In this document: piece by piece, positions 1 to 64,000 of the stretch
Numbering within the stretch: position 1 is the first letter of the stretch
How the letters are laid out: each line of letters opens with the position of its first letter
DNA from: Pseudomonas sp. GR 6-02
Lineage (GTDB): Bacteria > Pseudomonadota > Gammaproteobacteria > Pseudomonadales > Pseudomonadaceae
Reading direction: 5' to 3'
Assembly (NCBI RefSeq): GCF_001655615.1
Contig: NZ_CP011567.1
Location: 5,731,001-5,795,000 of the forward strand
DNA length: 64,000 nt
Notes under the pieces: model-generated
The model's input: the letters and a program-made list of their open reading frames with translations, nothing else
Databases searched by the model: none
What the model was told of the DNA's origin: nothing
Translations under genes and position numbers: made by a program

Positions 1-3000
1 CGTGGCCGTTGATCCGCCAGCGCCGTTCAACGCTGATTGCCGCGCCCACCGGCTCCGGCAAAACCCTCACCGCGTTTCTGGCCGTGCTCGACGATCTGGT
101 CCATCGCGGCCTGGAAAACCCGGATGGCCTGCCGGACGAAACCCTGGTGGTCTACGTTTCGCCGCTCAAGGCCCTGTCCAACGACATCCGGATCAACCTG
201 CAAAACCCGCTGGCCGGCATCACCGAGCAGTTACGCCTGATGGGCCTGCCCGATGTGCCGATCAGCACTGCCGTGCGCACCGGCGATACGCCGCAAAAAG
301 ACCGCTCGGCCATGCGCAAAACCGCGCCGCACATTCTGGTGACCACTCCAGAATCCCTATACGTGCTGCTCGGCTCCGACTCCGGCCGGAAAATGCTCGG
401 CACCACGCAAACGGTGATCGTCGACGAAATCCACGCCATCGCCGCCAGCAAACGCGGCAGTCACCTGGCCCTGAGCCTGGAGCGCCTGCAAGCGCTTTGC
501 CCGCAACCGTTGGTGCGGATCGGCCTGTCCGCCACGCAAAAACCCATCGAGGCGGTATCGCGTTTTTTGGTTGGCGGTGATCGCGACTGCGAAATCATCG
601 ACATCGGCCATGCCCGCCCACGGGATCTCGATATCGAAGTGCCGCCCGTGCCGTTGTCAGCGGTGATGGCCAACGACGTGTGGGAGCTGGTCTATGACCG
701 CCTCGCCGCCCTCGCCCGCGAACACCGGACCACGCTGATTTTCGTCAACACCCGGCGCCTGGCCGAACGCCTGAGCCGACACTTGAGCGAACGCCTCGGC
801 AAAGACGCGGTGGCCGCCCACCATGGCAGCCTGGCCAAGGAGTTTCGCCTGGACGCCGAGCAACGGCTCAAGCGCGGCGAGCTGCAAGTGCTGATCGCCA
901 CCGCCTCGCTGGAACTGGGGATTGATATCGGCGACGTCGACCTGGTGTGCCAGATCGCTTCGCCACGCTCGATTGCCGGTTTTCTGCAACGGGTCGGCCG
1001 CTCCGGGCACCAGGTCGGCGGCACACCCAAGGGCCGATTGTTCGCCACCACCCGCGACGACCTGATCGAATGCGCCGCTTTGCTCGATTGCGTGCGCCGT
1101 GGCGAACTCGACACCTTGTTGATCCCCGAAGCGCCGCTGGACGTGCTGGCCCAGCAGATCATCGCCGAGGTCAGTTGCCAGGAATGGCACGAGCAGGCAT
1201 TGCTGGAGACGCTGCGTAAAGCCTCGCCTTACGCCAAGCTCGACGAAAAGCATTATCAGGCGCTGCTGCACATGCTCGCCGAGGGCTACAACGGTCGCCA
1301 GGGCATACGTAGCGCGTACCTGCACCGGGACGCCGTAAGCCGCACCTTGCGCGGTCGTCGGGGCGCCAAGCTGACCGCCGTGACCAGCGGCGGGACGATT
1401 CCCGACAACGCCGACTACAGCGTGTTGCTGGAGCCTCAGGGGCTGAACATCGGCAGCGTCAACGAAGACTTCGCGGTGGAAAGCATCGCCGGGGATATCT
1501 TTCAGCTGGGCAATACGTCGTATCGAATCCTGCGGGTCGAAACCGGCAAGGTCCGGGTCGAAGATGCTCAGGGCCAGCCGCCGACCATTCCGTTCTGGCT
1601 CGGTGAAGCACCCGGTCGCAGCAATGAACTGTCGTTCGCCGTGGCCCGTCTGCAAGCGCAACTCGATGAACTGCTCACCGCCACACCCGGCGATCTGCAA
1701 CCAGCCCTCGACTGGCTGACCGACACTCTCGGTTTGAACCTCGCCAGCGCCGAGCAACTGGTCGACTACCTGGCCCGGGCCCGCCTGACCCTCGGCGCCT
1801 TGCCGTCCCAGGACACACTGGTGATGGAACGCTTTTTCGACGAGTCAGGCGGTACGCAACTGATCATCCACTCACCGTTCGGCAGCCGCATCAACCGCGC
1901 CTGGGGCCTGGCCCTGCGCAAGCGTTTCTGCCGCACCTTCAACTTCGAATTGCAGGCCGCCGCCAGCGAGGACGCCATCGTGTTGTCGCTGTCCACCAGC
2001 CACAGCTTCGAGCTGGACGACGTCTGGCGCTACCTGCACAGCAACAGCGCCGAACATATCCTGACTCAAGCGGTGCTCGAAGCCCCGCTGTTCGGCGTAC
2101 GCTGGCGCTGGAATGCCGGGGTCGCCCTCGCGCTGCCACGCTACAGCGGCGGCCGCAAAGTGCCGCCGCAGATCCAGCGGATGAAAAGCGAAGACCTGAT
2201 CGCCAGCGTGTTTCCCGATCAGATCGCCTGCGTGGAAAACCTCGCCGGCGAGCGCGAGATTCCCGACCATCCGCTGGTGGAACAAACCCTCGACGATTGC
2301 CTGCACGAGGCCATGGACAGCGAAGGCTGGCTGGCGTTGTTGCGGCGCATGGAACAGGGCGATATACGCCTGATCAGCCGCGACCTGCCGGCGCCTTCGC
2401 CACTGGCGGCGGAAATCCTCAGTGCCCGCCCCTACACCTTCCTCGACGACGCGCCGCTGGAAGAACGCCGTACTCAGGCGGTACTCAACCGTCGCTGGAG
2501 CGATCCGCAGTCCACCGACGACCTCGGTGCGCTGGACGCCGACGCGATTGCCGCGGTGCGCGACGAAGCCTGGCCAACGCCAACCGGCCTCGATGAAATG
2601 CATGAGGCCTTGATGAGCCTGGCGTGCATCACCGACGCCGAGGCCCGGGCCAACCCCAATTGGCTCGAATGGCTGAACACCCTGGCCAACAGTGGCCGCG
2701 CCAGCCGTTTGCAGATCAACGCCAAGCAATCGCTGTGGCTGCCACTGGAGCGACTGACCTGCCTGCGGGCGATTTATCCACAGGCCTCCTTGTTTCCGTC
2801 GTTGGAGGCGTTGCCCGGTTTCGATGAAACCTGGGAGCCGGACGAAGCGGTGCTGGAAGTGGTACGCGCGCGACTCAGTGCGTTTGGTCCATTGCCGCTG
2901 AAAGCGATTGCCGAACCGCTCGGTTTACCGGCGCTTCAAGTCACTCAGGCCCTGGCCCAACTGGAACGCGAAGGTTACGTGCTGCGCGGGCAATTCAGCC

Positions 3001-4235
3001 CCGGCGCCCGCGAAGAGGAATGGTGCGAACGGCATCTGCTGGCGCGGATTCATCGCTACACGGTCAAACGGCTGCGCCGGGAAATCGAGCCAGTGGCGTT
3101 GCAGGATTTCATGCGCTTTCTGTTCGACTGGCAGCATCTTTCCAGCATGAGCCGAGGCCAGGGCAGCGCTGTGTTGCCGGCGATCATCAGCCAGTTCGAA
3201 GGCTACCCCGCCGCCGCTTCGGCATGGGACAGCGACATTCTGCCGGCGCGGCTCAAAGACTATTCGGCGAGCTGGCTGGATGAGTTATGCCGCAGCGGCA
3301 AACTGGTCTGGACCCGCCTGACCGCGCGCAACAAGAGCACCGGCACGGCATTGCGCAGCACGCCGATTCTGCTGCTGCCGCGTAATCAGGTCGGGTTGTG
3401 GAGCAGCTTGACCGAGCAGACGCCGGTCAACGAGTTGTCGCCCAAAACACAAAAGGTCCATGCAGCACTCAGCCAGCACGGCGCGCTGTTTTTTGATGAG
3501 CTGATGCACGAGGCCCATCTGCTGCGCTCGGAACTGGAAATCGCCTTGCAGGAACTGGTCGGTGCCGGACTGGTCAACGCCGACAGTTTCGCCGGGTTGC
3601 GGGCGCTGATCACCCCGGCCAGCAAACGCCAGAATCGCAGCAGCCGACGCGGGCGTGGAGCGTTTGTCGGCGGGATGGACGACGCCGGGCGCTGGGCCTT
3701 GCTGCGCCGCAGTGCGGTCGCGCCGGTTGTGGATAAGCCGGTTGTGGATAAACAACGCCCGACGTCCACACCCACAGAAACCCTGGAACACATCGCCATG
3801 ACCTTGCTGCGCCGGTACGGCGTGGTGTTCTGGCGCTTGCTGGAGCGCGAGGCGGACTGGTTGCCGAGTTGGCGGGAATTGCTGCGCACGTTCCATCGGC
3901 TGGAGGCCCGGGGCGAGATTCGTGGCGGGCGGTTTGTCAGTGGCCTGGCCGGCGAACAGTTTGCCCTGCCCGAGGCGATCCCGTTGTTGCGTGAAGTCAG
4001 GCGGCGCCCCCATGACGGTAGCTTGATCGCGGTGTGCGGGGTCGATCCGCTGAACCTCGCCGGCACCCTGCTGCCGGGCGCGAAAGTGCCGGCGCTGGCG
4101 AGCAATCGGCTGGTTTATCGCGACGGCTTGCCGGCCGCCGCCGAGATCGCCGGCAAGCAGCAGTTCTGGCTGGTGCTGGATCAGCAATCGACTACAGAAG
4201 TACGCAACACACTGATCCGCCACTCCCCCCTGTAG
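1..4235 (+). CDS. lhr: ATP-dependent helicase Lhr (5' end cut by window)
   Basis: Large superfamily 2 helicase of the Lhr family, a 3'-5' DNA translocase and helicase linked to DNA repair. The frame is already open at base 3, so the true start lies upstream; judged by the family only a few dozen residues are missing. Walker A APTGSGKT appears about 20 codons in, the DEIH box (VIVDEIHAIA) near residue 140, and the helicase motif QRVGRSGH near residue 330. A long C-terminal Lhr domain with winged-helix character fills the remaining ~900 residues. Near residue 1240 a linker carries a repeated VVDKP/VVDKQ made by a 15-bp tandem repeat. The family and Walker/DEIH motifs are certain; the physiological role in Pseudomonas is not. 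Confidence 0.93.
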   Translation, partial: WPLIRQRRSTLIAAPTGSGKTLTAFLAVLDDLVHRGLENPDGLPDETLVVYVSPLKALSNDIRINLQNPLAGITEQLRLMGLPDVPISTAVRTGDTPQKDRSAMRKTAPHILVTTPESLYVLLGSDSGRKMLGTTQTVIVDEIHAIAASKRGSHLALSLERLQALCPQPLVRIGLSATQKPIEAVSRFLVGGDRDCEIIDIGHARPRDLDIEVPPVPLSAVMANDVWELVYDRLAALAREHRTTLIFVNTRRLAERLSRHLSERLGKDAVAAHHGSLAKEFRLDAEQRLKRGELQVLIATASLELGIDIGDVDLVCQIASPRSIAGFLQRVGRSGHQVGGTPKGRLFATTRDDLIECAALLDCVRRGELDTLLIPEAPLDVLAQQIIAEVSCQEWHEQALLETLRKASPYAKLDEKHYQALLHMLAEGYNGRQGIRSAYLHRDAVSRTLRGRRGAKLTAVTSGGTIPDNADYSVLLEPQGLNIGSVNEDFAVESIAGDIFQLGNTSYRILRVETGKVRVEDAQGQPPTIPFWLGEAPGRSNELSFAVARLQAQLDELLTATPGDLQPALDWLTDTLGLNLASAEQLVDYLARARLTLGALPSQDTLVMERFFDESGGTQLIIHSPFGSRINRAWGLALRKRFCRTFNFELQAAASEDAIVLSLSTSHSFELDDVWRYLHSNSAEHILTQAVLEAPLFGVRWRWNAGVALALPRYSGGRKVPPQIQRMKSEDLIASVFPDQIACVENLAGEREIPDHPLVEQTLDDCLHEAMDSEGWLALLRRMEQGDIRLISRDLPAPSPLAAEILSARPYTFLDDAPLEERRTQAVLNRRWSDPQSTDDLGALDADAIAAVRDEAWPTPTGLDEMHEALMSLACITDAEARANPNWLEWLNTLANSGRASRLQINAKQSLWLPLERLTCLRAIYPQASLFPSLEALPGFDETWEPDEAVLEVVRARLSAFGPLPLKAIAEPLGLPALQVTQALAQLEREGYVLRGQFSPGAREEEWCERHLLARIHRYTVKRLRREIEPVALQDFMRFLFDWQHLSSMSRGQGSAVLPAIISQFEGYPAAASAWDSDILPARLKDYSASWLDELCRSGKLVWTRLTARNKSTGTALRSTPILLLPRNQVGLWSSLTEQTPVNELSPKTQKVHAALSQHGALFFDELMHEAHLLRSELEIALQELVGAGLVNADSFAGLRALITPASKRQNRSSRRGRGAFVGGMDDAGRWALLRRSAVAPVVDKPVVDKQRPTSTPTETLEHIAMTLLRRYGVVFWRLLEREADWLPSWRELLRTFHRLEARGEIRGGRFVSGLAGEQFALPEAIPLLREVRRRPHDGSLIAVCGVDPLNLAGTLLPGAKVPALASNRLVYRDGLPAAAEIAGKQQFWLVLDQQSTTEVRNTLIRHSPL

Positions 4236-4247
4236 GATTCAATCTCC

Positions 4248-4381
4248 TGTGGCGAGGGAGCTTGCTCCCGCTGGGGTGCGAAGCGCCCCCAAAACCTGTA
4301 AACCAATTTCTCCCGGATGCACCGCGCTGTATGGCTTTGCGACTGCTCCGCAGCCGAGCGGGAGCAAGCTCCCTCGCCACA
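4248..4381. repeat. REPIN: inverted pair of REP sequences
   Basis: Two 25-base arms, 4248-4272 and 4357-4381, are perfect inverted copies (each holds GGCGAGGGAGCTTGCTCCCG or its complement) separated by 84 bases. Each arm itself contains a short palindrome (GGGAGCTTGCTCCC). The same arms recur at 15265-15368. This is the layout of REP doublets (REPINs) dispersed between genes in fluorescent pseudomonads. It fills most of the gap between lhr and the MFS gene. Confidence 0.9.
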
Positions 4382-4506
4382 AGGTTTAATACCAGCCGTG
4401 AGATATTTGACCTGCACGCAAATATCAAATGCCCATCCCTGTATTTTTCCGCACGTCCCAAACCCCGACACTGCGCTCCATCAATCAATCCATCGGAGTT
4501 GCAGCC

Positions 4507-5718
4507 ATGCCCATTGCCTTGCTGGCGCTGACCCTTAGCGCTTTCGCCATCGGGACGACGGAGTTCGTCATCGTTGGCCTGTTACCCACCATCGGCGCCG
4601 ACCTCGGCGTCAGCCTGCCGTCCGCCGGTTTGCTGGTCAGTTTGTATGCACTCGGGGTGGCCGTCGGCGCGCCGGTGCTGACCGCCCTCACCGGCAAAGT
4701 CCCGCGTAAATTGCTGCTGTTGTCGCTGATGGTGCTGTTCACCCTCGGCAACTTGTTGGCCTGGAAAGCGCCGAGCTACGAGTCGCTGATCATTGCGCGG
4801 ATCGTCACCGGCCTGGCCCACGGGGTGTTTTTCTCAATTGGCTCGATCATCGCCACCAGCCTGGTGCCTAAGGAAAAAGCCGCCAGCGCGATTGCCATCA
4901 TGTTCACCGGCCTGACTGTGGCGCTGGTCACTGGCGTGCCGCTGGGGACGTTTATCGGTCAGCATTTCGGCTGGCGTGAAACCTTCCTCGCGGTGTCTGC
5001 ACTGGGTGTGATCGCCTTCATCGGCAGCCTGCTCTACGTACCGAAGAACGTCGCCCACAGCAAACCGGCTTCGCTGTTGCAGCAGTTGCAAGTGCTCAAG
5101 CAACCGCGCCTGTTGTTGGTGTATGCCATGACGGCGGTCGGCTACGGCGGCTCGTTCATCGCCTTCACCTTTCTGGCACCGATTCTTCAGGACATTGCGG
5201 GCTTCAGCGCCAGCACCGTCAGCCTGGTGCTGCTGGTGTACGGCATCTCGGTAGCCGTCGGCAACATCTGGGGCGGCAAGCTGGCGGATAAACGCGGCCC
5301 GATCGGCGCCCTGAAAATCATCTTCGCCCTGCTCGCCGCCGTACTGTTCGCACTGACCTTCACCGCCGCCAATCCATGGCTGGCCCTGGCCACTGTGCTG
5401 GTCTGGGGTGCGGTGGCGTTCGGCAACGTGCCGGGGCTGCAGGTATATGTGGTGCGTCAGGCCGAACATCACACCCCGCATGCGGTGGACGTGGCGTCGG
5501 GCCTGAACATCGCGGCGTTCAACCTCGGCATTGCCGGTGGTGCGTGGGGTGGTGGTTTGATCGTGGCGCATATGGGCCTGATCCATACCGCGTGGATCGG
5601 TGGCCTGGTGGTGTTGGTGGCGCTGGCACTGACCGCCTGGAGTGGTCGTCTTGATCGGTTGGGCCCGGTGTATGCCGAGCCGGCTGAAGGTTCGGCCCGG
5701 ATCGTTGTCGGGCACTGA
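4507..5718 (+). CDS. MFS transporter, DHA1 family (AraJ/NepI-like drug or sugar exporter)
   Basis: A 403-residue inner-membrane protein with about 12 hydrophobic segments. The N-terminus (LSAFAIGTTEFVIVGLLP) is typical of the DHA1 branch that includes AraJ, YdhP and NepI, proton-driven exporters of sugars, nucleosides or drugs. The start at 4507 was chosen over an in-frame ATG at 4429 because GGAG (4495-4498) precedes it and the family begins directly with the first membrane helix. It stands alone between two repeats, so context gives no substrate. Confidence 0.85.
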   Translation: MPIALLALTLSAFAIGTTEFVIVGLLPTIGADLGVSLPSAGLLVSLYALGVAVGAPVLTALTGKVPRKLLLLSLMVLFTLGNLLAWKAPSYESLIIARIVTGLAHGVFFSIGSIIATSLVPKEKAASAIAIMFTGLTVALVTGVPLGTFIGQHFGWRETFLAVSALGVIAFIGSLLYVPKNVAHSKPASLLQQLQVLKQPRLLLVYAMTAVGYGGSFIAFTFLAPILQDIAGFSASTVSLVLLVYGISVAVGNIWGGKLADKRGPIGALKIIFALLAAVLFALTFTAANPWLALATVLVWGAVAFGNVPGLQVYVVRQAEHHTPHAVDVASGLNIAAFNLGIAGGAWGGGLIVAHMGLIHTAWIGGLVVLVALALTAWSGRLDRLGPVYAEPAEGSARIVVGH

Positions 5719-5723
5719 TGGAT

Positions 5724-5790
5724 CAAAAGATCGTAGCCTTCGGCAACTCCTGCACGCCTGTGGGAAGTTGCCGAAGGCTGCGATCTTTTG
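5724..5790. repeat. Intergenic inverted repeat, possible terminator
   Basis: Arms 5724-5748 and 5766-5790 are inverted copies with one mismatch (AGATCGTAGCCTTCGGCAAC against its complement with GCAG). The stem is followed by a T-rich stretch (cttttgctttt), so it could end transcription of the MFS gene. It looks like another dispersed Pseudomonas repeat family distinct from the REPIN at 4248. Confidence 0.75.
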
Positions 5791-5875
5791 CTTTTACCGT
5801 CCGTAGCCCCGTCGAAACTTTCTCGCACGCCTGGCAGTCATCAAAAGACAGGGCTGTCCGAGGATGGGAGGCGAC

Positions 5876-6802
5876 ATGGCGGCGATTCATATCGGCATTT
5901 CAGGCTGGCGCTACACGCCCTGGCGGGGAGCCTTCTACCCGAAGGGGCTGACCCACAAACGCGAATTGCAATTCGCGTCACGGGCGGTCAACAGCATCGA
6001 AATCAATGGATCATTCTACGCCCTGCAACGGCCCGAACGTTACGCCCAGTGGTACGCCGAAACCCCGGCGGGCTTCGTGTTCAGCGTCAAGGCGCCGCGC
6101 TTCATCACCCACATCAAGCGCCTGCGGGAGATCCATAAACCCTTGGCGAATTTCTTCGCCTCCGGAGTGCTGGAGCTCAAGGAAAAACTCGGCCCGATCC
6201 TCTGGCAGTTCCCGCCCAGCTTCAAATTCGACCCGGAGCTGTTCGAACACTTTCTTGAACAACTGCCCCACGACACCGAACAGGCCGCCGCCCTTGCCCG
6301 CCAGCACGAACCACGTCTGAACGGTCACGCCAGCATGAAGGCCTACGGCAAAAAACCAGTGCGTCATGCCGTGGAAATTCGCCACGAAAGCTTCGTCGAT
6401 CCGGCCTTCGTCCGGCTGCTCAAACGCTACAACACCGCGTTGGTGATTGCCGACACCGCCGGCAAATGGCCGTACCGCGAAGACCTCACCAGCGATTTCG
6501 TCTACCTGCGCCTGCACGGCGCCGAAGAACTCTACGCCAGCGGTTACACCCCTCAAGCGCTGCAACGCTGGAGCGAGCGGATCGAGGCCTGGCATCACGG
6601 CCAGCAACCGGCAGATCCGCAATTGATCGCGCCCCGGCAAAAACCCAAGACTCGCAGATCCCGGGAAGTGTTCTGCTATTTCGATAACGACATCAAAGTC
6701 CGCGCGCCCTTCGATGCCCGCCACCTGCTTGAGCGTTTGCATCTCGACAAAGACCTTGTCACGGCCCCCGGCGAGCCGGTTGCCGAAGGAGCGCTGCCAT
6801 GA
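5876..6802 (+). CDS. DUF72 domain protein (YecE-like)
   Basis: A 308-residue soluble protein of the DUF72/YecE family, a TIM-barrel fold of unknown biochemical activity. The family hallmarks [15 protein letters not shown] near the N-terminus, the region ending in [10 protein letters not shown], and [12 protein letters not shown] are all present. ATG 5876 is preferred over ATG 5864 because GGGAGG at 5866-5871 can serve as its ribosome binding site. Its stop overlaps the next gene by four bases (ATGA), so it is translationally coupled to the YbhP-ClsB-YbhN set. What it contributes to that set is unknown. Confidence 0.85.
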
Positions 6803-7596
6803 GCATTCCCGAACCGGTCGGCGGAACGGATGAACAGCAACCCATCATCAATGCCGTGAGCCGCTTCACCGTGCTGACGGTCAACACCCACAAGGGGTTC
6901 ACCGCACTCAATCGGCGCTTCATCCTGCCCGAGTTGCGCGAAGCGGTGCGCAGTGTGTCCGCCGATGTGGTGTTTTTGCAGGAGGTCCACGGCACCCACG
7001 AACAGCATCCCCAGCGCTACAACAATTGGCCGGCGATGCCCCAGTACGAATTCCTTGCCGATAGCCTGTGGCCGCAATTCGCCTACGGGCGCAACGCGGT
7101 CTACCCGGCGGGCGATCACGGCAATGCACTGTTGTCGAAATTCCAGATCATTCGCCACGACAACCTCGACGTGTCCATCAGCGGCCATGAAAACCGTGGA
7201 GTCCTGCATTGCGTGTTGCGGATGCCCGGCGATGGCCGGGAAGTGCATGCCATTTGCGTCCATCTGGGTCTGCGCGAAAGCCACCGGACGGCACAGCTCA
7301 AGCTGCTGATCCGACGCCTGGAAGAGTTACCGCAAGATGCCCCGGTGGTGGTCGCCGGCGACTTCAACGACTGGCGCCAACGCGCCGATGCGTTGCTCAA
7401 GCCTTGCGGTTTGCGTGAGGTCTTTGCCGAGCAGCATGGCAAACCGGCGCGCAGTTTCCCCGCGCGTTTGCCGGCGTTACGCCTGGACCGCATCTACGTG
7501 CGCCATCTCAAGGCCAGCCATCCGCAAGTGCTGGCGGCACGCCCCTGGTCACACCTTTCCGACCATGCGCCCCTGTCGGTGGAGATCGAGTTATGA
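6799..7596 (+). CDS. Endonuclease/exonuclease/phosphatase family protein (YbhP-like)
   Basis: A 265-residue member of the EEP superfamily (DNase I/sphingomyelinase fold). The metal-binding and catalytic motifs are visible in order: NTHKGF near residue 33, FLQEVHG near 58, AGDFNDW near 189, LDRIYV near 232, and the final SDHAPL. In E. coli ybhP lies beside clsB and ybhN as here, so a role in phospholipid headgroup or membrane metabolism is plausible, but no substrate is proven. It overlaps both neighbours by four bases. Confidence 0.85.
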
Positions 7597-8879
7597 GCAG
7601 CCCATCGATGGAAAAAACCACGGTCGAACACGTCTCCCCTCCTCCCCCCGTGCGCGAGCCTGCGGTGACTGAAGTTGAATACGGCTGGCACGGTAACAAC
7701 CGGGTCGAGTTGCTGGAAAACGGTGAGGCGTACTTTCCACGGGTGTTTGAAGTGCTGCGCCAGGCCCAGAGGGAAATCCTCCTGGAAACCTTCATTCTGT
7801 TCGAAGACAAGGTCGGCAATGAGCTTCAACAGATCCTGATTGAAGCGGCGCAACGCGGTGTGCGTATCACGGTCAGTCTCGACGGCTTTGGTTGTGGCGA
7901 ACTGAGTACGGCGTTCCTCGCCGCCCTGAGCAACGCAGGCGTGCACCTGCAAATATTCGACCCTGCCCCGCGTCACCTGGGCATCCGCACCAACTGGTTC
8001 CGCCGTCTGCACCGCAAGATTGTGGTGGTCGACGGCACGATTGCGTTCCTCGGCGGGATCAATTTTTCCGCCGACCATCTGGCCGACTTCGGCCCCGAGG
8101 CCAAGCAGGATTATTCGGTTGAAGTGCAAGGCCCGGCAGTGGCCGATATTCATCATTTCGCCCTGCTAAAAAGCGGTCGACCGGCTCGGGCCAAATACTG
8201 GTGGCAGCGCCGCCGGCAGCGGCACGCTGAACTGGCGGTCAGCGATCATGACGGTCAGGTGCGGCTGGTGTATCGCGACAACGCAGAACACCCAAACGAT
8301 ATCGAAGAGGTGTATTTGCAGGTGCTGCGCAGTGCCCGGCGTCGCGTGGTGATCGCCAATGCCTACTTCTTTCCAGGCTATCGGCTGCTGCGCGAGATTC
8401 GCAATGCGGCACGCCGGGGGGTCGAGGTGCGCCTGATTCTTCAGGGACAACCGGACCTGCGGGTGGCCAGGCTCGCCGCGCGCATGACCTACGATTACCT
8501 GCTGCGGGCCGGGGTGGTGATCTACGAATATTGCGACCGCCCACTGCACGGCAAAGTCGCCCTGGTCGACGAGGACTGGAGCACTGTCGGCTCAAGCAAC
8601 CTCGATCCGCTGAGCCTGTCCCTGAACCTGGAAGCCAACGTGCTGATCCGCGACCGTATCTTCAACCGCGATCTGTACGAGCGTCTCGACGAGTTGAGCA
8701 GCAACCATTGCAAGGTCATGTCGGTGGACACAGCCCCTCGCGGGCGGATCTGGGACATGACCATCGGCTTTCTGGTGTTTCACTTCCTGCGGCATTTCCC
8801 CGCATGGGCCGGTTGGTTGCCGGCGCATAAACCGCGCCTGAAGCCCTTCATCCACCCACCCGGGAGCGCCAAGGCATGA
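7593..8879 (+). CDS. clsB: Cardiolipin synthase B
   Basis: A 428-residue phospholipase D superfamily enzyme. It has two HKD motifs: H140-x-K142-x4-D147 and H319-x-K321-x4-D326, each followed by the conserved GG/GS..N element (GGINFS, GSSNLD). ClsB enzymes make cardiolipin by transferring a phosphatidyl group between lipids at the inner membrane. There is no N-terminal pair of transmembrane helices, which separates it from ClsA. The coupled YbhP-like and YbhN-like neighbours match the E. coli arrangement and support the ClsB assignment. Confidence 0.9.
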
Positions 8880-9862
8880 GCCATTCCGAAGCGCAGCCTG
8901 CGTCGCACTCCGACACGCCGGGCAAACACCACTGGCACCGCTGGAAAAGGCCGCTGACGATGCTGTTTTTCCTGGCGCTGATCGTATTGTTCACGATGCT
9001 CGCCCAGCGCATCGAATGGAACGAAGTGTTCGATACCCTGGCTGATTTCAAAGTACGCACGTTGATCATTGCGTCAGGTGTGACCCTGGCAAGCTTTCTG
9101 GTCTATGCCTGTTTCGACCTGATCGGGCGCACCTACATCCGGCAGAACCTGACCTGGCGGCAGATCCTCCCGGTGGGGATCATCAGCTATGCCTTCAACC
9201 TCAACCTGAGCGCCTGGGTCGGCGGCGTCGCCATGCGTTATCGGCTGTATTCGCGGCTCGGCGTGAGCAAAGGCAACATCGCAAAAATCCTCGGGCTGAG
9301 CCTGGCGACCAACTGGTTCGGCTACATGGTGATTGCCGGCGCGGTGTTCAGCAGCGGCCTGATGCGAATGCCGCCGGGCTGGAAAGTGAGCAGCAATGCA
9401 CTGCAGGACGTGGGGATTTTGTTGCTGTTGTTGAGCATGGGATATCTGGCGGCCTGCCGGTATTCCAGGCGCCGGAAATGGTCGGTTCGCGGCGTAGATA
9501 TCATTCTGCCGTCGCTGCGCATGGCAATCCTGCAACTGGCCCTCGGCGCACTGAACTGGGCGCTGATGGCGGCGGTGATCTTCACGTTGCTGCCGAGCAA
9601 ACTGGACTATCCGCCAGTGCTTGGTGTGTTGCTGATCAGCGCCATTGCCGGGGTCATCACCCATATCCCGGCCGGGCTCGGTGTGTTGGAGGCGGTGTTC
9701 GTGGCGCTGCTGCAGCACGAAGTATCGCGGGGCAGCCTGGTGGCGGGGTTGATCGCTTATCGGGCGATCTATTTCATTCTGCCGCTGCTGATAACCGTGG
9801 TGATGTACCTGGTGGTGGAAGCCAAGGCCAAGTCGTTGCGGATCTCGAAGAAATCTCGGTGA
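8876..9862 (+). CDS. YbhN-like membrane protein (lysyl-PG synthase transmembrane fold, UPF0104)
   Basis: A 328-residue integral membrane protein with about eight hydrophobic segments, of the family that forms the flippase half of MprF. Conserved features include YAFNLNLSAWVGGVAMRYRL near residue 105 and THIPAGLGVLEAVF near residue 262. The MprF half moves modified phospholipids across the membrane; lone YbhN proteins lack the synthase half, so the cargo here is unknown. The neighbouring clsB suggests phospholipid trafficking. It overlaps clsB by four bases and ends the operon, with a 42-bp gap to a convergent gene. Confidence 0.87.
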   Translation: MSHSEAQPASHSDTPGKHHWHRWKRPLTMLFFLALIVLFTMLAQRIEWNEVFDTLADFKVRTLIIASGVTLASFLVYACFDLIGRTYIRQNLTWRQILPVGIISYAFNLNLSAWVGGVAMRYRLYSRLGVSKGNIAKILGLSLATNWFGYMVIAGAVFSSGLMRMPPGWKVSSNALQDVGILLLLLSMGYLAACRYSRRRKWSVRGVDIILPSLRMAILQLALGALNWALMAAVIFTLLPSKLDYPPVLGVLLISAIAGVITHIPAGLGVLEAVFVALLQHEVSRGSLVAGLIAYRAIYFILPLLITVVMYLVVEAKAKSLRISKKSR

Positions 9863-9904
9863 GATGTGGTTTGCCCGCGAACGACCGCAAGACCACCGCC
9901 TCTC

Positions 9905-10663
9905 TCAACTCGATTGAATGATGCTCAACCGCTCACCCACCACCATCTCGGTGATCCAATCCACCAGAATCGAGGTGTACGCCTGTTGCGAAACCGGGTC
10001 GCTCAAGGCGTGATCCGCACCATCGATGATCCGGTGAGTCAGCGAGTGAGTCTGCTGACACGCGGCGCGGTAACTCATGATCGTCGCGTGGGGTACATAG
10101 GCATCGGTCTCGGACTCCACCAGCAACACATCCCCGGTGAATTGCGAGCAGGCGTGCAACGCGCGATTGCTGTCGGCGCGCACCAGCGTGCCGCGATAGT
10201 CGCGCAAGTCGGCTTTGTCCAACTCACGCTTGGGCGTGTGCCACAAGTCGTCGCGATACAACGCCGGCACCCGCAGAGCCAACCAGCGCACCGGACGCAA
10301 CGTCGTCAGGATCGCCGCCAGATAACCGCCATAACTGGTGCCGACCACCGCGATCGCAGAGGTGTCGAGCGCCGGGTGGGCGAGCAAGCGGTCGTAGGCT
10401 GCCAGCAGGTCGCGCAGGTTGTCTTCGCGGGTGACCCTGGACAACGGAATGCCGGTCCCGCCGGTATGGCCACGCAAGTCGAACGTCAGGCACACACAAC
10501 CCAACCCGGCAATGCCTTTGGCCCGCTCCAGGTCGCGCTCCTGGCTACCGCCCCAGCCGTGGACGAAAAGCACCCCCGGGACTTTCGATTTGGGGCTGAG
10601 AAAGGTCCCGCTCATCTGTTCATCGTCGATGTCGATCTGAATGGTTTCGCTTCTAGCCGTCAT
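9905..10663 (-). CDS. Alpha/beta hydrolase (serine hydrolase)
   Basis: A 252-residue cytoplasmic hydrolase. The oxyanion region is FVHGWGGS, the nucleophile elbow GTSYGG carries the serine, and the likely acid and base are in ESETDAYVP and GADHAL near the C-terminus. The substrate cannot be read from sequence; acyl-peptide or ester hydrolysis is typical of this branch. It begins inside the last 11 bases of the upstream DUF3182 gene, so the two are co-translated and probably act together. Confidence 0.88.
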   Translation of the reverse strand: MTARSETIQIDIDDEQMSGTFLSPKSKVPGVLFVHGWGGSQERDLERAKGIAGLGCVCLTFDLRGHTGGTGIPLSRVTREDNLRDLLAAYDRLLAHPALDTSAIAVVGTSYGGYLAAILTTLRPVRWLALRVPALYRDDLWHTPKRELDKADLRDYRGTLVRADSNRALHACSQFTGDVLLVESETDAYVPHATIMSYRAACQQTHSLTHRIIDGADHALSDPVSQQAYTSILVDWITEMVVGERLSIIQSS

Positions 10664-11762
10664 AGGATTTGACCGTCACGTACTTGAGAAGAAAATCACT
10701 GTGTTCCGCCGGCCCGCGGTACACCTCGATAGCGTTCGCCGGCAGCGATTGATCGCTATAGGTTTCGACCGAGGACACGCGAATCGCACGCAGGCCGGGG
10801 TCGTGGACGAAGCTTTGCAGCGCCGCGACTTCAGCACTACTGGCACCGCCCAAACGCCAGGATTGTTCGAGCACGCCGCTGCGTTGTCGGCCGTTGCAGT
10901 CCAGCCCTTGGGCAATATCGTAATTGCGCCGCGAGGCATAGAAACCGGGGTAGGCTTCATCCGCCGCACTGTCGAATACCTGTGCCTGCTGGATCGCCAG
11001 CCTCACGTCATCCGGCAGTTCCAGCGCCAGCAGGTCCTCATAATAACCCTGCACCACCAACAGGTTGGACCCTCCATAAACCTGCTCGCCCTGAGCGTCT
11101 TCGGTCAAGTATTGATCACCGCAATAACTCAGCACTTTGTCGCCGATGAAGCTTTGGCCGACGCTGTGGGTGATCACCTCGGTCAAGTCCTGTTCCAACA
11201 CCACGCCTTCGGTGAACAGTGTCTTGGCCTCGGGGCGAGCGAGGATGGCGTCGAACTGGTCGAGGCTCTTGATCACTTCCTGACCGCGTCCGGCGCAGGC
11301 GTGAATAGGCTTGATGCGGATCGGGCCGCTGTAGAGCAGGTGCTCCGCCGCCGGGCGCGCATCGTCCAGGGAGAACACGCTGAGGCCATCGAGCACGACG
11401 CTGCGCACCCGTTCGCAAAACAACGTTGCCCAGCCTTCGGGCGCGAACGCATAGCGGTTCAACAGCCCATGACTGATGGCTTTGGTGCAGATGAAATCGT
11501 GGTCGACGTAACCGCCCCACAAATCCTCCGGCCCTTTGACGCCCAGCTTCCGGGCGATAGCGGCGCCCACCAGCGTCTGGGTCGGCAACAGATAGCGGTC
11601 ACGACCGCTGTGCAGTTGCGGGTCGTAACTGCCGCCGTATTCGAGCCCGACGATCTGCGCCAGCCAACGAGCCAGCGCCCGATTGGTTTCAACTTCGTGC
11701 AGCGGGGCATCGGCACGCACCGAATGGGCGAGTACCAGTTTCTTGCGATTTGTTGGGGTCAT
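10653..11762 (-). CDS. DUF3182 family protein, possibly ATP-grasp
   Basis: A 369-residue protein I assign to DUF3182, an uncharacterised proteobacterial family. The segment RIKPIHACAGRGQ near residue 150 followed by VVLEQDL near 189 looks like the lysine/glycine loop and acidic clamp of ATP-grasp ligases; that reading is inference. No signal peptide or membrane helix. It overlaps the hydrolase downstream by 11 bases, which implies a ligase-hydrolase pair acting on the same type of bond or on a shared small molecule. Confidence 0.7.
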   Translation of the reverse strand: MTPTNRKKLVLAHSVRADAPLHEVETNRALARWLAQIVGLEYGGSYDPQLHSGRDRYLLPTQTLVGAAIARKLGVKGPEDLWGGYVDHDFICTKAISHGLLNRYAFAPEGWATLFCERVRSVVLDGLSVFSLDDARPAAEHLLYSGPIRIKPIHACAGRGQEVIKSLDQFDAILARPEAKTLFTEGVVLEQDLTEVITHSVGQSFIGDKVLSYCGDQYLTEDAQGEQVYGGSNLLVVQGYYEDLLALELPDDVRLAIQQAQVFDSAADEAYPGFYASRRNYDIAQGLDCNGRQRSGVLEQSWRLGGASSAEVAALQSFVHDPGLRAIRVSSVETYSDQSLPANAIEVYRGPAEHSDFLLKYVTVKSYDG

Positions 11763-11971
11763 GCGTCCCCCTTCAATCTGCGTTGGATAAATGTAGCTGA
11801 AGGGGTGCAGGGATCAGGCCAATGGCGGCTGATGAAGAACGACTGTTAAATCAGCCGGTTGCCCAGACAGTAATGGCATTACGCCTGTTTGATTATGCAC
11901 GACGCCCTTCAGGACTCCGGCATTTTGCACGACTCAAACCTCCCACATTTTCTTGATCTGGCGTGCTCTGG

Positions 11972-12967
11972 CTACCGGGCCACAACAGCTGGCGGCGTCA
12001 CGCCAAACCGCGTCCGGTAATCACTCGGCGCCAGCCCGGTAATCTTTTTGAACGTCGCACGAAACGCACTCGGGTCCTGATAACCCACGGTCCAGGCAAT
12101 GTGATCAATGGTGCCGTTGGTGAATTCGAGCATCTCGCGCGCCTTGCCGACGCGCAGGTGCTGGCAGTACTCGGTGGGTTTCAACCCGGTCGCCGCACGG
12201 AATCGCCGCAGGAAGGTGCGCTCTTCCAGCCCCGCCCGTTCGGCCATTGCCGCCAGCGAGACATCGACCGCCCCGGTGCTTTGCAGCCAATGCTGGACCT
12301 TGAGAATCGAGGCATCGCCATGGCTGAGAATCGGTGAAAAATTACTGCCGCATTCGCTCGCGCTGTCGCTGTGCTCCACCACCAGAAAGCGTGCCGTGCT
12401 GGTGGCGATGCTCGGCCCCAGTAAACGGTTCACCAGGCGCAATCCCAGCTCTGACCAGGCCATCAGCCCGGCGGTGGTGATCAGATCGCCGTCGTCGACG
12501 ATGGGCGTGTCGGCCTTGAGCTTGATCGCCGGGTAACGCTCGGCGAAGGCTTTGGCCGAGGTCCAATGAGTGGTGGCGCTACGGCCGTCGAGCAGGCCGC
12601 TTTCAGCCAACAGGATCGACCCCACGCAAACCCCGCCCAACGTCGCACCACTGGCGTGTTGCTGACGAATCCAGCGAATCAGTCCCTGCGGTGCCTGGCC
12701 CTTGGAAAAACCCCCAATCGAAGGCGGGATCAACACCGCCACCAGCGCGCCGTCCGGACCGGGTTGACTGTCGTAGACCCGCTCGGGCGCCTGATCGCCC
12801 TCGACCCGCCAATGGCTGATCCGCAACAACGGCAACTGCGCCGTCTGATGCTCGGCGGCAATCCGGTTGGCCACCCCGAACAGATCCGTCAGCCCATGCA
12901 CCGCCGCCATCTGCGCGCCGGGATAGATCAGCACGCCCAATTCGACGACTGCCCTTTCTACGCCCAT
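11972..12967 (-). CDS. GlxA-type transcriptional regulator (GATase1-like + AraC DNA-binding domain)
   Basis: A 331-residue regulator with an N-terminal class I glutamine-amidotransferase/DJ-1-like domain (residues ~10-190, including GGVCVGSILLAESGLL around the nucleophile elbow) and a C-terminal AraC helix-turn-helix pair (residues ~225-320). The AraC signature AWTVGYQDPSAFRATFKKITG is intact. The start at 12967 is preferred over 13021 because an AAGGGGGA ribosome binding site precedes it and the family begins at this point. It is divergent from the cysteine hydrolase at 13069 and probably controls it. Confidence 0.88.
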   Translation of the reverse strand: MGVERAVVELGVLIYPGAQMAAVHGLTDLFGVANRIAAEHQTAQLPLLRISHWRVEGDQAPERVYDSQPGPDGALVAVLIPPSIGGFSKGQAPQGLIRWIRQQHASGATLGGVCVGSILLAESGLLDGRSATTHWTSAKAFAERYPAIKLKADTPIVDDGDLITTAGLMAWSELGLRLVNRLLGPSIATSTARFLVVEHSDSASECGSNFSPILSHGDASILKVQHWLQSTGAVDVSLAAMAERAGLEERTFLRRFRAATGLKPTEYCQHLRVGKAREMLEFTNGTIDHIAWTVGYQDPSAFRATFKKITGLAPSDYRTRFGVTPPAVVAR

Positions 12968-13068
12968 TGTCAGTTTTCCCCCTTCTATTGTCGGTGCGGC
13001 CAATCCTCGGACGGCCTGCAAAACCTGATACTTGAATCACACCCAACAAGCACTTCGAGGAAACACTC

Positions 13069-13617
13069 ATGGCCAAGCAAGCACTCATCGTAGTCGATAT
13101 CCAGAACGACTACTTCCCCCAGGGCAAGTGGCCTTTGGCGGGCGCCGATGCCGCCGCAGACAACGCTGCACGGCTGATCCAGGCCTTTCGCGAGGCCGGT
13201 GACGCGGTGGTGCACATCCGCCACGAATTCACCTCCGACGCCGCGCCGTTCTTCACCCCGGGCTCCGACGGCGCGAAGCTGCACCCCAAAGTCCTGAACC
13301 GCGCCGATGAACCGGTGGTGCTCAAGCACTTCGTCAACGCGTTCCGCGAAACCGAACTCAAGGCCATCCTCGACCAGCAAGGCATCGAACACCTGGTGGT
13401 GGTCGGCAGCATGAGCCACATGTGCATCGACGGCGTCACCCGTGCCGCAGCGGACTTCGGCTATACGGTCACGGTGATCCACGACGCCTGTGCCACCCTT
13501 GATCTGGAGTTCAACGGCGTCACCGTCCCGGCCGCCCACGTTCACGCCGCCTTCATGTCGGCTTTGGGTTTTGCCTATGCCAGCGTGGTGTCCACCGATG
13601 ACTTTCTGGCTGGTTAG
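13069..13617 (+). CDS. Cysteine hydrolase, isochorismatase-like family
   Basis: A 182-residue isochorismatase-fold hydrolase with the expected Asp-Lys-Cys triad at D10 (VVDIQNDY), K86 and C119 (SHMCIDG). Members hydrolyse amides or vinyl ethers such as nicotinamide, N-carbamoyl compounds or isochorismate; nothing here identifies the substrate. A CGAGGAAAC ribosome binding site lies just before the start. The 101-bp gap to the divergent GlxA-type regulator is likely a shared control region. Confidence 0.88.
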   Translation: MAKQALIVVDIQNDYFPQGKWPLAGADAAADNAARLIQAFREAGDAVVHIRHEFTSDAAPFFTPGSDGAKLHPKVLNRADEPVVLKHFVNAFRETELKAILDQQGIEHLVVVGSMSHMCIDGVTRAAADFGYTVTVIHDACATLDLEFNGVTVPAAHVHAAFMSALGFAYASVVSTDDFLAG

Positions 13618-13709
13618 ATGAGAAGCTCGTTCTACAGGATTGCGCTTAACTGATCGGAATCATGCTGCTTCCCTTCTTTTTCATACACCTGCGCAACCGT
13701 CGAAAAAAT

Positions 13710-13765
13710 CTCACGCGTGAGCTATTGAGGGCTGCAAAAATAGCCTGTAGTGTTATCACGCGTGA
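13710..13765 (+). promoter_or_regulatory. Promoter flanked by two identical palindromes (candidate operators)
   Basis: The 10-base palindrome TCACGCGTGA occurs at 13711-13720 and again at 13756-13765; the first extends to the 12-base CTCACGCGTGAG. Between them is a promoter-like pair, TTGAGG (13725-13730) and TAGTGT (13748-13753), with a 17-base spacer. One palindrome abuts the -35 box and the other covers the expected start point, the arrangement of a repressor that binds two sites across a promoter. It lies 25 bases before the yjfI start and should drive the PspA module. Confidence 0.6.
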
Positions 13766-13789
13766 GTTTTTCACAACGGGATCAGCACC

Positions 13790-14479
13790 ATGAAAAGCAG
13801 CTCTCCATCAGATCCGCCTACCGGGTCTGTTACCGATTCAGCGAGCCGCAAAGGAGAGCGCTCGAAACCCTCCGCGAAAAAACCATCGAGCTTCTACATG
13901 AAGCAGATGCGCGCGGGCCTGGGTGCCGCCGGCTATGTGAAACACGAGACTTGGGTGCTTCCCGAAAATCGAAGCCTGCTCAAGCAGATGGAGAAACAGC
14001 TACGCCAACCGATTCTGGCTGGCTCATTCATGTCGGAGAATTACATGAGCGCAGGTAATAACTGGAACATCGATCGCCTCTACAGCGCCCTCCAGGCCCT
14101 CGACGAAGTGGTTGCGAACGAAATCACCCTCTCCCTCGTTCAAGGCTCCGAATCCAGCATCAAGCTGGAAATGAACGATTTCGGTGGCTTGCCGATTTAC
14201 ATCGCGGTGGTTGGCGATCAGATCATCGTCGATACGGTCCTGGTCGATGTCGAATCGATCAACAACGTCCCGGCATTCAATGATGCCGTTTTGCGCAGCC
14301 GGGAAATGTTCCCGCTGTCCTCGATCGGTATCGAGTCCATGCCCAACGGGCAGGTCGTTTACAACATGTTCGGCGCGCTGAGCTCCGACTCCAGCCTGAC
14401 CAACGTCGTGACTGAGATCAAAACCCTCGTCGACAACGTCCAGCGCGCCAGCGAAGCCTTTGAACGCTTCTTCAATTAA
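13790..14479 (+). CDS. yjfI: YjfI family protein (DUF2170)
   Basis: A 229-residue protein similar to E. coli YjfI, first gene of the yjfI-J-K-L-M-C cluster. It has a basic, Ser/Lys-rich N-terminal extension (residues 1-40) followed by a folded domain of unknown function ending in SEAFERFFN. No signal peptide or membrane helix, so it should be cytoplasmic or peripheral. It is followed after 24 bases by the PspA-like gene. Its product may regulate or bind PspA, but that is inferred only from the conserved adjacency. Confidence 0.75.
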   Translation: MKSSSPSDPPTGSVTDSASRKGERSKPSAKKPSSFYMKQMRAGLGAAGYVKHETWVLPENRSLLKQMEKQLRQPILAGSFMSENYMSAGNNWNIDRLYSALQALDEVVANEITLSLVQGSESSIKLEMNDFGGLPIYIAVVGDQIIVDTVLVDVESINNVPAFNDAVLRSREMFPLSSIGIESMPNGQVVYNMFGALSSDSSLTNVVTEIKTLVDNVQRASEAFERFFN

Positions 14480-14503
14480 TTATTCGGGAACAGGATATAT
14501 CCA

Positions 14504-15202
14504 ATGACTCAGTCCATCTGGAGCAAATTGTTCACCGCGCTGCGTGGCGGTGCCAACGAAGTCGGCGAATCGATCGTCGACCAACAGGCCCTGCGCATTC
14601 TCGACCAGGAAATTCGCGATGCTGACAGCGCGCTGGCCAACGCCAAGCGTGAGCTGGTCACCATCATGGCCAAGCACAAACTGTCGGCTGACCGCGTCAG
14701 CGAGTACAACGCCAAGATCAAGGACCTGGAATCCAAAGCCCTGGCCGCCATCCAGGCCAACCGCGAAGACCTGGCACTGGAAGTGGCCGAAGCCATTTCG
14801 ACCCTGACCAATGAACTGGATGTCGAGCAAAAGCAGGCCACCGAATTCGGTGGTTACGCTGACAACATGCGCAAAGACATCACCAAGGCTGAAAACCGCA
14901 TCAAAAGCCTGCGCCAGCAAGTGGATATGGCCAAGGCTCGTGAAAGCGTACAGAAAGCCCAGGTCAGCGCCTCGATCGCCAGTGGCGGCGCCAACGGCAA
15001 GCTGGAAACCGCCGTCGGTACACTGAACCGCCTGCAAGCCAAGCAGCAGCAACGCGCCGCTGAACTGCAAGCCCAGGACGAACTGGCCGATGCGTCGACC
15101 GGCACCGACCTGGAGCGCAAACTGCGCGAAGCCGGCATCACGCCGGACGAAGGCAGCGCCAATGCGATCCTGGAACGCCTGAAGAAAAAATCGGCCGAGT
15201 AA
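14504..15202 (+). CDS. PspA/IM30 family protein (YjfJ-like)
   Basis: A 232-residue, highly charged alpha-helical protein of the PspA/IM30 (bacterial ESCRT-III) family. Long coiled-coil segments cover about residues 30-200, with the typical opening of an amphipathic helix (MTQSIWSKLFTALRGG) followed by a run ending in QQALRILDQEIRDADSALA. Relatives polymerise on membranes and protect them under stress. It is the YjfJ rather than canonical PspA type, since pspB/C/F are absent and YjfI/YjfK/YjfL homologues flank it. AGGAT precedes the start. Confidence 0.9.
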   Translation: MTQSIWSKLFTALRGGANEVGESIVDQQALRILDQEIRDADSALANAKRELVTIMAKHKLSADRVSEYNAKIKDLESKALAAIQANREDLALEVAEAISTLTNELDVEQKQATEFGGYADNMRKDITKAENRIKSLRQQVDMAKARESVQKAQVSASIASGGANGKLETAVGTLNRLQAKQQQRAAELQAQDELADASTGTDLERKLREAGITPDEGSANAILERLKKKSAE

Positions 15203-15264
15203 GCAATACCCCGGCAGAAAGGGCATTCATTGCCCTGATGCCAGTCAGTCAAGCGCACTGACCC

Positions 15265-15368
15265 TGTGGCGAGGGAGCTTGCTCCCGCTGGACTGCGCAG
15301 CAGTCCCTTCTTTTTGGGGATAAGAGGGGCCGCTTCGCGGCCCAGCGGGAGCAAGCTCCCTCGCCACA
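15265..15368. repeat. REPIN: inverted pair of REP sequences
   Basis: Arms 15265-15289 and 15344-15368 are perfect inverted 25-base copies, identical to those at 4248-4381, but the intervening 54 bases differ and include a G/C hairpin (GGCCGCTTCGCGGCC, 15328-15342). It sits between the PspA-like gene and the rhomboid gene and could fold in the mRNA, separating the expression of the first two module genes from the rest. Confidence 0.9.
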
Positions 15369-15449
15369 ACTTTACTCAGTGCTTGTTCTATCTCTTAACT
15401 GGCAGGCATTAATTGATCGCCCTTCTTTACTGCCGAGTCGAGGTCAAGG

Positions 15450-16013
15450 ATGGATGCCCTGAAGGGTTTCAAGACAATCGCTGGCCTGGCCATCTTCATG
15501 GTTGCGCTGCAACTGCTCAATGTGGCGACCGGCTACAGCCTTAACGCCTTCGGCCTGGTTCCGAGAACCTTGCACGGACTGGTCGGCATCATCACCTCAC
15601 CTTTCTTGCACACATCCTTTGCGCACCTGAGCGCCAACCTGATTGCCTTTTTGATCCTCGGCACCCTGGTCATCGTCGAAGGGCTCAACCGGTTCATGGC
15701 CGTCAGCGCTATCATCATTTTGCTGGGCGGTTCGCTGATCTGGCTGTTCGGTTTTGCCGGCGTGCATATCGGTGCCAGCGGCTGGGTGTTCGGGCTGTGG
15801 GCGTATCTCCTGTCGCGCGCCTGGTTTCAGAGGAGCTGGAGCAACCTGATAACGGCCAGTGTCGTGGCCCTGCTCTATGGTGGGCTGATTGTTGGCTTCC
15901 TTCCGCGCCGGGGCATTTCCTTCGAAGGGCATATTTTTGCTGCAATCGCCGGGTATATTGCAGCCAAGGTACTGTTATCTACGCCGCGCAGCAGGTTTAA
16001 TGCCGCCCGGTAA
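15450..16013 (+). CDS. Rhomboid family intramembrane serine protease
   Basis: A 187-residue protein with six hydrophobic segments. The catalytic dyad of rhomboids is intact: S110 in GASG within membrane helix 4 and H161 in FEGH within helix 6. The structural H54-x4-H59-x3-N63 motif of helix 2 is present too. Rhomboids cleave transmembrane segments of other proteins. The gene lies between the PspA-like and K+ channel genes of the same direction, so a membrane protein of this module is a natural candidate substrate, which is inference. A weak GAGGTCAAGG precedes the start. Confidence 0.85.
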   Translation: MDALKGFKTIAGLAIFMVALQLLNVATGYSLNAFGLVPRTLHGLVGIITSPFLHTSFAHLSANLIAFLILGTLVIVEGLNRFMAVSAIIILLGGSLIWLFGFAGVHIGASGWVFGLWAYLLSRAWFQRSWSNLITASVVALLYGGLIVGFLPRRGISFEGHIFAAIAGYIAAKVLLSTPRSRFNAAR

Positions 16014-16084
16014 CCACACCCGAGCACTTAGATGCCCGAGCGAGTACGTCGCCAGGAATGAGCCCCCAAGGAGTCAGGGATGTA

Positions 16085-17119
16085 ATGTCGATTTTCCTTT
16101 TATTGCGCGCGTACGCGGCGTCCTTCTTCCATCGCTTCGGCTGGGCCGGCCTGGCCATTGCGCTGGGCGTACACCTGAGCACGGCCTGGCTCGGCCTGGT
16201 GCTTCTGGGCGAACAACACCTCATCGCTCCCGCCACGTTCACCTACTTCTATCTCACCACCACGCTCACCGTCGGCTACGGCGATCTTGCGCCACAGACA
16301 GCCGCGGGACGGATTTTCGTGGCTACCTGGGTCATGCTCGGGGGCATTGCGCTGCTGACCGCAGCCATCGGCAAAACAACCAGCAGTGTCATCGATGTAT
16401 GGAGAAAAGGCATGAAGGGCAAAGGCGATTTCACCGGCAAGGTCGGCCATACCGTTCTCATCGGCTGGGAAGGCGCGTCCAGCGAGCGGGTTATTGAGTT
16501 GCTGCTGCAGGACGAAACGTCCAATGACAACCTGATCGTCATTTGCGATTGCGACCTCGAAGAAAACCCCATGCCGGGCAAGGCCGCCTTTATCAAAGGT
16601 GAAAGCCTGTCATCCGCCGCGCTTTTGCTGCGTGCCGGCGTGCCTGGCGCCGAACGCGTACTGGTGCGTACCCATTCAGATGATCTGACCCTGGCCACCG
16701 TGCTGGCGGTCAATCAACTGAGCCCGGTCGGGCATGTGGTCGCCCACTTCAATGAAAGTGAAATCGCCGCGCTCGCCAGCGCCTACGCGCCCAGCCTGGA
16801 ATGCACCTCAAGCATGGCCATCGAGATGTTGGTGCGCGCCTCTCAGGATCCGGGCTCGTCAGTGGTCATCAATGAATTGCTGTGCGTGGGCCAAGGCGCC
16901 ACCCAATACCTGATGAGACTGCCCGAAACCTTTGAAACAACGTTCGGCGATCTATACGCACAGATGAAAGAACGCCATAACGCGACCCTTATCGGCTACC
17001 GCGCCAAAGGCGCCCGACAGCCTTCAATCAACCCGCCCGGCGCCACTCGCGTCAAGGGCGGCGAACTCTTCTACATCGCCTCTACTCGCCTCAAGGAAAT
17101 CTCCAATGGGATGGTTTAA
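16085..17119 (+). CDS. Two-helix potassium channel with RCK/TrkA-N-type cytoplasmic domain
   Basis: A 344-residue ion channel. Two membrane helices flank a pore loop with the K+ selectivity signature TVGYG at residues 62-66. From about residue 115 a Rossmann-like RCK domain follows (VLIGWEGASSERVIELL), which in relatives binds nucleotides or ions to gate the pore. The start at 16085 was preferred over 16058 since AAGGAG (16068-16073) lies upstream and the protein then begins at the first helix. Its last 14 bases overlap the DUF2491 gene. Confidence 0.87.
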   Translation: MSIFLLLRAYAASFFHRFGWAGLAIALGVHLSTAWLGLVLLGEQHLIAPATFTYFYLTTTLTVGYGDLAPQTAAGRIFVATWVMLGGIALLTAAIGKTTSSVIDVWRKGMKGKGDFTGKVGHTVLIGWEGASSERVIELLLQDETSNDNLIVICDCDLEENPMPGKAAFIKGESLSSAALLLRAGVPGAERVLVRTHSDDLTLATVLAVNQLSPVGHVVAHFNESEIAALASAYAPSLECTSSMAIEMLVRASQDPGSSVVINELLCVGQGATQYLMRLPETFETTFGDLYAQMKERHNATLIGYRAKGARQPSINPPGATRVKGGELFYIASTRLKEISNGMV

Positions 17120-17786
17120 ACAGTTGCTGGGGCTTGAGGCCCCGAACGCGGGCACGAATACCGATTCGAAATGGACAGCCAACGATAACCTGCCAGTCAC
17201 CGGCCCGCTGGGCCTGGCAATGGGCAAGGGCGTGATGTTCGACACGACCCTGAAACTGTTACTCGACGAAAAAACCGCGGTAACCATTCCCGGCTCCCAG
17301 CAGATCTGGAGCGCCGGCACCATTGAGCTCGGGCAGTCGACCTGGTTGTCGCGCTATTACATGAACGACGAAGACTACTGGCTGCAAGTGCACACCACCG
17401 GCGACATCGCCGGGCAGGTCGAGTCGGTGATCCTGTTCAACTACCTCAGCTACGTCACCATCAACAGTGAAGCGGAGCTGCGGCGGCTGGCCGGCCCTCA
17501 AAGCCTGATCGGGCTGCCGACCTACACCCTCAACGGTGTCGAATACACCCGCGAATGGGGCACCGAGAACGGCCAGACCGAACTGGTGCCGTTGAGCGAA
17601 CACCTGAAGAATCCGGACGAAACATACAGCATCCAGCACTGTTCGATGTTGTACGCCCGCGAAACCGGCCTGACCGATCGCCGGGAATTCCTGCTGTTTT
17701 CCGTCGAAGAAGACGCCGAATGCACCATCAGCTTGAGCACTTCGCTGGGTATATCGCTGTACACCACCGACCTGAACACTTTTTAA
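17106..17786 (+). CDS. yjfK: DUF2491 family protein (YjfK-like)
   Basis: A 226-residue soluble protein of DUF2491, whose E. coli member is YjfK. It begins MGWFKQLLGLE, a short amphipathic start that could touch the membrane, followed by a mostly beta-strand domain with acidic surfaces (YYMNDEDYWLQVHTTG). No enzymatic motif is recognisable. It overlaps the channel gene by 14 bases and is followed after 14 bases by the DUF350 gene, so it is tightly coupled within the module. Function unknown. Confidence 0.8.
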   Translation: MGWFKQLLGLEAPNAGTNTDSKWTANDNLPVTGPLGLAMGKGVMFDTTLKLLLDEKTAVTIPGSQQIWSAGTIELGQSTWLSRYYMNDEDYWLQVHTTGDIAGQVESVILFNYLSYVTINSEAELRRLAGPQSLIGLPTYTLNGVEYTREWGTENGQTELVPLSEHLKNPDETYSIQHCSMLYARETGLTDRREFLLFSVEEDAECTISLSTSLGISLYTTDLNTF

Positions 17787-17800
17787 AAAGGAAGAAGTCC

Positions 17801-18229
17801 ATGCTTGAAGCGCTCTCTATCTCCCTGAACAAAGCCGCCGTGCTCGGGTTTGTTTTGTACATCCTCGGCGCCGCCGTGTTGTTCGCGCTGTTCCAGTTCA
17901 TCTACACCCGCATCACACCGCACCGGGAATTCGAGTTGATCCGTGCGGGCAACGTTGCGGCCGCCATCGCCCTGGGCGGCGCCATCATCGGATTCGCCAT
18001 TCCGGCCAGCAATGTGATCGCCTACTCGATCAGCATTCTGGACTTCGTCGTCTGGGCGGTGATCGCCGCTTTCGTACAACTGCTGGCGTTCCTGGTGACC
18101 AGCCTGGTGCTCAAAGGCGCCTCTGAACGCATCAAGAACGGCGAAATCGCTGCGGGTATCTATGTCGCGGCAGTGGCCATCAGCGTCGGCATGTTGAACG
18201 CCGCGTGCATGACCCCTTCCCAGAACTGA
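17801..18229 (+). CDS. yjfL: DUF350 family membrane protein (YjfL-like)
   Basis: A 142-residue membrane protein with four hydrophobic helices and little else, fitting DUF350/YjfL. The start at 17801 follows AAGGAAGAAG. The helix pattern includes small-residue runs (LGGAIIGFAIPASNVIAYS). The biochemical role is unknown; the family is repeatedly found with PspA-like proteins and glutathionylspermidine-synthase-like ligases, as here. Confidence 0.83.
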   Translation: MLEALSISLNKAAVLGFVLYILGAAVLFALFQFIYTRITPHREFELIRAGNVAAAIALGGAIIGFAIPASNVIAYSISILDFVVWAVIAAFVQLLAFLVTSLVLKGASERIKNGEIAAGIYVAAVAISVGMLNAACMTPSQN

Positions 18230-18248
18230 TTGCGCCACGGAGATTGCG

Positions 18249-18977
18249 ATGAAACGAAGCAAGTACGTTCAGCTCTCGCTGGCGGCATCGGTCGCCATGG
18301 CGATATCAGGCTGCGGGCCGACGGAAAAAACCTACGAGATACACAAAAAGTACAACTTCCAGTCCGTCCAGCAGTGCGCCGATGAAAAACTCCCGGTCGA
18401 CATCTGTTCTGACGCCTATATGAAGGCCATGGCCCAGCATCGAAGCATTGCGCCGGTGTACGACAACCAGGCTGATTGCGACGCCGACTTTGTTGCCGAC
18501 TGGTGCCAGCAGGATTCCGCCGGCAAATTCATCCCCAAGCTCGGCGGTTTCGAACTGAGTGCCGATGGCGAGGTGACGCAGTCCGAAGTGGACGCGGCCA
18601 AGGCTAAATTGCCCGCATCGGAAGCGAATGCCGCAGGGTCGGGTTTCTCCGGCAGTAGCCTGCTGACAGGGCTGCTGATCGGCAACATGCTCAGCAGCAA
18701 CCGCAACAGCTACTACTCCGAACCGGTCTACCGCTATCGCGATGATCGCGGTGACTACTCGTCCTCGACACTCAGTCAGCGGGTATCGTCAGGTTCAACC
18801 TTCAACAGGTCCAATCAGGCGCGCTACGGCAGCAGTGGCAGTTACACCGACACCATCACTCGCAGCAAGCCGGTGTCCGTTGCATCGTCCACTTCCCGCG
18901 GCGGGTTCGGCAGCCAGGCCAGCGCACGCAGTGGCTGGGGTGGATCAGGCAAGAGCTTTGGCGGTTCGAGTAGCTAA
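18249..18977 (+). CDS. yjfM: DUF1190 lipoprotein (YjfM-like)
   Basis: A 242-residue secreted lipoprotein. A signal peptide ends in the lipobox AISGC (cysteine at residue 22), and the following residue is Gly, not Asp, so outer-membrane sorting is expected. Residues ~25-100 hold the conserved Cys-containing region of DUF1190 (QQCADEKLPVDICSD, ADCDADFVADWCQ), while the last ~110 residues are a low-complexity Ser/Gly/Arg-rich tail ending KSFGGSSS. Function unknown. It lies 19 bases after DUF350 and 12 bases before the yjfC-like gene. Confidence 0.85.
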   Translation: MKRSKYVQLSLAASVAMAISGCGPTEKTYEIHKKYNFQSVQQCADEKLPVDICSDAYMKAMAQHRSIAPVYDNQADCDADFVADWCQQDSAGKFIPKLGGFELSADGEVTQSEVDAAKAKLPASEANAAGSGFSGSSLLTGLLIGNMLSSNRNSYYSEPVYRYRDDRGDYSSSTLSQRVSSGSTFNRSNQARYGSSGSYTDTITRSKPVSVASSTSRGGFGSQASARSGWGGSGKSFGGSSS

Positions 18978-18989
18978 GGGAACAAGGCC

Positions 18990-20147
18990 ATGAAGAAAAT
19001 CCTCTGCGCAGAGCGTCATGACTGGAAACAGACCGCCGAAAGCCTCGGCTTCCTGTTCCATACCATCGACGACGAACCCTATTGGGACGAGAGCGCGTAC
19101 TACCAGTTCACGCTCAAGCAGATCGAGAACGACCTCGAAGACCCGACCACCGAAGTTCATGAGATGTGCATGGACCTGGTGGCGCGAGTGGTGCAAAGCG
19201 AAGAGTTGCTGGAGCGCTTGAGCATCCCCGCGCCGTTCTTCGACATGGTTCGCACTTCATGGCTCGAAGGCCACCCGCACCTGTATGGGCGCATGGACTT
19301 CTCCTACAACGGCAGCGGGCCAGCCAAGCTGCTGGAACTCAACTACGACACGCCGACCAGCCTGTATGAGGCCGCGGCGTTTCAGTGGGGCTGGCTGGAA
19401 CAATGCATCGAGCGTGGCTTGCTGCCCAGGCACGCCGACCAGTTCAACAGCATCGACACCAAGCTGCATCAGGCTTTTGCCCAACTGCAGCTCAAACAGC
19501 CCTTCTATTTCGCCTCGATGAAAGACTCGGTCGAAGACAAGGGCACCACCGATTACCTGCGCCTGGTCGCGGAAAAGGTCGGCATCGAATCGCGGCACAT
19601 CGACATCGAAGACATTGGCCTCACCAGTGACGGACGTTTCGTCGACCTCGAGGATCGCTGGATCCCTCACCTGTTCAAACTGCATGCCTGGGAGTTCATC
19701 TTCCACGAACCCTTCGGCGCTGCAATTGCCCAGAGCGACACGCAGTTTTTCGAACCGCCCTGGAAATCCATCATCTCCAACAAGGGCATCCTGCCGCTGC
19801 TGTGGGAGTTCAACCAAGGTCACCCGAACCTGCTCGCGGCACACCTGGACTTCGATCCGAGCAAAGCGGTGCCCAAAGGTTGGGTGCGCAAGCCGTTCTT
19901 CTCACGGGAAGGCGCAAACATTGAGCTGCAAACCGCTGAGGGTCTGATCGTAAAAGAGGACGGCCCCTACACTGATGCGCCGTTTATCCTTCAGGAGTTT
20001 GCCCCGCTGCCGAAATTTGGCGACAGCTACACGCTGATCGGTTCCTGGGTGATCGGGGATCAGGCAGCCGGCATCGGCGTGCGTGAGGACAACAGCTTGA
20101 TTACCAAGGACTCGAGCCGGTTCTTGCCGCATCTGATACTCGACTGA
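18990..20147 (+). CDS. yjfC: Glutathionylspermidine synthase family protein (YjfC-like ATP-grasp ligase)
   Basis: A 385-residue protein matching the synthetase half of bifunctional GspSA and the stand-alone YjfC/YgiC group. It has the ATP-grasp substrate region RMDFSYNGSGPAKLLELNYD near residue 107, VRKPFFSREGANI near residue 302, and the C-terminal GSWVIGDQAAGIGVRED. Relatives use ATP to join an amine to a glycine carboxylate of glutathione or a peptide. The amidase half is missing, so a glutathionylspermidine product is not assured. It closes the module; a short hairpin (GGTGTC/GACACC, 20174-20197) follows. Confidence 0.87.
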   Translation: MKKILCAERHDWKQTAESLGFLFHTIDDEPYWDESAYYQFTLKQIENDLEDPTTEVHEMCMDLVARVVQSEELLERLSIPAPFFDMVRTSWLEGHPHLYGRMDFSYNGSGPAKLLELNYDTPTSLYEAAAFQWGWLEQCIERGLLPRHADQFNSIDTKLHQAFAQLQLKQPFYFASMKDSVEDKGTTDYLRLVAEKVGIESRHIDIEDIGLTSDGRFVDLEDRWIPHLFKLHAWEFIFHEPFGAAIAQSDTQFFEPPWKSIISNKGILPLLWEFNQGHPNLLAAHLDFDPSKAVPKGWVRKPFFSREGANIELQTAEGLIVKEDGPYTDAPFILQEFAPLPKFGDSYTLIGSWVIGDQAAGIGVREDNSLITKDSSRFLPHLILD

Positions 20148-20267
20148 GCCCTCCATCGCCCACTAAAAAGGACTGGTGTCGACATATCGTCAGACACCTA
20201 CAAGACTTACTGCGCAAATGCCGGATAATGGCGGCCATTCGTTTAGCCGTTATTCTGGTAATCCCCC

Positions 20268-22466
20268 ATGGAAATCAAGGTCAACTTTCTCGACAACCTG
20301 CGACTTGAAGCCAAGTTCGATGACTTCACGGTGGTGGCCGATCAACCTATCCGCTACAAGGGCGATGGCTCGGCACCGGGGCCGTTCGACTACTTCCTGG
20401 CTTCGTCGGCGCTGTGTGCGGCGTATTTTGTGAAGTTGTACTGCAACACGCGCAATATCCCCACGGATAACATCCGCCTGTCGCAGAACAATATTGTTGA
20501 CCCGGAAAACCGCTACAACCAGATTTTCAAGATCCAGGTCGAGTTGCCGGCGGACATCTCCGACAAGGACCGCCAGGGCATCCTGCGCTCCATCGACCGT
20601 TGCACCGTGAAGAAAGTGGTGCAAGCCGGGCCTGAATTTGTGATCGAAGAGGTGGACAACCTCGACGCCGACGCCCAGGCGTTGCTGATGCCTGCTTCTC
20701 ATTCAGAGGCGAACACTTACATTGCGGGCAAGGATCTGCCGCTGGAGCAAACCATCGCCAATATGTCGGCCATTCTGGCGGACCTGGGCATGAAGATTGA
20801 AATCGCCTCGTGGCGTAATATCGTGCCCAATGTGTGGTCGCTGCATATCCGCGATGCGCACTCGCCGATGTGCTTTACCAACGGCAAGGGTGCGACCAAG
20901 GAAGGCGCGCTGGCGTCGGCGTTGGGCGAGTTTATCGAGCGACTCAACTGCAACTTCTTCTACAACGACCAGTTCTGGGGCGAAGACATCGCCGACGCAG
21001 CGTTTGTGCACTACCCGGACGAACGCTGGTTCAAGCCTGGCCGTAAAGATGCACTGCCGGCCGAAATCCTCGACGAGTACTGCCTGAAGATTTACAACCG
21101 CGACGGCGAGCTGCGTGGCTCCCACCTGATCGACACCAACTCGGGCAATGAAGAGCGCGGCATCTGCTCACTGCCTTACGTGCGCCAGTCCGACGGCGAG
21201 GTGGTGTATTTCCCGTCCAACCTGATTGAAAACCTGTTCCTGAGCAACGGCATGAGTGCCGGTAACACGCTGGCCGAAGCCCAGGTGCAGTGCCTGTCGG
21301 AGATCTTCGAGCGCGCGGTAAAACGCGAAATCATCGAAGGTGAATTTGCCCTGCCGGATGTGCCGGCTCACGTGCTGGCGAAGTACCCCGGAATACTGGC
21401 CGGGATTCAGGCACTGGAAGAGCAAGGGTTCCCCGTGCTGGTGAAGGATGCGTCCCTGGGAGGTGAATTCCCGGTGATGTGCGTCACGTTGATGAACCCG
21501 CGTACCGGCGGTGTGTTCGCCTCGTTCGGCGCGCACCCGAGCCTGGAAGTGGCGCTGGAACGCAGCCTGACCGAATTGCTGCAGGGCCGCAGCTTCGAAG
21601 GCCTCAACGACCTGCCCCAGCCGACATTTGAAGGTCATGCGGTGACCGAGCCGAATAACTTCGTCGAGCACTTTATCGACTCCAGCGGCGTGGTGTCGTG
21701 GCGCTTCTTCAGCTCAAAATCGGATTACGAATTCGTGGAGTGGGACTTCTCCGGCCAAGGTGAAAACTCGAATGCCGAGGAAGCCGCGACCTTGTTCGGC
21801 ATTCTCGAAGGCATGGGCAAGGAAGTGTACATGGCGGTCTACGAGCATATCGGTGCAACGGCCTGCCGCATCCTGGTGCCAGACTATTCGGAAATTTATC
21901 CAGTAGACGATCTGATCTGGGATAACACCAACAAAGCGCTGTTCTTCCGCGCCGACATCCTGAACCTGCATCGCCTGGACGAAGAAGAGCTGCAAGCGCT
22001 GGTTGAGCGTCTGGTGGAAAGTGAGCTGGACGACTACACCGACATCACCACCTTGATCGGCATCGAATTTGACGACAATACCGCCTGGGGTCAGCTGACG
22101 ATCCTGGAGTTGAAGCTGCTGATCTATCTCGCCTTGCAACAATTTGAAGAAGCGAAAGAGGCGGTGGAAATGTTCCTGCAGTACAACGACAACACGGTTG
22201 AGCGCGGCTTGTTCTATCAAGCCGTGAATGTGGTGCTGGAGATGAAGCTGGACGAAGACCTGGAACTGGAAGACTACGAGGCCAACTTCCGCCGGATGTT
22301 TGGCAACGAGCGGATGGATGCAGCGATCGGATCGGTAGATAGCAGCGTGCGCTTCCATGGCTTGACGCCGACCAGCATGAAACTGGAGGGGCTCGATAGG
22401 CATTTGCGCTTGATCGAGAGCTACAAAAAACTGCACATGGCGCGGGCCAACATGACCGCCCTGTAG
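20268..22466 (+). CDS. OsmC-YcaO fusion protein
   Basis: A 732-residue protein with an N-terminal OsmC-like domain (residues ~1-140) and a YcaO domain (residues ~165-560), then a helical C-terminal region (~590-720) with acidic, TPR-like repeats. The YcaO ATP-binding elements are visible (ALGEFIER near 222; GNTLAEAQVQCLSEIFERAVKRE near 330). YcaO enzymes use ATP to activate peptide backbone amides; E. coli YcaO is implicated with RimO in S12 methylthiolation. The C-terminus lacks a proline-rich tail of the azoline type. Its TAG stop lies inside a repeat that begins at 22462. Confidence 0.88.
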   Translation: MEIKVNFLDNLRLEAKFDDFTVVADQPIRYKGDGSAPGPFDYFLASSALCAAYFVKLYCNTRNIPTDNIRLSQNNIVDPENRYNQIFKIQVELPADISDKDRQGILRSIDRCTVKKVVQAGPEFVIEEVDNLDADAQALLMPASHSEANTYIAGKDLPLEQTIANMSAILADLGMKIEIASWRNIVPNVWSLHIRDAHSPMCFTNGKGATKEGALASALGEFIERLNCNFFYNDQFWGEDIADAAFVHYPDERWFKPGRKDALPAEILDEYCLKIYNRDGELRGSHLIDTNSGNEERGICSLPYVRQSDGEVVYFPSNLIENLFLSNGMSAGNTLAEAQVQCLSEIFERAVKREIIEGEFALPDVPAHVLAKYPGILAGIQALEEQGFPVLVKDASLGGEFPVMCVTLMNPRTGGVFASFGAHPSLEVALERSLTELLQGRSFEGLNDLPQPTFEGHAVTEPNNFVEHFIDSSGVVSWRFFSSKSDYEFVEWDFSGQGENSNAEEAATLFGILEGMGKEVYMAVYEHIGATACRILVPDYSEIYPVDDLIWDNTNKALFFRADILNLHRLDEEELQALVERLVESELDDYTDITTLIGIEFDDNTAWGQLTILELKLLIYLALQQFEEAKEAVEMFLQYNDNTVERGLFYQAVNVVLEMKLDEDLELEDYEANFRRMFGNERMDAAIGSVDSSVRFHGLTPTSMKLEGLDRHLRLIESYKKLHMARANMTAL

Positions 22467-22549
22467 GAGCCGGCTTGCTGGCGATCCAGGCGCCGCGGTT
22501 AACCAGGCAAACCGAGTTATCGTTCATCGCCAGCAAGCCGGCTCCTACA
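22462..22549. repeat. REPIN of a second REP type
   Basis: Arms 22462-22485 and 22526-22549 are perfect 24-base inverted copies containing GTAGGAGCCGGCTTGCTGGC. The arm sequence differs from the REPINs at 4248 and 15265. The left arm contains the stop codon (TAG, 22464-22466) of the OsmC-YcaO gene. Confidence 0.9.
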
Positions 22550-22567
22550 ATATGGTGCGCAAAAGAA

Positions 22568-22602
22568 AACCCCCGACCAGTCGAGAGGACTGATCGGGGG
22601 TT
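22568..22602 (-). terminator. Terminator after ssb
   Basis: Inverted repeat ACCCCCGACCAGTC / GACTGATCGGGGGT around a GAGAG loop. On the minus strand the stem is followed by TTTTCTTTTG, fitting a Rho-independent terminator for the ssb operon. Confidence 0.75.
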
Positions 22603-22639
22603 CCAGACCTAAACTTTACAAAAAAGTCTCAGGTAAGTC

Positions 22640-23158
22640 CTAGAACGGAATATCGTCATCAAAGCTGTCGAAATCCGGAGCCGGTTGCGGAGCAGCCTGC
22701 GGTGGAGCCGGGCGCGACTGTTGCGGTGCCGACTGCTGCGGACGCGGAGCCTGCTGGCGTGGGGCTGGAGCGGATTGCTGGTAGTTATTCCCGCCTTGTT
22801 GGTCGCCCTGTTGTGGACGGCCGCCCAGCAGTTGCATGGTGCCTTGCATGTCGACCACGATTTCAGTGGTGTAACGCTTGATACCGTCTTTTTCCCACTC
22901 GCGGGTCTGCAGCTTGCCTTCGATGTAGACCTGCGAACCTTTACGCAGGTATTCGCCGGCGATTTCGGCCACTTTGCCGAACATCGAAACACGGTGCCAT
23001 TCGGTCTTCTCGACCTTCTGACCGGTTTGCTTGTCGGTCCACTGTTCGCTGGTCGCCAGACTCAGGTTGGTCACGGCGTTACCGTTAGGCAAGTAGCGAA
23101 CTTCGGGATCCTGGCCGCAAGTGCCGACCAATATGACTTTGTTAACCCCACGGGCCAT
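22640..23158 (-). CDS. ssb: Single-stranded DNA-binding protein
   Basis: A 172-residue SSB that coats single-stranded DNA in replication, repair and recombination. Residues 1-110 form the OB fold ([25 protein letters not shown]), followed by a Gln/Pro-rich linker of ~50 residues and the acidic tail DDDIPF that binds partner proteins. AGGAGAACGTT precedes the start. It lies nine bases after the MFS gene and divergently upstream of that pair is uvrA, the usual Pseudomonas order. Confidence 0.98.
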
Positions 23159-23167
23159 AACGTTCTC

Positions 23168-24565
23168 CTAGGCTACGCACGCTGCCTCGGCCGGGTTGTT
23201 CACCAGGCGCTCAAGGGTCGTGCGATCCAATAGTTCTGTGTCCAATTTGATGTAAATCGCCGCTTCATCAGCAACGATCACCGCATCTGTTACCCCTACG
23301 ACGGCCTTCAGGCGCTCAACCAGACCCGCTTCGCGGATCGCCTCGGGCGACAACGGCAAGCGCAGGCTCGTGACGTAAGGTGGTTCACGCATGGTAACAG
23401 CAAAGGCCAGCCAAAGTGCAGCCAGCCCGGCACATCCCAGGAACACAACCGACAAACCGCCGTGCTGAAACAGCCAGCCGCCGAGGATCCCGCCCAGTGC
23501 CGAACCGAGGAACTGACTGGTGGAATAAACCCCCATCGCCGTGCCTTTGCCGCCTGCCGGTGAAACCTTGCTGATCAGCGACGGCAAGGACGCTTCCAGC
23601 AGATTGAACGCGGTGAAAAACACCACCGTGCCGATCACCAGAGCCCGCAAGCTGTCGCCGAACTGCCAGAAGAATAGCTCAGTGAGCATCAGCGTCAGCA
23701 CCGCGCCCAATAAAACTCGTTTCATTTTGCGTTTCTTCTCGCCGTAGATAATGAACGGGATCATGGCGAAGAAGGAAATCAGCAGCGCAGCGAGGTACAC
23801 CCACCAGTGCTGCTCCTTGGGCAAACCGGCTTTTTCGACCAGCGCCAGGGGCAATGCAACGAAGCTCGACATCAACATCGCGTGCAACACAAAAATGCCC
23901 AGGTCCAGGCGCAGCAGGTCCGGGTGCTTGAGCGTCGGGATCAGTGCCTGACGCGCGACACCAGACTCGCGGTGCTGCAATGGCCCGGTGGCGCGCGGCA
24001 CCATGAACATCACGATGACGATACCGAGCAGCGCCATGCCGCCGGTGGCGAAGAACAGCCCCGAGAGGCCGAAGGCACGGGTCAGCAATGGCCCTACCAC
24101 CATGGCAATCGCGAACGACAGACCGATCGTCATGCCGATCATGGCCATGGCTTTGGTCCGATGCTGTTCCCGGGTCAGGTCCGACAGCAATGCCATGACC
24201 GCCGCAGAAATCGCCCCGGCGCCCTGCAGGATGCGTCCGGCGATGACGCCCCAGATCGAATCGGCATTGGCCGCCAGCACGCTGCCCAGAGCGAAGACGA
24301 TCAGCCCCAGGTAAATCACCGGACGACGACCGATGCGGTCGGAAATGAAGCCAAAGGGAATCTGAAAAATCGCCTGGGTCAGGCCGTAAGCGCCAATCGC
24401 CAACCCGATGAGGGCCGGGGTCGCGCCTGCCAGGTCCATCCCATAGGTCGCCAGCACCGGCAACACCATGAACATGCCAAGCATACGGAAGGCGAACACC
24501 AGGGCCAGACCGCTTGCTGCGCGGGTCTCACTGCCACTCATGCGTTCGCTGTGGGGATCGTGCAT
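23168..24565 (-). CDS. MFS transporter, YajR-like
   Basis: A 465-residue transporter with 12 membrane helices. The MFS motif between helices 2 and 3 reads GFISDRIGRRPVIY. After the last helix a ~65-residue soluble ferredoxin-like domain follows (LRLPLSPEAIREAGL to the end), as in E. coli YajR. The substrate is unknown. GAGG seven bases upstream supports the start at 24565. It is co-directional with ssb and conserved between uvrA and ssb across Pseudomonas. Confidence 0.9.
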   Translation of the reverse strand: MHDPHSERMSGSETRAASGLALVFAFRMLGMFMVLPVLATYGMDLAGATPALIGLAIGAYGLTQAIFQIPFGFISDRIGRRPVIYLGLIVFALGSVLAANADSIWGVIAGRILQGAGAISAAVMALLSDLTREQHRTKAMAMIGMTIGLSFAIAMVVGPLLTRAFGLSGLFFATGGMALLGIVIVMFMVPRATGPLQHRESGVARQALIPTLKHPDLLRLDLGIFVLHAMLMSSFVALPLALVEKAGLPKEQHWWVYLAALLISFFAMIPFIIYGEKKRKMKRVLLGAVLTLMLTELFFWQFGDSLRALVIGTVVFFTAFNLLEASLPSLISKVSPAGGKGTAMGVYSTSQFLGSALGGILGGWLFQHGGLSVVFLGCAGLAALWLAFAVTMREPPYVTSLRLPLSPEAIREAGLVERLKAVVGVTDAVIVADEAAIYIKLDTELLDRTTLERLVNNPAEAACVA

Positions 24566-24756
24566 GGAAAAACCTCATCTGAACCGGCGGCGATTCTACC
24601 AGTCCCATCGATTGACGGGGTATATAGCGACGCTATGACGCGCGCAGATGACGCAATCTTCATGCAAGCTTGCGCGCCCCTCATTTGATAGTGTGCATCC
24701 ATCCAGTATTTGGCCGTATACTCCTACGTTTTCGACGCCCGCCGAGCGAGGCCACT

Positions 24757-27591
24757 TTGGACAAGATCCTGATTCGTGGGGCCCGAACCCACAACCTGAA
24801 GAACATCGACCTGACCCTGCCACGGGACAAACTGATCGTCATCACCGGCCTGTCCGGATCCGGCAAGTCGTCCCTGGCCTTCGACACGCTGTACGCCGAA
24901 GGCCAGCGCCGCTATGTCGAATCGCTGTCGGCCTACGCCCGGCAATTCCTGTCGATGATGGAAAAACCTGACGTCGACACCATCGAAGGTCTGTCGCCAG
25001 CGATCTCCATCGAACAGAAGTCGACCTCGCACAACCCGCGCTCGACGGTTGGCACCATTACCGAAATCTACGATTACCTGCGCCTGCTCTACGCTCGCGT
25101 CGGTATTCCGCGCTGCCCGGACCACGACATTCCGCTGGAAGCCCAGACCGTCAGCCAGATGGTCGACCTGGTGCTGGCGCAACCGGAAGGCAGCAAACTG
25201 ATGCTGTTGGCTCCGGTAATCCGCGAGCGCAAGGGTGAGCACCTCTCAGTCTTCGAAGAACTGCGGGCCCAGGGCTTTGTGCGCGCCCGGGTCAACGGCA
25301 AGCTCTGTGAGCTGGACGAGTTGCCGAAGCTGGATAAACAGAAGAAGCATTCGATCGATGTCGTGGTCGACCGCTTCAAGGTCCGCGCCGATCTGCAACA
25401 ACGCCTGGCCGAATCGTTCGAGACCGCGCTGAAACTGGCGGACGGCATCGCTCTGGTGGCGCCAATGGACGACGAGCCCGGCGAAGAAATCATCTTCTCC
25501 GCACGCTTTGCCTGCCCGATCTGCGGCCACGCCATCAGCGAGCTGGAACCCAAACTGTTTTCCTTCAACAACCCGGCCGGCGCCTGCCCGACCTGCGATG
25601 GTTTGGGGGTTAAACAGTTCTTCGACACCAAACGATTGGTGAACAGTGAACTGACCTTGGCCGAAGGCGCGATCCGCGGCTGGGACCGGCGCAACGTCTA
25701 TTACTTCCAGATGCTTGGCTCGCTGGCCGCCCACTACAAGTTCAGCCTCGAAGTGCCGTTCAACGAACTGCCGGCCGATCAACAGAAATTCATCCTGCAC
25801 GGCAGTGGCTCGCAGAACGTCGACTTCAAGTACCTGAACGACCGCGGCGATATCGTCAAACGCTCGCACCCGTTCGAAGGCATCGTGCCGAACCTGGAAC
25901 GCCGCTACCGCGAAACCGAATCGGCTTCGGTCCGCGAAGAGCTGGCCAAGTTCCTCAGCACCCAGCCTTGCCCGGATTGCCGTGGCACCCGTCTGCGTCG
26001 CGAGGCGCGACACGTGTGGGTTGGCGAGAAGACCTTGCCGGCGGTGACCAACTTGCCCATCGGCGATGCCTGCGAATACTTCGGCGTGCTGAAGCTGACC
26101 GGCCGCCGTGGCGAAATTGCCGACAAGATCCTCAAGGAAATCCGCGAACGCCTGCAGTTTCTGGTCAACGTTGGCCTGGACTATCTGTCACTGGATCGCA
26201 GTGCCGACACGCTGTCCGGCGGTGAGGCCCAGCGCATTCGCCTGGCCAGTCAGATTGGCGCCGGCCTGGTGGGGGTTCTGTACATCCTCGATGAACCGTC
26301 AATTGGCCTGCACCAGCGGGACAATGACCGATTGCTCGGCACCCTCAAGCACCTGCGTGACATAGGCAACACGGTCATCGTGGTCGAGCACGACGAAGAC
26401 GCGATTCGTCTGGCTGACTATGTGGTGGACATTGGCCCGGGCGCAGGTGTGCACGGTGGACATATCGTTGCCGAAGGTACGCCGGACGAAGTCATGGCTC
26501 ACCCTGATTCGCTGACCGGCAAGTATTTGTCGGGCCGGGTGAAGATCGCCGTTCCAGCCAAACGCACACCCCGTAACAAGAAGCTATCGCTGTCCCTCAA
26601 GGGTGCTCGCGGTAACAATTTGCGCAATGTCGATCTGGAGATTCCAATCGGCCTGCTGACCTGCGTGACCGGCGTGTCCGGCTCGGGCAAATCGACGCTG
26701 ATCAACAACACGTTGTTTCCCTTGAGCGCTACCGCACTCAACGGGGCAACGACCCTGGAAGCGGCGGCTCACGACAGCATCAAGGGCCTTGAGCACCTGG
26801 ATAAAGTCGTCGACATCGATCAGAGCCCGATCGGTCGCACACCGCGCTCCAACCCGGCGACCTACACCGGCTTGTTCACGCCAATTCGCGAGTTGTTCGC
26901 CGGCGTACCGGAATCGCGCTCCCGCGGTTACGGGCCGGGGCGTTTCTCCTTCAACGTGAAGGGCGGACGCTGTGAAGCCTGCCAGGGCGATGGCCTGATC
27001 AAAGTGGAGATGCACTTCCTGCCGGACATCTATGTCCCGTGCGACGTCTGCAAGAGCAAGCGCTACAACCGCGAAACCCTTGAGATCAAATACAAGGGCA
27101 AGAGCATCCACGAAACCCTCGAGATGACCATCGAGGAAGCCCGGGTGTTCTTCGACGCAGTTCCGGCCTTGGCGCGCAAGCTTCAGACGCTGATGGACGT
27201 AGGCCTTTCGTACATCAAGCTGGGACAATCGGCAACGACGCTGTCGGGTGGTGAGGCCCAGCGGGTGAAACTGTCCCGCGAGCTGTCCAAGCGCGATACC
27301 GGCAAGACCCTGTATATCCTCGATGAGCCAACTACCGGCCTGCACTTTGCGGATATCCAGCAACTGCTCGATGTTTTGCATCGCTTGCGCGACCATGGCA
27401 ATACCGTGGTGGTGATCGAACACAACCTGGATGTGATCAAGACCGCCGACTGGTTGGTGGACCTGGGGCCGGAAGGCGGCTCCAAGGGCGGCCAGATTAT
27501 TGCCGTCGGCACGCCGGAAGACGTGTCCGAGATGAAGCAGTCTCACACTGGCTACTACCTCAAACCACTGCTGGCTCGCGACAAGGCCTGA
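24757..27591 (+). CDS. uvrA: Excinuclease ABC subunit UvrA
   Basis: The damage-sensing ATPase of nucleotide excision repair, 944 residues, loading UvrB at lesions. It has two ABC ATPase modules: Walker A GLSGSGKS at residues 31-38 and GVSGSGKS near 645, and two LSGGEAQR signatures. Zinc-binding cysteine sets are visible at CPICGH...CPTCDG near 253-283 and CEACQGDG...CDVCKSKRY near 743-770. The start is TTG 24757, with GCGAGG nine bases upstream giving the family's usual N-terminus ([15 protein letters not shown]); no earlier Met fits. Confidence 0.97.
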
Positions 27592-27603
27592 ATCAGGCCC
27601 ATG

Positions 27604-27645
27604 AAAAAAGCCCCTGTCACTTTGTCGGTGACAGGGGCTTTTTTG
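27604..27645. terminator. Bidirectional terminator between uvrA and bfrA
   Basis: Near-perfect stem AAAAAAGCCCCTGTCAC / GTGACAGGGGCTTTTTT with a short TTTGTCG loop. A-run and T-run flank both sides, so it can stop transcription from either convergent gene. Confidence 0.9.
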
Positions 27646-27664
27646 TGCGTCGTCGGCCTAAAAA

Positions 27665-28129
27665 TCAGAACTGCGATTGCAGGTAATTCTCCAATCCGAT
27701 CAACTTGATCAAACCCAGCTGTTTCTCCAGCCAATAGGTGTGATCTTCCTCGGTGTCGTTCAGCTGAATGCGCAAGATCTCGCGGGTGACATAGTCCTTG
27801 TGCCGCTCGCAAAGCTCGATGCCTTTGCACAGAGCTGCACGAACTTTATATTCCAGACGCAGGTCAGCGGCGAGCATGTCCGGCACGGTGGTGCCGACAT
27901 CGAGATCGTCCGGACGCATGCGCGGCGTACCTTCGAGCATCAGGATCCGACGCATCAGCGCATCAGCGTGCTGAGCCTCTTCTTCCATCTCGTGGTTGAT
28001 ACGTTCGTAGAGCTCGGTGAACCCCCAGTCCTCGTACATCCGCGAATGGATGAAATATTGATCACGCGCTGCCAGTTCGCCTGTCAGCAACGTGTTGAGG
28101 TAATCGATTACGTCTGGGTGACCTTGCAT
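27665..28129 (-). CDS. bfrA: Bacterioferritin-family ferritin lacking the haem-ligand methionine (FtnA/BfrA type)
   Basis: A 154-residue iron-storage protein that oxidises Fe(II) and stores it in a 24-subunit shell. The ferroxidase ligands E18, E51, H54, E127 and H130 are visible. Residue 52, the haem-ligating Met of bacterioferritins, is Ala (sequence [11 protein letters not shown]), so haem binding is not expected. This matches the P. aeruginosa protein beside katA, called BfrA and later FtnA. Start 28129 was preferred to 28201 because the family starts [11 protein letters not shown]. Its position next to catalase links iron storage to peroxide defence. Confidence 0.92.
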
Positions 28130-28242
28130 CGCCCTACATCTCCCTGCTTGAAAGGCTGTAGTTTGAACCAACCTGACCTGAAGGTCACTCGCCCGCCGCA
28201 ATAAAAGCGAAGATATTCTGAGAAAATGGGTTCAAATAACGC

Positions 28243-28271
28243 AAAAAACCGCCCTAATGAGGGCGGTTCTG
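28243..28271 (-). terminator. Terminator after katA
   Basis: Stem AACCGCCCT / AGGGCGGTT with a short loop; on the minus strand it is followed by TTTTTTG. It separates katA from bfrA. Confidence 0.85.
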
Positions 28272-28279
28272 CTTCTCGT

Positions 28280-29734
28280 TTAGACTTCGTTAAGCTGTAC
28301 GCCCAACGCCTTCGCGATGCCTTCTCCATAAGCCGGATCGGCCTTGAAGAAATGCTGTAGCTGACGATCAACCACGTCGCCGGAAACCCCAGCCATTGCA
28401 CCGGCAATGTTGTTGATCAGCAGCGCTTTCTGCTCATCGTTCATCAGACGGAACAGCGCACCCGCGTGACTGTAGTAGTCGGTATCTTCGCGATGATCGT
28501 AACGGTCAGCCGCGCCGCTCAAGGCCAAGGCAGGTTCCGCGTAGTGCGGTGCCTGTTTCGGTGATTCAACGTAGCTGTTCGGCTCGTAGTTCGGCGCCGC
28601 ACCGCCATTACTGCCAAACGCCATCGAACCATCGCGCTGGTAAGTGTTGACCGGACTGCGAGGTGCATTCACTGGCAGCTGCTGGTGATTGGTGCCCACA
28701 CGGTACCGGTGGGCATCCGCGTAAGCGAACACACGCCCCTGCAGCATGCGGTCAGGTGACAGGCCGACGCCTGGGACCATGTTGCTCGGACCGAACGCGG
28801 CCTGCTCGACTTCAGCGAAGTAGTTCAGCGGATTGCGGTTGAGCTCAAGCTCGCCCACTTCGATCAACGGGAACTCTTTCTGCGACCAGGTCTTGGTCAC
28901 GTCAAACGGGTTCTCATAGTGAGTCGAGGCCTGAGCCTCGGTCATGATCTGAATGTTGACACTCCATTTCGGGAAGTCACCGCGCTCAATGGCGCCGAAC
29001 AGGTCACGTTGTGCGTAATCCGGATCGGTGCCGGCCAGGCGCGCCGCTTCTGCCGGAGCGAGGTTCTTGATCCCTTGCTTGGTTTTATAGTGCCACTTCA
29101 CCCAGTGACGCTCGCCATTGGCGTTGATCAAGCTGTAGGTGTGGCTGCCGAAGCCGTGCATGTGACGGTAACCGTCAGGGATGCCGCGATCCGAAAACAG
29201 GATAGTGACCTGGTGCAGCGCCTCAGGCGAATGCGACCAGAAATCCCACATCATCTGCGCGCTTTTCAGGTTGCTTTGCGGCAGACGCTTCTGGGTGTGG
29301 ATAAAGTCAGGGAATTTCAGCGGATCACGGATGAAGAACACCGGCGTGTTGTTGCCGACGATGTCCCAGTTGCCTTCCTCGGTGTAGAACTTCAGGGCAA
29401 AACCACGTGGATCACGCTCGGTGTCAGCCGAGCCGCGCTCGCCACCCACGGTGGAGAATCGCAGGAAGGTCGGGGTTTGTTTGCCGACAGACTCAAACAG
29501 CTTGGCACTGGTGTATTGAGTGATATCGCGAGTCACAGTGAACGTGCCGTAAGCACCCGAGCCTTTGGCGTGTACGCGACGCTCCGGGATGTTTTCACGG
29601 TTGAAGTGGGCAAGCTTCTCGATCAGGTGGAAATCGTCGAGCAGCAGAGGGCCACGAGGGCCGGCGGAGCGGGAATTCTGGTTGTCGGCGACAGGAGCGC
29701 CACTGGCGGTCGTAAGTGTTTTGTTTTGGCTCAT
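28280..29734 (-). CDS. katA: Monofunctional haem catalase KatA
   Basis: A 484-residue small-subunit catalase that breaks down hydrogen peroxide. The distal His is in [12 protein letters not shown] near residue 54, the conserved Asn in GNNTPVFF near residue 127, and the haem-ligating Tyr in [14 protein letters not shown] near residue 337. No signal peptide is seen. GAGGAAGAG precedes the start. The gene order rplQ-katA-bfrA is the P. aeruginosa one. Confidence 0.95.
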
Positions 29735-29834
29735 GCGATCTCTTCCTCTGTCAGTCTTGAACTGCCGGCTAAATCGGCTTGGTGGGAAGTATTGATCATC
29801 AACATGACAGTCACAAATTCATTAATTTGTAGAC

Positions 29835-29857
29835 ATCAATAGAAAATTACTAATGAT
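29835..29857. promoter_or_regulatory. Dyad upstream of katA, weak candidate OxyR half-site
   Basis: ATCAATAG and CTAATGAT form an inverted repeat around seven bases (ATAG-N7-CTAA), close to the OxyR half-site ATAG-N7-CTAT. The second half-site expected seven bases further is not present, so this is only suggestive. It lies about 100 bases upstream of the katA start. Confidence 0.3.
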
Positions 29858-29926
29858 CAACCCAAGCATATAGTGCCTATAGGGAAGGGTTTGAAGCTTG
29901 TACGCAGAGCGCATTTCTTGCAGGCA

Positions 29927-29952
29927 CAAAAAACCGGGCACTAGGCCCGGTT
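29927..29952 (-). terminator. Terminator after rplQ (end of alpha operon)
   Basis: AACCGGGC / GCCCGGTT stem with a short loop followed on the minus strand by TTTTTTGTG. It ends the rpsM-rplQ transcription unit. Confidence 0.88.
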
Positions 29953-29972
29953 CTTTGTTTCAGACTGACGTC

Positions 29973-30359
29973 TTACTCAGCGGATACAGCTTCACCGCCG
30001 ACAGCACGATCAACCAACTCGACGTACGCCATAGGCGCGTTGTCGCCAGCGCGGAAACCGCACTTGAGGATGCGCAGGTAGCCACCCTCACGGGTAGCGT
30101 AACGCTTGCCCAGGTCGTTGAAGAGCTTACCAACGATAGCTTTCGAACGAGTACGGTCGAAAGCCAGACGGCGGTTAGCCAGGCTGTCTGTCTTGGCCAA
30201 AGTGATCAGCGGCTCAGCAACGCGGCGCAGTTCTTTGGCTTTTGGCAGTGTAGTTTTGATCAGCTCGTGCTCGAACAGCGACACCGCCATGTTTTGAAAC
30301 ATGGCCTTGCGGTGCGAGCTGGTGCGGCTCAGGTGACGACCACTTTTACGATGACGCAT
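29973..30359 (-). CDS. rplQ: 50S ribosomal protein L17
   Basis: 128 residues, the standard length. The N-terminus ([16 protein letters not shown]) is the conserved 23S rRNA-contacting region near the exit tunnel. Last gene of the alpha operon, 42 bases after rpoA and 20 bases before its terminator. Confidence 0.98.
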
Positions 30360-30401
30360 GGTTCATTCCTTACCAAACACAACGTTCGGTGATTACGACG
30401 A

Positions 30402-31403
30402 TCAGGCAGTCGCCTTGTCGTCCTTCTTAAGACTTGCAGGCGGCCAGTTGTCGAGGCGCATGCCGAGGGACAGACCGCGGGAGGCCAGAACGTCCTTGAT
30501 TTCAGTCAAGGATTTCTTGCCAAGGTTCGGAGTCTTCAACAGCTCTACTTCGGTACGCTGAATCAGGTCGCCGATGTAGTAGATGTTTTCCGCCTTAAGG
30601 CAGTTAGCCGAACGTACAGTCAGTTCCAGATCGTCAACCGGGCGAAGCAGGATCGGATCGATCTCGTCTTCCTGCTCGACAACCACTGGCTCACTGTCAC
30701 CTTTGAGATCGACGAACGCAGCCAACTGCTGTTGCAGAATGGTTGCAGCACGGCGAATAGCCTCTTCAGGATCCAGGGTACCGTTGGTTTCCAGATCAAT
30801 AACCAGCTTGTCCAGGTTAGTACGCTGTTCGACACGGGCGTTTTCCACCACGTATGCGATACGGCGAACCGGGCTGAACGAAGAGTCAAGCTGCAAGCGA
30901 CCGATGCTGCGGCTTTCGTCTTCATCGCTCTGACGCGAGTCTGCCGGTTCATAACCACGACCACGAGCTACGGTGAGCTTCATGTTCAGGGCGCCGTTAG
31001 ACGCCAGGTTAGCGATTACGTGATCGGGGTTAACGATCTCGACATCATGATCCAGCTGAATATCGGCAGCGGTAACCACCCCCGAACCCTTCTTCGACAA
31101 GGTCAGCGTAACTTCGTCTCGACCGTGCAGCTTGATAGCCAGACCTTTAAGGTTCAACAGGATTTCAATTACGTCTTCCTGTACACCTTCGATGGCGCTG
31201 TACTCGTGGAGCACACCGTCAATCTCGGCCTCGACTACTGCACAGCCGGGCATTGAGGACAACAGGATGCGGCGCAGCGCGTTGCCCAGGGTGTGGCCGA
31301 AACCACGCTCGAGAGGCTCGAGTGTGATCTTGGCGCGGGTTGGACTGACAACCTGCACATCAATATGGCGGGGTGTCAGGAACTCATTTACCGAAATCTG
31401 CAT
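30402..31403 (-). CDS. rpoA: RNA polymerase alpha subunit
   Basis: A 333-residue subunit that nucleates polymerase assembly. Residues 1-235 are the dimerising N-terminal domain; after a flexible linker, the C-terminal domain (from ~250) carries the UP-element and activator-binding surface, including the arginine in [14 protein letters not shown]. It sits between rpsD and rplQ, so its supply follows ribosomal protein synthesis. AGGTG lies before the start. Confidence 0.99.
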
Positions 31404-31425
31404 GGATGCACCTATTTTCTAGCCC

Positions 31426-32046
31426 TTACTTGGAGTAGAGCTCGACAATCAGGCTTTCGTTGATGTCGGCGGACAGATCACTGCGAGCAGGAACGTTCTT
31501 GAAAACGCCCGACTTCTTCTCAGTGTCTACTTCTACCCATTCTACGCGGCCACGTTGGGCACACAGATCGAGAGCTTGGACAATGCGAAGTTGGTTCTTT
31601 GCTTTCTCGCGAACTGCGACCACGTCACCAGCACGAACCTGGTAGGACGGAACGTTTACGGTCTGACCGTTAACGCTGATCGACTTGTGCGATACCAGCT
31701 GACGGGATTCGGCACGAGTAGAGCCAAAACCCATACGGTATACAACGTTGTCCAGACGGCATTCGAGCAGTTGCAACAGGTTTTCGCCAGTTGCGCCTTT
31801 CTTGCCAGCAGCTTCTTTGTAGTAGCCGCTGAATTGACGCTCGAGAACGCCGTAGATACGACGGACCTTCTGCTTTTCACGCAGTTGGGTGCCGTAGTCG
31901 GACTGGCGACCGCGGCGTTGGCCGTGGATACCAGGTGCTGCTTCGATGTTGCACTTCGATTCGATCGCGCGCACGCCGCTCTTCAGAAAGAGATCGGTGC
32001 CTTCGCGACGAGCGAGTTTGCATTTTGGACCAATGTAACGAGCCAT
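31426..32046 (-). CDS. rpsD: 30S ribosomal protein S4
   Basis: 206 residues. A primary 16S rRNA-binding protein; in E. coli it also represses translation of the alpha operon, and the same gene order makes that possible here, though no pseudoknot target was traced. Conserved N-terminus [15 protein letters not shown] and S4 RNA-binding domain (residues ~96-160, [15 protein letters not shown]). Confidence 0.98.
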
Positions 32047-32064
32047 TCTTTACAATCTCCTGGA

Positions 32065-32454
32065 TTACACGCGGCGCTTCTTCGGCGGACGGCACCCGTT
32101 GTGCGGGATTGGCGTCACGTCGGTGATGCTGGCGATCTTGTAGCCACAGCCGTTCAAAGCGCGGACTGCGGATTCACGACCTGGACCTGGACCTTTGACG
32201 TTAACGTCGAGGTTTTTCAGGCCGTATTCCAGCGCAGCTTGACCAGCACGTTCAGCAGCTACTTGAGCAGCGAACGGGGTGGACTTGCGGGAACCGCGGA
32301 AACCCGAACCACCGGAGGTAGCCCAGGAAAGAGCGTTACCTTGACGGTCGGTGATGGTCACGATGGTGTTGTTAAAAGAAGCATGGATGTGGGCGATGCC
32401 ATCAACCACTGTCTTTTTAACTTTTTTACGAGGACGAGCAGCAGGTTTTGCCAT
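32065..32454 (-). CDS. rpsK: 30S ribosomal protein S11
   Basis: 129 residues of the small-subunit platform. It shows the conserved [15 protein letters not shown] and a C-terminal [21 protein letters not shown]. Located 30 bases after rpsM and 18 bases before rpsD in the alpha operon. Confidence 0.98.
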
Positions 32455-32484
32455 GATTAATTTCCTGTCGATTCGCTGGGGCGA

Positions 32485-32841
32485 TTACTTGCGGATCGGC
32501 TTACGCGGACCTTTACGGGTACGCGCGTTGGTCTTGGTACGCTGACCGCGTACTGGCAGACCACGACGATGACGCAGACCGCGATAGCAACCGAGGTCCA
32601 TCAAACGCTTGATTTTCATGTTGATTTCGCGACGCAGGTCACCTTCAGTGGTGAACTTCGCCACTTCGCCACGCAGCTGTTCAATCTGCTCGTCGCTCAG
32701 ATCTTTGATCTTTGCCGCTGGGTTTACCCCAGTCACTGCACAAATTTTCTGTGCAGTAGTGCGACCAACACCATAGATGTAGGTCAGCGAGATAACAGTA
32801 TGCTTGTTATCTGGAATGTTAACGCCTGCAATACGGGCCAT
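32485..32841 (-). CDS. rpsM: 30S ribosomal protein S13
   Basis: 118 residues. S13 sits in the 30S head and forms bridges to the 50S subunit; it has the helix-hairpin-helix ([13 protein letters not shown]) and the basic tail [15 protein letters not shown]. First gene of the alpha operon, with its own promoter-like sequence at 32901-32929. Confidence 0.98.
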
Positions 32842-32900
32842 TCAGTGGGACTCCAATTGACAGCTACCTACGCCCCGGAAGCCAAGAAATAGGGCGCGAG

Positions 32901-32929
32901 ATAATATCGCTGTAATAACAAATAATCAA
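32901..32929 (-). promoter_or_regulatory. Promoter before rpsM (alpha operon)
   Basis: On the minus strand TTGATT (32924-32929) and TATTAT (32901-32906) are separated by 17 bases, a near-consensus sigma-70 promoter about 60 bases before rpsM. Confidence 0.65.
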
Positions 32930-32953
32930 CCCGGCAGCGCACTAGCTGCCGGG
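32930..32953 (-). terminator. Hairpin between rpmJ and rpsM
   Basis: Perfect 9-bp stem CCCGGCAGC / GCTGCCGGG with a 6-base loop, directly followed on the minus strand by TTGATTATTTGTT. It may partly end the spc transcript just before the alpha promoter, whose -35 box abuts it. The T-run is imperfect. Confidence 0.55.
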
Positions 32954-32971
32954 CTTGAAGCACAATCACAC

Positions 32972-33088
32972 TCAGCCTTGGCGCTGTTTGTGACGCGGTT
33001 CCGCGCTGCAAATTACTCGAACAACACCTTCGCGGCGAATAATCTTGCAGTTACGGCACAGCTTTTTCACCGATGCACGAACTTTCAT
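32972..33088 (-). CDS. rpmJ: 50S ribosomal protein L36 (zinc-ribbon form)
   Basis: 38 residues. It reads [14 protein letters not shown]..., with zinc ligands C11, C14, C27 and H33, so this is the zinc-dependent paralogue. GAGGAG lies eight bases before the start. It lies 27 bases after secY, closing the spc operon. Confidence 0.95.
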
Positions 33089-33115
33089 CACCAACTCCTC
33101 GAACCTTATGGGTAC

Positions 33116-34444
33116 TCAGCGCAACATGCCGCTGCCGTAACCCTTCAGGTTGGCTTTCTTCATCAGGGATTCGTACTGGTGCGAAACGAGGTGCGATTGT
33201 ACTTGGGACATGAAGTCCATCACAACCACGACCACGATCAGCAACGAGGTCCCGCCAAGGTAGAACGGTACGTTTGCTGCAACCACCAGGAACTGGGGCA
33301 ACAGGCAGACGGCCGTCATGTAAAGAGCACCGAACATGGTCAAGCGAGTCAGAACGCCATCAATGTAGCGCGCAGACTGCTCACCTGGACGGATGCCCGG
33401 AATAAAGGCACCGGACTTCTTCAGGTTTTCCGCTACGTCTTTCGGATTGAACATCAACGCCGTATAGAAGAAGCAGAAGAAAATAATCCCTGCACTAAAC
33501 AGCAGAATATTCAACGGCTGACCAGGAGCGATCGACTGCGAGATGTCCTGCAACCAGCCCATACCTTCAGACTGACCGAACCAGGCACCCAACGAAGCCG
33601 GGAACAGCAAAATGCTGCTCGCGAAAATAGCCGGAATAACACCGGCCATGTTCACCTTCAGCGGCAAGTGGCTGGTCTGCGCAGCGAAGACCTTACGGCC
33701 CTGCTGACGCTTGGCGTAGTGAACAGCAATACGACGCTGGCCACGCTCAATGAACACCACGAAACCGATAATCGCTACTGCCAGCAAACCGATGGCAACC
33801 AGGGCGAAGATGTTGATATCACCCTGACGTGCAGACTCGAAAGACTGCCCGATCGCTCTCGGAAGACCGGCGACGATACCCGAAAAAATCAACATCGAGA
33901 TACCGTTGCCAACACCACGCTCAGTAATCTGCTCACCCAGCCACATCATGAACATCGCACCAGCCACAAAAGTGGATACCGCGACGAAATGGAAGCCAAA
34001 GTCACCAGTGAACGCAACGCCCTGCCCCGCCAGACCAATGGACATGCCAATAGCCTGGACGAGAGCGAGGACGACAGTGCCGTAGCGGGTGTACTGGCTG
34101 ATCTTGCGACGGCCAGCTTCACCTTCCTTCTTCAACTGTTCCAGCTGCGGGCTGACGGCGGTCATCAGTTGCATGATGATCGATGCCGAAATGTACGGCA
34201 TGATCCCCAGTGCAAAGATACTCATCCGCTCCAGCGCGCCGCCGGAAAACATGTTGAACAAGCTAAGAATGGTCCCCTCATTCTGTCGAAACAGGTCCGC
34301 GAGTCGGTCCGGGTTGATACCTGGAACCGGGATGTGTGCGCCTATTCGGTAGACGATAATCGCCAGGAACAGAAAACGCAGACGAGCCCAGAGTTCAGAC
34401 ATACCGCCTTTGCCGAGCGCAGAGAGAGCACCTTGCTTAGCCAT
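33116..34444 (-). CDS. secY: Protein translocase subunit SecY
   Basis: A 442-residue integral membrane protein with ten helices, forming the protein-conducting channel with SecE and SecG. Conserved elements include [17 protein letters not shown] near residue 36 and [21 protein letters not shown] near residue 330. The start codon directly follows the rplO stop, so the two are translationally coupled. secE is in this window too, at 59860. Confidence 0.98.
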
Positions 34445-34882
34445 TTATTCCTCGAACTTGCCGCCAGCTGCTTCGATAGCCGCACGCGCACCTTTGGTGG
34501 CGCCGATTCCCTTTCCGATGGTGACAGCGCGAGTAACTTCGCCGGACAGCATGATTTTCACACGCTGAACGTTGACGTTGATCACGTTGGCATCTTTCAG
34601 GGACTGCACGGTGACGATGTCGCCTTCCACTTTAGCCAGCTCGGACAGACGCACTTCTGCGCGGTCCATGGCTTTCAGGGAAACGAAACCAAACTTCGGC
34701 AGGCGACGATGCAGCGGCTGTTGACCGCCTTCAAAGCCTGGAGCAATGGTGCCACCGGAGCGGGAGGTTTGACCTTTGTGACCACGGCCACCAGTCTTAC
34801 CCAAACCGCTACCGATACCACGGCCCGGACGATGCTTTTCGCGACGGGAACCCGGCGCTGGACTCAGATCATTGAGTTTCAT
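34445..34882 (-). CDS. rplO: 50S ribosomal protein L15
   Basis: 145 residues. The N-terminal Gly/Arg-rich extension ([20 protein letters not shown]) threads into 23S rRNA, and the globular domain holds the conserved PKFGFVS. It abuts secY with no gap and follows rpmD by three bases. Confidence 0.98.
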
Positions 34883-34885
34883 CGA

Positions 34886-35062
34886 TTAACCCTCGACACG
34901 CAGCATGTAGTAAGCCTTGTTGATCATCCCGCGATTCTCGGGAGTATCCTGGACTTCTACAGTGTGACCGATGCGACGCAGACCCAGACCCTTAACGCAC
35001 AGTTTGTGGTTAGGGATGCGGCCGGTCATGCTTTTGATCAGCGTAACTTTAACGGTAGCCAT
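34886..35062 (-). CDS. rpmD: 50S ribosomal protein L30
   Basis: 58 residues, [20 protein letters not shown] at the start and a C-terminal YYMLRVEG. Standard bacterial L30 length. Located two bases after rpsE and three before rplO. Confidence 0.96.
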
Positions 35063-35064
35063 GA

Positions 35065-35565
35065 TCAGAAGATCTCCTTGACGCTTTTGCCACGCTTGGC
35101 GGCAATGGATTCAGGAGACTGCATTGCTTTCAAACCCTTGAAAGTGGCGTGAACCACGTTTACCGGGTTAGTCGAGCCGTAGCACTTGGCCAGAACGTTC
35201 TGAACGCCAGCAACTTCGAGGACAGCACGCATAGCGCCGCCAGCGATGATACCGGTACCTTCAGAAGCAGGCTGCATGTACACCTTCGAAGCGCCGTGGG
35301 CGGACTTCATTGCGTACTGCAGAGTGGTGCCGTTCAGATCAACCTGGATCATGTTGCGGCGAGCAGCTTCCATTGCCTTCTGGATCGCAGCAGGCACTTC
35401 ACGCGACTTGCCACGGCCGAAGCCAACGCGCCCTTTACCATCACCAACCACGGTCAACGCGGTGAAAGTGAAGATACGGCCGCCTTTAACGGTTTTGGCT
35501 ACGCGGTTAACTTGAACCAGCTTCTCGATGTAGCCTTCGTCGCGCTTTTGGTCGTTATTTGACAT
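35065..35565 (-). CDS. rpsE: 30S ribosomal protein S5
   Basis: 166 residues. It helps decoding accuracy and contacts the helix-34 region; the spectinomycin loop ([15 protein letters not shown]) is wild type in appearance, with no deletion. Two bases separate it from rpmD and three from rplR. Confidence 0.98.
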
Positions 35566-35568
35566 AAC

Positions 35569-35919
35569 TTAGAACTCCAGCCCAGCTTCACGAGCAGCAT
35601 CAGCCAGCGCCTTGACGCGGCCGTGGTACTTGAAGCCAGAGCGGTCGAAAGCCACCTGCGAGACGCCAGCGGCTTTAGCACGCGTAGCGACCAGCTGGCC
35701 AACCTTAGTGGCCGCGTCGATGTTGCCGGTGGCACCATCACGCAGTTCTTTATCCAAAGTCGAGGCACTTGCCAGGACTTTGTTGCCGTCGGCCGAAATG
35801 ACCTGGGCGTAGATGTGCTGCGACGAGCGGAACACGCAGAGACGCACGACTTCGAGTTCGTGCATTTTCAGGCGTGCTTTGCGAGCGCGACGCAGTCGAG
35901 TAACTTTTTTGTCGGTCAT
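35569..35919 (-). CDS. rplR: 50S ribosomal protein L18
   Basis: 116 residues. It carries 5S rRNA into the central protuberance with L5 and L25; the basic N-terminus ([16 protein letters not shown]) and [21 protein letters not shown] are conserved. Confidence 0.98.
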
Positions 35920-35929
35920 TTGCTATGCC

Positions 35930-36463
35930 CTACTTCTTCTTGGCTTCTTTACGACGGACGACTTCGTCCGCGTAGCGCACACCTTTGCCTTTGTACGGCT
36001 CTGGTGGACGGAAGTCGCGGATCTCGGCGGCCACTTGACCTACCAGCTGCTTGTCGATGCCCTTGATCAGGATATCGGTCTGGCTAGGAGTCTCAGCGGT
36101 GATGCCTTCCGGCAGTTCATAATCCACTGGGTGCGAGAAGCCAAGAGCCAGGTTCAGCACTGTGCCTTTTGCTTGCGCTTTGTAACCAACACCGACCAGC
36201 TGGAGCTTACGCTCGAAGCCTTGGCTTACGCCTTGGACCATGTTGTTTACCAACGCACGAGTGGTACCAGCCATTGCGCGAGTTTGTTGATCGCCATTGC
36301 GAGCAGCGAAACGCAGCTCACCAGCCTCTTCAACGATCTCAACGGACGAATGGATGTTCAGTTCGAGAGTGCCCTTGGCACCCTTCACCGAAAGCTGTTG
36401 GCCTGCGAATTTGACTTCGACACCGGCTGGCAGCTTAACGGGGTTCTTAGCGACGCGTGACAT
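35930..36463 (-). CDS. rplF: 50S ribosomal protein L6
   Basis: 177 residues with two repeated alpha/beta domains. It lies near the factor-binding centre of the 50S. The end [22 protein letters not shown] is conserved. Twelve bases separate it from rpsH. Confidence 0.98.
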
Positions 36464-36475
36464 GCTTATCCCCCC

Positions 36476-36868
36476 TTAGAACACAGTGCAAAGAACTTCG
36501 CCGCCGACACCGGCAGCGCGCGCAGCACGATCCGTCATCACACCTTTGTTGGTGGAGACGATAGACACACCGAGACCGCCACGAACTTTTGGCAGATCAT
36601 CGACGGACTTGTACTGACGCAGGCCTGGACGGCTAACGCGCTTCACTTCCTCGATGACCGGACGGCCTTCGAAGTACTTCAGCTCGATGGACAGCAGTGG
36701 CTTGATTTCGCTGCTGATCTGATAACCCGCAATGTAACCTTCGTCCTTCAGGACTTTGGCAACAGCTACCTTCAAAGTAGAAGATGGCATGCTTACGACG
36801 GACTTTTCAGCCATCTGGGCATTACGGATTCGAGTTAGCATGTCCGCTAACGGGTCCTGCATACTCAT
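36476..36868 (-). CDS. rpsH: 30S ribosomal protein S8
   Basis: 130 residues. S8 binds 16S rRNA helix 21 and in E. coli represses the spc operon by binding mRNA near rplE. It starts [18 protein letters not shown] and ends [11 protein letters not shown]. It is separated from rpsN by an unusually long 209-base gap carrying hairpins and a promoter-like sequence. Confidence 0.98.
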
Positions 36869-36890
36869 GGGCTAGACGCTCCTAATACAC

Positions 36891-36911
36891 AAAAAATTAG
36901 CCTTGCGGCTA
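36891..36911 (-). terminator. Small hairpin with T-run just before rpsH
   Basis: On the minus strand TAGCC-GCAA-GGCTA, a 5-bp stem closed by a GNRA-type tetraloop, followed by ATTTTTTG. It lies about 25 bases before the rpsH start and looks like a weak terminator or attenuator. Confidence 0.45.
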
Positions 36912-36937
36912 CTACGTGTCGCCGAGTACATCCGCGC

Positions 36938-36965
36938 AAAAAAACACGGGCTCAGGCGAGCCGGG
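36938..36965 (-). terminator. Terminator-like hairpin in the rpsN-rpsH gap
   Basis: On the minus strand CCCGGCTC-GCCT-GAGCCCGTG followed by seven Ts (36938-36944). It fits an intrinsic terminator or attenuator inside the spc operon, just downstream of the promoter-like sequence at 36967-36995. Confidence 0.6.
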
Positions 36966-36966
36966 T

Positions 36967-36995
36967 ATTCTAGACACACCCCACAAATGAATCAA
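36967..36995 (-). promoter_or_regulatory. Internal spc promoter upstream of rpsH
   Basis: TTGATT (36990-36995) and TAGAAT (36967-36972) on the minus strand, spaced 17 bases, near-consensus sigma-70. The -35 box lies within the right arm of the hairpin at 36989-37016. Transcripts would start close to the terminator-like hairpin at 36938-36965. Confidence 0.6.
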
Positions 36996-37016
36996 GCCCC
37001 AATAGGGGCTTGATTC
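36989..37016 (-). other. Perfect 12-bp inverted repeat after rpsN
   Basis: GAATCAAGCCCC / GGGGCTTGATTC with a 4-base loop. Followed on the minus strand by ATTTGTGG, so a weak terminator, or an RNA protein-binding hairpin. Confidence 0.6.
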
Positions 37017-37077
37017 AAGTTCAAGGTCTCCGATGGTCAGGATCTTGCGACCCCGAACACCGAGACTTCGACAGTGC

Positions 37078-37383
37078 TTACCAGCTGGCTTTAACCAGAC
37101 CAGGTACGTCACCACGCATTGCAGCTTCACGCAGTTTGTTACGGCCAAGGCCGAACTTGCGGTAAACGCCGTGTGGACGACCGGTCAGGCGGCAGCGGTT
37201 ACGCATGCGCGAAGCGCTTGCGTCACGTGGCTGCTTCTGCAGGGCTACTGTAGCTTCCCAACGCGCTTCTGGACTTGCGTTCAGATCAACGATGATAGCT
37301 TTCAGTGCTGCACGCTTTTTGGCGTACTTGGCAACCGTGAGCTGACGCTTCAGCTCGCGGTTTTTCATGCTCATCTTGGCCAT
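37078..37383 (-). CDS. rpsN: 30S ribosomal protein S14 (zinc-free type)
   Basis: 101 residues, [15 protein letters not shown] at the start. It lacks CxxC pairs (only one Cys, in [12 protein letters not shown]), so it is the long zinc-independent form. Start 37383 follows TAGGAAAATGG and fits the family. Thirteen bases after rplE. Confidence 0.97.
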
Positions 37384-37396
37384 TTTCCTACTCCAA

Positions 37397-37936
37397 TCAG
37401 TTGCGGAACGGGAATTTGAAAGCACGCAACAGGGCGCGACCTTCATCATCGTTCTTGGCAGTGGTGGTCAGGGTAATGTCCAGACCGCGGAGAGCATCGA
37501 TCTTGTCGTAGTCGATTTCCGGGAAGATGATCTGCTCTTTAACGCCCATGCTGTAGTTACCACGACCATCGAAGGACTTGGCATTCAGGCCGCGGAAGTC
37601 GCGAACCCGAGGCAGGGAGATCGACAGCAGACGATCCAGGAACTCGTACATACGCTCACGGCGCAGGGTCACTTTGACGCCGATCGGCCAACCTTCACGG
37701 ACTTTAAAGCCAGCGATGGATTTCCGAGCGTAGGTCACAACGACTTTCTGGCCGGTGATCTTTTCCAGGTCAGCAACAGCGTGCTCGATGACTTTTTTGT
37801 CGCCGATCGCTTCGCCCAGACCCATGTTCAGGGTGATTTTGGTAACGCGCGGAACTTCCATCACGTTCGAAAGCTTAAGTTCTTCCTTAAGTTTCGGTGC
37901 GATTTCCTTCCGGTAAATCTCTTTTAGTCGTGCCAT
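37397..37936 (-). CDS. rplE: 50S ribosomal protein L5
   Basis: 179 residues, binding 5S rRNA and the P-site tRNA. Conserved motifs [16 protein letters not shown] and [15 protein letters not shown]. In E. coli the S8 repressor acts on mRNA around the start of this gene. Confidence 0.98.
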
Positions 37937-37956
37937 GGTCTTCTACCTAGCAGTGT

Positions 37957-38271
37957 TCAAGCATCAACCGCTTTTTGGGTCGACTTGAAGACACGAATTT
38001 TCTTACCGTCTTCTACTTTGAAACCAACGCGGTCAGCCTTGTTGGTTTCGCCGTTGAAGATGGCGACGTTGGAAGCGTGCAGTGGCGCTTCTTTCTCGAC
38101 GATACCGCCCTGTACGCCCGACATCGGGTTAGGCTTGGTATGACGCTTGACCAGGTTCAGACCACCAACGACCAGACGGTCATCAGCAAGAACCTTCAGC
38201 ACCTTACCGCGCTTACCTTTGTCTTTGCCGGCGATCACGATGATCTCGTCGTCACGACGAATCTTTTGCAT
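37957..38271 (-). CDS. rplX: 50S ribosomal protein L24
   Basis: 104 residues; an assembly initiator beside the exit tunnel. The KOW motif [17 protein letters not shown] is at residues ~8-24. Confidence 0.98.
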
Positions 38272-38282
38272 GTCGGATCTCC

Positions 38283-38651
38283 TTACAGCACTTCTGGGGC
38301 GAGCGAGACGATCTTCATGAACTTCTCAGTACGAAGTTCACGGGTCACTGGCCCAAAGATACGGGTGCCGATCGGCTCTTGCTTGTTGTTCAGAAGAACA
38401 GCAGCGTTGCCATCAAAGCGGATAATGGAGCCATCTGCACGGCGAACGCCGTGACGAGTGCGGACTACAACAGCAGTCATCACTTGGCCTTTTTTCACCT
38501 TACCGCGAGGAATTGCTTCCTTCACGGTAACTTTGATGATGTCACCGATACCAGCGTAACGACGATGGGAGCCACCCAGCACCTTGATGCACATAACGCG
38601 GCGAGCGCCGCTGTTATCGGCCACATCGAGCATGGATTGAGTCTGAATCAT
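38283..38651 (-). CDS. rplN: 50S ribosomal protein L14
   Basis: 122 residues, [24 protein letters not shown] start. It forms bridge B8 with 16S rRNA. First gene of the spc group, 23 bases after rpsQ. Confidence 0.98.
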
Positions 38652-38674
38652 ATAATTTCTCCGACCCCTAGTCC

Positions 38675-38941
38675 TTAGACTTCCACAGCGCGTTCGAGAA
38701 CATCAACCAGCGCCCAAGACTTGGTCTTGGCCAAAGGACGAGTTTCACGAATAGTGACTTTGTCGCCGATGTGGCACTGATTGGTTTCGTCGTGCGCGTG
38801 CAGCTTAGTCGAACGCTTAACGTATTTACCGTAGATCGGGTGCTTAACGCGACGCTCGATCAGAACGGTGATGGTTTTGTCCATCTTGTCGCTGACAACA
38901 CGGCCAGTCAGCGTACGGACAGTTTTTTCGGCTTCAGCCAT
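38675..38941 (-). CDS. rpsQ: 30S ribosomal protein S17
   Basis: 88 residues, with [21 protein letters not shown]. Last gene of the S10 group; two bases after rpmC. Confidence 0.98.
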
Positions 38942-38943
38942 GA

Positions 38944-39135
38944 TTACTTACCTGCCTGCTGGTTGAGCACAGTCTTCACGCGAGCGATGTCACGCTTAAC
39001 TTGCGAGAGCAGATGAGACTGCCCCAACTGGCCAGTTGCTTTCTGCATACGCAGATTGAACTGGTCGCGCAGCAGGCCGAGCAGTTGCTCGTTCAGCTGC
39101 TGTGCGGATTTTTCACGAAGTTCATTCGCTTTCAT
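38944..39135 (-). CDS. rpmC: 50S ribosomal protein L29
   Basis: 63 residues, [18 protein letters not shown]. The ATG shares its A with the rplP stop codon (TGATG), which is tighter than the alternative ATG three bases upstream and implies coupled translation. It helps form the docking site for trigger factor and SRP near the exit tunnel. Confidence 0.95.
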
Positions 39136-39548
39136 CACATCACCGTCCGTTTAACAAAGGAGGTGGCGAGCGGCAGCTTTGCAGCAGCCAGGGCGAAAGC
39201 CTCACGCGCCAGCTCTTCAGAAACACCCTCGATTTCATACAGGACTTTGCCTGGCTGAATCTGGGCAACCCAGTATTCCACGTTACCCTTACCTTTACCC
39301 ATCCGAACTTCGAGTGGCTTTTTGGAAATAGGCTTGTCCGGGAATACACGGATCCAGATCTTGCCGCCACGTTTAACGTGACGGGTCAGTGCACGACGCG
39401 CTGACTCGATCTGACGAGCGGTGAGACGACCACGAGCAACAGACTTCAGCGCGAACTCGCCGAAGCTGACTTTGCTACCGCGCAATGCCAGGCCACGGTT
39501 GTGACCAGTCATTTGCTTGCGGAACTTCGTACGCTTTGGTTGCAACAT
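39135..39548 (-). CDS. rplP: 50S ribosomal protein L16
   Basis: 137 residues; organises the A-site region of the 50S. Conserved [16 protein letters not shown] near residue 10. Overlaps rpmC by one base. Confidence 0.98.
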
Positions 39549-39560
39549 TTGGCGTACCCC

Positions 39561-40247
39561 TTACTTAGCAGCTTTTTTACGAGGCGCTGGTGCTTGTGGT
39601 TTCAGTTCTTCTTGGCGACCACCAATTACTTCGCCTTTGAAGATCCAAACCTTTACACCGATCACACCATAAGTGGTGTGAGCTTCGTAGTTGGCATAGT
39701 CGATGTCGGCACGCAGGGTGTGCAGAGGCACACGACCTTCGCGATACCATTCAGTACGTGCGATTTCAGCACCGCCGAGACGACCGCTCACTTGGATTTT
39801 GATGCCTTTGGCACCAATGCGCATGGCGTTCTGAACAGCGCGCTTCATAGCGCGACGGAACATTACGCGACGCTCCAGCTGCTGAGCTACGCTCTGCGCA
39901 ACCAGCATACCGTCGAGCTCCGGCTTGCGGATCTCTTCGATATTGATGTGCACAGGCACACCCATTTGCTTGGTCAGGTCCTGACGCAGTTTCTCAACAT
40001 CTTCACCTTTCTTCCCGATAACGATACCTGGACGAGCGGTGTGGATGGTGATACGTGCAGTTTGGGCCGGACGATGGATATCGATACGGCTTACGGACGC
40101 GCTTTTTAGTTTGTCTTGGAGATACTCACGCACCTTCAGATCAGCGAACAAGTAGTCCGCATAAGTCCGACCGTCTGCGTACCAGACGGAGGTGTGCTCC
40201 TTGACGATTCCCAGGCGAATGCCAATGGGATGTACTTTCTGACCCAT
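39561..40247 (-). CDS. rpsC: 30S ribosomal protein S3
   Basis: 228 residues. It starts [13 protein letters not shown]; the KH domain has [15 protein letters not shown] near residue 75. It lines the mRNA entry channel. The start at 40247 was taken over an upstream in-frame ATG at 40331, which lies inside rplV. Confidence 0.98.
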
Positions 40248-40260
40248 CTCTTCGACTCCG

Positions 40261-40593
40261 TTACTTGTCAGCAACCTTGACAGTGATATGGCAAGACCGC
40301 TTGACGATGCGATCAGCACGGCCTTTGGCACGTGGCATGATGCGCTTCAGCGAACGCCCTTCGTTAACGAAAACGGTGCTGACTTTCAGGTCATCAACGT
40401 CTGCGCCTTCGTTATGCTCGGCGTTGGCTACGGCCGACTCCAGCACTTTCTTCATGATCTCGGCGGCTTTCTTACTGCTGAAAGCCAACAGGTTGAGCGC
40501 TTCGCCCACCTTCTTCCCGCGGATCTGGTCGGCGACCAAGCGGGCTTTCTGGGCGGAGATTCGAGCGCCCGACAACTTAGCGGCTACTTCCAT
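40261..40593 (-). CDS. rplV: 50S ribosomal protein L22
   Basis: 110 residues. Its beta-hairpin extends into the exit tunnel; the tip region ([17 protein letters not shown]) shows no deletion of the kind linked to macrolide resistance. Confidence 0.98.
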
Positions 40594-40604
40594 TTCCTAA
40601 CCCC

Positions 40605-40880
40605 TTAACGCTTGGCTTTCTTGTCTGCCACGTGCCCACGATATGTGCGGGTACCGGCGAACTCGCCCAGTTTGTGGCCGACCATGTCTTCGTTAACGAG
40701 AACTGGGACGTGTTGACGACCGTTGTGTACTGCGATGGTCAGACCGACCATTTGTGGCAGGATCATCGAGCGACGCGACCAGGTTTTAACTGGTTTGCGA
40801 TCGTTCTTTTCCGCCGCCACTTCGATCTTCTTCAGTAGGTGAAGATCGATAAAAGGACCTTTTTTCAGAGAACGTGGCAC
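40605..40880 (-). CDS. rpsS: 30S ribosomal protein S19
   Basis: 91 residues, [18 protein letters not shown]; forms a head pair with S13. Conserved [15 protein letters not shown] near the C-terminus. Confidence 0.98.
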
Positions 40881-40896
40881 TGTCGTATCCCTCTAT

Positions 40897-41721
40897 TTAC
40901 TTGCGACGACGGACGATCATTTTGTCGGTACGCTTATTACCACGAGTCTTCGCGCCCTTAGTCGGGAAGCCCCATGGCGATACCGGATGACGACCACCAG
41001 AGGTACGACCTTCACCACCACCATGTGGGTGGTCAACCGGGTTCATGGCAACACCACGAACGGTTGGGCGAACGCCACGCCAGCGTTTGGCACCAGCTTT
41101 ACCCAGCGAACGCAGGCTGTGCTCGGAGTTCGAGACTTCGCCCAGGGTCGCGCGGCATTCAGCCAGCACTTTACGCATCTCACCAGAACGCAGACGCAGG
41201 GTCACGTAGACACCTTCACGAGCGATCAGCTGAGCCGAAGCACCAGCGGAACGAGCGATTTGCGCGCCTTTACCTGGCTTCAATTCGATGCCGTGTACGG
41301 TGCTACCAACTGGAATGTTACGCAGTTGCAGAGCGTTGCCCGGCTTGATCGGCGCCAGAGCACCTGCGATCAGCTGGTCGCCAGCACTCACGCCTTTAGG
41401 CGCAATGATGTAGCGACGCTCGCCATCTGCGTACAGCAGCAGAGCGATGTGAGCAGTACGGTTTGGATCGTATTCGATACGCTCAACAGTGGCAGCGATG
41501 CCATCTTTGTCGTTGCGACGGAAATCGACCAGACGATAATGCTGCTTATGGCCACCACCGATGTGACGAGTGGTAATACGACCATTGTTGTTACGACCAC
41601 CAGACTTCGACTTTTTCTCGAGCAGCGGTGCGTGAGGAGCGCCTTTATGCAGCTCCTGGTTGACCACCTTGACCACAAAACGGCGGCCAGGGGAAGTCGG
41701 TTTGCATTTAACGATTGCCAT
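40897..41721 (-). CDS. rplB: 50S ribosomal protein L2
   Basis: 274 residues, near the peptidyl-transferase centre. The conserved C-terminal [21 protein letters not shown] with its catalytic-centre histidine is present. Confidence 0.98.
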
Positions 41722-41735
41722 GATGCACCCCTTCC

Positions 41736-42035
41736 TTACTCAGCACTGCTGCTGAAATCGAGATCTTGGCCTGGCTGAAGGGAGATAACTGCCTTCTTCC
41801 AGTCATTACGCTTGCCCAGACCGCGAGCAGTGCGCTTGCTCTTACCCAGAACATTCAGGGTAGTAACACGCTCTACTTTCACGCTGAACAGGCTTTCGAC
41901 GGCCTTCTTGATTTCCAGCTTGGTTGCGTCAGTGGCAACCTTGAAAACGAACTGGCCTTTCTTGTCTGCCAGAACCGTAGCCTTCTCGGAAACGTGCGGG
42001 CCAAGCAGAACTTTAAATACGCGTTCCTGGTTCAT
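41736..42035 (-). CDS. rplW: 50S ribosomal protein L23
   Basis: 99 residues, the trigger-factor and SRP docking protein at the exit tunnel. Its start overlaps the end of rplD by four bases (ATGA). Confidence 0.98.
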
Positions 42036-42634
42036 CCCAGCAGCTCCTCGAATTTCTTCACGGCCGACACGGTGATCAACACCTTGTCGTATGCGATCAG
42101 ACTAACTGGATCGGAACCTTGCACATCACGTACATCAACGTGCGGCAGGTTACGAGCAGCCAGGTACAGGTTCTGATCAACAGCGTCCGACACGATCAGA
42201 ACGTCGGTCAGGCTCATGTTGTTCAGTTTGCCCAGCAGGTCTTTGGTTTTCGGCGTTTCAACAGCGAAATCCTGAACTACGACCAGACGATCAGTACGCA
42301 CCAGCTCAGCAAGGATGGAACGCATTGCTGCGCGATACATCTTCTTGTTCAGCTTCTGGGAGTGATCCTGAGGACGAGCTGCGAAAGTGGTACCGCCGCC
42401 ACGCCAGATTGGGCTACGGATAGTACCGGCACGAGCACGGCCAGTACCTTTCTGACGCCATGGGCGCTTACCGCCACCACGAACGTCGGAACGGGTCTTT
42501 TGCTGCTTGCTACCTTGACGGCCGCCGGCCATGTAGGCCACGACTGCTTGGTGAACCAGCGTCTCGTTGAATTCGCCGCCAAATGTCAGTTCGGAAACTT
42601 CGATCGCTTGAGCGTCATTTACATTTAATTGCAT
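42032..42634 (-). CDS. rplD: 50S ribosomal protein L4
   Basis: 200 residues. The loop [21 protein letters not shown] reaches the exit tunnel. In E. coli L4 also represses its own S10 operon through a long leader; the leader here looks too short for that (see findings). Twelve bases separate it from rplC. Confidence 0.98.
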
Positions 42635-42646
42635 GTCAGCTTCCCC

Positions 42647-43282
42647 TTAACCGCGAGCCTTGGCTGCTGGACGTACAACCAAGTTGCCGCCAGTAGCGCC
42701 AGGAACAGCGCCCTTGACCAACAACAGATTGCGTTCAGCGTCCACGCGCACTACTTCGAGGGACTGCACGGTCACGCGCTCAGCGCCCATATGACCGGAC
42801 ATTTTTTTGCCCTTGAATACACGACCAGGAGTCTGGCACTGGCCGATAGAGCCTGGAACGCGGTGGGATACGGAGTTACCGTGGGTGTTATCTTGCCCGC
42901 GGAAATTCCAACGCTTGATCGTACCCTGGAAGCCTTTACCTTTGGACTGACCGGTTACATCAACCAGTTGACCAGCAGCGAAGATTTCAGCATTGATCAG
43001 ATCGCCGGCCTGGTACTCGCCTTCTTCAAGGCGGAATTCCATCACGGTACGACCAGCGGCAACGTTCGCCTTAGCGAAGTGGCCAGCTTGCGCAGCTGTA
43101 ACACGCGAAGCACGACGCTCGCCTACAGTGACTTGCACTGCACGATAGCCATCGGTCTCTTCAGTTTTGAACTGGGTGACGCGATTCGGCTCGATCTCAA
43201 TGACCGTGACCGGAATGGAGACACCTTCTTCGGTGAAAATACGGGTCATACCGCATTTACGACCGACTACACCAATAGTCAT
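42647..43282 (-). CDS. rplC: 50S ribosomal protein L3
   Basis: 211 residues. The start at 43282 ([16 protein letters not shown]) fits the family; an in-frame ATG 33 bases upstream gives an unlikely extension. The glutamine that is methylated in E. coli L3 by PrmB lies in the region [14 protein letters not shown]. Confidence 0.97.
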
Positions 43283-43362
43283 GTTGTAAACCTCATGAGT
43301 GTACGGGGCTTTCACCCGCTATGGCCGCCCATTTCAGAGCGTTACACGACTAAGACCGAGTC

Positions 43363-43674
43363 TTAGCCGAGGCTGATCTGCACTTCCACACCGGCCGCAA
43401 GATCAAGCTTCATAAGAGCATCAACGGTTTTATCCGTTGGCTGGACGATGTCCAGAACGCGCTTATGAGTACGGATCTCGTACTGGTCACGCGCGTCTTT
43501 GTTGACGTGCGGGGAGACCAGAACGGTGAACCGCTCTTTACGGGTAGGCAGTGGAATTGGACCACGCACTTGAGCACCAGTACGTTTCGCGGTTTCCACG
43601 ATTTCCTGGGTGGATTGGTCGATCAGGCGATGGTCAAAAGCCTTCAACCTGATACGGATTTGCTGATTTTGCAT
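43363..43674 (-). CDS. rpsJ: 30S ribosomal protein S10 / NusE
   Basis: 103 residues, [19 protein letters not shown]. As NusE it also joins the transcription antitermination complex with NusG (present at 59317). First gene of the S10 operon, with a promoter 63 bases upstream. A 7-bp hairpin (CTAAGAC/GTCTTAG) overlaps its stop codon. Confidence 0.98.
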
Positions 43675-43736
43675 TGGATTTCAGACTCCGGCTGCTATTC
43701 CCACCGGGCGCAATACGCCCGTTAAAAGGAGGCGCA

Positions 43737-43765
43737 ATTCTATAGACGCCCCCGATAGGTGTCAA
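43737..43765 (-). promoter_or_regulatory. Promoter of the S10 operon
   Basis: On the minus strand TTGACA (43760-43765) and TAGAAT (43737-43742), spaced 17 bases: near-perfect sigma-70 promoter. It begins a few bases after the tuf terminator and gives a leader of only about 56 bases before rpsJ. Confidence 0.8.
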
Positions 43766-43771
43766 CCCAAT

Positions 43772-43802
43772 AAAAAAGCCCCCGCTGAGCGGGGGCTTTT
43801 TC
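43772..43802 (-). terminator. Terminator after tuf
   Basis: Stem AAAAAAGCCCCCGC / GCGGGGGCTTTTT with a short TGA loop, flanked by A- and T-runs. It separates the str operon from the S10 operon. Confidence 0.92.
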
Positions 43803-43832
43803 AAAGCATCGAAGCTATCTCAGAAGAGAAGC

Positions 43833-45026
43833 TTACTCGATGATTTTAGCTACAACGCCAGCACCAACGGTACGGCCGCCTTCGCGAATAGCGAAACGCA
43901 GACCGTCTTCCATTGCGATGGTTTTGATCAGGGTAACAGTCATTTGAATGTTATCGCCTGGCATTACCATTTCAACGCCTTCTGGCAGCTCGCAGTTACC
44001 AGTCACGTCAGTAGTACGGAAGTAGAACTGTGGACGGTAGCCTTTGAAGAACGGAGTGTGACGACCGCCTTCTTCTTTGCTCAGAACGTAAACTTCTGCG
44101 GTGAACTTGGTGTGCGGCTTAACGGTACCTGGCTTAACCAGAACCTGACCACGCTCCACGTCATCACGCTTGGTGCCGCGCAGCAGCACGCCGCAGTTCT
44201 CGCCAGCACGACCTTCGTCGAGCAGTTTGCGGAACATTTCAACACCGGTGCAGGTGGTGACGGTAGTGTCACGCAGACCAACGATTTCCAGTGGATCCTG
44301 AACGCGAACGATACCGCGCTCGATACGACCAGTCACAACAGTACCGCGACCCGAGATCGAGAATACGTCTTCGATTGGCATCAGGAACGGCTTGTCAGTC
44401 AGACGAACTGGTTCTGGGATGTAGCTGTCCAGAGTTTCAACCAGTTTCTTGACGGCAGTGGTGCCCATCTCGTTATCGTCCAGACCATCCAGCGCCATAC
44501 GAGCGGAGCCGATGATGATTGGAGTGTCGTCGCCTGGGAAGTCGTAAGTGCTCAGCAGATCGCGCACTTCCATCTCAACCAGTTCCAGCAGCTCAGCGTC
44601 GTCTACCAGGTCAGCCTTGTTCAGGAAAACCACGATGTACGGAACGCCTACCTGACGGGACAGCAGGATGTGCTCACGGGTTTGTGGCATCGGACCATCA
44701 GCGGCCGAGCAAACCAGGATAGCGCCGTCCATTTGAGCAGCACCGGTGATCATGTTCTTCACATAGTCAGCGTGACCTGGGCAGTCAACGTGAGCGTAGT
44801 GACGGATCTTCGAGTTGTACTCAACGTGAGCGGTGTTGATGGTGATACCGCGAGCTTTCTCTTCTGGTGCGCTGTCGATCTTGTCGAAGTCAACACGAGC
44901 CGAACCGAAAACTTCGGAGCAGACGCGAGTCAGAGCAGCGGTCAGAGTGGTTTTACCGTGGTCAACGTGACCGATAGTGCCAACGTTGACGTGCGGTAGG
45001 GAACGATCAAATTTTTCTTTAGCCAC
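43833..45026 (-). CDS. tuf: Elongation factor Tu (apparently the only copy here)
   Basis: 397 residues. GTP-dependent carrier of aminoacyl-tRNA to the ribosome. The G1 loop GHVDHGKT is at residues 19-26, then DCPGHADY and NKADLVDD. It follows fusA by 30 bases in the str operon. Many pseudomonads have a second copy between tRNA-Thr and tRNA-Trp; it is missing from this window. Confidence 0.99.
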
Positions 45027-45056
45027 GACAATTAACTCCTTGCCTAAAGGACTGAA

Positions 45057-47162
45057 TCAGCCTTGTTTTTTGGTAACGGTTTCGACGATGTGCGACGGAG
45101 CCGTATTGTATTTTTTGAATTCCATAGAGTAGCTTGCGCGACCCTGAGACATGGAACGAACGTCGGTCGCATAACCGAACATCTCGCCCAACGGAACCTC
45201 GGCACGAATTACTTTACCGGAAACCGTATCTTCCATACCCAGAATCATGCCGCGACGACGGTTAAGGTCGCCCATCACGTCACCCATATAGTCTTCAGGC
45301 GTAACAACCTCTACCGCCATGATCGGCTCAAGCAACTCACCACCACCCTTCTGGGCCAGTTGCTTGGTCGCCATGGAAGCAGCCACCTTAAACGCCATCT
45401 CGTTCGAGTCGACGTCGTGGTAAGAACCATCAAACACGGTAGCCTTCAGGCCGATCAGCGGATAGCCGGCAACAACACCGTTCTTCATCTGCTCTTCGAT
45501 ACCCTTCTGGATAGCCGGGATGTATTCCTTAGGAACCACACCACCCACTACTTCGTTCAGGAATTGCAGACCTTCCTGACCTTCGTCAGCAGGTGCAAAA
45601 CGGATCCAGCAATGACCAAACTGGCCACGACCGCCGGACTGACGAACGAACTTGCCTTCGATTTCGCAGCTCTTCGTGATGCGCTCACGGTACGAAACTT
45701 GAGGCTTACCGATGTTGGCTTCGACGTTGAACTCACGGCGCATCCGGTCAACCAGGATGTCCAGGTGCAGCTCGCCCATGCCGGAGATGATCGTTTGACC
45801 AGTCTCTTCATCAGTTTTGACGCGGAAAGACGGGTCTTCCTGAGCAAGCTTGCCCAGAGCGATACCCATTTTTTCCTGGTCATCCTTGGTCTTAGGCTCT
45901 ACAGCAACCGAAATAACCGGCTCCGGGAAGTCCATGCGAACCAGGATGATTGGCTTGTCAGCGTTGCACAAAGTTTCACCAGTGGTGACGTCCTTCATGC
46001 CGATCAAGGCCGCGATGTCACCAGCGCGTACTTCCTTGATTTCTTCACGGGCGTTTGCGTGCATTTGCACCATACGACCCACGCGCTCTTTCTTGCCTTT
46101 TACCGAGTTGATCACGCCGTCGCCGGAGGCCAACACGCCCGAGTAAACCCGAACAAAGGTCAAGGTACCCACGAATGGGTCGGTAGCGATCTTGAACGCC
46201 AGAGCCGCGAAAGGCTCGTCGTCGCTTGCATGACGCTCCATTTCCTCTTCCTCGTTATCCGGGTTGGAACCCTTGATAGCAGGAATGTCGGTAGGAGCAG
46301 GCAGGAAGTCGATAACGGCGTCGAGAACCAGGGGAACACCCTTGTTCTTGAAGGAAGAACCGCAAACAGCCAGAACGATCTCACCAGCGATAGTACGCTG
46401 ACGCAGAGCGGCCTTGATTTCCTCGATGGAGAGCTCTTCCCCTTCGAGATACTTGTTCATCAGCTCTTCGTTGGCTTCGGCCGCAGCCTCGACCATGTTG
46501 CTGCGCCACTCTTCAGCCAGCTCTTGCAGCTCGGCAGGAATGTCCTTGCGAACAGGGACCATACCCTTGTCAGAGTCATTCCAGTAGACAGCTTGCATGT
46601 TGATCAGATCGATCTGACCCTGGAAGTTGTCTTCGGAACCGATAGCCAACTGGATTGGCACCGGAGTGTGACCCAGACGCTGCTTGATCTGACCGATCAC
46701 GCGCAGGAAGTTAGCGCCAGCACGGTCCATCTTGTTTACGTAAACAAGACGTGGAACGCCGTACTTGTTGGCCTGACGCCATACGGTTTCCGACTGAGGC
46801 TCAACACCCGAAGTACCGCAGAACACAACGACAGCGCCGTCGAGTACGCGCAGGGAGCGTTCAACTTCAATAGTGAAGTCTACGTGGCCCGGGGTATCGA
46901 TAACGTTGAAACGGTGTTCGTGCGAGTACTGCTTCTCAGAACCTTTCCAGAAGGCGGTGATAGCAGCAGAAGTAATGGTAATACCACGCTCCTGCTCCTG
47001 CACCATCCAGTCTGTGGTCGCGGCGCCGTCATGCACCTCGCCCATTTTGTGACTTTTGCCAGTGTAAAAAAGGACGCGCTCGGTGGTGGTGGTTTTACCA
47101 GCATCCACGTGAGCAACGATACCGATGTTACGGTAGCGGCTAATCGGAGTAGTACGAGCCAT
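45057..47162 (-). CDS. fusA: Elongation factor G
   Basis: A 701-residue translocation GTPase. G1 AHVDAGKTT is at residues 17-25, then DTPGHVDF and NKMDRAGA. Five domains, full length. It is 30 bases after rpsG and 30 before tuf. AGGGCTTT precedes the start. Confidence 0.99.
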
Positions 47163-47192
47163 AAAGCCCTCGCAAAATTAGTGAAGCTAAAA

Positions 47193-47781
<589 letters not shown>

Positions 47782-48153
47782 TTACTTCGGACGCTTGGTA
47801 CCGTACTTCGAACGACCTTGGTTACGACCTTTAACGCCGGAAGTATCCAAAGAGCCGCGAACGGTGTGGTAACGAACACCTGGCAAGTCTTTTACACGAC
47901 CGCCGCGGATCAGTACCACGCTGTGCTCTTGCAGGTTGTGGCCTTCACCGCCGATGTACGAGGAAACCTCGAAACCGTTGGTCAGACGCACACGGCATAC
48001 TTTACGCAGTGCCGAGTTAGGTTTTTTCGGCGTAGTGGTATACACACGGGTGCATACGCCACGACGTTGCGGGCAGTTCTGCAGCGCAGGCACGTCGGAT
48101 TTCTCGACGATACGCTTACGCGGCTGACGTACCAGCTGGTTGATAGTTGCCAT
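47782..48153 (-). CDS. rpsL: 30S ribosomal protein S12
   Basis: 123 residues of the decoding centre. K43 and K88 are wild type, so no streptomycin-resistance change is visible at these sites. D89 in VKDLPGV is the residue methylthiolated by RimO in E. coli, of interest because an OsmC-YcaO protein is encoded in the same window. Own promoter at 48245-48273. Confidence 0.98.
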
Positions 48154-48244
48154 CTACTAGCTCCACTGTTGTCTTGCGACGCTATTGTCTTGCAAGAAAA
48201 GCAAAATGGCAGGAACGAATCCCCGCCAAATTTAGGGGTACAAG

Positions 48245-48273
48245 AGTCTAAAGAGGATCTTGCCCCCAGTCAA
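48245..48273 (-). promoter_or_regulatory. Promoter of the str operon (rpsL)
   Basis: On the minus strand TTGACT (48268-48273) and TAGACT (48245-48250), spaced 17 bases. It lies about 92 bases before rpsL. A weak stem (CTTGCC/GGCAAG) surrounds the -35 box; no strong terminator is seen after rpoC, so read-through is possible. Confidence 0.7.
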
Positions 48274-48371
48274 GGCAAGGCCCCGAGCTCTCCCCCCATC
48301 CAACCTCGACAAATTGTCTCGACTGGATGAACGGAGCGATCAGGGCCTGCACTCATTTACTACCGCAGAAC

Positions 48372-51300
48372 TCAGTTACCGCTCGAGTTCAGCGCTTCGG
48401 TCAGTGCAGCTTCCACTTCACTGGCGCTCACGCGCAACGGTTTGTCAGCATCACGGCGGCGCTTGCGCTCGCTGTGATAAGCCAGACCGGTACCGGCCGG
48501 GATCAGACGACCCACGACCACGTTTTCTTTCAGGCCGCGCAGGTAATCGCGCTTGCCGGTTACCGCCGCCTCGGTCAGTACGCGAGTGGTTTCCTGGAAG
48601 GAAGCCGCCGAGATGAACGATTCGGTGGACAACGACGCCTTGGTGATACCCAGCAGAACACGAGTGAACTTGGAGACAAATTTGTCTTCATTGCTCAGAC
48701 GCTCGTTCTCTACCAGCACGTGAGTCAATTCCATCTGGTCGCCCTTGATGAAACTGGAATCGCCGGATTCAGCGATCTCAACTTTACGCAGCATCTGACG
48801 CAGGATGGTCTCGATGTGCTTGTCGTTGATCTTCACGCCTTGCAGACGGTAAACGTCCTGGATCTCGTTCACGATGTACTTGGCCAGCGCACTCACACCC
48901 AGCAGACGCAGGATGTCGTGTGGATCGCTCGGACCGTCGGAGATAACTTCGCCGCGGTTTACCTGTTCGCCTTCGAAGACGTTCAGGTGACGCCACTTCG
49001 GAATCAGCTCTTCGTACGGATCGCTACCGTCGTTCGGGGTGATAACCAGACGGCGCTTGCCTTTGGTCTCTTTACCGAACGCGATGGTGCCGCTGACTTC
49101 AGCCAGAATCGAGGCTTCTTTCGGACGACGGGCTTCGAACAAGTCGGCAACACGCGGCAGACCACCGGTGATGTCACGGGTCTTCGAAGTCTCTTGCGGA
49201 ATACGAGCGATAACATCACCGATCGCGATTTTCGCACCGTCCGCTACACCGACCAGGGCGTTAGCAGGCAGGAAGTACTGAGCAATTACGTCGGTACCCG
49301 GCAGCAAGAGATCCTTGCCGTTGTCATCAACCATCTTCACAGCAGGACGGATATCTTTACCGGCAGCTGGACGGTCTTTGGCGTCGAGTACTTCAATGTT
49401 GGTCATACCGGTCAATTCGTCAGTCTGACGCTTGATCGTGATGCCTTCTTCCATGCCCACGTAGGTCACGGTACCTTTCATTTCGGTAACGATTGGGTGA
49501 GTGTGCGGATCCCACTTGGCCACGATTGCGCCAGCGTCGACCTTGTCACCTTCTTTAACCGAAATCACAGCACCGTACGGCAGCTTGTAGCGCTCACGCT
49601 CACGACCGAAGTCATCAGCGATTGCCAGCTCACCGGAACGGGACACAGCAACCAGGCAACCGTCCACTCGCTCAACGTGCTTCAGGTTATGCAGACGGAC
49701 GGTACCGCCATTCTTCACCTGAACGCTGTCGGCTGCGGAGGTCCGGCTTGCCGCACCACCGATGTGGAACGTACGCATGGTCAGCTGGGTACCCGGCTCA
49801 CCGATGGACTGGGCAGCGATAACGCCGACCGCTTCACCGATGTTCACCTGGTGACCACGAGCCAAGTCACGGCCGTAGCACTTGGCGCAAATGCCGTAGC
49901 GGGTTTCGCAGCTGATCGGCGAACGCACGATCACTTCGTCGATGCTGTTCAGCTCGATGAACTCGACCCACTTCTCGTCTACCAGAGTGCCGGCAGGAAC
50001 GATAACTTCCTCGGTACCTGGCTTGAATACGTCACGGGCAATGACACGACCCAATACGCGCTCACCCAACGGCTCAACAACGTCACCGCCTTCAATGTGC
50101 GGAGTCATTACCAGGCCATGTTCGGTACCGCAATCGATCTCGGTCACAACCAGATCCTGCGCCACGTCTACCAGACGACGAGTCAGGTAACCGGAGTTCG
50201 CAGTTTTCAACGCGGTATCCGCCAGACCTTTACGAGCACCGTGAGTAGAGATGAAGTACTGAAGTACGCTCAAACCTTCACGGAAGTTCGCAGTAATCGG
50301 CGTTTCGATGATGGAACCGTCCGGCTTGGCCATCAGGCCACGCATACCGGCGAGCTGACGGATCTGCGCAGCAGAACCCCGTGCGCCCGAGTCGGCCATC
50401 ATGTACATCGAGTTGAAGGATTCCTGGTCAACTTCGACGCCATGGCGGTCAATGACTTTCTCTTTCGAGAGGTTGGCCATCATCGCCTTGGATACTTCGT
50501 CGTTCGCCTTGGACCAAAGGTCGATCACTTTGTTGTACTTCTCGCCCTGGGTTACCAGGCCGGAGGCGTACTGACTTTCGATCTCTTTCACTTCGTCGGT
50601 GGCGGCACCGATGATGCGGGCTTTTTCATCCGGGATAACGAAGTCGTTAACACCGATGGAAACGCCGGAGATGGTCGAATAGGCAAAACCGGTGTACATC
50701 AACTGGTCAGCGAAGATCACGGTCTCTTTCAAACCAACCACGCGGTAGCACTGGTTGATCAGCTTGGAGATCGCTTTCTTTTTCATCGGCAGGTTGACGA
50801 CGTCGAAGGACAGACCTTTTGGCACAACCTGGAACAACAGCGCACGGCCGACGGTAGTGTCGACGATACGAGTGTTGGTCACGCTGCCGCCATCACGATC
50901 GTTCACGGTTTCGTTGATCCGTACCTTGACCTTGGCGTGCAGCGCGGCTTCGCCGGCACGGAACACACGGTCAACTTCCTGCAGATCCGCGAACACACGA
51001 CCTTCGCCTTTGGCGTTGATCGCTTCACGAGTCATGTAGTACAGACCCAATACAACGTCCTGCGAAGGAACGATGATTGGCTCACCGTTGGCTGGCGACA
51101 GAATGTTGTTGGTCGACATCATCAACGCACGCGCTTCCAGCTGGGCTTCCAGCGTCAGCGGTACGTGCACGGCCATTTGGTCGCCGTCGAAGTCGGCGTT
51201 GTACGCAGCACAGACCAGAGGGTGCAGCTGGATAGCCTTACCTTCGATCAGTACCGGTTCAAACGCCTGGATACCCAGACGGTGAAGGGTCGGTGCACGG

Positions 51301-52571
51301 TTGAGGAGAACCGGGTGTTCGCGAATCACTTCAGCGAGAACGTCCCAAACCTCTGGCAGCTCACGCTCAACCATCTTCTTGGCCGCTTTGATGGTGGTAG
51401 CAAGACCACGCATTTCCAGCTTGCCGAAAATGAACGGCTTGAACAGCTCGAGAGCCATCTTCTTCGGCAGACCGCACTGGTGCAGACGCAGGGTCGGACC
51501 TACGGTAATTACCGAACGACCGGAGTAGTCAACACGCTTACCGAGCAAGTTCTGACGGAAACGACCTTGCTTACCCTTGATCATGTCAGCCAGGGATTTC
51601 AGAGGACGCTTGTTGGAACCGGTGATAGCGCGGCCACGACGACCGTTGTCGAGCAGTGCGTCGACGGCTTCCTGCAACATACGCTTTTCGTTGCGCACGA
51701 TGATGTCCGGAGCGGACAGATCAAGCAGGCGCTTCAAACGGTTGTTACGGTTGATCACTCGACGATACAGATCGTTGAGGTCGGAAGTCGCGAAACGACC
51801 GCCATCCAATGGGACCAGTGGACGCAGATCTGGCGGCAGAACCGGCAGAACGGTCAGCACCATCCACTCTGGCAGGTTGCCGGAACCCTGGAAGGCTTCC
51901 ATCAACTTCAGACGCTTGGACAGCTTTTTGATTTTGGTTTCGGAGTTGGTTTGCGGAATCTCTTCACGCAGACGGCCAATCTCGTGTTCCAGGTCGATAG
52001 CGTGCAGCAGTTCACGGACAGCTTCGGCACCCATGCGGGCATCGAAATCGTCGCCGAACTCTTCCAGCGCTTCGAAGTACTGCTCGTCGTTGAGCAGCTG
52101 ACCCTTTTCAAGGGTGGTCATGCCTGGATCGATAACGACGTAGCTCTCGAAGTAGAGAACGCGCTCGATATCACGCAGGGTCATGTCCATCAGCAAACCG
52201 ATACGGGACGGCAGCGATTTCAGGAACCAGATGTGGGCTACTGGCGAGGCCAGCTCGATGTGCGCCATGCGCTCACGACGAACTTTTGCCAGCGCGACTT
52301 CAACGCCGCACTTCTCGCAGATCACACCACGGTGCTTCAAGCGCTTGTACTTACCGCACAGGCACTCGTAATCCTTTACCGGGCCAAAGATCTTGGCGCA
52401 GAACAGGCCGTCACGCTCAGGTTTGAACGTACGGTAGTTGATGGTTTCCGGCTTTTTAACTTCACCGAACGACCACGAACGGATCATCTCAGGCGATGCC
52501 AATCCAATACGGATGGCGTCGAACTCTTCGACTTGACCCTGGTTTTTCAGCAAATTCAGTAGGTCTTTCAA
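48372..52571 (-). CDS. rpoC: RNA polymerase beta' subunit
   Basis: 1399 residues. The N-terminal zinc site is [20 protein letters not shown] near residue 70, and the catalytic magnesium loop NADFDGDQM near residue 460 is intact. The start is TTG (52569-52571), preceded by AGGAGGAAAGGCC, since no ATG gives the family's N-terminus MKDLLNLLK. It is 64 bases after rpoB. Confidence 0.98.
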
Positions 52572-52635
52572 GGCCTTTCCTCCTGGCGGAGCAGAGAGCG
52601 GGCAATCCTGCCCCGCTCTCGATTCGCGTCACGTG

Positions 52636-56709
<4,074 letters not shown>

Positions 56710-56854
56710 CAGCGTTCCCCAGCTTGGTCACCTGCTTGTTTGGCCCCTCCCGACGGGAGCAGCCAGAAAATCGTGCAAACCCCATGGTTTGCGCCACCAC
56801 ATCGGGTGGATACAGCTCGTTACCAGCACCGACCCAGTCGGCTGCCAATAACGG

Positions 56855-56883
56855 AAAAAGGCCGGTGGCAAGAGCCACCAGCC
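56855..56883 (-). terminator. rplL-rpoB attenuator
   Basis: On the minus strand GGCTGGTGGC-TCTT-GCCACCGGCC followed by TTTTT. It is a strong intrinsic hairpin in the rplL-rpoB gap; in E. coli a terminator at this place lets part of the transcripts read into rpoBC, so that polymerase is made at lower level than L7/L12. Confidence 0.8.
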
Positions 56884-56929
56884 ATCAGCCTTTCGCTTAA
56901 CGCTCGGGCTGGAGGAGCAAAGTCGATGC

Positions 56930-57295
56930 TTATTTCAGCTCGACTTTAGCGCCTGCTTCTTCCAGAGCTGCTTTGGCTTTGTCAGCTGCGTCTTTGGCAA
57001 CAGCTTCCAGAACCATGGCAGGAGCGCCGTCAACTACAGCCTTGGCTTCTTTCAGGCCCAGACCGGTCAGTTCACGTACAGCCTTGATCACGTTAACTTT
57101 CTTCTCGCCAGCTTCGGTCAGCATGACGTTGAATTCAGTTTGCTCTTCAACAACAGCGGCAGCAGCAGCTGGACCAGCAGCAGCAACAGCAGCGGTAACG
57201 CCGAAGGTTTCTTCCATTGCTTTGATCAGCTCAACAACTTCCAGAACGGTTTTCTGGCCGATTGCTTCGATGATTTGTTCGTTAGTCAGAGACAT
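56930..57295 (-). CDS. rplL: 50S ribosomal protein L7/L12
   Basis: 121 residues of the flexible stalk that recruits translation GTPases. An N-terminal dimerisation region, an Ala-rich hinge ([13 protein letters not shown], residues ~36-50) and a C-terminal domain with [21 protein letters not shown]. Confidence 0.98.
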
Positions 57296-57373
57296 GACTT
57301 GAATCCTGTATTGGGGTGACAGCTTACGCAGCCATCAAATTAAACATATGATTTTGAAAGGTCTCGCTGTGCC

Positions 57374-57874
57374 TTAGGCAGCAGCAGCTTCTTTCTGGTC
57401 GCGAACGGCTGCCAGGGTACGAGCCAGCTTGCTGGTAGCGCCTTGGATCACGCTCATCAGTTTCGCAATAGCTTCGTCGCGGGTCGGCAGGGTAGCCAAC
57501 ACGTCGATCTGGTTAGCGGCAAGGAACTTGCCATCAAACGCAGCTGCCTTGATCTCGAACTTGTCCTGACCCTTGGCGAACTCTTTGAAAATCCGGGCAG
57601 CAGCGCCTGGATGTTCTTTGGAGAATGCAATCAGGGTAGGGCCGGTGAACACGTCGTTGAGGACACTGAATTCAGTGTCAGCAACAGCGCGCTTGAGCAG
57701 GGTGTTACGTACGACACGTACATAAACGCCAGCTTCACGAGCCTCTTTACGGAGTCCGGTCATCGCGCCTACTGTTACGCCACGGGCATCAGCCACGACA
57801 GCGGACAGAGCGACTTTGGCAGCCTCGTTGACTTCAGCGACGATGGCCTTCTTGTCTTCGAGTTTAATTGCCAC
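57374..57874 (-). CDS. rplJ: 50S ribosomal protein L10
   Basis: 166 residues; the base of the L7/L12 stalk. The start is GTG (57872-57874) after AGGAGTTAAACCC. The L10-(L12) complex represses its own mRNA in E. coli through the leader, and a structured 198-base leader lies upstream here. Confidence 0.97.
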
Positions 57875-58072
57875 GGGTTTAACTCCTGCTTGTTACCGTT
57901 TCATCCAGTCGAAACCGGATGTCGTTTTGGTGTCTGATTCGGTAAGGAACCGGGAGCACCATCTGCGTAGGCTTGAGGTTTAAGACTTGCGTCGCCTACG
58001 GTCTTGGATAGCCCCCGCCAGGCAGGGACCCCAATCTTTCAATTGGCGCAATTACTTGCGCCAACCTGCGTC
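57875..58072 (-). promoter_or_regulatory. rplJ leader, candidate L10 autoregulatory RNA
   Basis: The 198 bases between rplA and rplJ fold into several hairpins: GGCGCAA/TTGCGCC near 58047-58064 and GTAGGC/GCCTAC at 57967-57999. The position and length match the L10 leader RNA that mediates autogenous control. The kink-turn itself was not verified. Confidence 0.65.
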
Positions 58073-58768
58073 TTACGCGTCGAGCGAACCCTGGTCGATG
58101 ACCAGACCTGGGCCCATAGTAGTGCTCAGGGTAACGCGCTTGACGTAAATACCTTTCGAGGAAGCTGGCTTGATACGCTTCAGATCAGCGATCAGGGCTT
58201 CAACGTTTTCCTTCAGCTTGACGGCATCGAAGCCGACTTTGCCAACGGAAGTGTGGATGATGCCGTTTTTGTCGGTGCGATAACGAACCTGACCAGCCTT
58301 GGCGTTTTTAACCGCGGTAGCTACGTCTGGAGTTACTGTGCCGACTTTAGGGTTAGGCATCAGACCACGTGGACCGAGGATCTGACCCAACTGACCTACA
58401 ACGCGCATTGCATCCGGGGATGCGATCACTACGTCATAGTTCAGGTCGCCGCCTTTCATTTCGGCAGCCAGGTCGTCCATACCTACACGGTCAGCGCCGG
58501 CAGCCAGAGCGGCCTCGGCAGCTGGACCCTGAGTGAACACAGCAACGCGAACGGTCTTGCCGGTACCGTGCGGCAGCACGGTAGCGCTACGAACGACCTG
58601 GTCGGATTTACGCGGGTCAACACCCAGGTTCACAGCTACGTCGAACGACTCGCTGAACTTGACAGTCGACAGCTCGGACAGCAGAGCAGCAGCGTCTACA
58701 AAGTTGTAGGCCTTGCCTGCTTCGATTTTGCCGGCGATAGCCTTTTGACGCTTGGTCAGCTTAGCCAT
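58073..58768 (-). CDS. rplA: 50S ribosomal protein L1
   Basis: 231 residues of the mobile stalk at the E site. In E. coli L1 represses the rplKA mRNA. Conserved [18 protein letters not shown] near residue 125. Its ATG shares its A with the rplK stop codon (TAATG). Confidence 0.98.
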
Positions 58769-59199
58769 TACACACCCTCCACGTTAAGGCCCATGCTACG
58801 AGCAGAACCGGCGATAGTACGCACGGCTGCTTCCATATCAGCTGCAGTCAGATCCGCGTTTTTGGTTTTCGCGATTTCTTCCAGCTGAGCACGAGTCACA
58901 GTGCCAACCTTAACGGTGTTCGGACGAGCGGAACCGCTAGTCAGACCAGCCGCCTTCTTCAGCAGAACCGAAGCAGGAGTGGATTTGGTTTCGAACGTGA
59001 AGCTACGGTCGCTGTAGACAGTGATGATCACTGGAGTCGGCAGACCTGGCTCAAGACCCTGAGTACGGGCGTTGAAAGCCTTGCAGAATTCCATGATGTT
59101 CACGCCGTGCTGACCCAGAGCAGGACCAACAGGTGGGCTTGGGTTAGCCTGAGCGGCCTTCACTTGCAGCTTGATGTAAGCGGTAATCTTCTTGGCCAT
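58768..59199 (-). CDS. rplK: 50S ribosomal protein L11
   Basis: 143 residues, [21 protein letters not shown]; the factor-binding base with the thiostrepton-region proline-rich loop, and needed for RelA activation in E. coli. Start 59199 was chosen over 59211 to match the family. Overlaps rplA by one base. Confidence 0.98.
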
Positions 59200-59274
59200 G
59201 AGGCACTCCAATTACGGGTTCAAACGCCTCGAAAGGCTCCCCGGTTACTTGCGCGTTTATCCCAGTGACGACAA

Positions 59275-59301
59275 AACCCCACAGCCTAGGGCTGCGGGGT
59301 T
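59275..59301 (-). terminator. Terminator after nusG
   Basis: AACCCCGCAGCC / GGCTGTGGGGTT on the minus strand with a TTTTG tail, ending the secE-nusG unit before rplK. Confidence 0.75.
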
Positions 59302-59316
59302 GGGATGCTTGCTCAG

Positions 59317-59850
59317 CTAGACCTTTTCGACCTGACTGAACTCCAACTCTACCGGAGTAGAGCGACCGAAAATGAGCACCGCCACTTGGATCCGGCTCTT
59401 TTCGTAGTTAACCTCTTCAACCGTGCCGGTAAAATCGGCAAACGGCCCGTCGTTGACACGTACCGACTCACCCGGCTCGAACAACGTCTTCGGCTTCGGC
59501 TTGTCGCTACCATCAGCAACGCGACGCAGAATCGCTTCTGCTTCTTTATCTGTGATTGGTGCAGGCTTGTCGGCAGTACCACCGATGAAGCCCATCACCC
59601 GAGGAGTATCCTTGACCAAGTGCCAAGTACCCTCGTTCATGTCCATCTGAACCAGCACATAACCAGGGAAGAATTTGCGTTCGCTTTTGCGCTTCTGGCC
59701 ATTACGCATCTCAACCACTTCTTCAGTGGGAACCAGAATTTCGCCGAAGCCATCTTCCATGCCAGCCAGCTTTACGCGCTCGATCAACGAACGCATGACA
59801 TGCTTCTCGTAACCGGAGTAAGCATGCACAACGTACCAACGCTTAGCCAC
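59317..59850 (-). CDS. nusG: Transcription factor NusG
   Basis: 177 residues. The NGN domain ([17 protein letters not shown]) binds polymerase; the C-terminal KOW domain ([21 protein letters not shown] near residue 130) binds S10 or Rho. Nine bases after secE. Confidence 0.99.
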
Positions 59851-59859
59851 GGGACACCC

Positions 59860-60228
59860 TTAGCCGACGATCAAGGAAACAAGCCAACCGAGCAGGGAAT
59901 CAAGCCCCCACAACAGCAACGCCATAACCAGAACAACAGCCACAACGATCAACGTGGTCTGCGTAGTTTCTTGGCGAGTTGGCCAAACGACTTTACGAAT
60001 CTCGGTGCGCGCTTCCTTAACCAGTACAAAGAAAGACTTGCCCTTAACCGTCTGCAGGCCTACAAAGGCAGCTACAGCAGCAATGACCAGCAAAGCGAGC
60101 ACGCGGTACAGGATCGGCGAAGCAGAGTAATACTGATTGCCAACAACGCCAACAATCACCAAAGCAACTACTACCAGCCACTTGAGTAGATCGAAGCGAG
60201 AGCCTTGAGCTTCAGCTTTAGGAGTCAT
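59860..60228 (-). CDS. secE: Protein translocase subunit SecE
   Basis: 122 residues with three membrane helices, like the E. coli form. The conserved cytoplasmic hinge ARTEIRKVVWPTRQETTQTT lies at residues ~71-90. It clamps the SecY channel. It is preceded by tRNA-Trp, which is probably on the same transcript. Confidence 0.97.
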   Translation of the reverse strand: MTPKAEAQGSRFDLLKWLVVVALVIVGVVGNQYYSASPILYRVLALLVIAAVAAFVGLQTVKGKSFFVLVKEARTEIRKVVWPTRQETTQTTLIVVAVVLVMALLLWGLDSLLGWLVSLIVG

Positions 60229-60273
60229 CTATGAAGATCCTGTGAAAAGAAAGCCAGACACACCTGGTGAATC

Positions 60274-60349
60274 TGGCAGGTCAGGAGGGAATCGAACCCC
60301 CAACCTACGGTTTTGGAGACCGTCGCTCTGCCAATTGAGCTACTGACCT
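60274..60349 (-). tRNA. tRNA-Trp (CCA)
   Basis: 76 bases with encoded CCA, acceptor stem AGGTCAG/CTGACCT and anticodon CCA in CTCCAAA. It lies 45 bases before secE. Confidence 0.97.
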
Positions 60350-60369
60350 AAAACAAAATCAGGCCGACC

Positions 60370-60398
60370 ATTATGCCGGCCCGAAAAAGACTTTACAA
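60370..60398 (-). promoter_or_regulatory. Candidate promoter for tRNA-Trp-secE-nusG
   Basis: On the minus strand TTGTAA (60393-60398) and CATAAT (60370-60375), spaced 17 bases, about 20 bases before tRNA-Trp. Confidence 0.5.
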
Positions 60399-60491
60399 CA
60401 ATTTACTCATCGATCCTGGCCATGCACACCAGCACCAAAGATGCACAACACCCTCTCAGGCAACAACGCGCATCTACAAGCCATTAAAACA

Positions 60492-60517
60492 AAGGCAGAT
60501 ATTTTCATATCTGCCTT
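60492..60517 (-). terminator. Terminator after tRNA-Thr
   Basis: Perfect 10-bp stem AAGGCAGATA / TATCTGCCTT with a 6-base loop, followed on the minus strand by TGTTTTAA. It ends the tRNA-Tyr-Gly-Thr transcript, at the place where tufB would begin in P. aeruginosa. Confidence 0.7.
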
Positions 60518-60523
60518 GTTATA

Positions 60524-60599
60524 TGGAGCTCTTGAGCGGATTTGAACCGCTGACCTCACCCTTACCAAGGGTGTGCTCTACCAACTGAGCTACAAGAGC
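60524..60599 (-). tRNA. tRNA-Thr (GGT)
   Basis: 76 bases with encoded CCA; acceptor GCTCTTG/CAAGAGC; anticodon GGT in CTTGGTAA. Confidence 0.97.
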
Positions 60600-60625
60600 G
60601 TAACACTTTGCAGGACCTGCAAACC

Positions 60626-60699
<74 letters not shown>

Positions 60700-60723
60700 G
60701 GAGCTTGCAGCTCTCGCTAAAAA

Positions 60724-60808
<85 letters not shown>

Positions 60809-60821
60809 TAAGCGAGCCGGC

Positions 60822-60849
60822 ATTCTATACTATGCCAGCCTTCTGTCAA
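60822..60849 (-). promoter_or_regulatory. Promoter of the tRNA-Tyr-Gly-Thr operon
   Basis: TTGACA (60844-60849) and TAGAAT (60822-60827) on the minus strand, spaced 16 bases, followed by a G/C-rich GCCGGC discriminator typical of stringently controlled stable-RNA promoters. Confidence 0.75.
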
Positions 60850-60890
60850 GCATTTTCTCATTAAAAACCTGAGGTTAGCTGCGTTGACCT

Positions 60891-60933
60891 CGCTTCGCAC
60901 CGTCAACCTTTAAAAGGTCTTCACTGCGAAGCG
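60891..60933 (-). terminator. Nested hairpin after the coaX operon
   Basis: CGCTTCGCA (60891-60899) pairs with TGCGAAGCG (60925-60933) around an inner ACCTTT/AAAGGT-type stem. It lies just after the SPOR-type gene; no clear T-run follows, so termination is uncertain. Confidence 0.4.
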
Positions 60934-60951
60934 GGCGCCATTCTATGCAAA

Positions 60952-61392
60952 CTATTCGACAGGTGCAACCCCCTCACACGGCATTATTTTATGTTTTAAC
61001 TCGTTGAATTCTTTAGAAAGGCTTTGCAACTGCAAGTCATCCAGCAAACGCCGGCTTTCCGGCGCCACACGCACCCAGTAACCCGCATATTCAGGGAGAT
61101 CCTTCGGCAAGGGCTGAAACTTGATGTCCATGCCACTCAATCGATGCTCGATTGCCTGAGCGACTTCCTGCCGGGCAGAACCGCCCAGATAGAGACAACT
61201 GCTTTCTGTCTGCGTGGATTTTCCTTTATCTCGGGTCGTATCAGTCGCCTCACTCAACAAACGAATGTCCTGCTGAGAGCCCCGATACATACTCAAGGGG
61301 GTCACATCCTTCGCGCGAAGCGGGGCCTCCTGTTGGTGCCAGACGTAATAGAACACATTGAGAACAAGCAGCAGCAGGAACAACCAACGCAT
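60952..61392 (-). CDS. Membrane-anchored SPOR-type protein
   Basis: A 146-residue protein with an N-terminal hydrophobic anchor (MRWLFLLLLVLNVFYYVW) followed by a periplasmic domain resembling a SPOR fold (SCLYLGGSARQEVAQAIEHRL ... YAGYWVRVAPESRR). SPOR domains bind denuded glycan strands at division sites. The match is weak, so the assignment rests on the pattern and on the conserved position after coaX in Pseudomonas. Seven bases after coaX. Confidence 0.65.
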   Translation of the reverse strand: MRWLFLLLLVLNVFYYVWHQQEAPLRAKDVTPLSMYRGSQQDIRLLSEATDTTRDKGKSTQTESSCLYLGGSARQEVAQAIEHRLSGMDIKFQPLPKDLPEYAGYWVRVAPESRRLLDDLQLQSLSKEFNELKHKIMPCEGVAPVE

Positions 61393-61399
61393 AAAAACC

Positions 61400-62149
61400 T
61401 CAAGACAAGGGACACGCCATAGCCAACCCTACAAACACCAGATCTGGAACCACCCTGGCCCCAGGCACAATCTCGGAGACCAGATCAGCATCTCCTCCTG
61501 TGAGGAATACAGCGAAATCCTCCCCCCAATAACTGCGCGCCAAATCTAGCTGAGCCTGAACAAAGCCCCTCAACATCAGCACACAACCTCGCTCGACCGC
61601 CTCGACGGTAGTACGCCCAGGAACAAGACTCTCCAAAGCACGCTCGGCAGCAAGGTCGCCATAGCGGATTCTACGGGTATGAGTACGCAACTGGTTACGC
61701 ATTAAGGGCATTCCCGGACAGATGAAGCCTCCAAGATGCTCGCCATCCCTAGCGACAAAATCAGCAGTGACCGCGGTACCGAAGTCGAGCACCAGACAAG
61801 CACCTGAAGCCAGGTGAAATCCTCCGAGCATTGCAAGCCAGCGATCAAGTCCTAGCCGCTCGAACTCTTCATAGCCATTACGAACCCCGGACATTTCGCG
61901 AGCCGGTGTGGCACACACCACGGAAACGCCGAAAGCCTCTGTCAACGAAGAGATCAAGGCTCCGGTTTCTTCAGCGGTTCTGACACTCACTAACCGACAA
62001 TGCTTGAGAGCGAGCCCCTTGAGCCCCTTCAAACTCTCAAGCAGCGCGAGATCCGAATCAACGACACCCTCACCAACCACCCGCCCGACATCCGCGCCGA
62101 GCACACGCCACTTGATGAAACTGTTTCCACAATCGAGCTCAAGAATCAT
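61400..62149 (-). CDS. coaX: Type III pantothenate kinase
   Basis: A 249-residue enzyme that phosphorylates pantothenate in the first step of coenzyme A synthesis. It has [15 protein letters not shown] at the N-terminus and the ASKHA-fold [11 protein letters not shown] near residue 123. The start at 62149 was preferred to 62152. It overlaps birA by 11 bases, so biotin-ligase and CoA synthesis are coupled. Confidence 0.95.
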
Positions 62150-63098
62150 CACGCAACCTCAGGCTGAGCTCACCACCACTAAAGACTTTTTCCACGCCAT
62201 CCACCTTCAAGCGCAAGGCACCCTGACCATCGATACCCAACACCTCTCCATCTATCTGACTAGCTCCAGCAATCAACGACACGGCGCGCCCCTGCCATAG
62301 ATGATTTTGCTCCCACTCCGCCCGGATAGCCGGAAATCCGTCGACCTGGTGGCGACTCAAGTAGGCCCGGAGCATCACCCCCAACTTCGCAACCAGGTGA
62401 TTGCGATCAACCGCCTTGCCCGACTCGAGCTGCATGGACGTCCACTGCTGGTCAACCTCATCAGTCATCTGCATGTTCACATTGATCCCGACACCGATCA
62501 CTACGTGACACACATCTGCAGGATCGCCCACTAATTCGAGCAATATTCCAGCAATTTTTTTCTGACCAACCAGAACATCATTGGGCCACTTCAACCCCGC
62601 GCCTGAAATACCAAGCTCTCGCAAGGCCTGCAGTACGGCGAGCCCAACAACTAGACTCAAGCCTTCCAGCTGCCGCATCCCACCCTCAATGCGCAACACC
62701 AAGCTGTAATAGATGTTTTCTGCGAACGGACTCACCCACTTGCGTCCACGCCGTCCGCGACCGGCCGTTTGCCGCTCGGCAAGCACCAGAAATGGCGCGA
62801 TCTGGCCACGCTCGATAGCGCGCAAGGCTTCAGCATTGGTAGAGTCAATTGAGTCGAGGACCAGGATGGGCCACTCACAGGAAGGCTCACGCGCGCATAT
62901 CTCGACAGGGTCAAGCAGCGTCAATGGCGCAGCCAGCTGATAGCCGCGACCGCGCACTTTATGAATGGATAAGCCGAGCTCAGCCTCCAAATGCTGAAGC
63001 TGCTTCCATACAGCGCTACGACTGACGCCCAAGGCGACGCCCAGGGCCTGGCCCGAATGGAATCGGCCATCCTTAAGAAGCTTTAACAACGTCAGCAT
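62139..63098 (-). CDS. birA: Bifunctional biotin ligase / biotin operon repressor BirA
   Basis: A 319-residue protein. An N-terminal winged helix ([21 protein letters not shown]) binds DNA, and the ligase domain has the biotinyl-AMP loop GRGRRGRKW near residue 115 and LKWPNDVLV near residue 169. It attaches biotin to acetyl-CoA carboxylase and represses biotin genes when unladen acceptor is scarce. The 136-base gap upstream holds the rRNA terminator. Confidence 0.97.
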
Positions 63099-63191
63099 GC
63101 AAGTCTCGCCTCACAATGAGGCCCGCATGATAGCCATGCACCGAGCAGTTGCATAGAAACCCTAAACGTCAGTTTTCCTGCGGGCAAAACA

Positions 63192-63223
63192 AAACCCCTA
63201 CCTGCATACGCAGATAGGGGTTT
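63192..63223 (-). terminator. rrn operon terminator
   Basis: AAACCCCTA / TAGGGGTTT stem of about 14 bp with a GTAT-type loop, followed on the minus strand by TGTTTTG. It follows the 5S rRNA. Confidence 0.9.
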
Positions 63224-63233
63224 CGGAATTTAA

Positions 63234-63349
63234 TCTTGACGATGACCTACTCTCACATGGGGAAACCCCACACTACCATCGGCGATGCATCGTTTCACTT
63301 CTGAGTTCGGGATGGGATCAGGTGGTTCCAATGCTCTATGGTCGTCAAG
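63234..63349 (-). rRNA. rrf: 5S ribosomal RNA
   Basis: About 116 bases; the closing stem TTGACGACC / ...CGTCAA and the conserved core CCCATCCCGAACTCAGAAGT are recognisable. Exact ends may be off by one or two bases. Confidence 0.95.
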
Positions 63350-63502
63350 AAATTCGGGTACCGAACCGTCTTTCGACGCTTCAGCAAATTGGGTATGCGA
63401 TAGTTTCTGCGGTTTTTGTGAATGCTTGCGAACTTTCGGTTCATTGCGTCTTCACACACCGCAATCTGGTGTCCTTTCGGATCAGCAAATTGCTTGGGTG
63501 TT

Positions 63503-64000
<498 letters not shown>

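Follow-up and report, generated by a model that had tools for sequence, protein, structure and literature searches.

The eight co-directional open reading frames at 13790–20147 of the window, meaning the whole 64 000-nucleotide stretch of Pseudomonas sp. GR 6-02 DNA that was analysed, probably constitute an envelope-stress operon of the PspA type under autorepression by the product of its first gene, YjfI, and we put the probability of this reading at roughly three in four. YjfI is predicted from its sequence to be a fusion of a chaperone-like DUF2170 domain with a MazE-like, DNA-binding one at its N terminus, and two palindromes bracket the inferred promoter in front of its gene. The predicted autorepression addresses the question of how PspA operons are controlled without PspF. 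The features are collected in Table 1; the number and names of the genes given in an earlier note on this DNA were borne out by the list of open reading frames and by a Pfam match for each, and yjfJ was the sole PspA-family gene found in a search of the source genome.

Table 1. Predicted control elements, genes and domains of the yjf cluster, in window positions.
Feature	Position	Strand	Remarks
Operator 1 (predicted)	13710..13721	.	Perfect palindrome CTCACGCGTGAG
Inferred -35 element	13725..13730	+	TTGAGG; TTG in 68/68 distinct aligned GC-type promoters
Inferred -10 element	13748..13753	+	TAGTGT; 17 nt past -35; weak match to usual consensus
Operator 2 (predicted)	13755..13766	.	ATCACGCGTGAG
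yjfI	13790..14479	+	229 aa; Pfam DUF2170 3.2e-44; predicted autorepressor
MazE-like N-terminal domain of YjfI	13877..14011	+	Residues 30-74; candidate specificity residue H52
DUF2170 (CesT/Tir-like) domain of YjfI	14060..14473	+	Residues 91-228; Pfam
yjfJ	14504..15202	+	232 aa; Pfam PspA_IM30 2.5e-43
Long hairpin	15265..15368	.	Arms of 44 nt, 89% complementary; in the yjfJ–rhomboid gap
Rhomboid protease gene	15450..16013	+	187 aa; Pfam Rhomboid 9.2e-21
Potassium channel gene	16085..17119	+	344 aa; Pfam Ion_trans_2 3.9e-11; TVGYG filter
yjfK	17106..17786	+	226 aa; Pfam DUF2491 3.7e-42
yjfL	17801..18229	+	142 aa membrane protein; Pfam DUF350 7.8e-36
yjfM	18249..18977	+	242 aa lipoprotein; Pfam DUF1190 3.5e-27
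yjfC	18990..20147	+	385 aa ATP-grasp ligase; Pfam GSP_synth 1.1e-140

The feature starts 5′ of the first gene, with the palindrome pair (13710–13766). Such a pair, at a spacing of 44–46 bp, was present at 97 of 113 yjfI loci; 14 of the remaining 16 have a lone site of this kind or differently spaced ones, and the last two encode a YjfI without the N-terminal domain and have no palindrome either. Across 10 genomes, exact paired sites were found as seven pairs, every one upstream of a DUF2170 gene. At two mismatches the palindrome occurred four times in the window against a shuffle mean of 4.24, which is no enrichment, and the case for the operators therefore rests on the exact sites, their pairing and their conservation. 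The arrangement TTG[AT], 17-nt spacer, TA[GT] recurs in 67 of the 68 distinct aligned GC-type promoters; a promoter consensus scan did not report the yjfI promoter (13725–13753). The operators lie at the promoter of yjfI itself, as expected of an autorepressor. A wider regulon in the source genome was considered and rejected: the only two other exact 10-mers are both inside coding sequences, which we take to be hflK and kdsD, and a relaxed 12-mer matched four places in that genome against 13 for the reversed control.

The earlier note had missed both these operators and the N-terminal domain of YjfI. AlphaFold places helices of this domain at residues 33–46 and 58–71, and a model of it shows a helix–extended–helix arrangement (pLDDT 87.4). 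When N-terminal domains of the family were compared with known families, five of 17 members matched MazE-like PF11455 (best 5.9e-6) and nine of 17 the UrfF repressor family (best 0.0018), and a profile search reached one PF11455 protein at 3.3e-5. The window domain on its own gave no Pfam match, and comparison with the PDB by structure or profile gave no solved-fold match, so that a ribbon-helix-helix fold is a tentative idea; our literature search found nothing tying UrfF to that fold and, for MazE-like, mostly unrelated papers. For the DUF2170 domain, the best Foldseek match was 8q8o (E 4.4e-14).

Presence of the domain and presence of the palindrome go together. Among 170 deduplicated loci, assigned by profile search, a palindrome lies upstream of 126 of 131 domain-bearing DUF2170 genes but of only one of 39 without the domain, where shuffling leads one to expect 2.5 and 0.7, respectively; counted by family, outside the Pseudomonadaceae, the figures are 5/5 and 0/19. 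Five domain-bearing loci (L183, L186 and L204–L206) are site-less at the threshold used, three of them alphaproteobacteria-like forms of family f203, and the single domain-less locus with a palindrome is an operon whose own N-domain has been destroyed. For other DUF2170 genes, the DNA was read at those loci which the searches supplied; no locus came with 36 of the 66 genus rows, many of these being yjf loci already fetched, or with 21 of the 51 phylum rows.

The residue that follows an invariant lysine tracks the centre of the operator: it is H in all 94 loci where a GC-centred site occurs, and R or K in all 17 with AT-centred sites. In four of the H loci one of the sites is centred differently, and a TT-centred near-palindrome is also present at three R loci. 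For the most part this match comes down to a single change in the protein, in genomes that are related. Genome G073 carries a second operon with its own domain destroyed and both of its operators GC-centred, whereas the relatives have AT; GC is the centre that goes with the other YjfI of that genome. At somewhat under even odds, PspF and PspBC may have been replaced by a repressor that fuses a MazE-like DNA-binding domain to a chaperone fold and has PspA as its sensor or co-repressor, a one-residue code may insulate paralogous operons, and the surviving G073 repressor may have taken over the second operon.

Taken together, the anatomy of the promoter and the covariation suggest that YjfI would sit on the two palindromes and shut the operon; we take the published negative control by BacA, described below, as support. 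The DUF2170 domain would most likely hold YjfJ (PspA), to which YjfI/BacA is probably coupled. Membrane damage would then draw PspA to the membrane and weaken repression, the least certain step, to which we give slightly less than an even chance; a role for PspA as sensor is suggested by adjacency, by analogy of fold and by a published prediction, that of BacA–BacB binding. From what is known of the families, the output would be PspA coating the membrane, YjfC (in E. coli annotated as a peptide-spermidine ligase) ligating spermidine to a peptide, and YjfK, YjfL and YjfM acting at the envelope, with the rhomboid and the channel as optional inherited add-ons. YjfM has a conserved tail, SRGGFG.

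The earlier note had proposed that all these proteins form one membrane-damage module, the channel reporting potential and the rhomboid cutting a membrane substrate. A refuting condition that it had named, lack of conservation of the two genes beside yjfJ/yjfK in relatives, was not borne out. In the genus survey 55 of 119 genomes have DUF2491, and of these 55 (54 fetched, and the window) 25 carry a rhomboid within the operon and 18 a channel. In many Pseudomonas the two genes occupy the slot between yjfJ and yjfK, and their descent follows that of the operon, with Mantel values of 0.876 (66 rows) and 0.792 (64 rows), five listed rows being left out, and none of 200 permutations as high. The columns of rhomboid residues H59, N63, S110 (in GASG) and H161, which we take to be catalytic, show conservation of 97% or more across 70 rhomboid rows (alignment numbering 11 higher), and with S110 and H161 in place the protease is predicted to be active; it scored 27.1 bits against rhombosortase TIGR03902, below the cut-off of 84. 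The TVGYG filter is kept in 71 of 73 channel rows. In family f141 the rhomboid gene lies directly 3′ of yjfC in five of seven genomes, and the channel adjoins yjfK in 18 of 26 non-Pseudomonas genomes. With f141 included, two bacterial families have the rhomboid as an inherited accessory of their PspA operons. An obligate module is nevertheless unlikely: on a tree of 108 rows, from which four listed rows with split genes were left out, rhomboid and channel show 10 or more changes of state apiece, with no detectable link between the two losses among few independent pairs, and short remnants of the absent gene persist in 14 slots, those of a rhomboid in 10 and of a channel in four. Since each was lost repeatedly, the operon core manages without either, and they look like old but dispensable extras; a role in membrane stress agrees with what has been published on two relatives, bac and yjfIJKL. 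YjfM was considered as the rhomboid substrate, but in a first look none of its features differed clearly with rhomboid presence. The 73 named loci came from a single-protein scan and are biased to close relatives, and 130 oriented loci became 118 after identical yjfK were collapsed.

Within the window, the yjfJ–rhomboid gap measures 247 bp and contains the long hairpin, which includes a terminator-like stem (15290–15306), so that a single even transcript across the operon is not assured. The channel gene, which overlaps yjfK by 14 bp, has an alternative in-frame ATG upstream at 16058 that would give 353 aa, and its product matches TrkA_N only under the Pfam cut-off.

It is improbable that some other regulator, encoded elsewhere, binds the palindromes while YjfI serves as a PspA chaperone whose N-domain has another role. 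DNA binding by YjfI is a prediction, its N-domain fold has no PDB match, and operons with the short form of YjfI, such as that of E. coli, need some other control; the palindrome, however, follows the domain and not the operon, in the counts by locus and by family alike, and the operators stay while the upstream neighbour changes. The neighbouring AraC-type gene (11972–13021) was set aside as regulator because the upstream neighbour, for which an isochorismatase gene served as the marker in place of the AraC gene, is absent from many loci that retain the operators.

YjfI as autorepressor can be compared with BacA of P. aeruginosa. The window YjfI scored 211.9 bits against the BacA equivalog NF050185, under its cut-off of 300, and is thus a relative of BacA, not classed as BacA; the bac-type relatives L183, L184 and L234 scored 343.5, 344.4 and 296.4. 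A BacA identical at 136 of 137 positions to the crystallised P. aeruginosa fragment has the N-terminal domain present and in frame. T3SS chaperones stabilise their partners, which favours a further alternative, that BacA/YjfI works post-transcriptionally, as a chaperone for partner stability, and that the operon is transcribed from a sigma-54 promoter. The published effect of bacA is indeed on protein abundance and the proposed bac promoter is a sigma-54 site (PMC10948618), but this account is improbable, as loss of BacA raises, rather than lowers, all five other Bac proteins (6.1–13.5-fold in the mutant; PMC10948618), the recurrent promoter arrangement looks sigma-70-like, and the P. aeruginosa-like bac locus has, by eye, TTGAAG-17-TAGTGT. 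The published 16-kDa BacA and its crystal are without the N-terminal domain, and we suggest that the annotated start leaves out a regulatory domain.

Among known systems, the ‘third group’ of CesT/Tir–PspA operons has already been described by Ravi et al. 2024 (PMC11237479), and in the available part of that text DUF2170, PspA, K+ channel, DUF350, DUF1190, DUF2491 and ATP-grasp ligase stand together; by Pfam the window has this same composition, a DUF2170–PspA dyad with the channel and the DUF350, DUF1190, DUF2491 and ligase genes. The same part credits YjfI with a CesT/Tir domain but with none that binds DNA; the paper has no occurrence of rhomboid and mentions neither palindromes nor MazE. 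The gene combination, whose function the earlier note thought undescribed, is in print in its rhomboid-less form. E. coli K-12 yjfI-J-K-L-M-C has the six core genes in the same order, but neither a rhomboid nor a channel gene among them, and its YjfI is short (gene of 402 bp). The classical PspF–PspABC system likewise has PspA as effector and, in the proposed model, as part of a transcription switch, PspA repressing PspF (available text of PMC3128695); it relies on the sigma-54 activator PspF where we predict a repressor fusion, and Pfam found no PspF, PspB or PspC among the eight operon genes. ExsC/CesT-type T3SS chaperones and YbjN share the fold of the DUF2170 domain (Foldseek), whereas the DUF2170 protein has its own N-terminal domain and PspA as proposed partner. 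The bac operon (BacA–BacF), published with a sigma-54 promoter and no DNA-binding domain (PMC10948618), differs in its other partner genes and in the AT centres and 22-bp spacing of its operator pair; like the window, it has DUF2170 as gene 1 and PspA as gene 2, BacA lowers the products of its own operon, and a near-identical locus has the same N-terminal domain and paired operators. For BacA, so far called a ‘possible regulator’ and credited with no part that binds DNA, candidates can now be named for that part, the operators, the promoter and the specificity residue.

We propose that YjfI, the first product of the operon, would bind operator DNA through its N-terminal domain and so repress its own operon in the window, with PspA acting as a putative sensor; the support that this analysis provides consists of anatomy, conservation and covariation. 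All eight genes described in the earlier note were recovered from gene calls and Pfam domains, in the order yjfI, yjfJ (PspA), rhomboid, channel, yjfK (DUF2491), yjfL, yjfM, yjfC; the six core genes have the same order in E. coli K-12, and a search of this genome found one PspA-family gene. The yjfI–yjfJ and rhomboid–channel gaps are 24 and 71 bp, the channel gene overlaps yjfK by 14 bp, and the genes 3' of yjfK are spaced by 12-19 bp. The yjfJ–rhomboid gap is 247 bp and contains a long hairpin, which we take to resemble the repeated extragenic elements of Pseudomonas and which could lower transcription of the genes 3' of yjfJ. An OsmC-YcaO fusion (TIGR03549) follows the operon, which it adjoins in only part of the relatives.

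Features of the operon region (window coordinates unless residues are stated)
Feature	Position	Remark
Two palindromes and promoter	13710-13766	around TTGAGG-17-TAGTGT
Eight-gene operon	13790-20147	
Hairpin, 44-nt arms	15265-15368	between yjfJ and rhomboid
yjfM	18249-18977	DUF1190
OsmC-YcaO fusion	20268-22466	3' of operon
YjfI N-terminal domain	residues 30-74	N-terminal to DUF2170

The inferred promoter in the window, flanked by two palindromes, was absent from the output of a consensus promoter scan. Its architecture recurs: the palindromes lie 44-46 bp apart in 97 of 113 yjfI loci, 14 of the remaining 16 have sites that are single or otherwise spaced, and the two loci among the 113 whose YjfI is without the N-terminal domain have no such sites. 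TTG[AT]-17-TA[GT] is present in 67 of 68 distinct promoters of the GC type (named for the central dinucleotide of the palindromes). In the domain itself, R41, G48, V50, K51 and E53 are invariant across 21 diverse rows and W55 is conserved at ≥90%. The Pfam MazE-like family matches 5 of 17 N-terminal domains and the UrfF plasmid-repression family matches 9 of 17; the window's own domain gave no Pfam match and its model (pLDDT 87.4) no match among solved folds.

DUF2170 was found in 64/119 genomes of the genus survey, 50/398 of the phylum survey and 19/274 of the class survey, in a long form with the N-terminal domain and a short form without it. The 79 loci from this search were compared together with the 113 yjf loci (192 in all, 170 without identical upstream regions). 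Of the 131 long forms, 126 have a palindrome upstream, as does a single one of the 39 short forms, the numbers expected from shuffled upstream regions being approximately 2.5 and 0.7, respectively. Because relatedness inflates locus counts, we also counted families outside Pseudomonadaceae; the palindrome occurs in all five families with the domain (in one, f203, in merely 2 of 5 loci) and in none of the 19 without it, one of which shows a weak near-match. It was not found by eye in the DNA of the short E. coli yjfI. Across ten genomes, the exact GC 10-mer forms seven close pairs, in six genomes, all 5' of DUF2170 genes. By eye, four long-form loci of f203 (L204, L205, L207, L208) have other or longer palindromes just 5' of the start codon, one in L207 being built on TTACGCGTAA.

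The residue following the invariant lysine varies with the operator centre. It is H in 94 loci, each with at least one GC-centred site (the second site being AT in two and AC in two), and R or K in 17 loci with AT-centred sites, three of which have an additional TT-centred near-palindrome. This covariation mostly represents one protein change, and Pseudomonas sp. MF4836 (G073) is the independent case. Its yjf operon is of the H type with GC operators; in its second operon, of the type of the related P. aeruginosa bac operon, the domain has been destroyed by a large deletion together with a small gap that breaks the frame, and both operators are GC-centred, the equivalent positions in the relatives L183 and L184 being AT. 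A PspA gene lies 3' in both operons. Both operons of genome G071 keep the domain: one is of K type and has AT sites, and the other, of H type, has a GC and an AC site. G015, without a DUF2491 match, has a bac-type gene with neither domain nor site.

The earlier note had treated the rhomboid and channel as parts of the module. We compared the surroundings of DUF2491 genes in 55 of 119 genus-survey genomes (including the contig-cut L076 and the lone gene L058) and in the three others of 4/274 class-survey genomes, the window being the fourth; with 73 named loci added and identical yjfK collapsed, 118 loci remained (42 genus, 3 class, 73 named). In 111 of these, yjfJ and yjfK are in line. Between them lies nothing in 26 loci, the rhomboid alone in 17, the channel alone in 16 and both genes in 51, and one locus (L123) has both in swapped order. 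The genus survey, a fairer sample, gives the rhomboid in 25/55 and the channel in 18/55, window included. On a tree built from 108 core rows, of which 49 have both genes, 17 just the rhomboid, 17 just the channel and 25 none of the two, each gene changes state at least 10 times, and the protein distances of rhomboid and channel track core distances (Mantel 0.876 and 0.792). Short relics in 14 slots (10 rhomboid, 4 channel, some merely 12-20 residues) speak for deletion as the mode of loss. In L075, yjfL-yjfM-yjfC is duplicated in tandem, the first yjfC copy being partial by score.

The phylum survey found DUF2491 in 29/398 genomes, including the window and one other Pseudomonas; 26 of the 27 further genomes were counted, leaving out the weak match G668. 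The channel adjoins yjfK in 18 of these 26 and the rhomboid occurs in five, each time directly 3' of yjfC; all five belong to f141, a family with seven genomes here. Together with the Pseudomonas slots, these surveys establish a real association in relatives, in two arrangements, but the core exists without either gene. In seven non-Pseudomonas loci (L287, L289-L293, L296), yjfI-yjfJ is divergent from channel-yjfK-yjfL-yjfM, so that one regulator could serve both directions.

DUF1190 proteins share a glycine-rich tail, SRGGFG...ARSGWGG, of which the SRGGFG type occurs in 111/116 YjfM rows; by eye, E. coli YjfM DNA encodes a similar tail with GG at its end. The neighbouring spermidine ligase YjfC may act on this tail or dock there, which is only a lead because the final residues vary.

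Literature searches in an open-access collection, which covers few subscription papers, found no paper that describes the N-terminal domain of YjfI, its operators or a link with the rhomboid. Among the fold relatives of DUF2170 are ExsC and CesT, which switch regulators through partner exchange. A published AlphaFold2 screen gives BacA–BacB (DUF2170 and PspA) a probability of 0.981.

According to PMC10948618, BacA lowers the products of its own operon, and a bacA insertion mutant shows five other Bac proteins raised 6.1 to 13.5-fold (section 3.4); the words 'ribbon', 'palindrom' and 'DNA-binding' are all absent from that paper. BacA (PA3732) is given as 16 kDa in PMC2587700, and in its crystal structure 138 of the chain's 146 residues are modelled. 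A locus identical at 136/137 positions to the crystallised part has a 209-codon frame with the domain from the first ATG (206 residues), and CTTACATGTGAG and CTTACATGTAAT upstream, 22 bp apart; the domain also occurs in a protein of 206 residues under the name P. aeruginosa, with 268 member sequences. Residue numbers in PMC10948618 equal chain numbers + 33, an offset that probably reflects a tag rather than the native N-terminal domain. In two bac operons of BacA type (L253, L254), a promoter-like TTG-17-TAG pair was seen by eye 5' of bacA, at odds with the published sigma-54 assignment.
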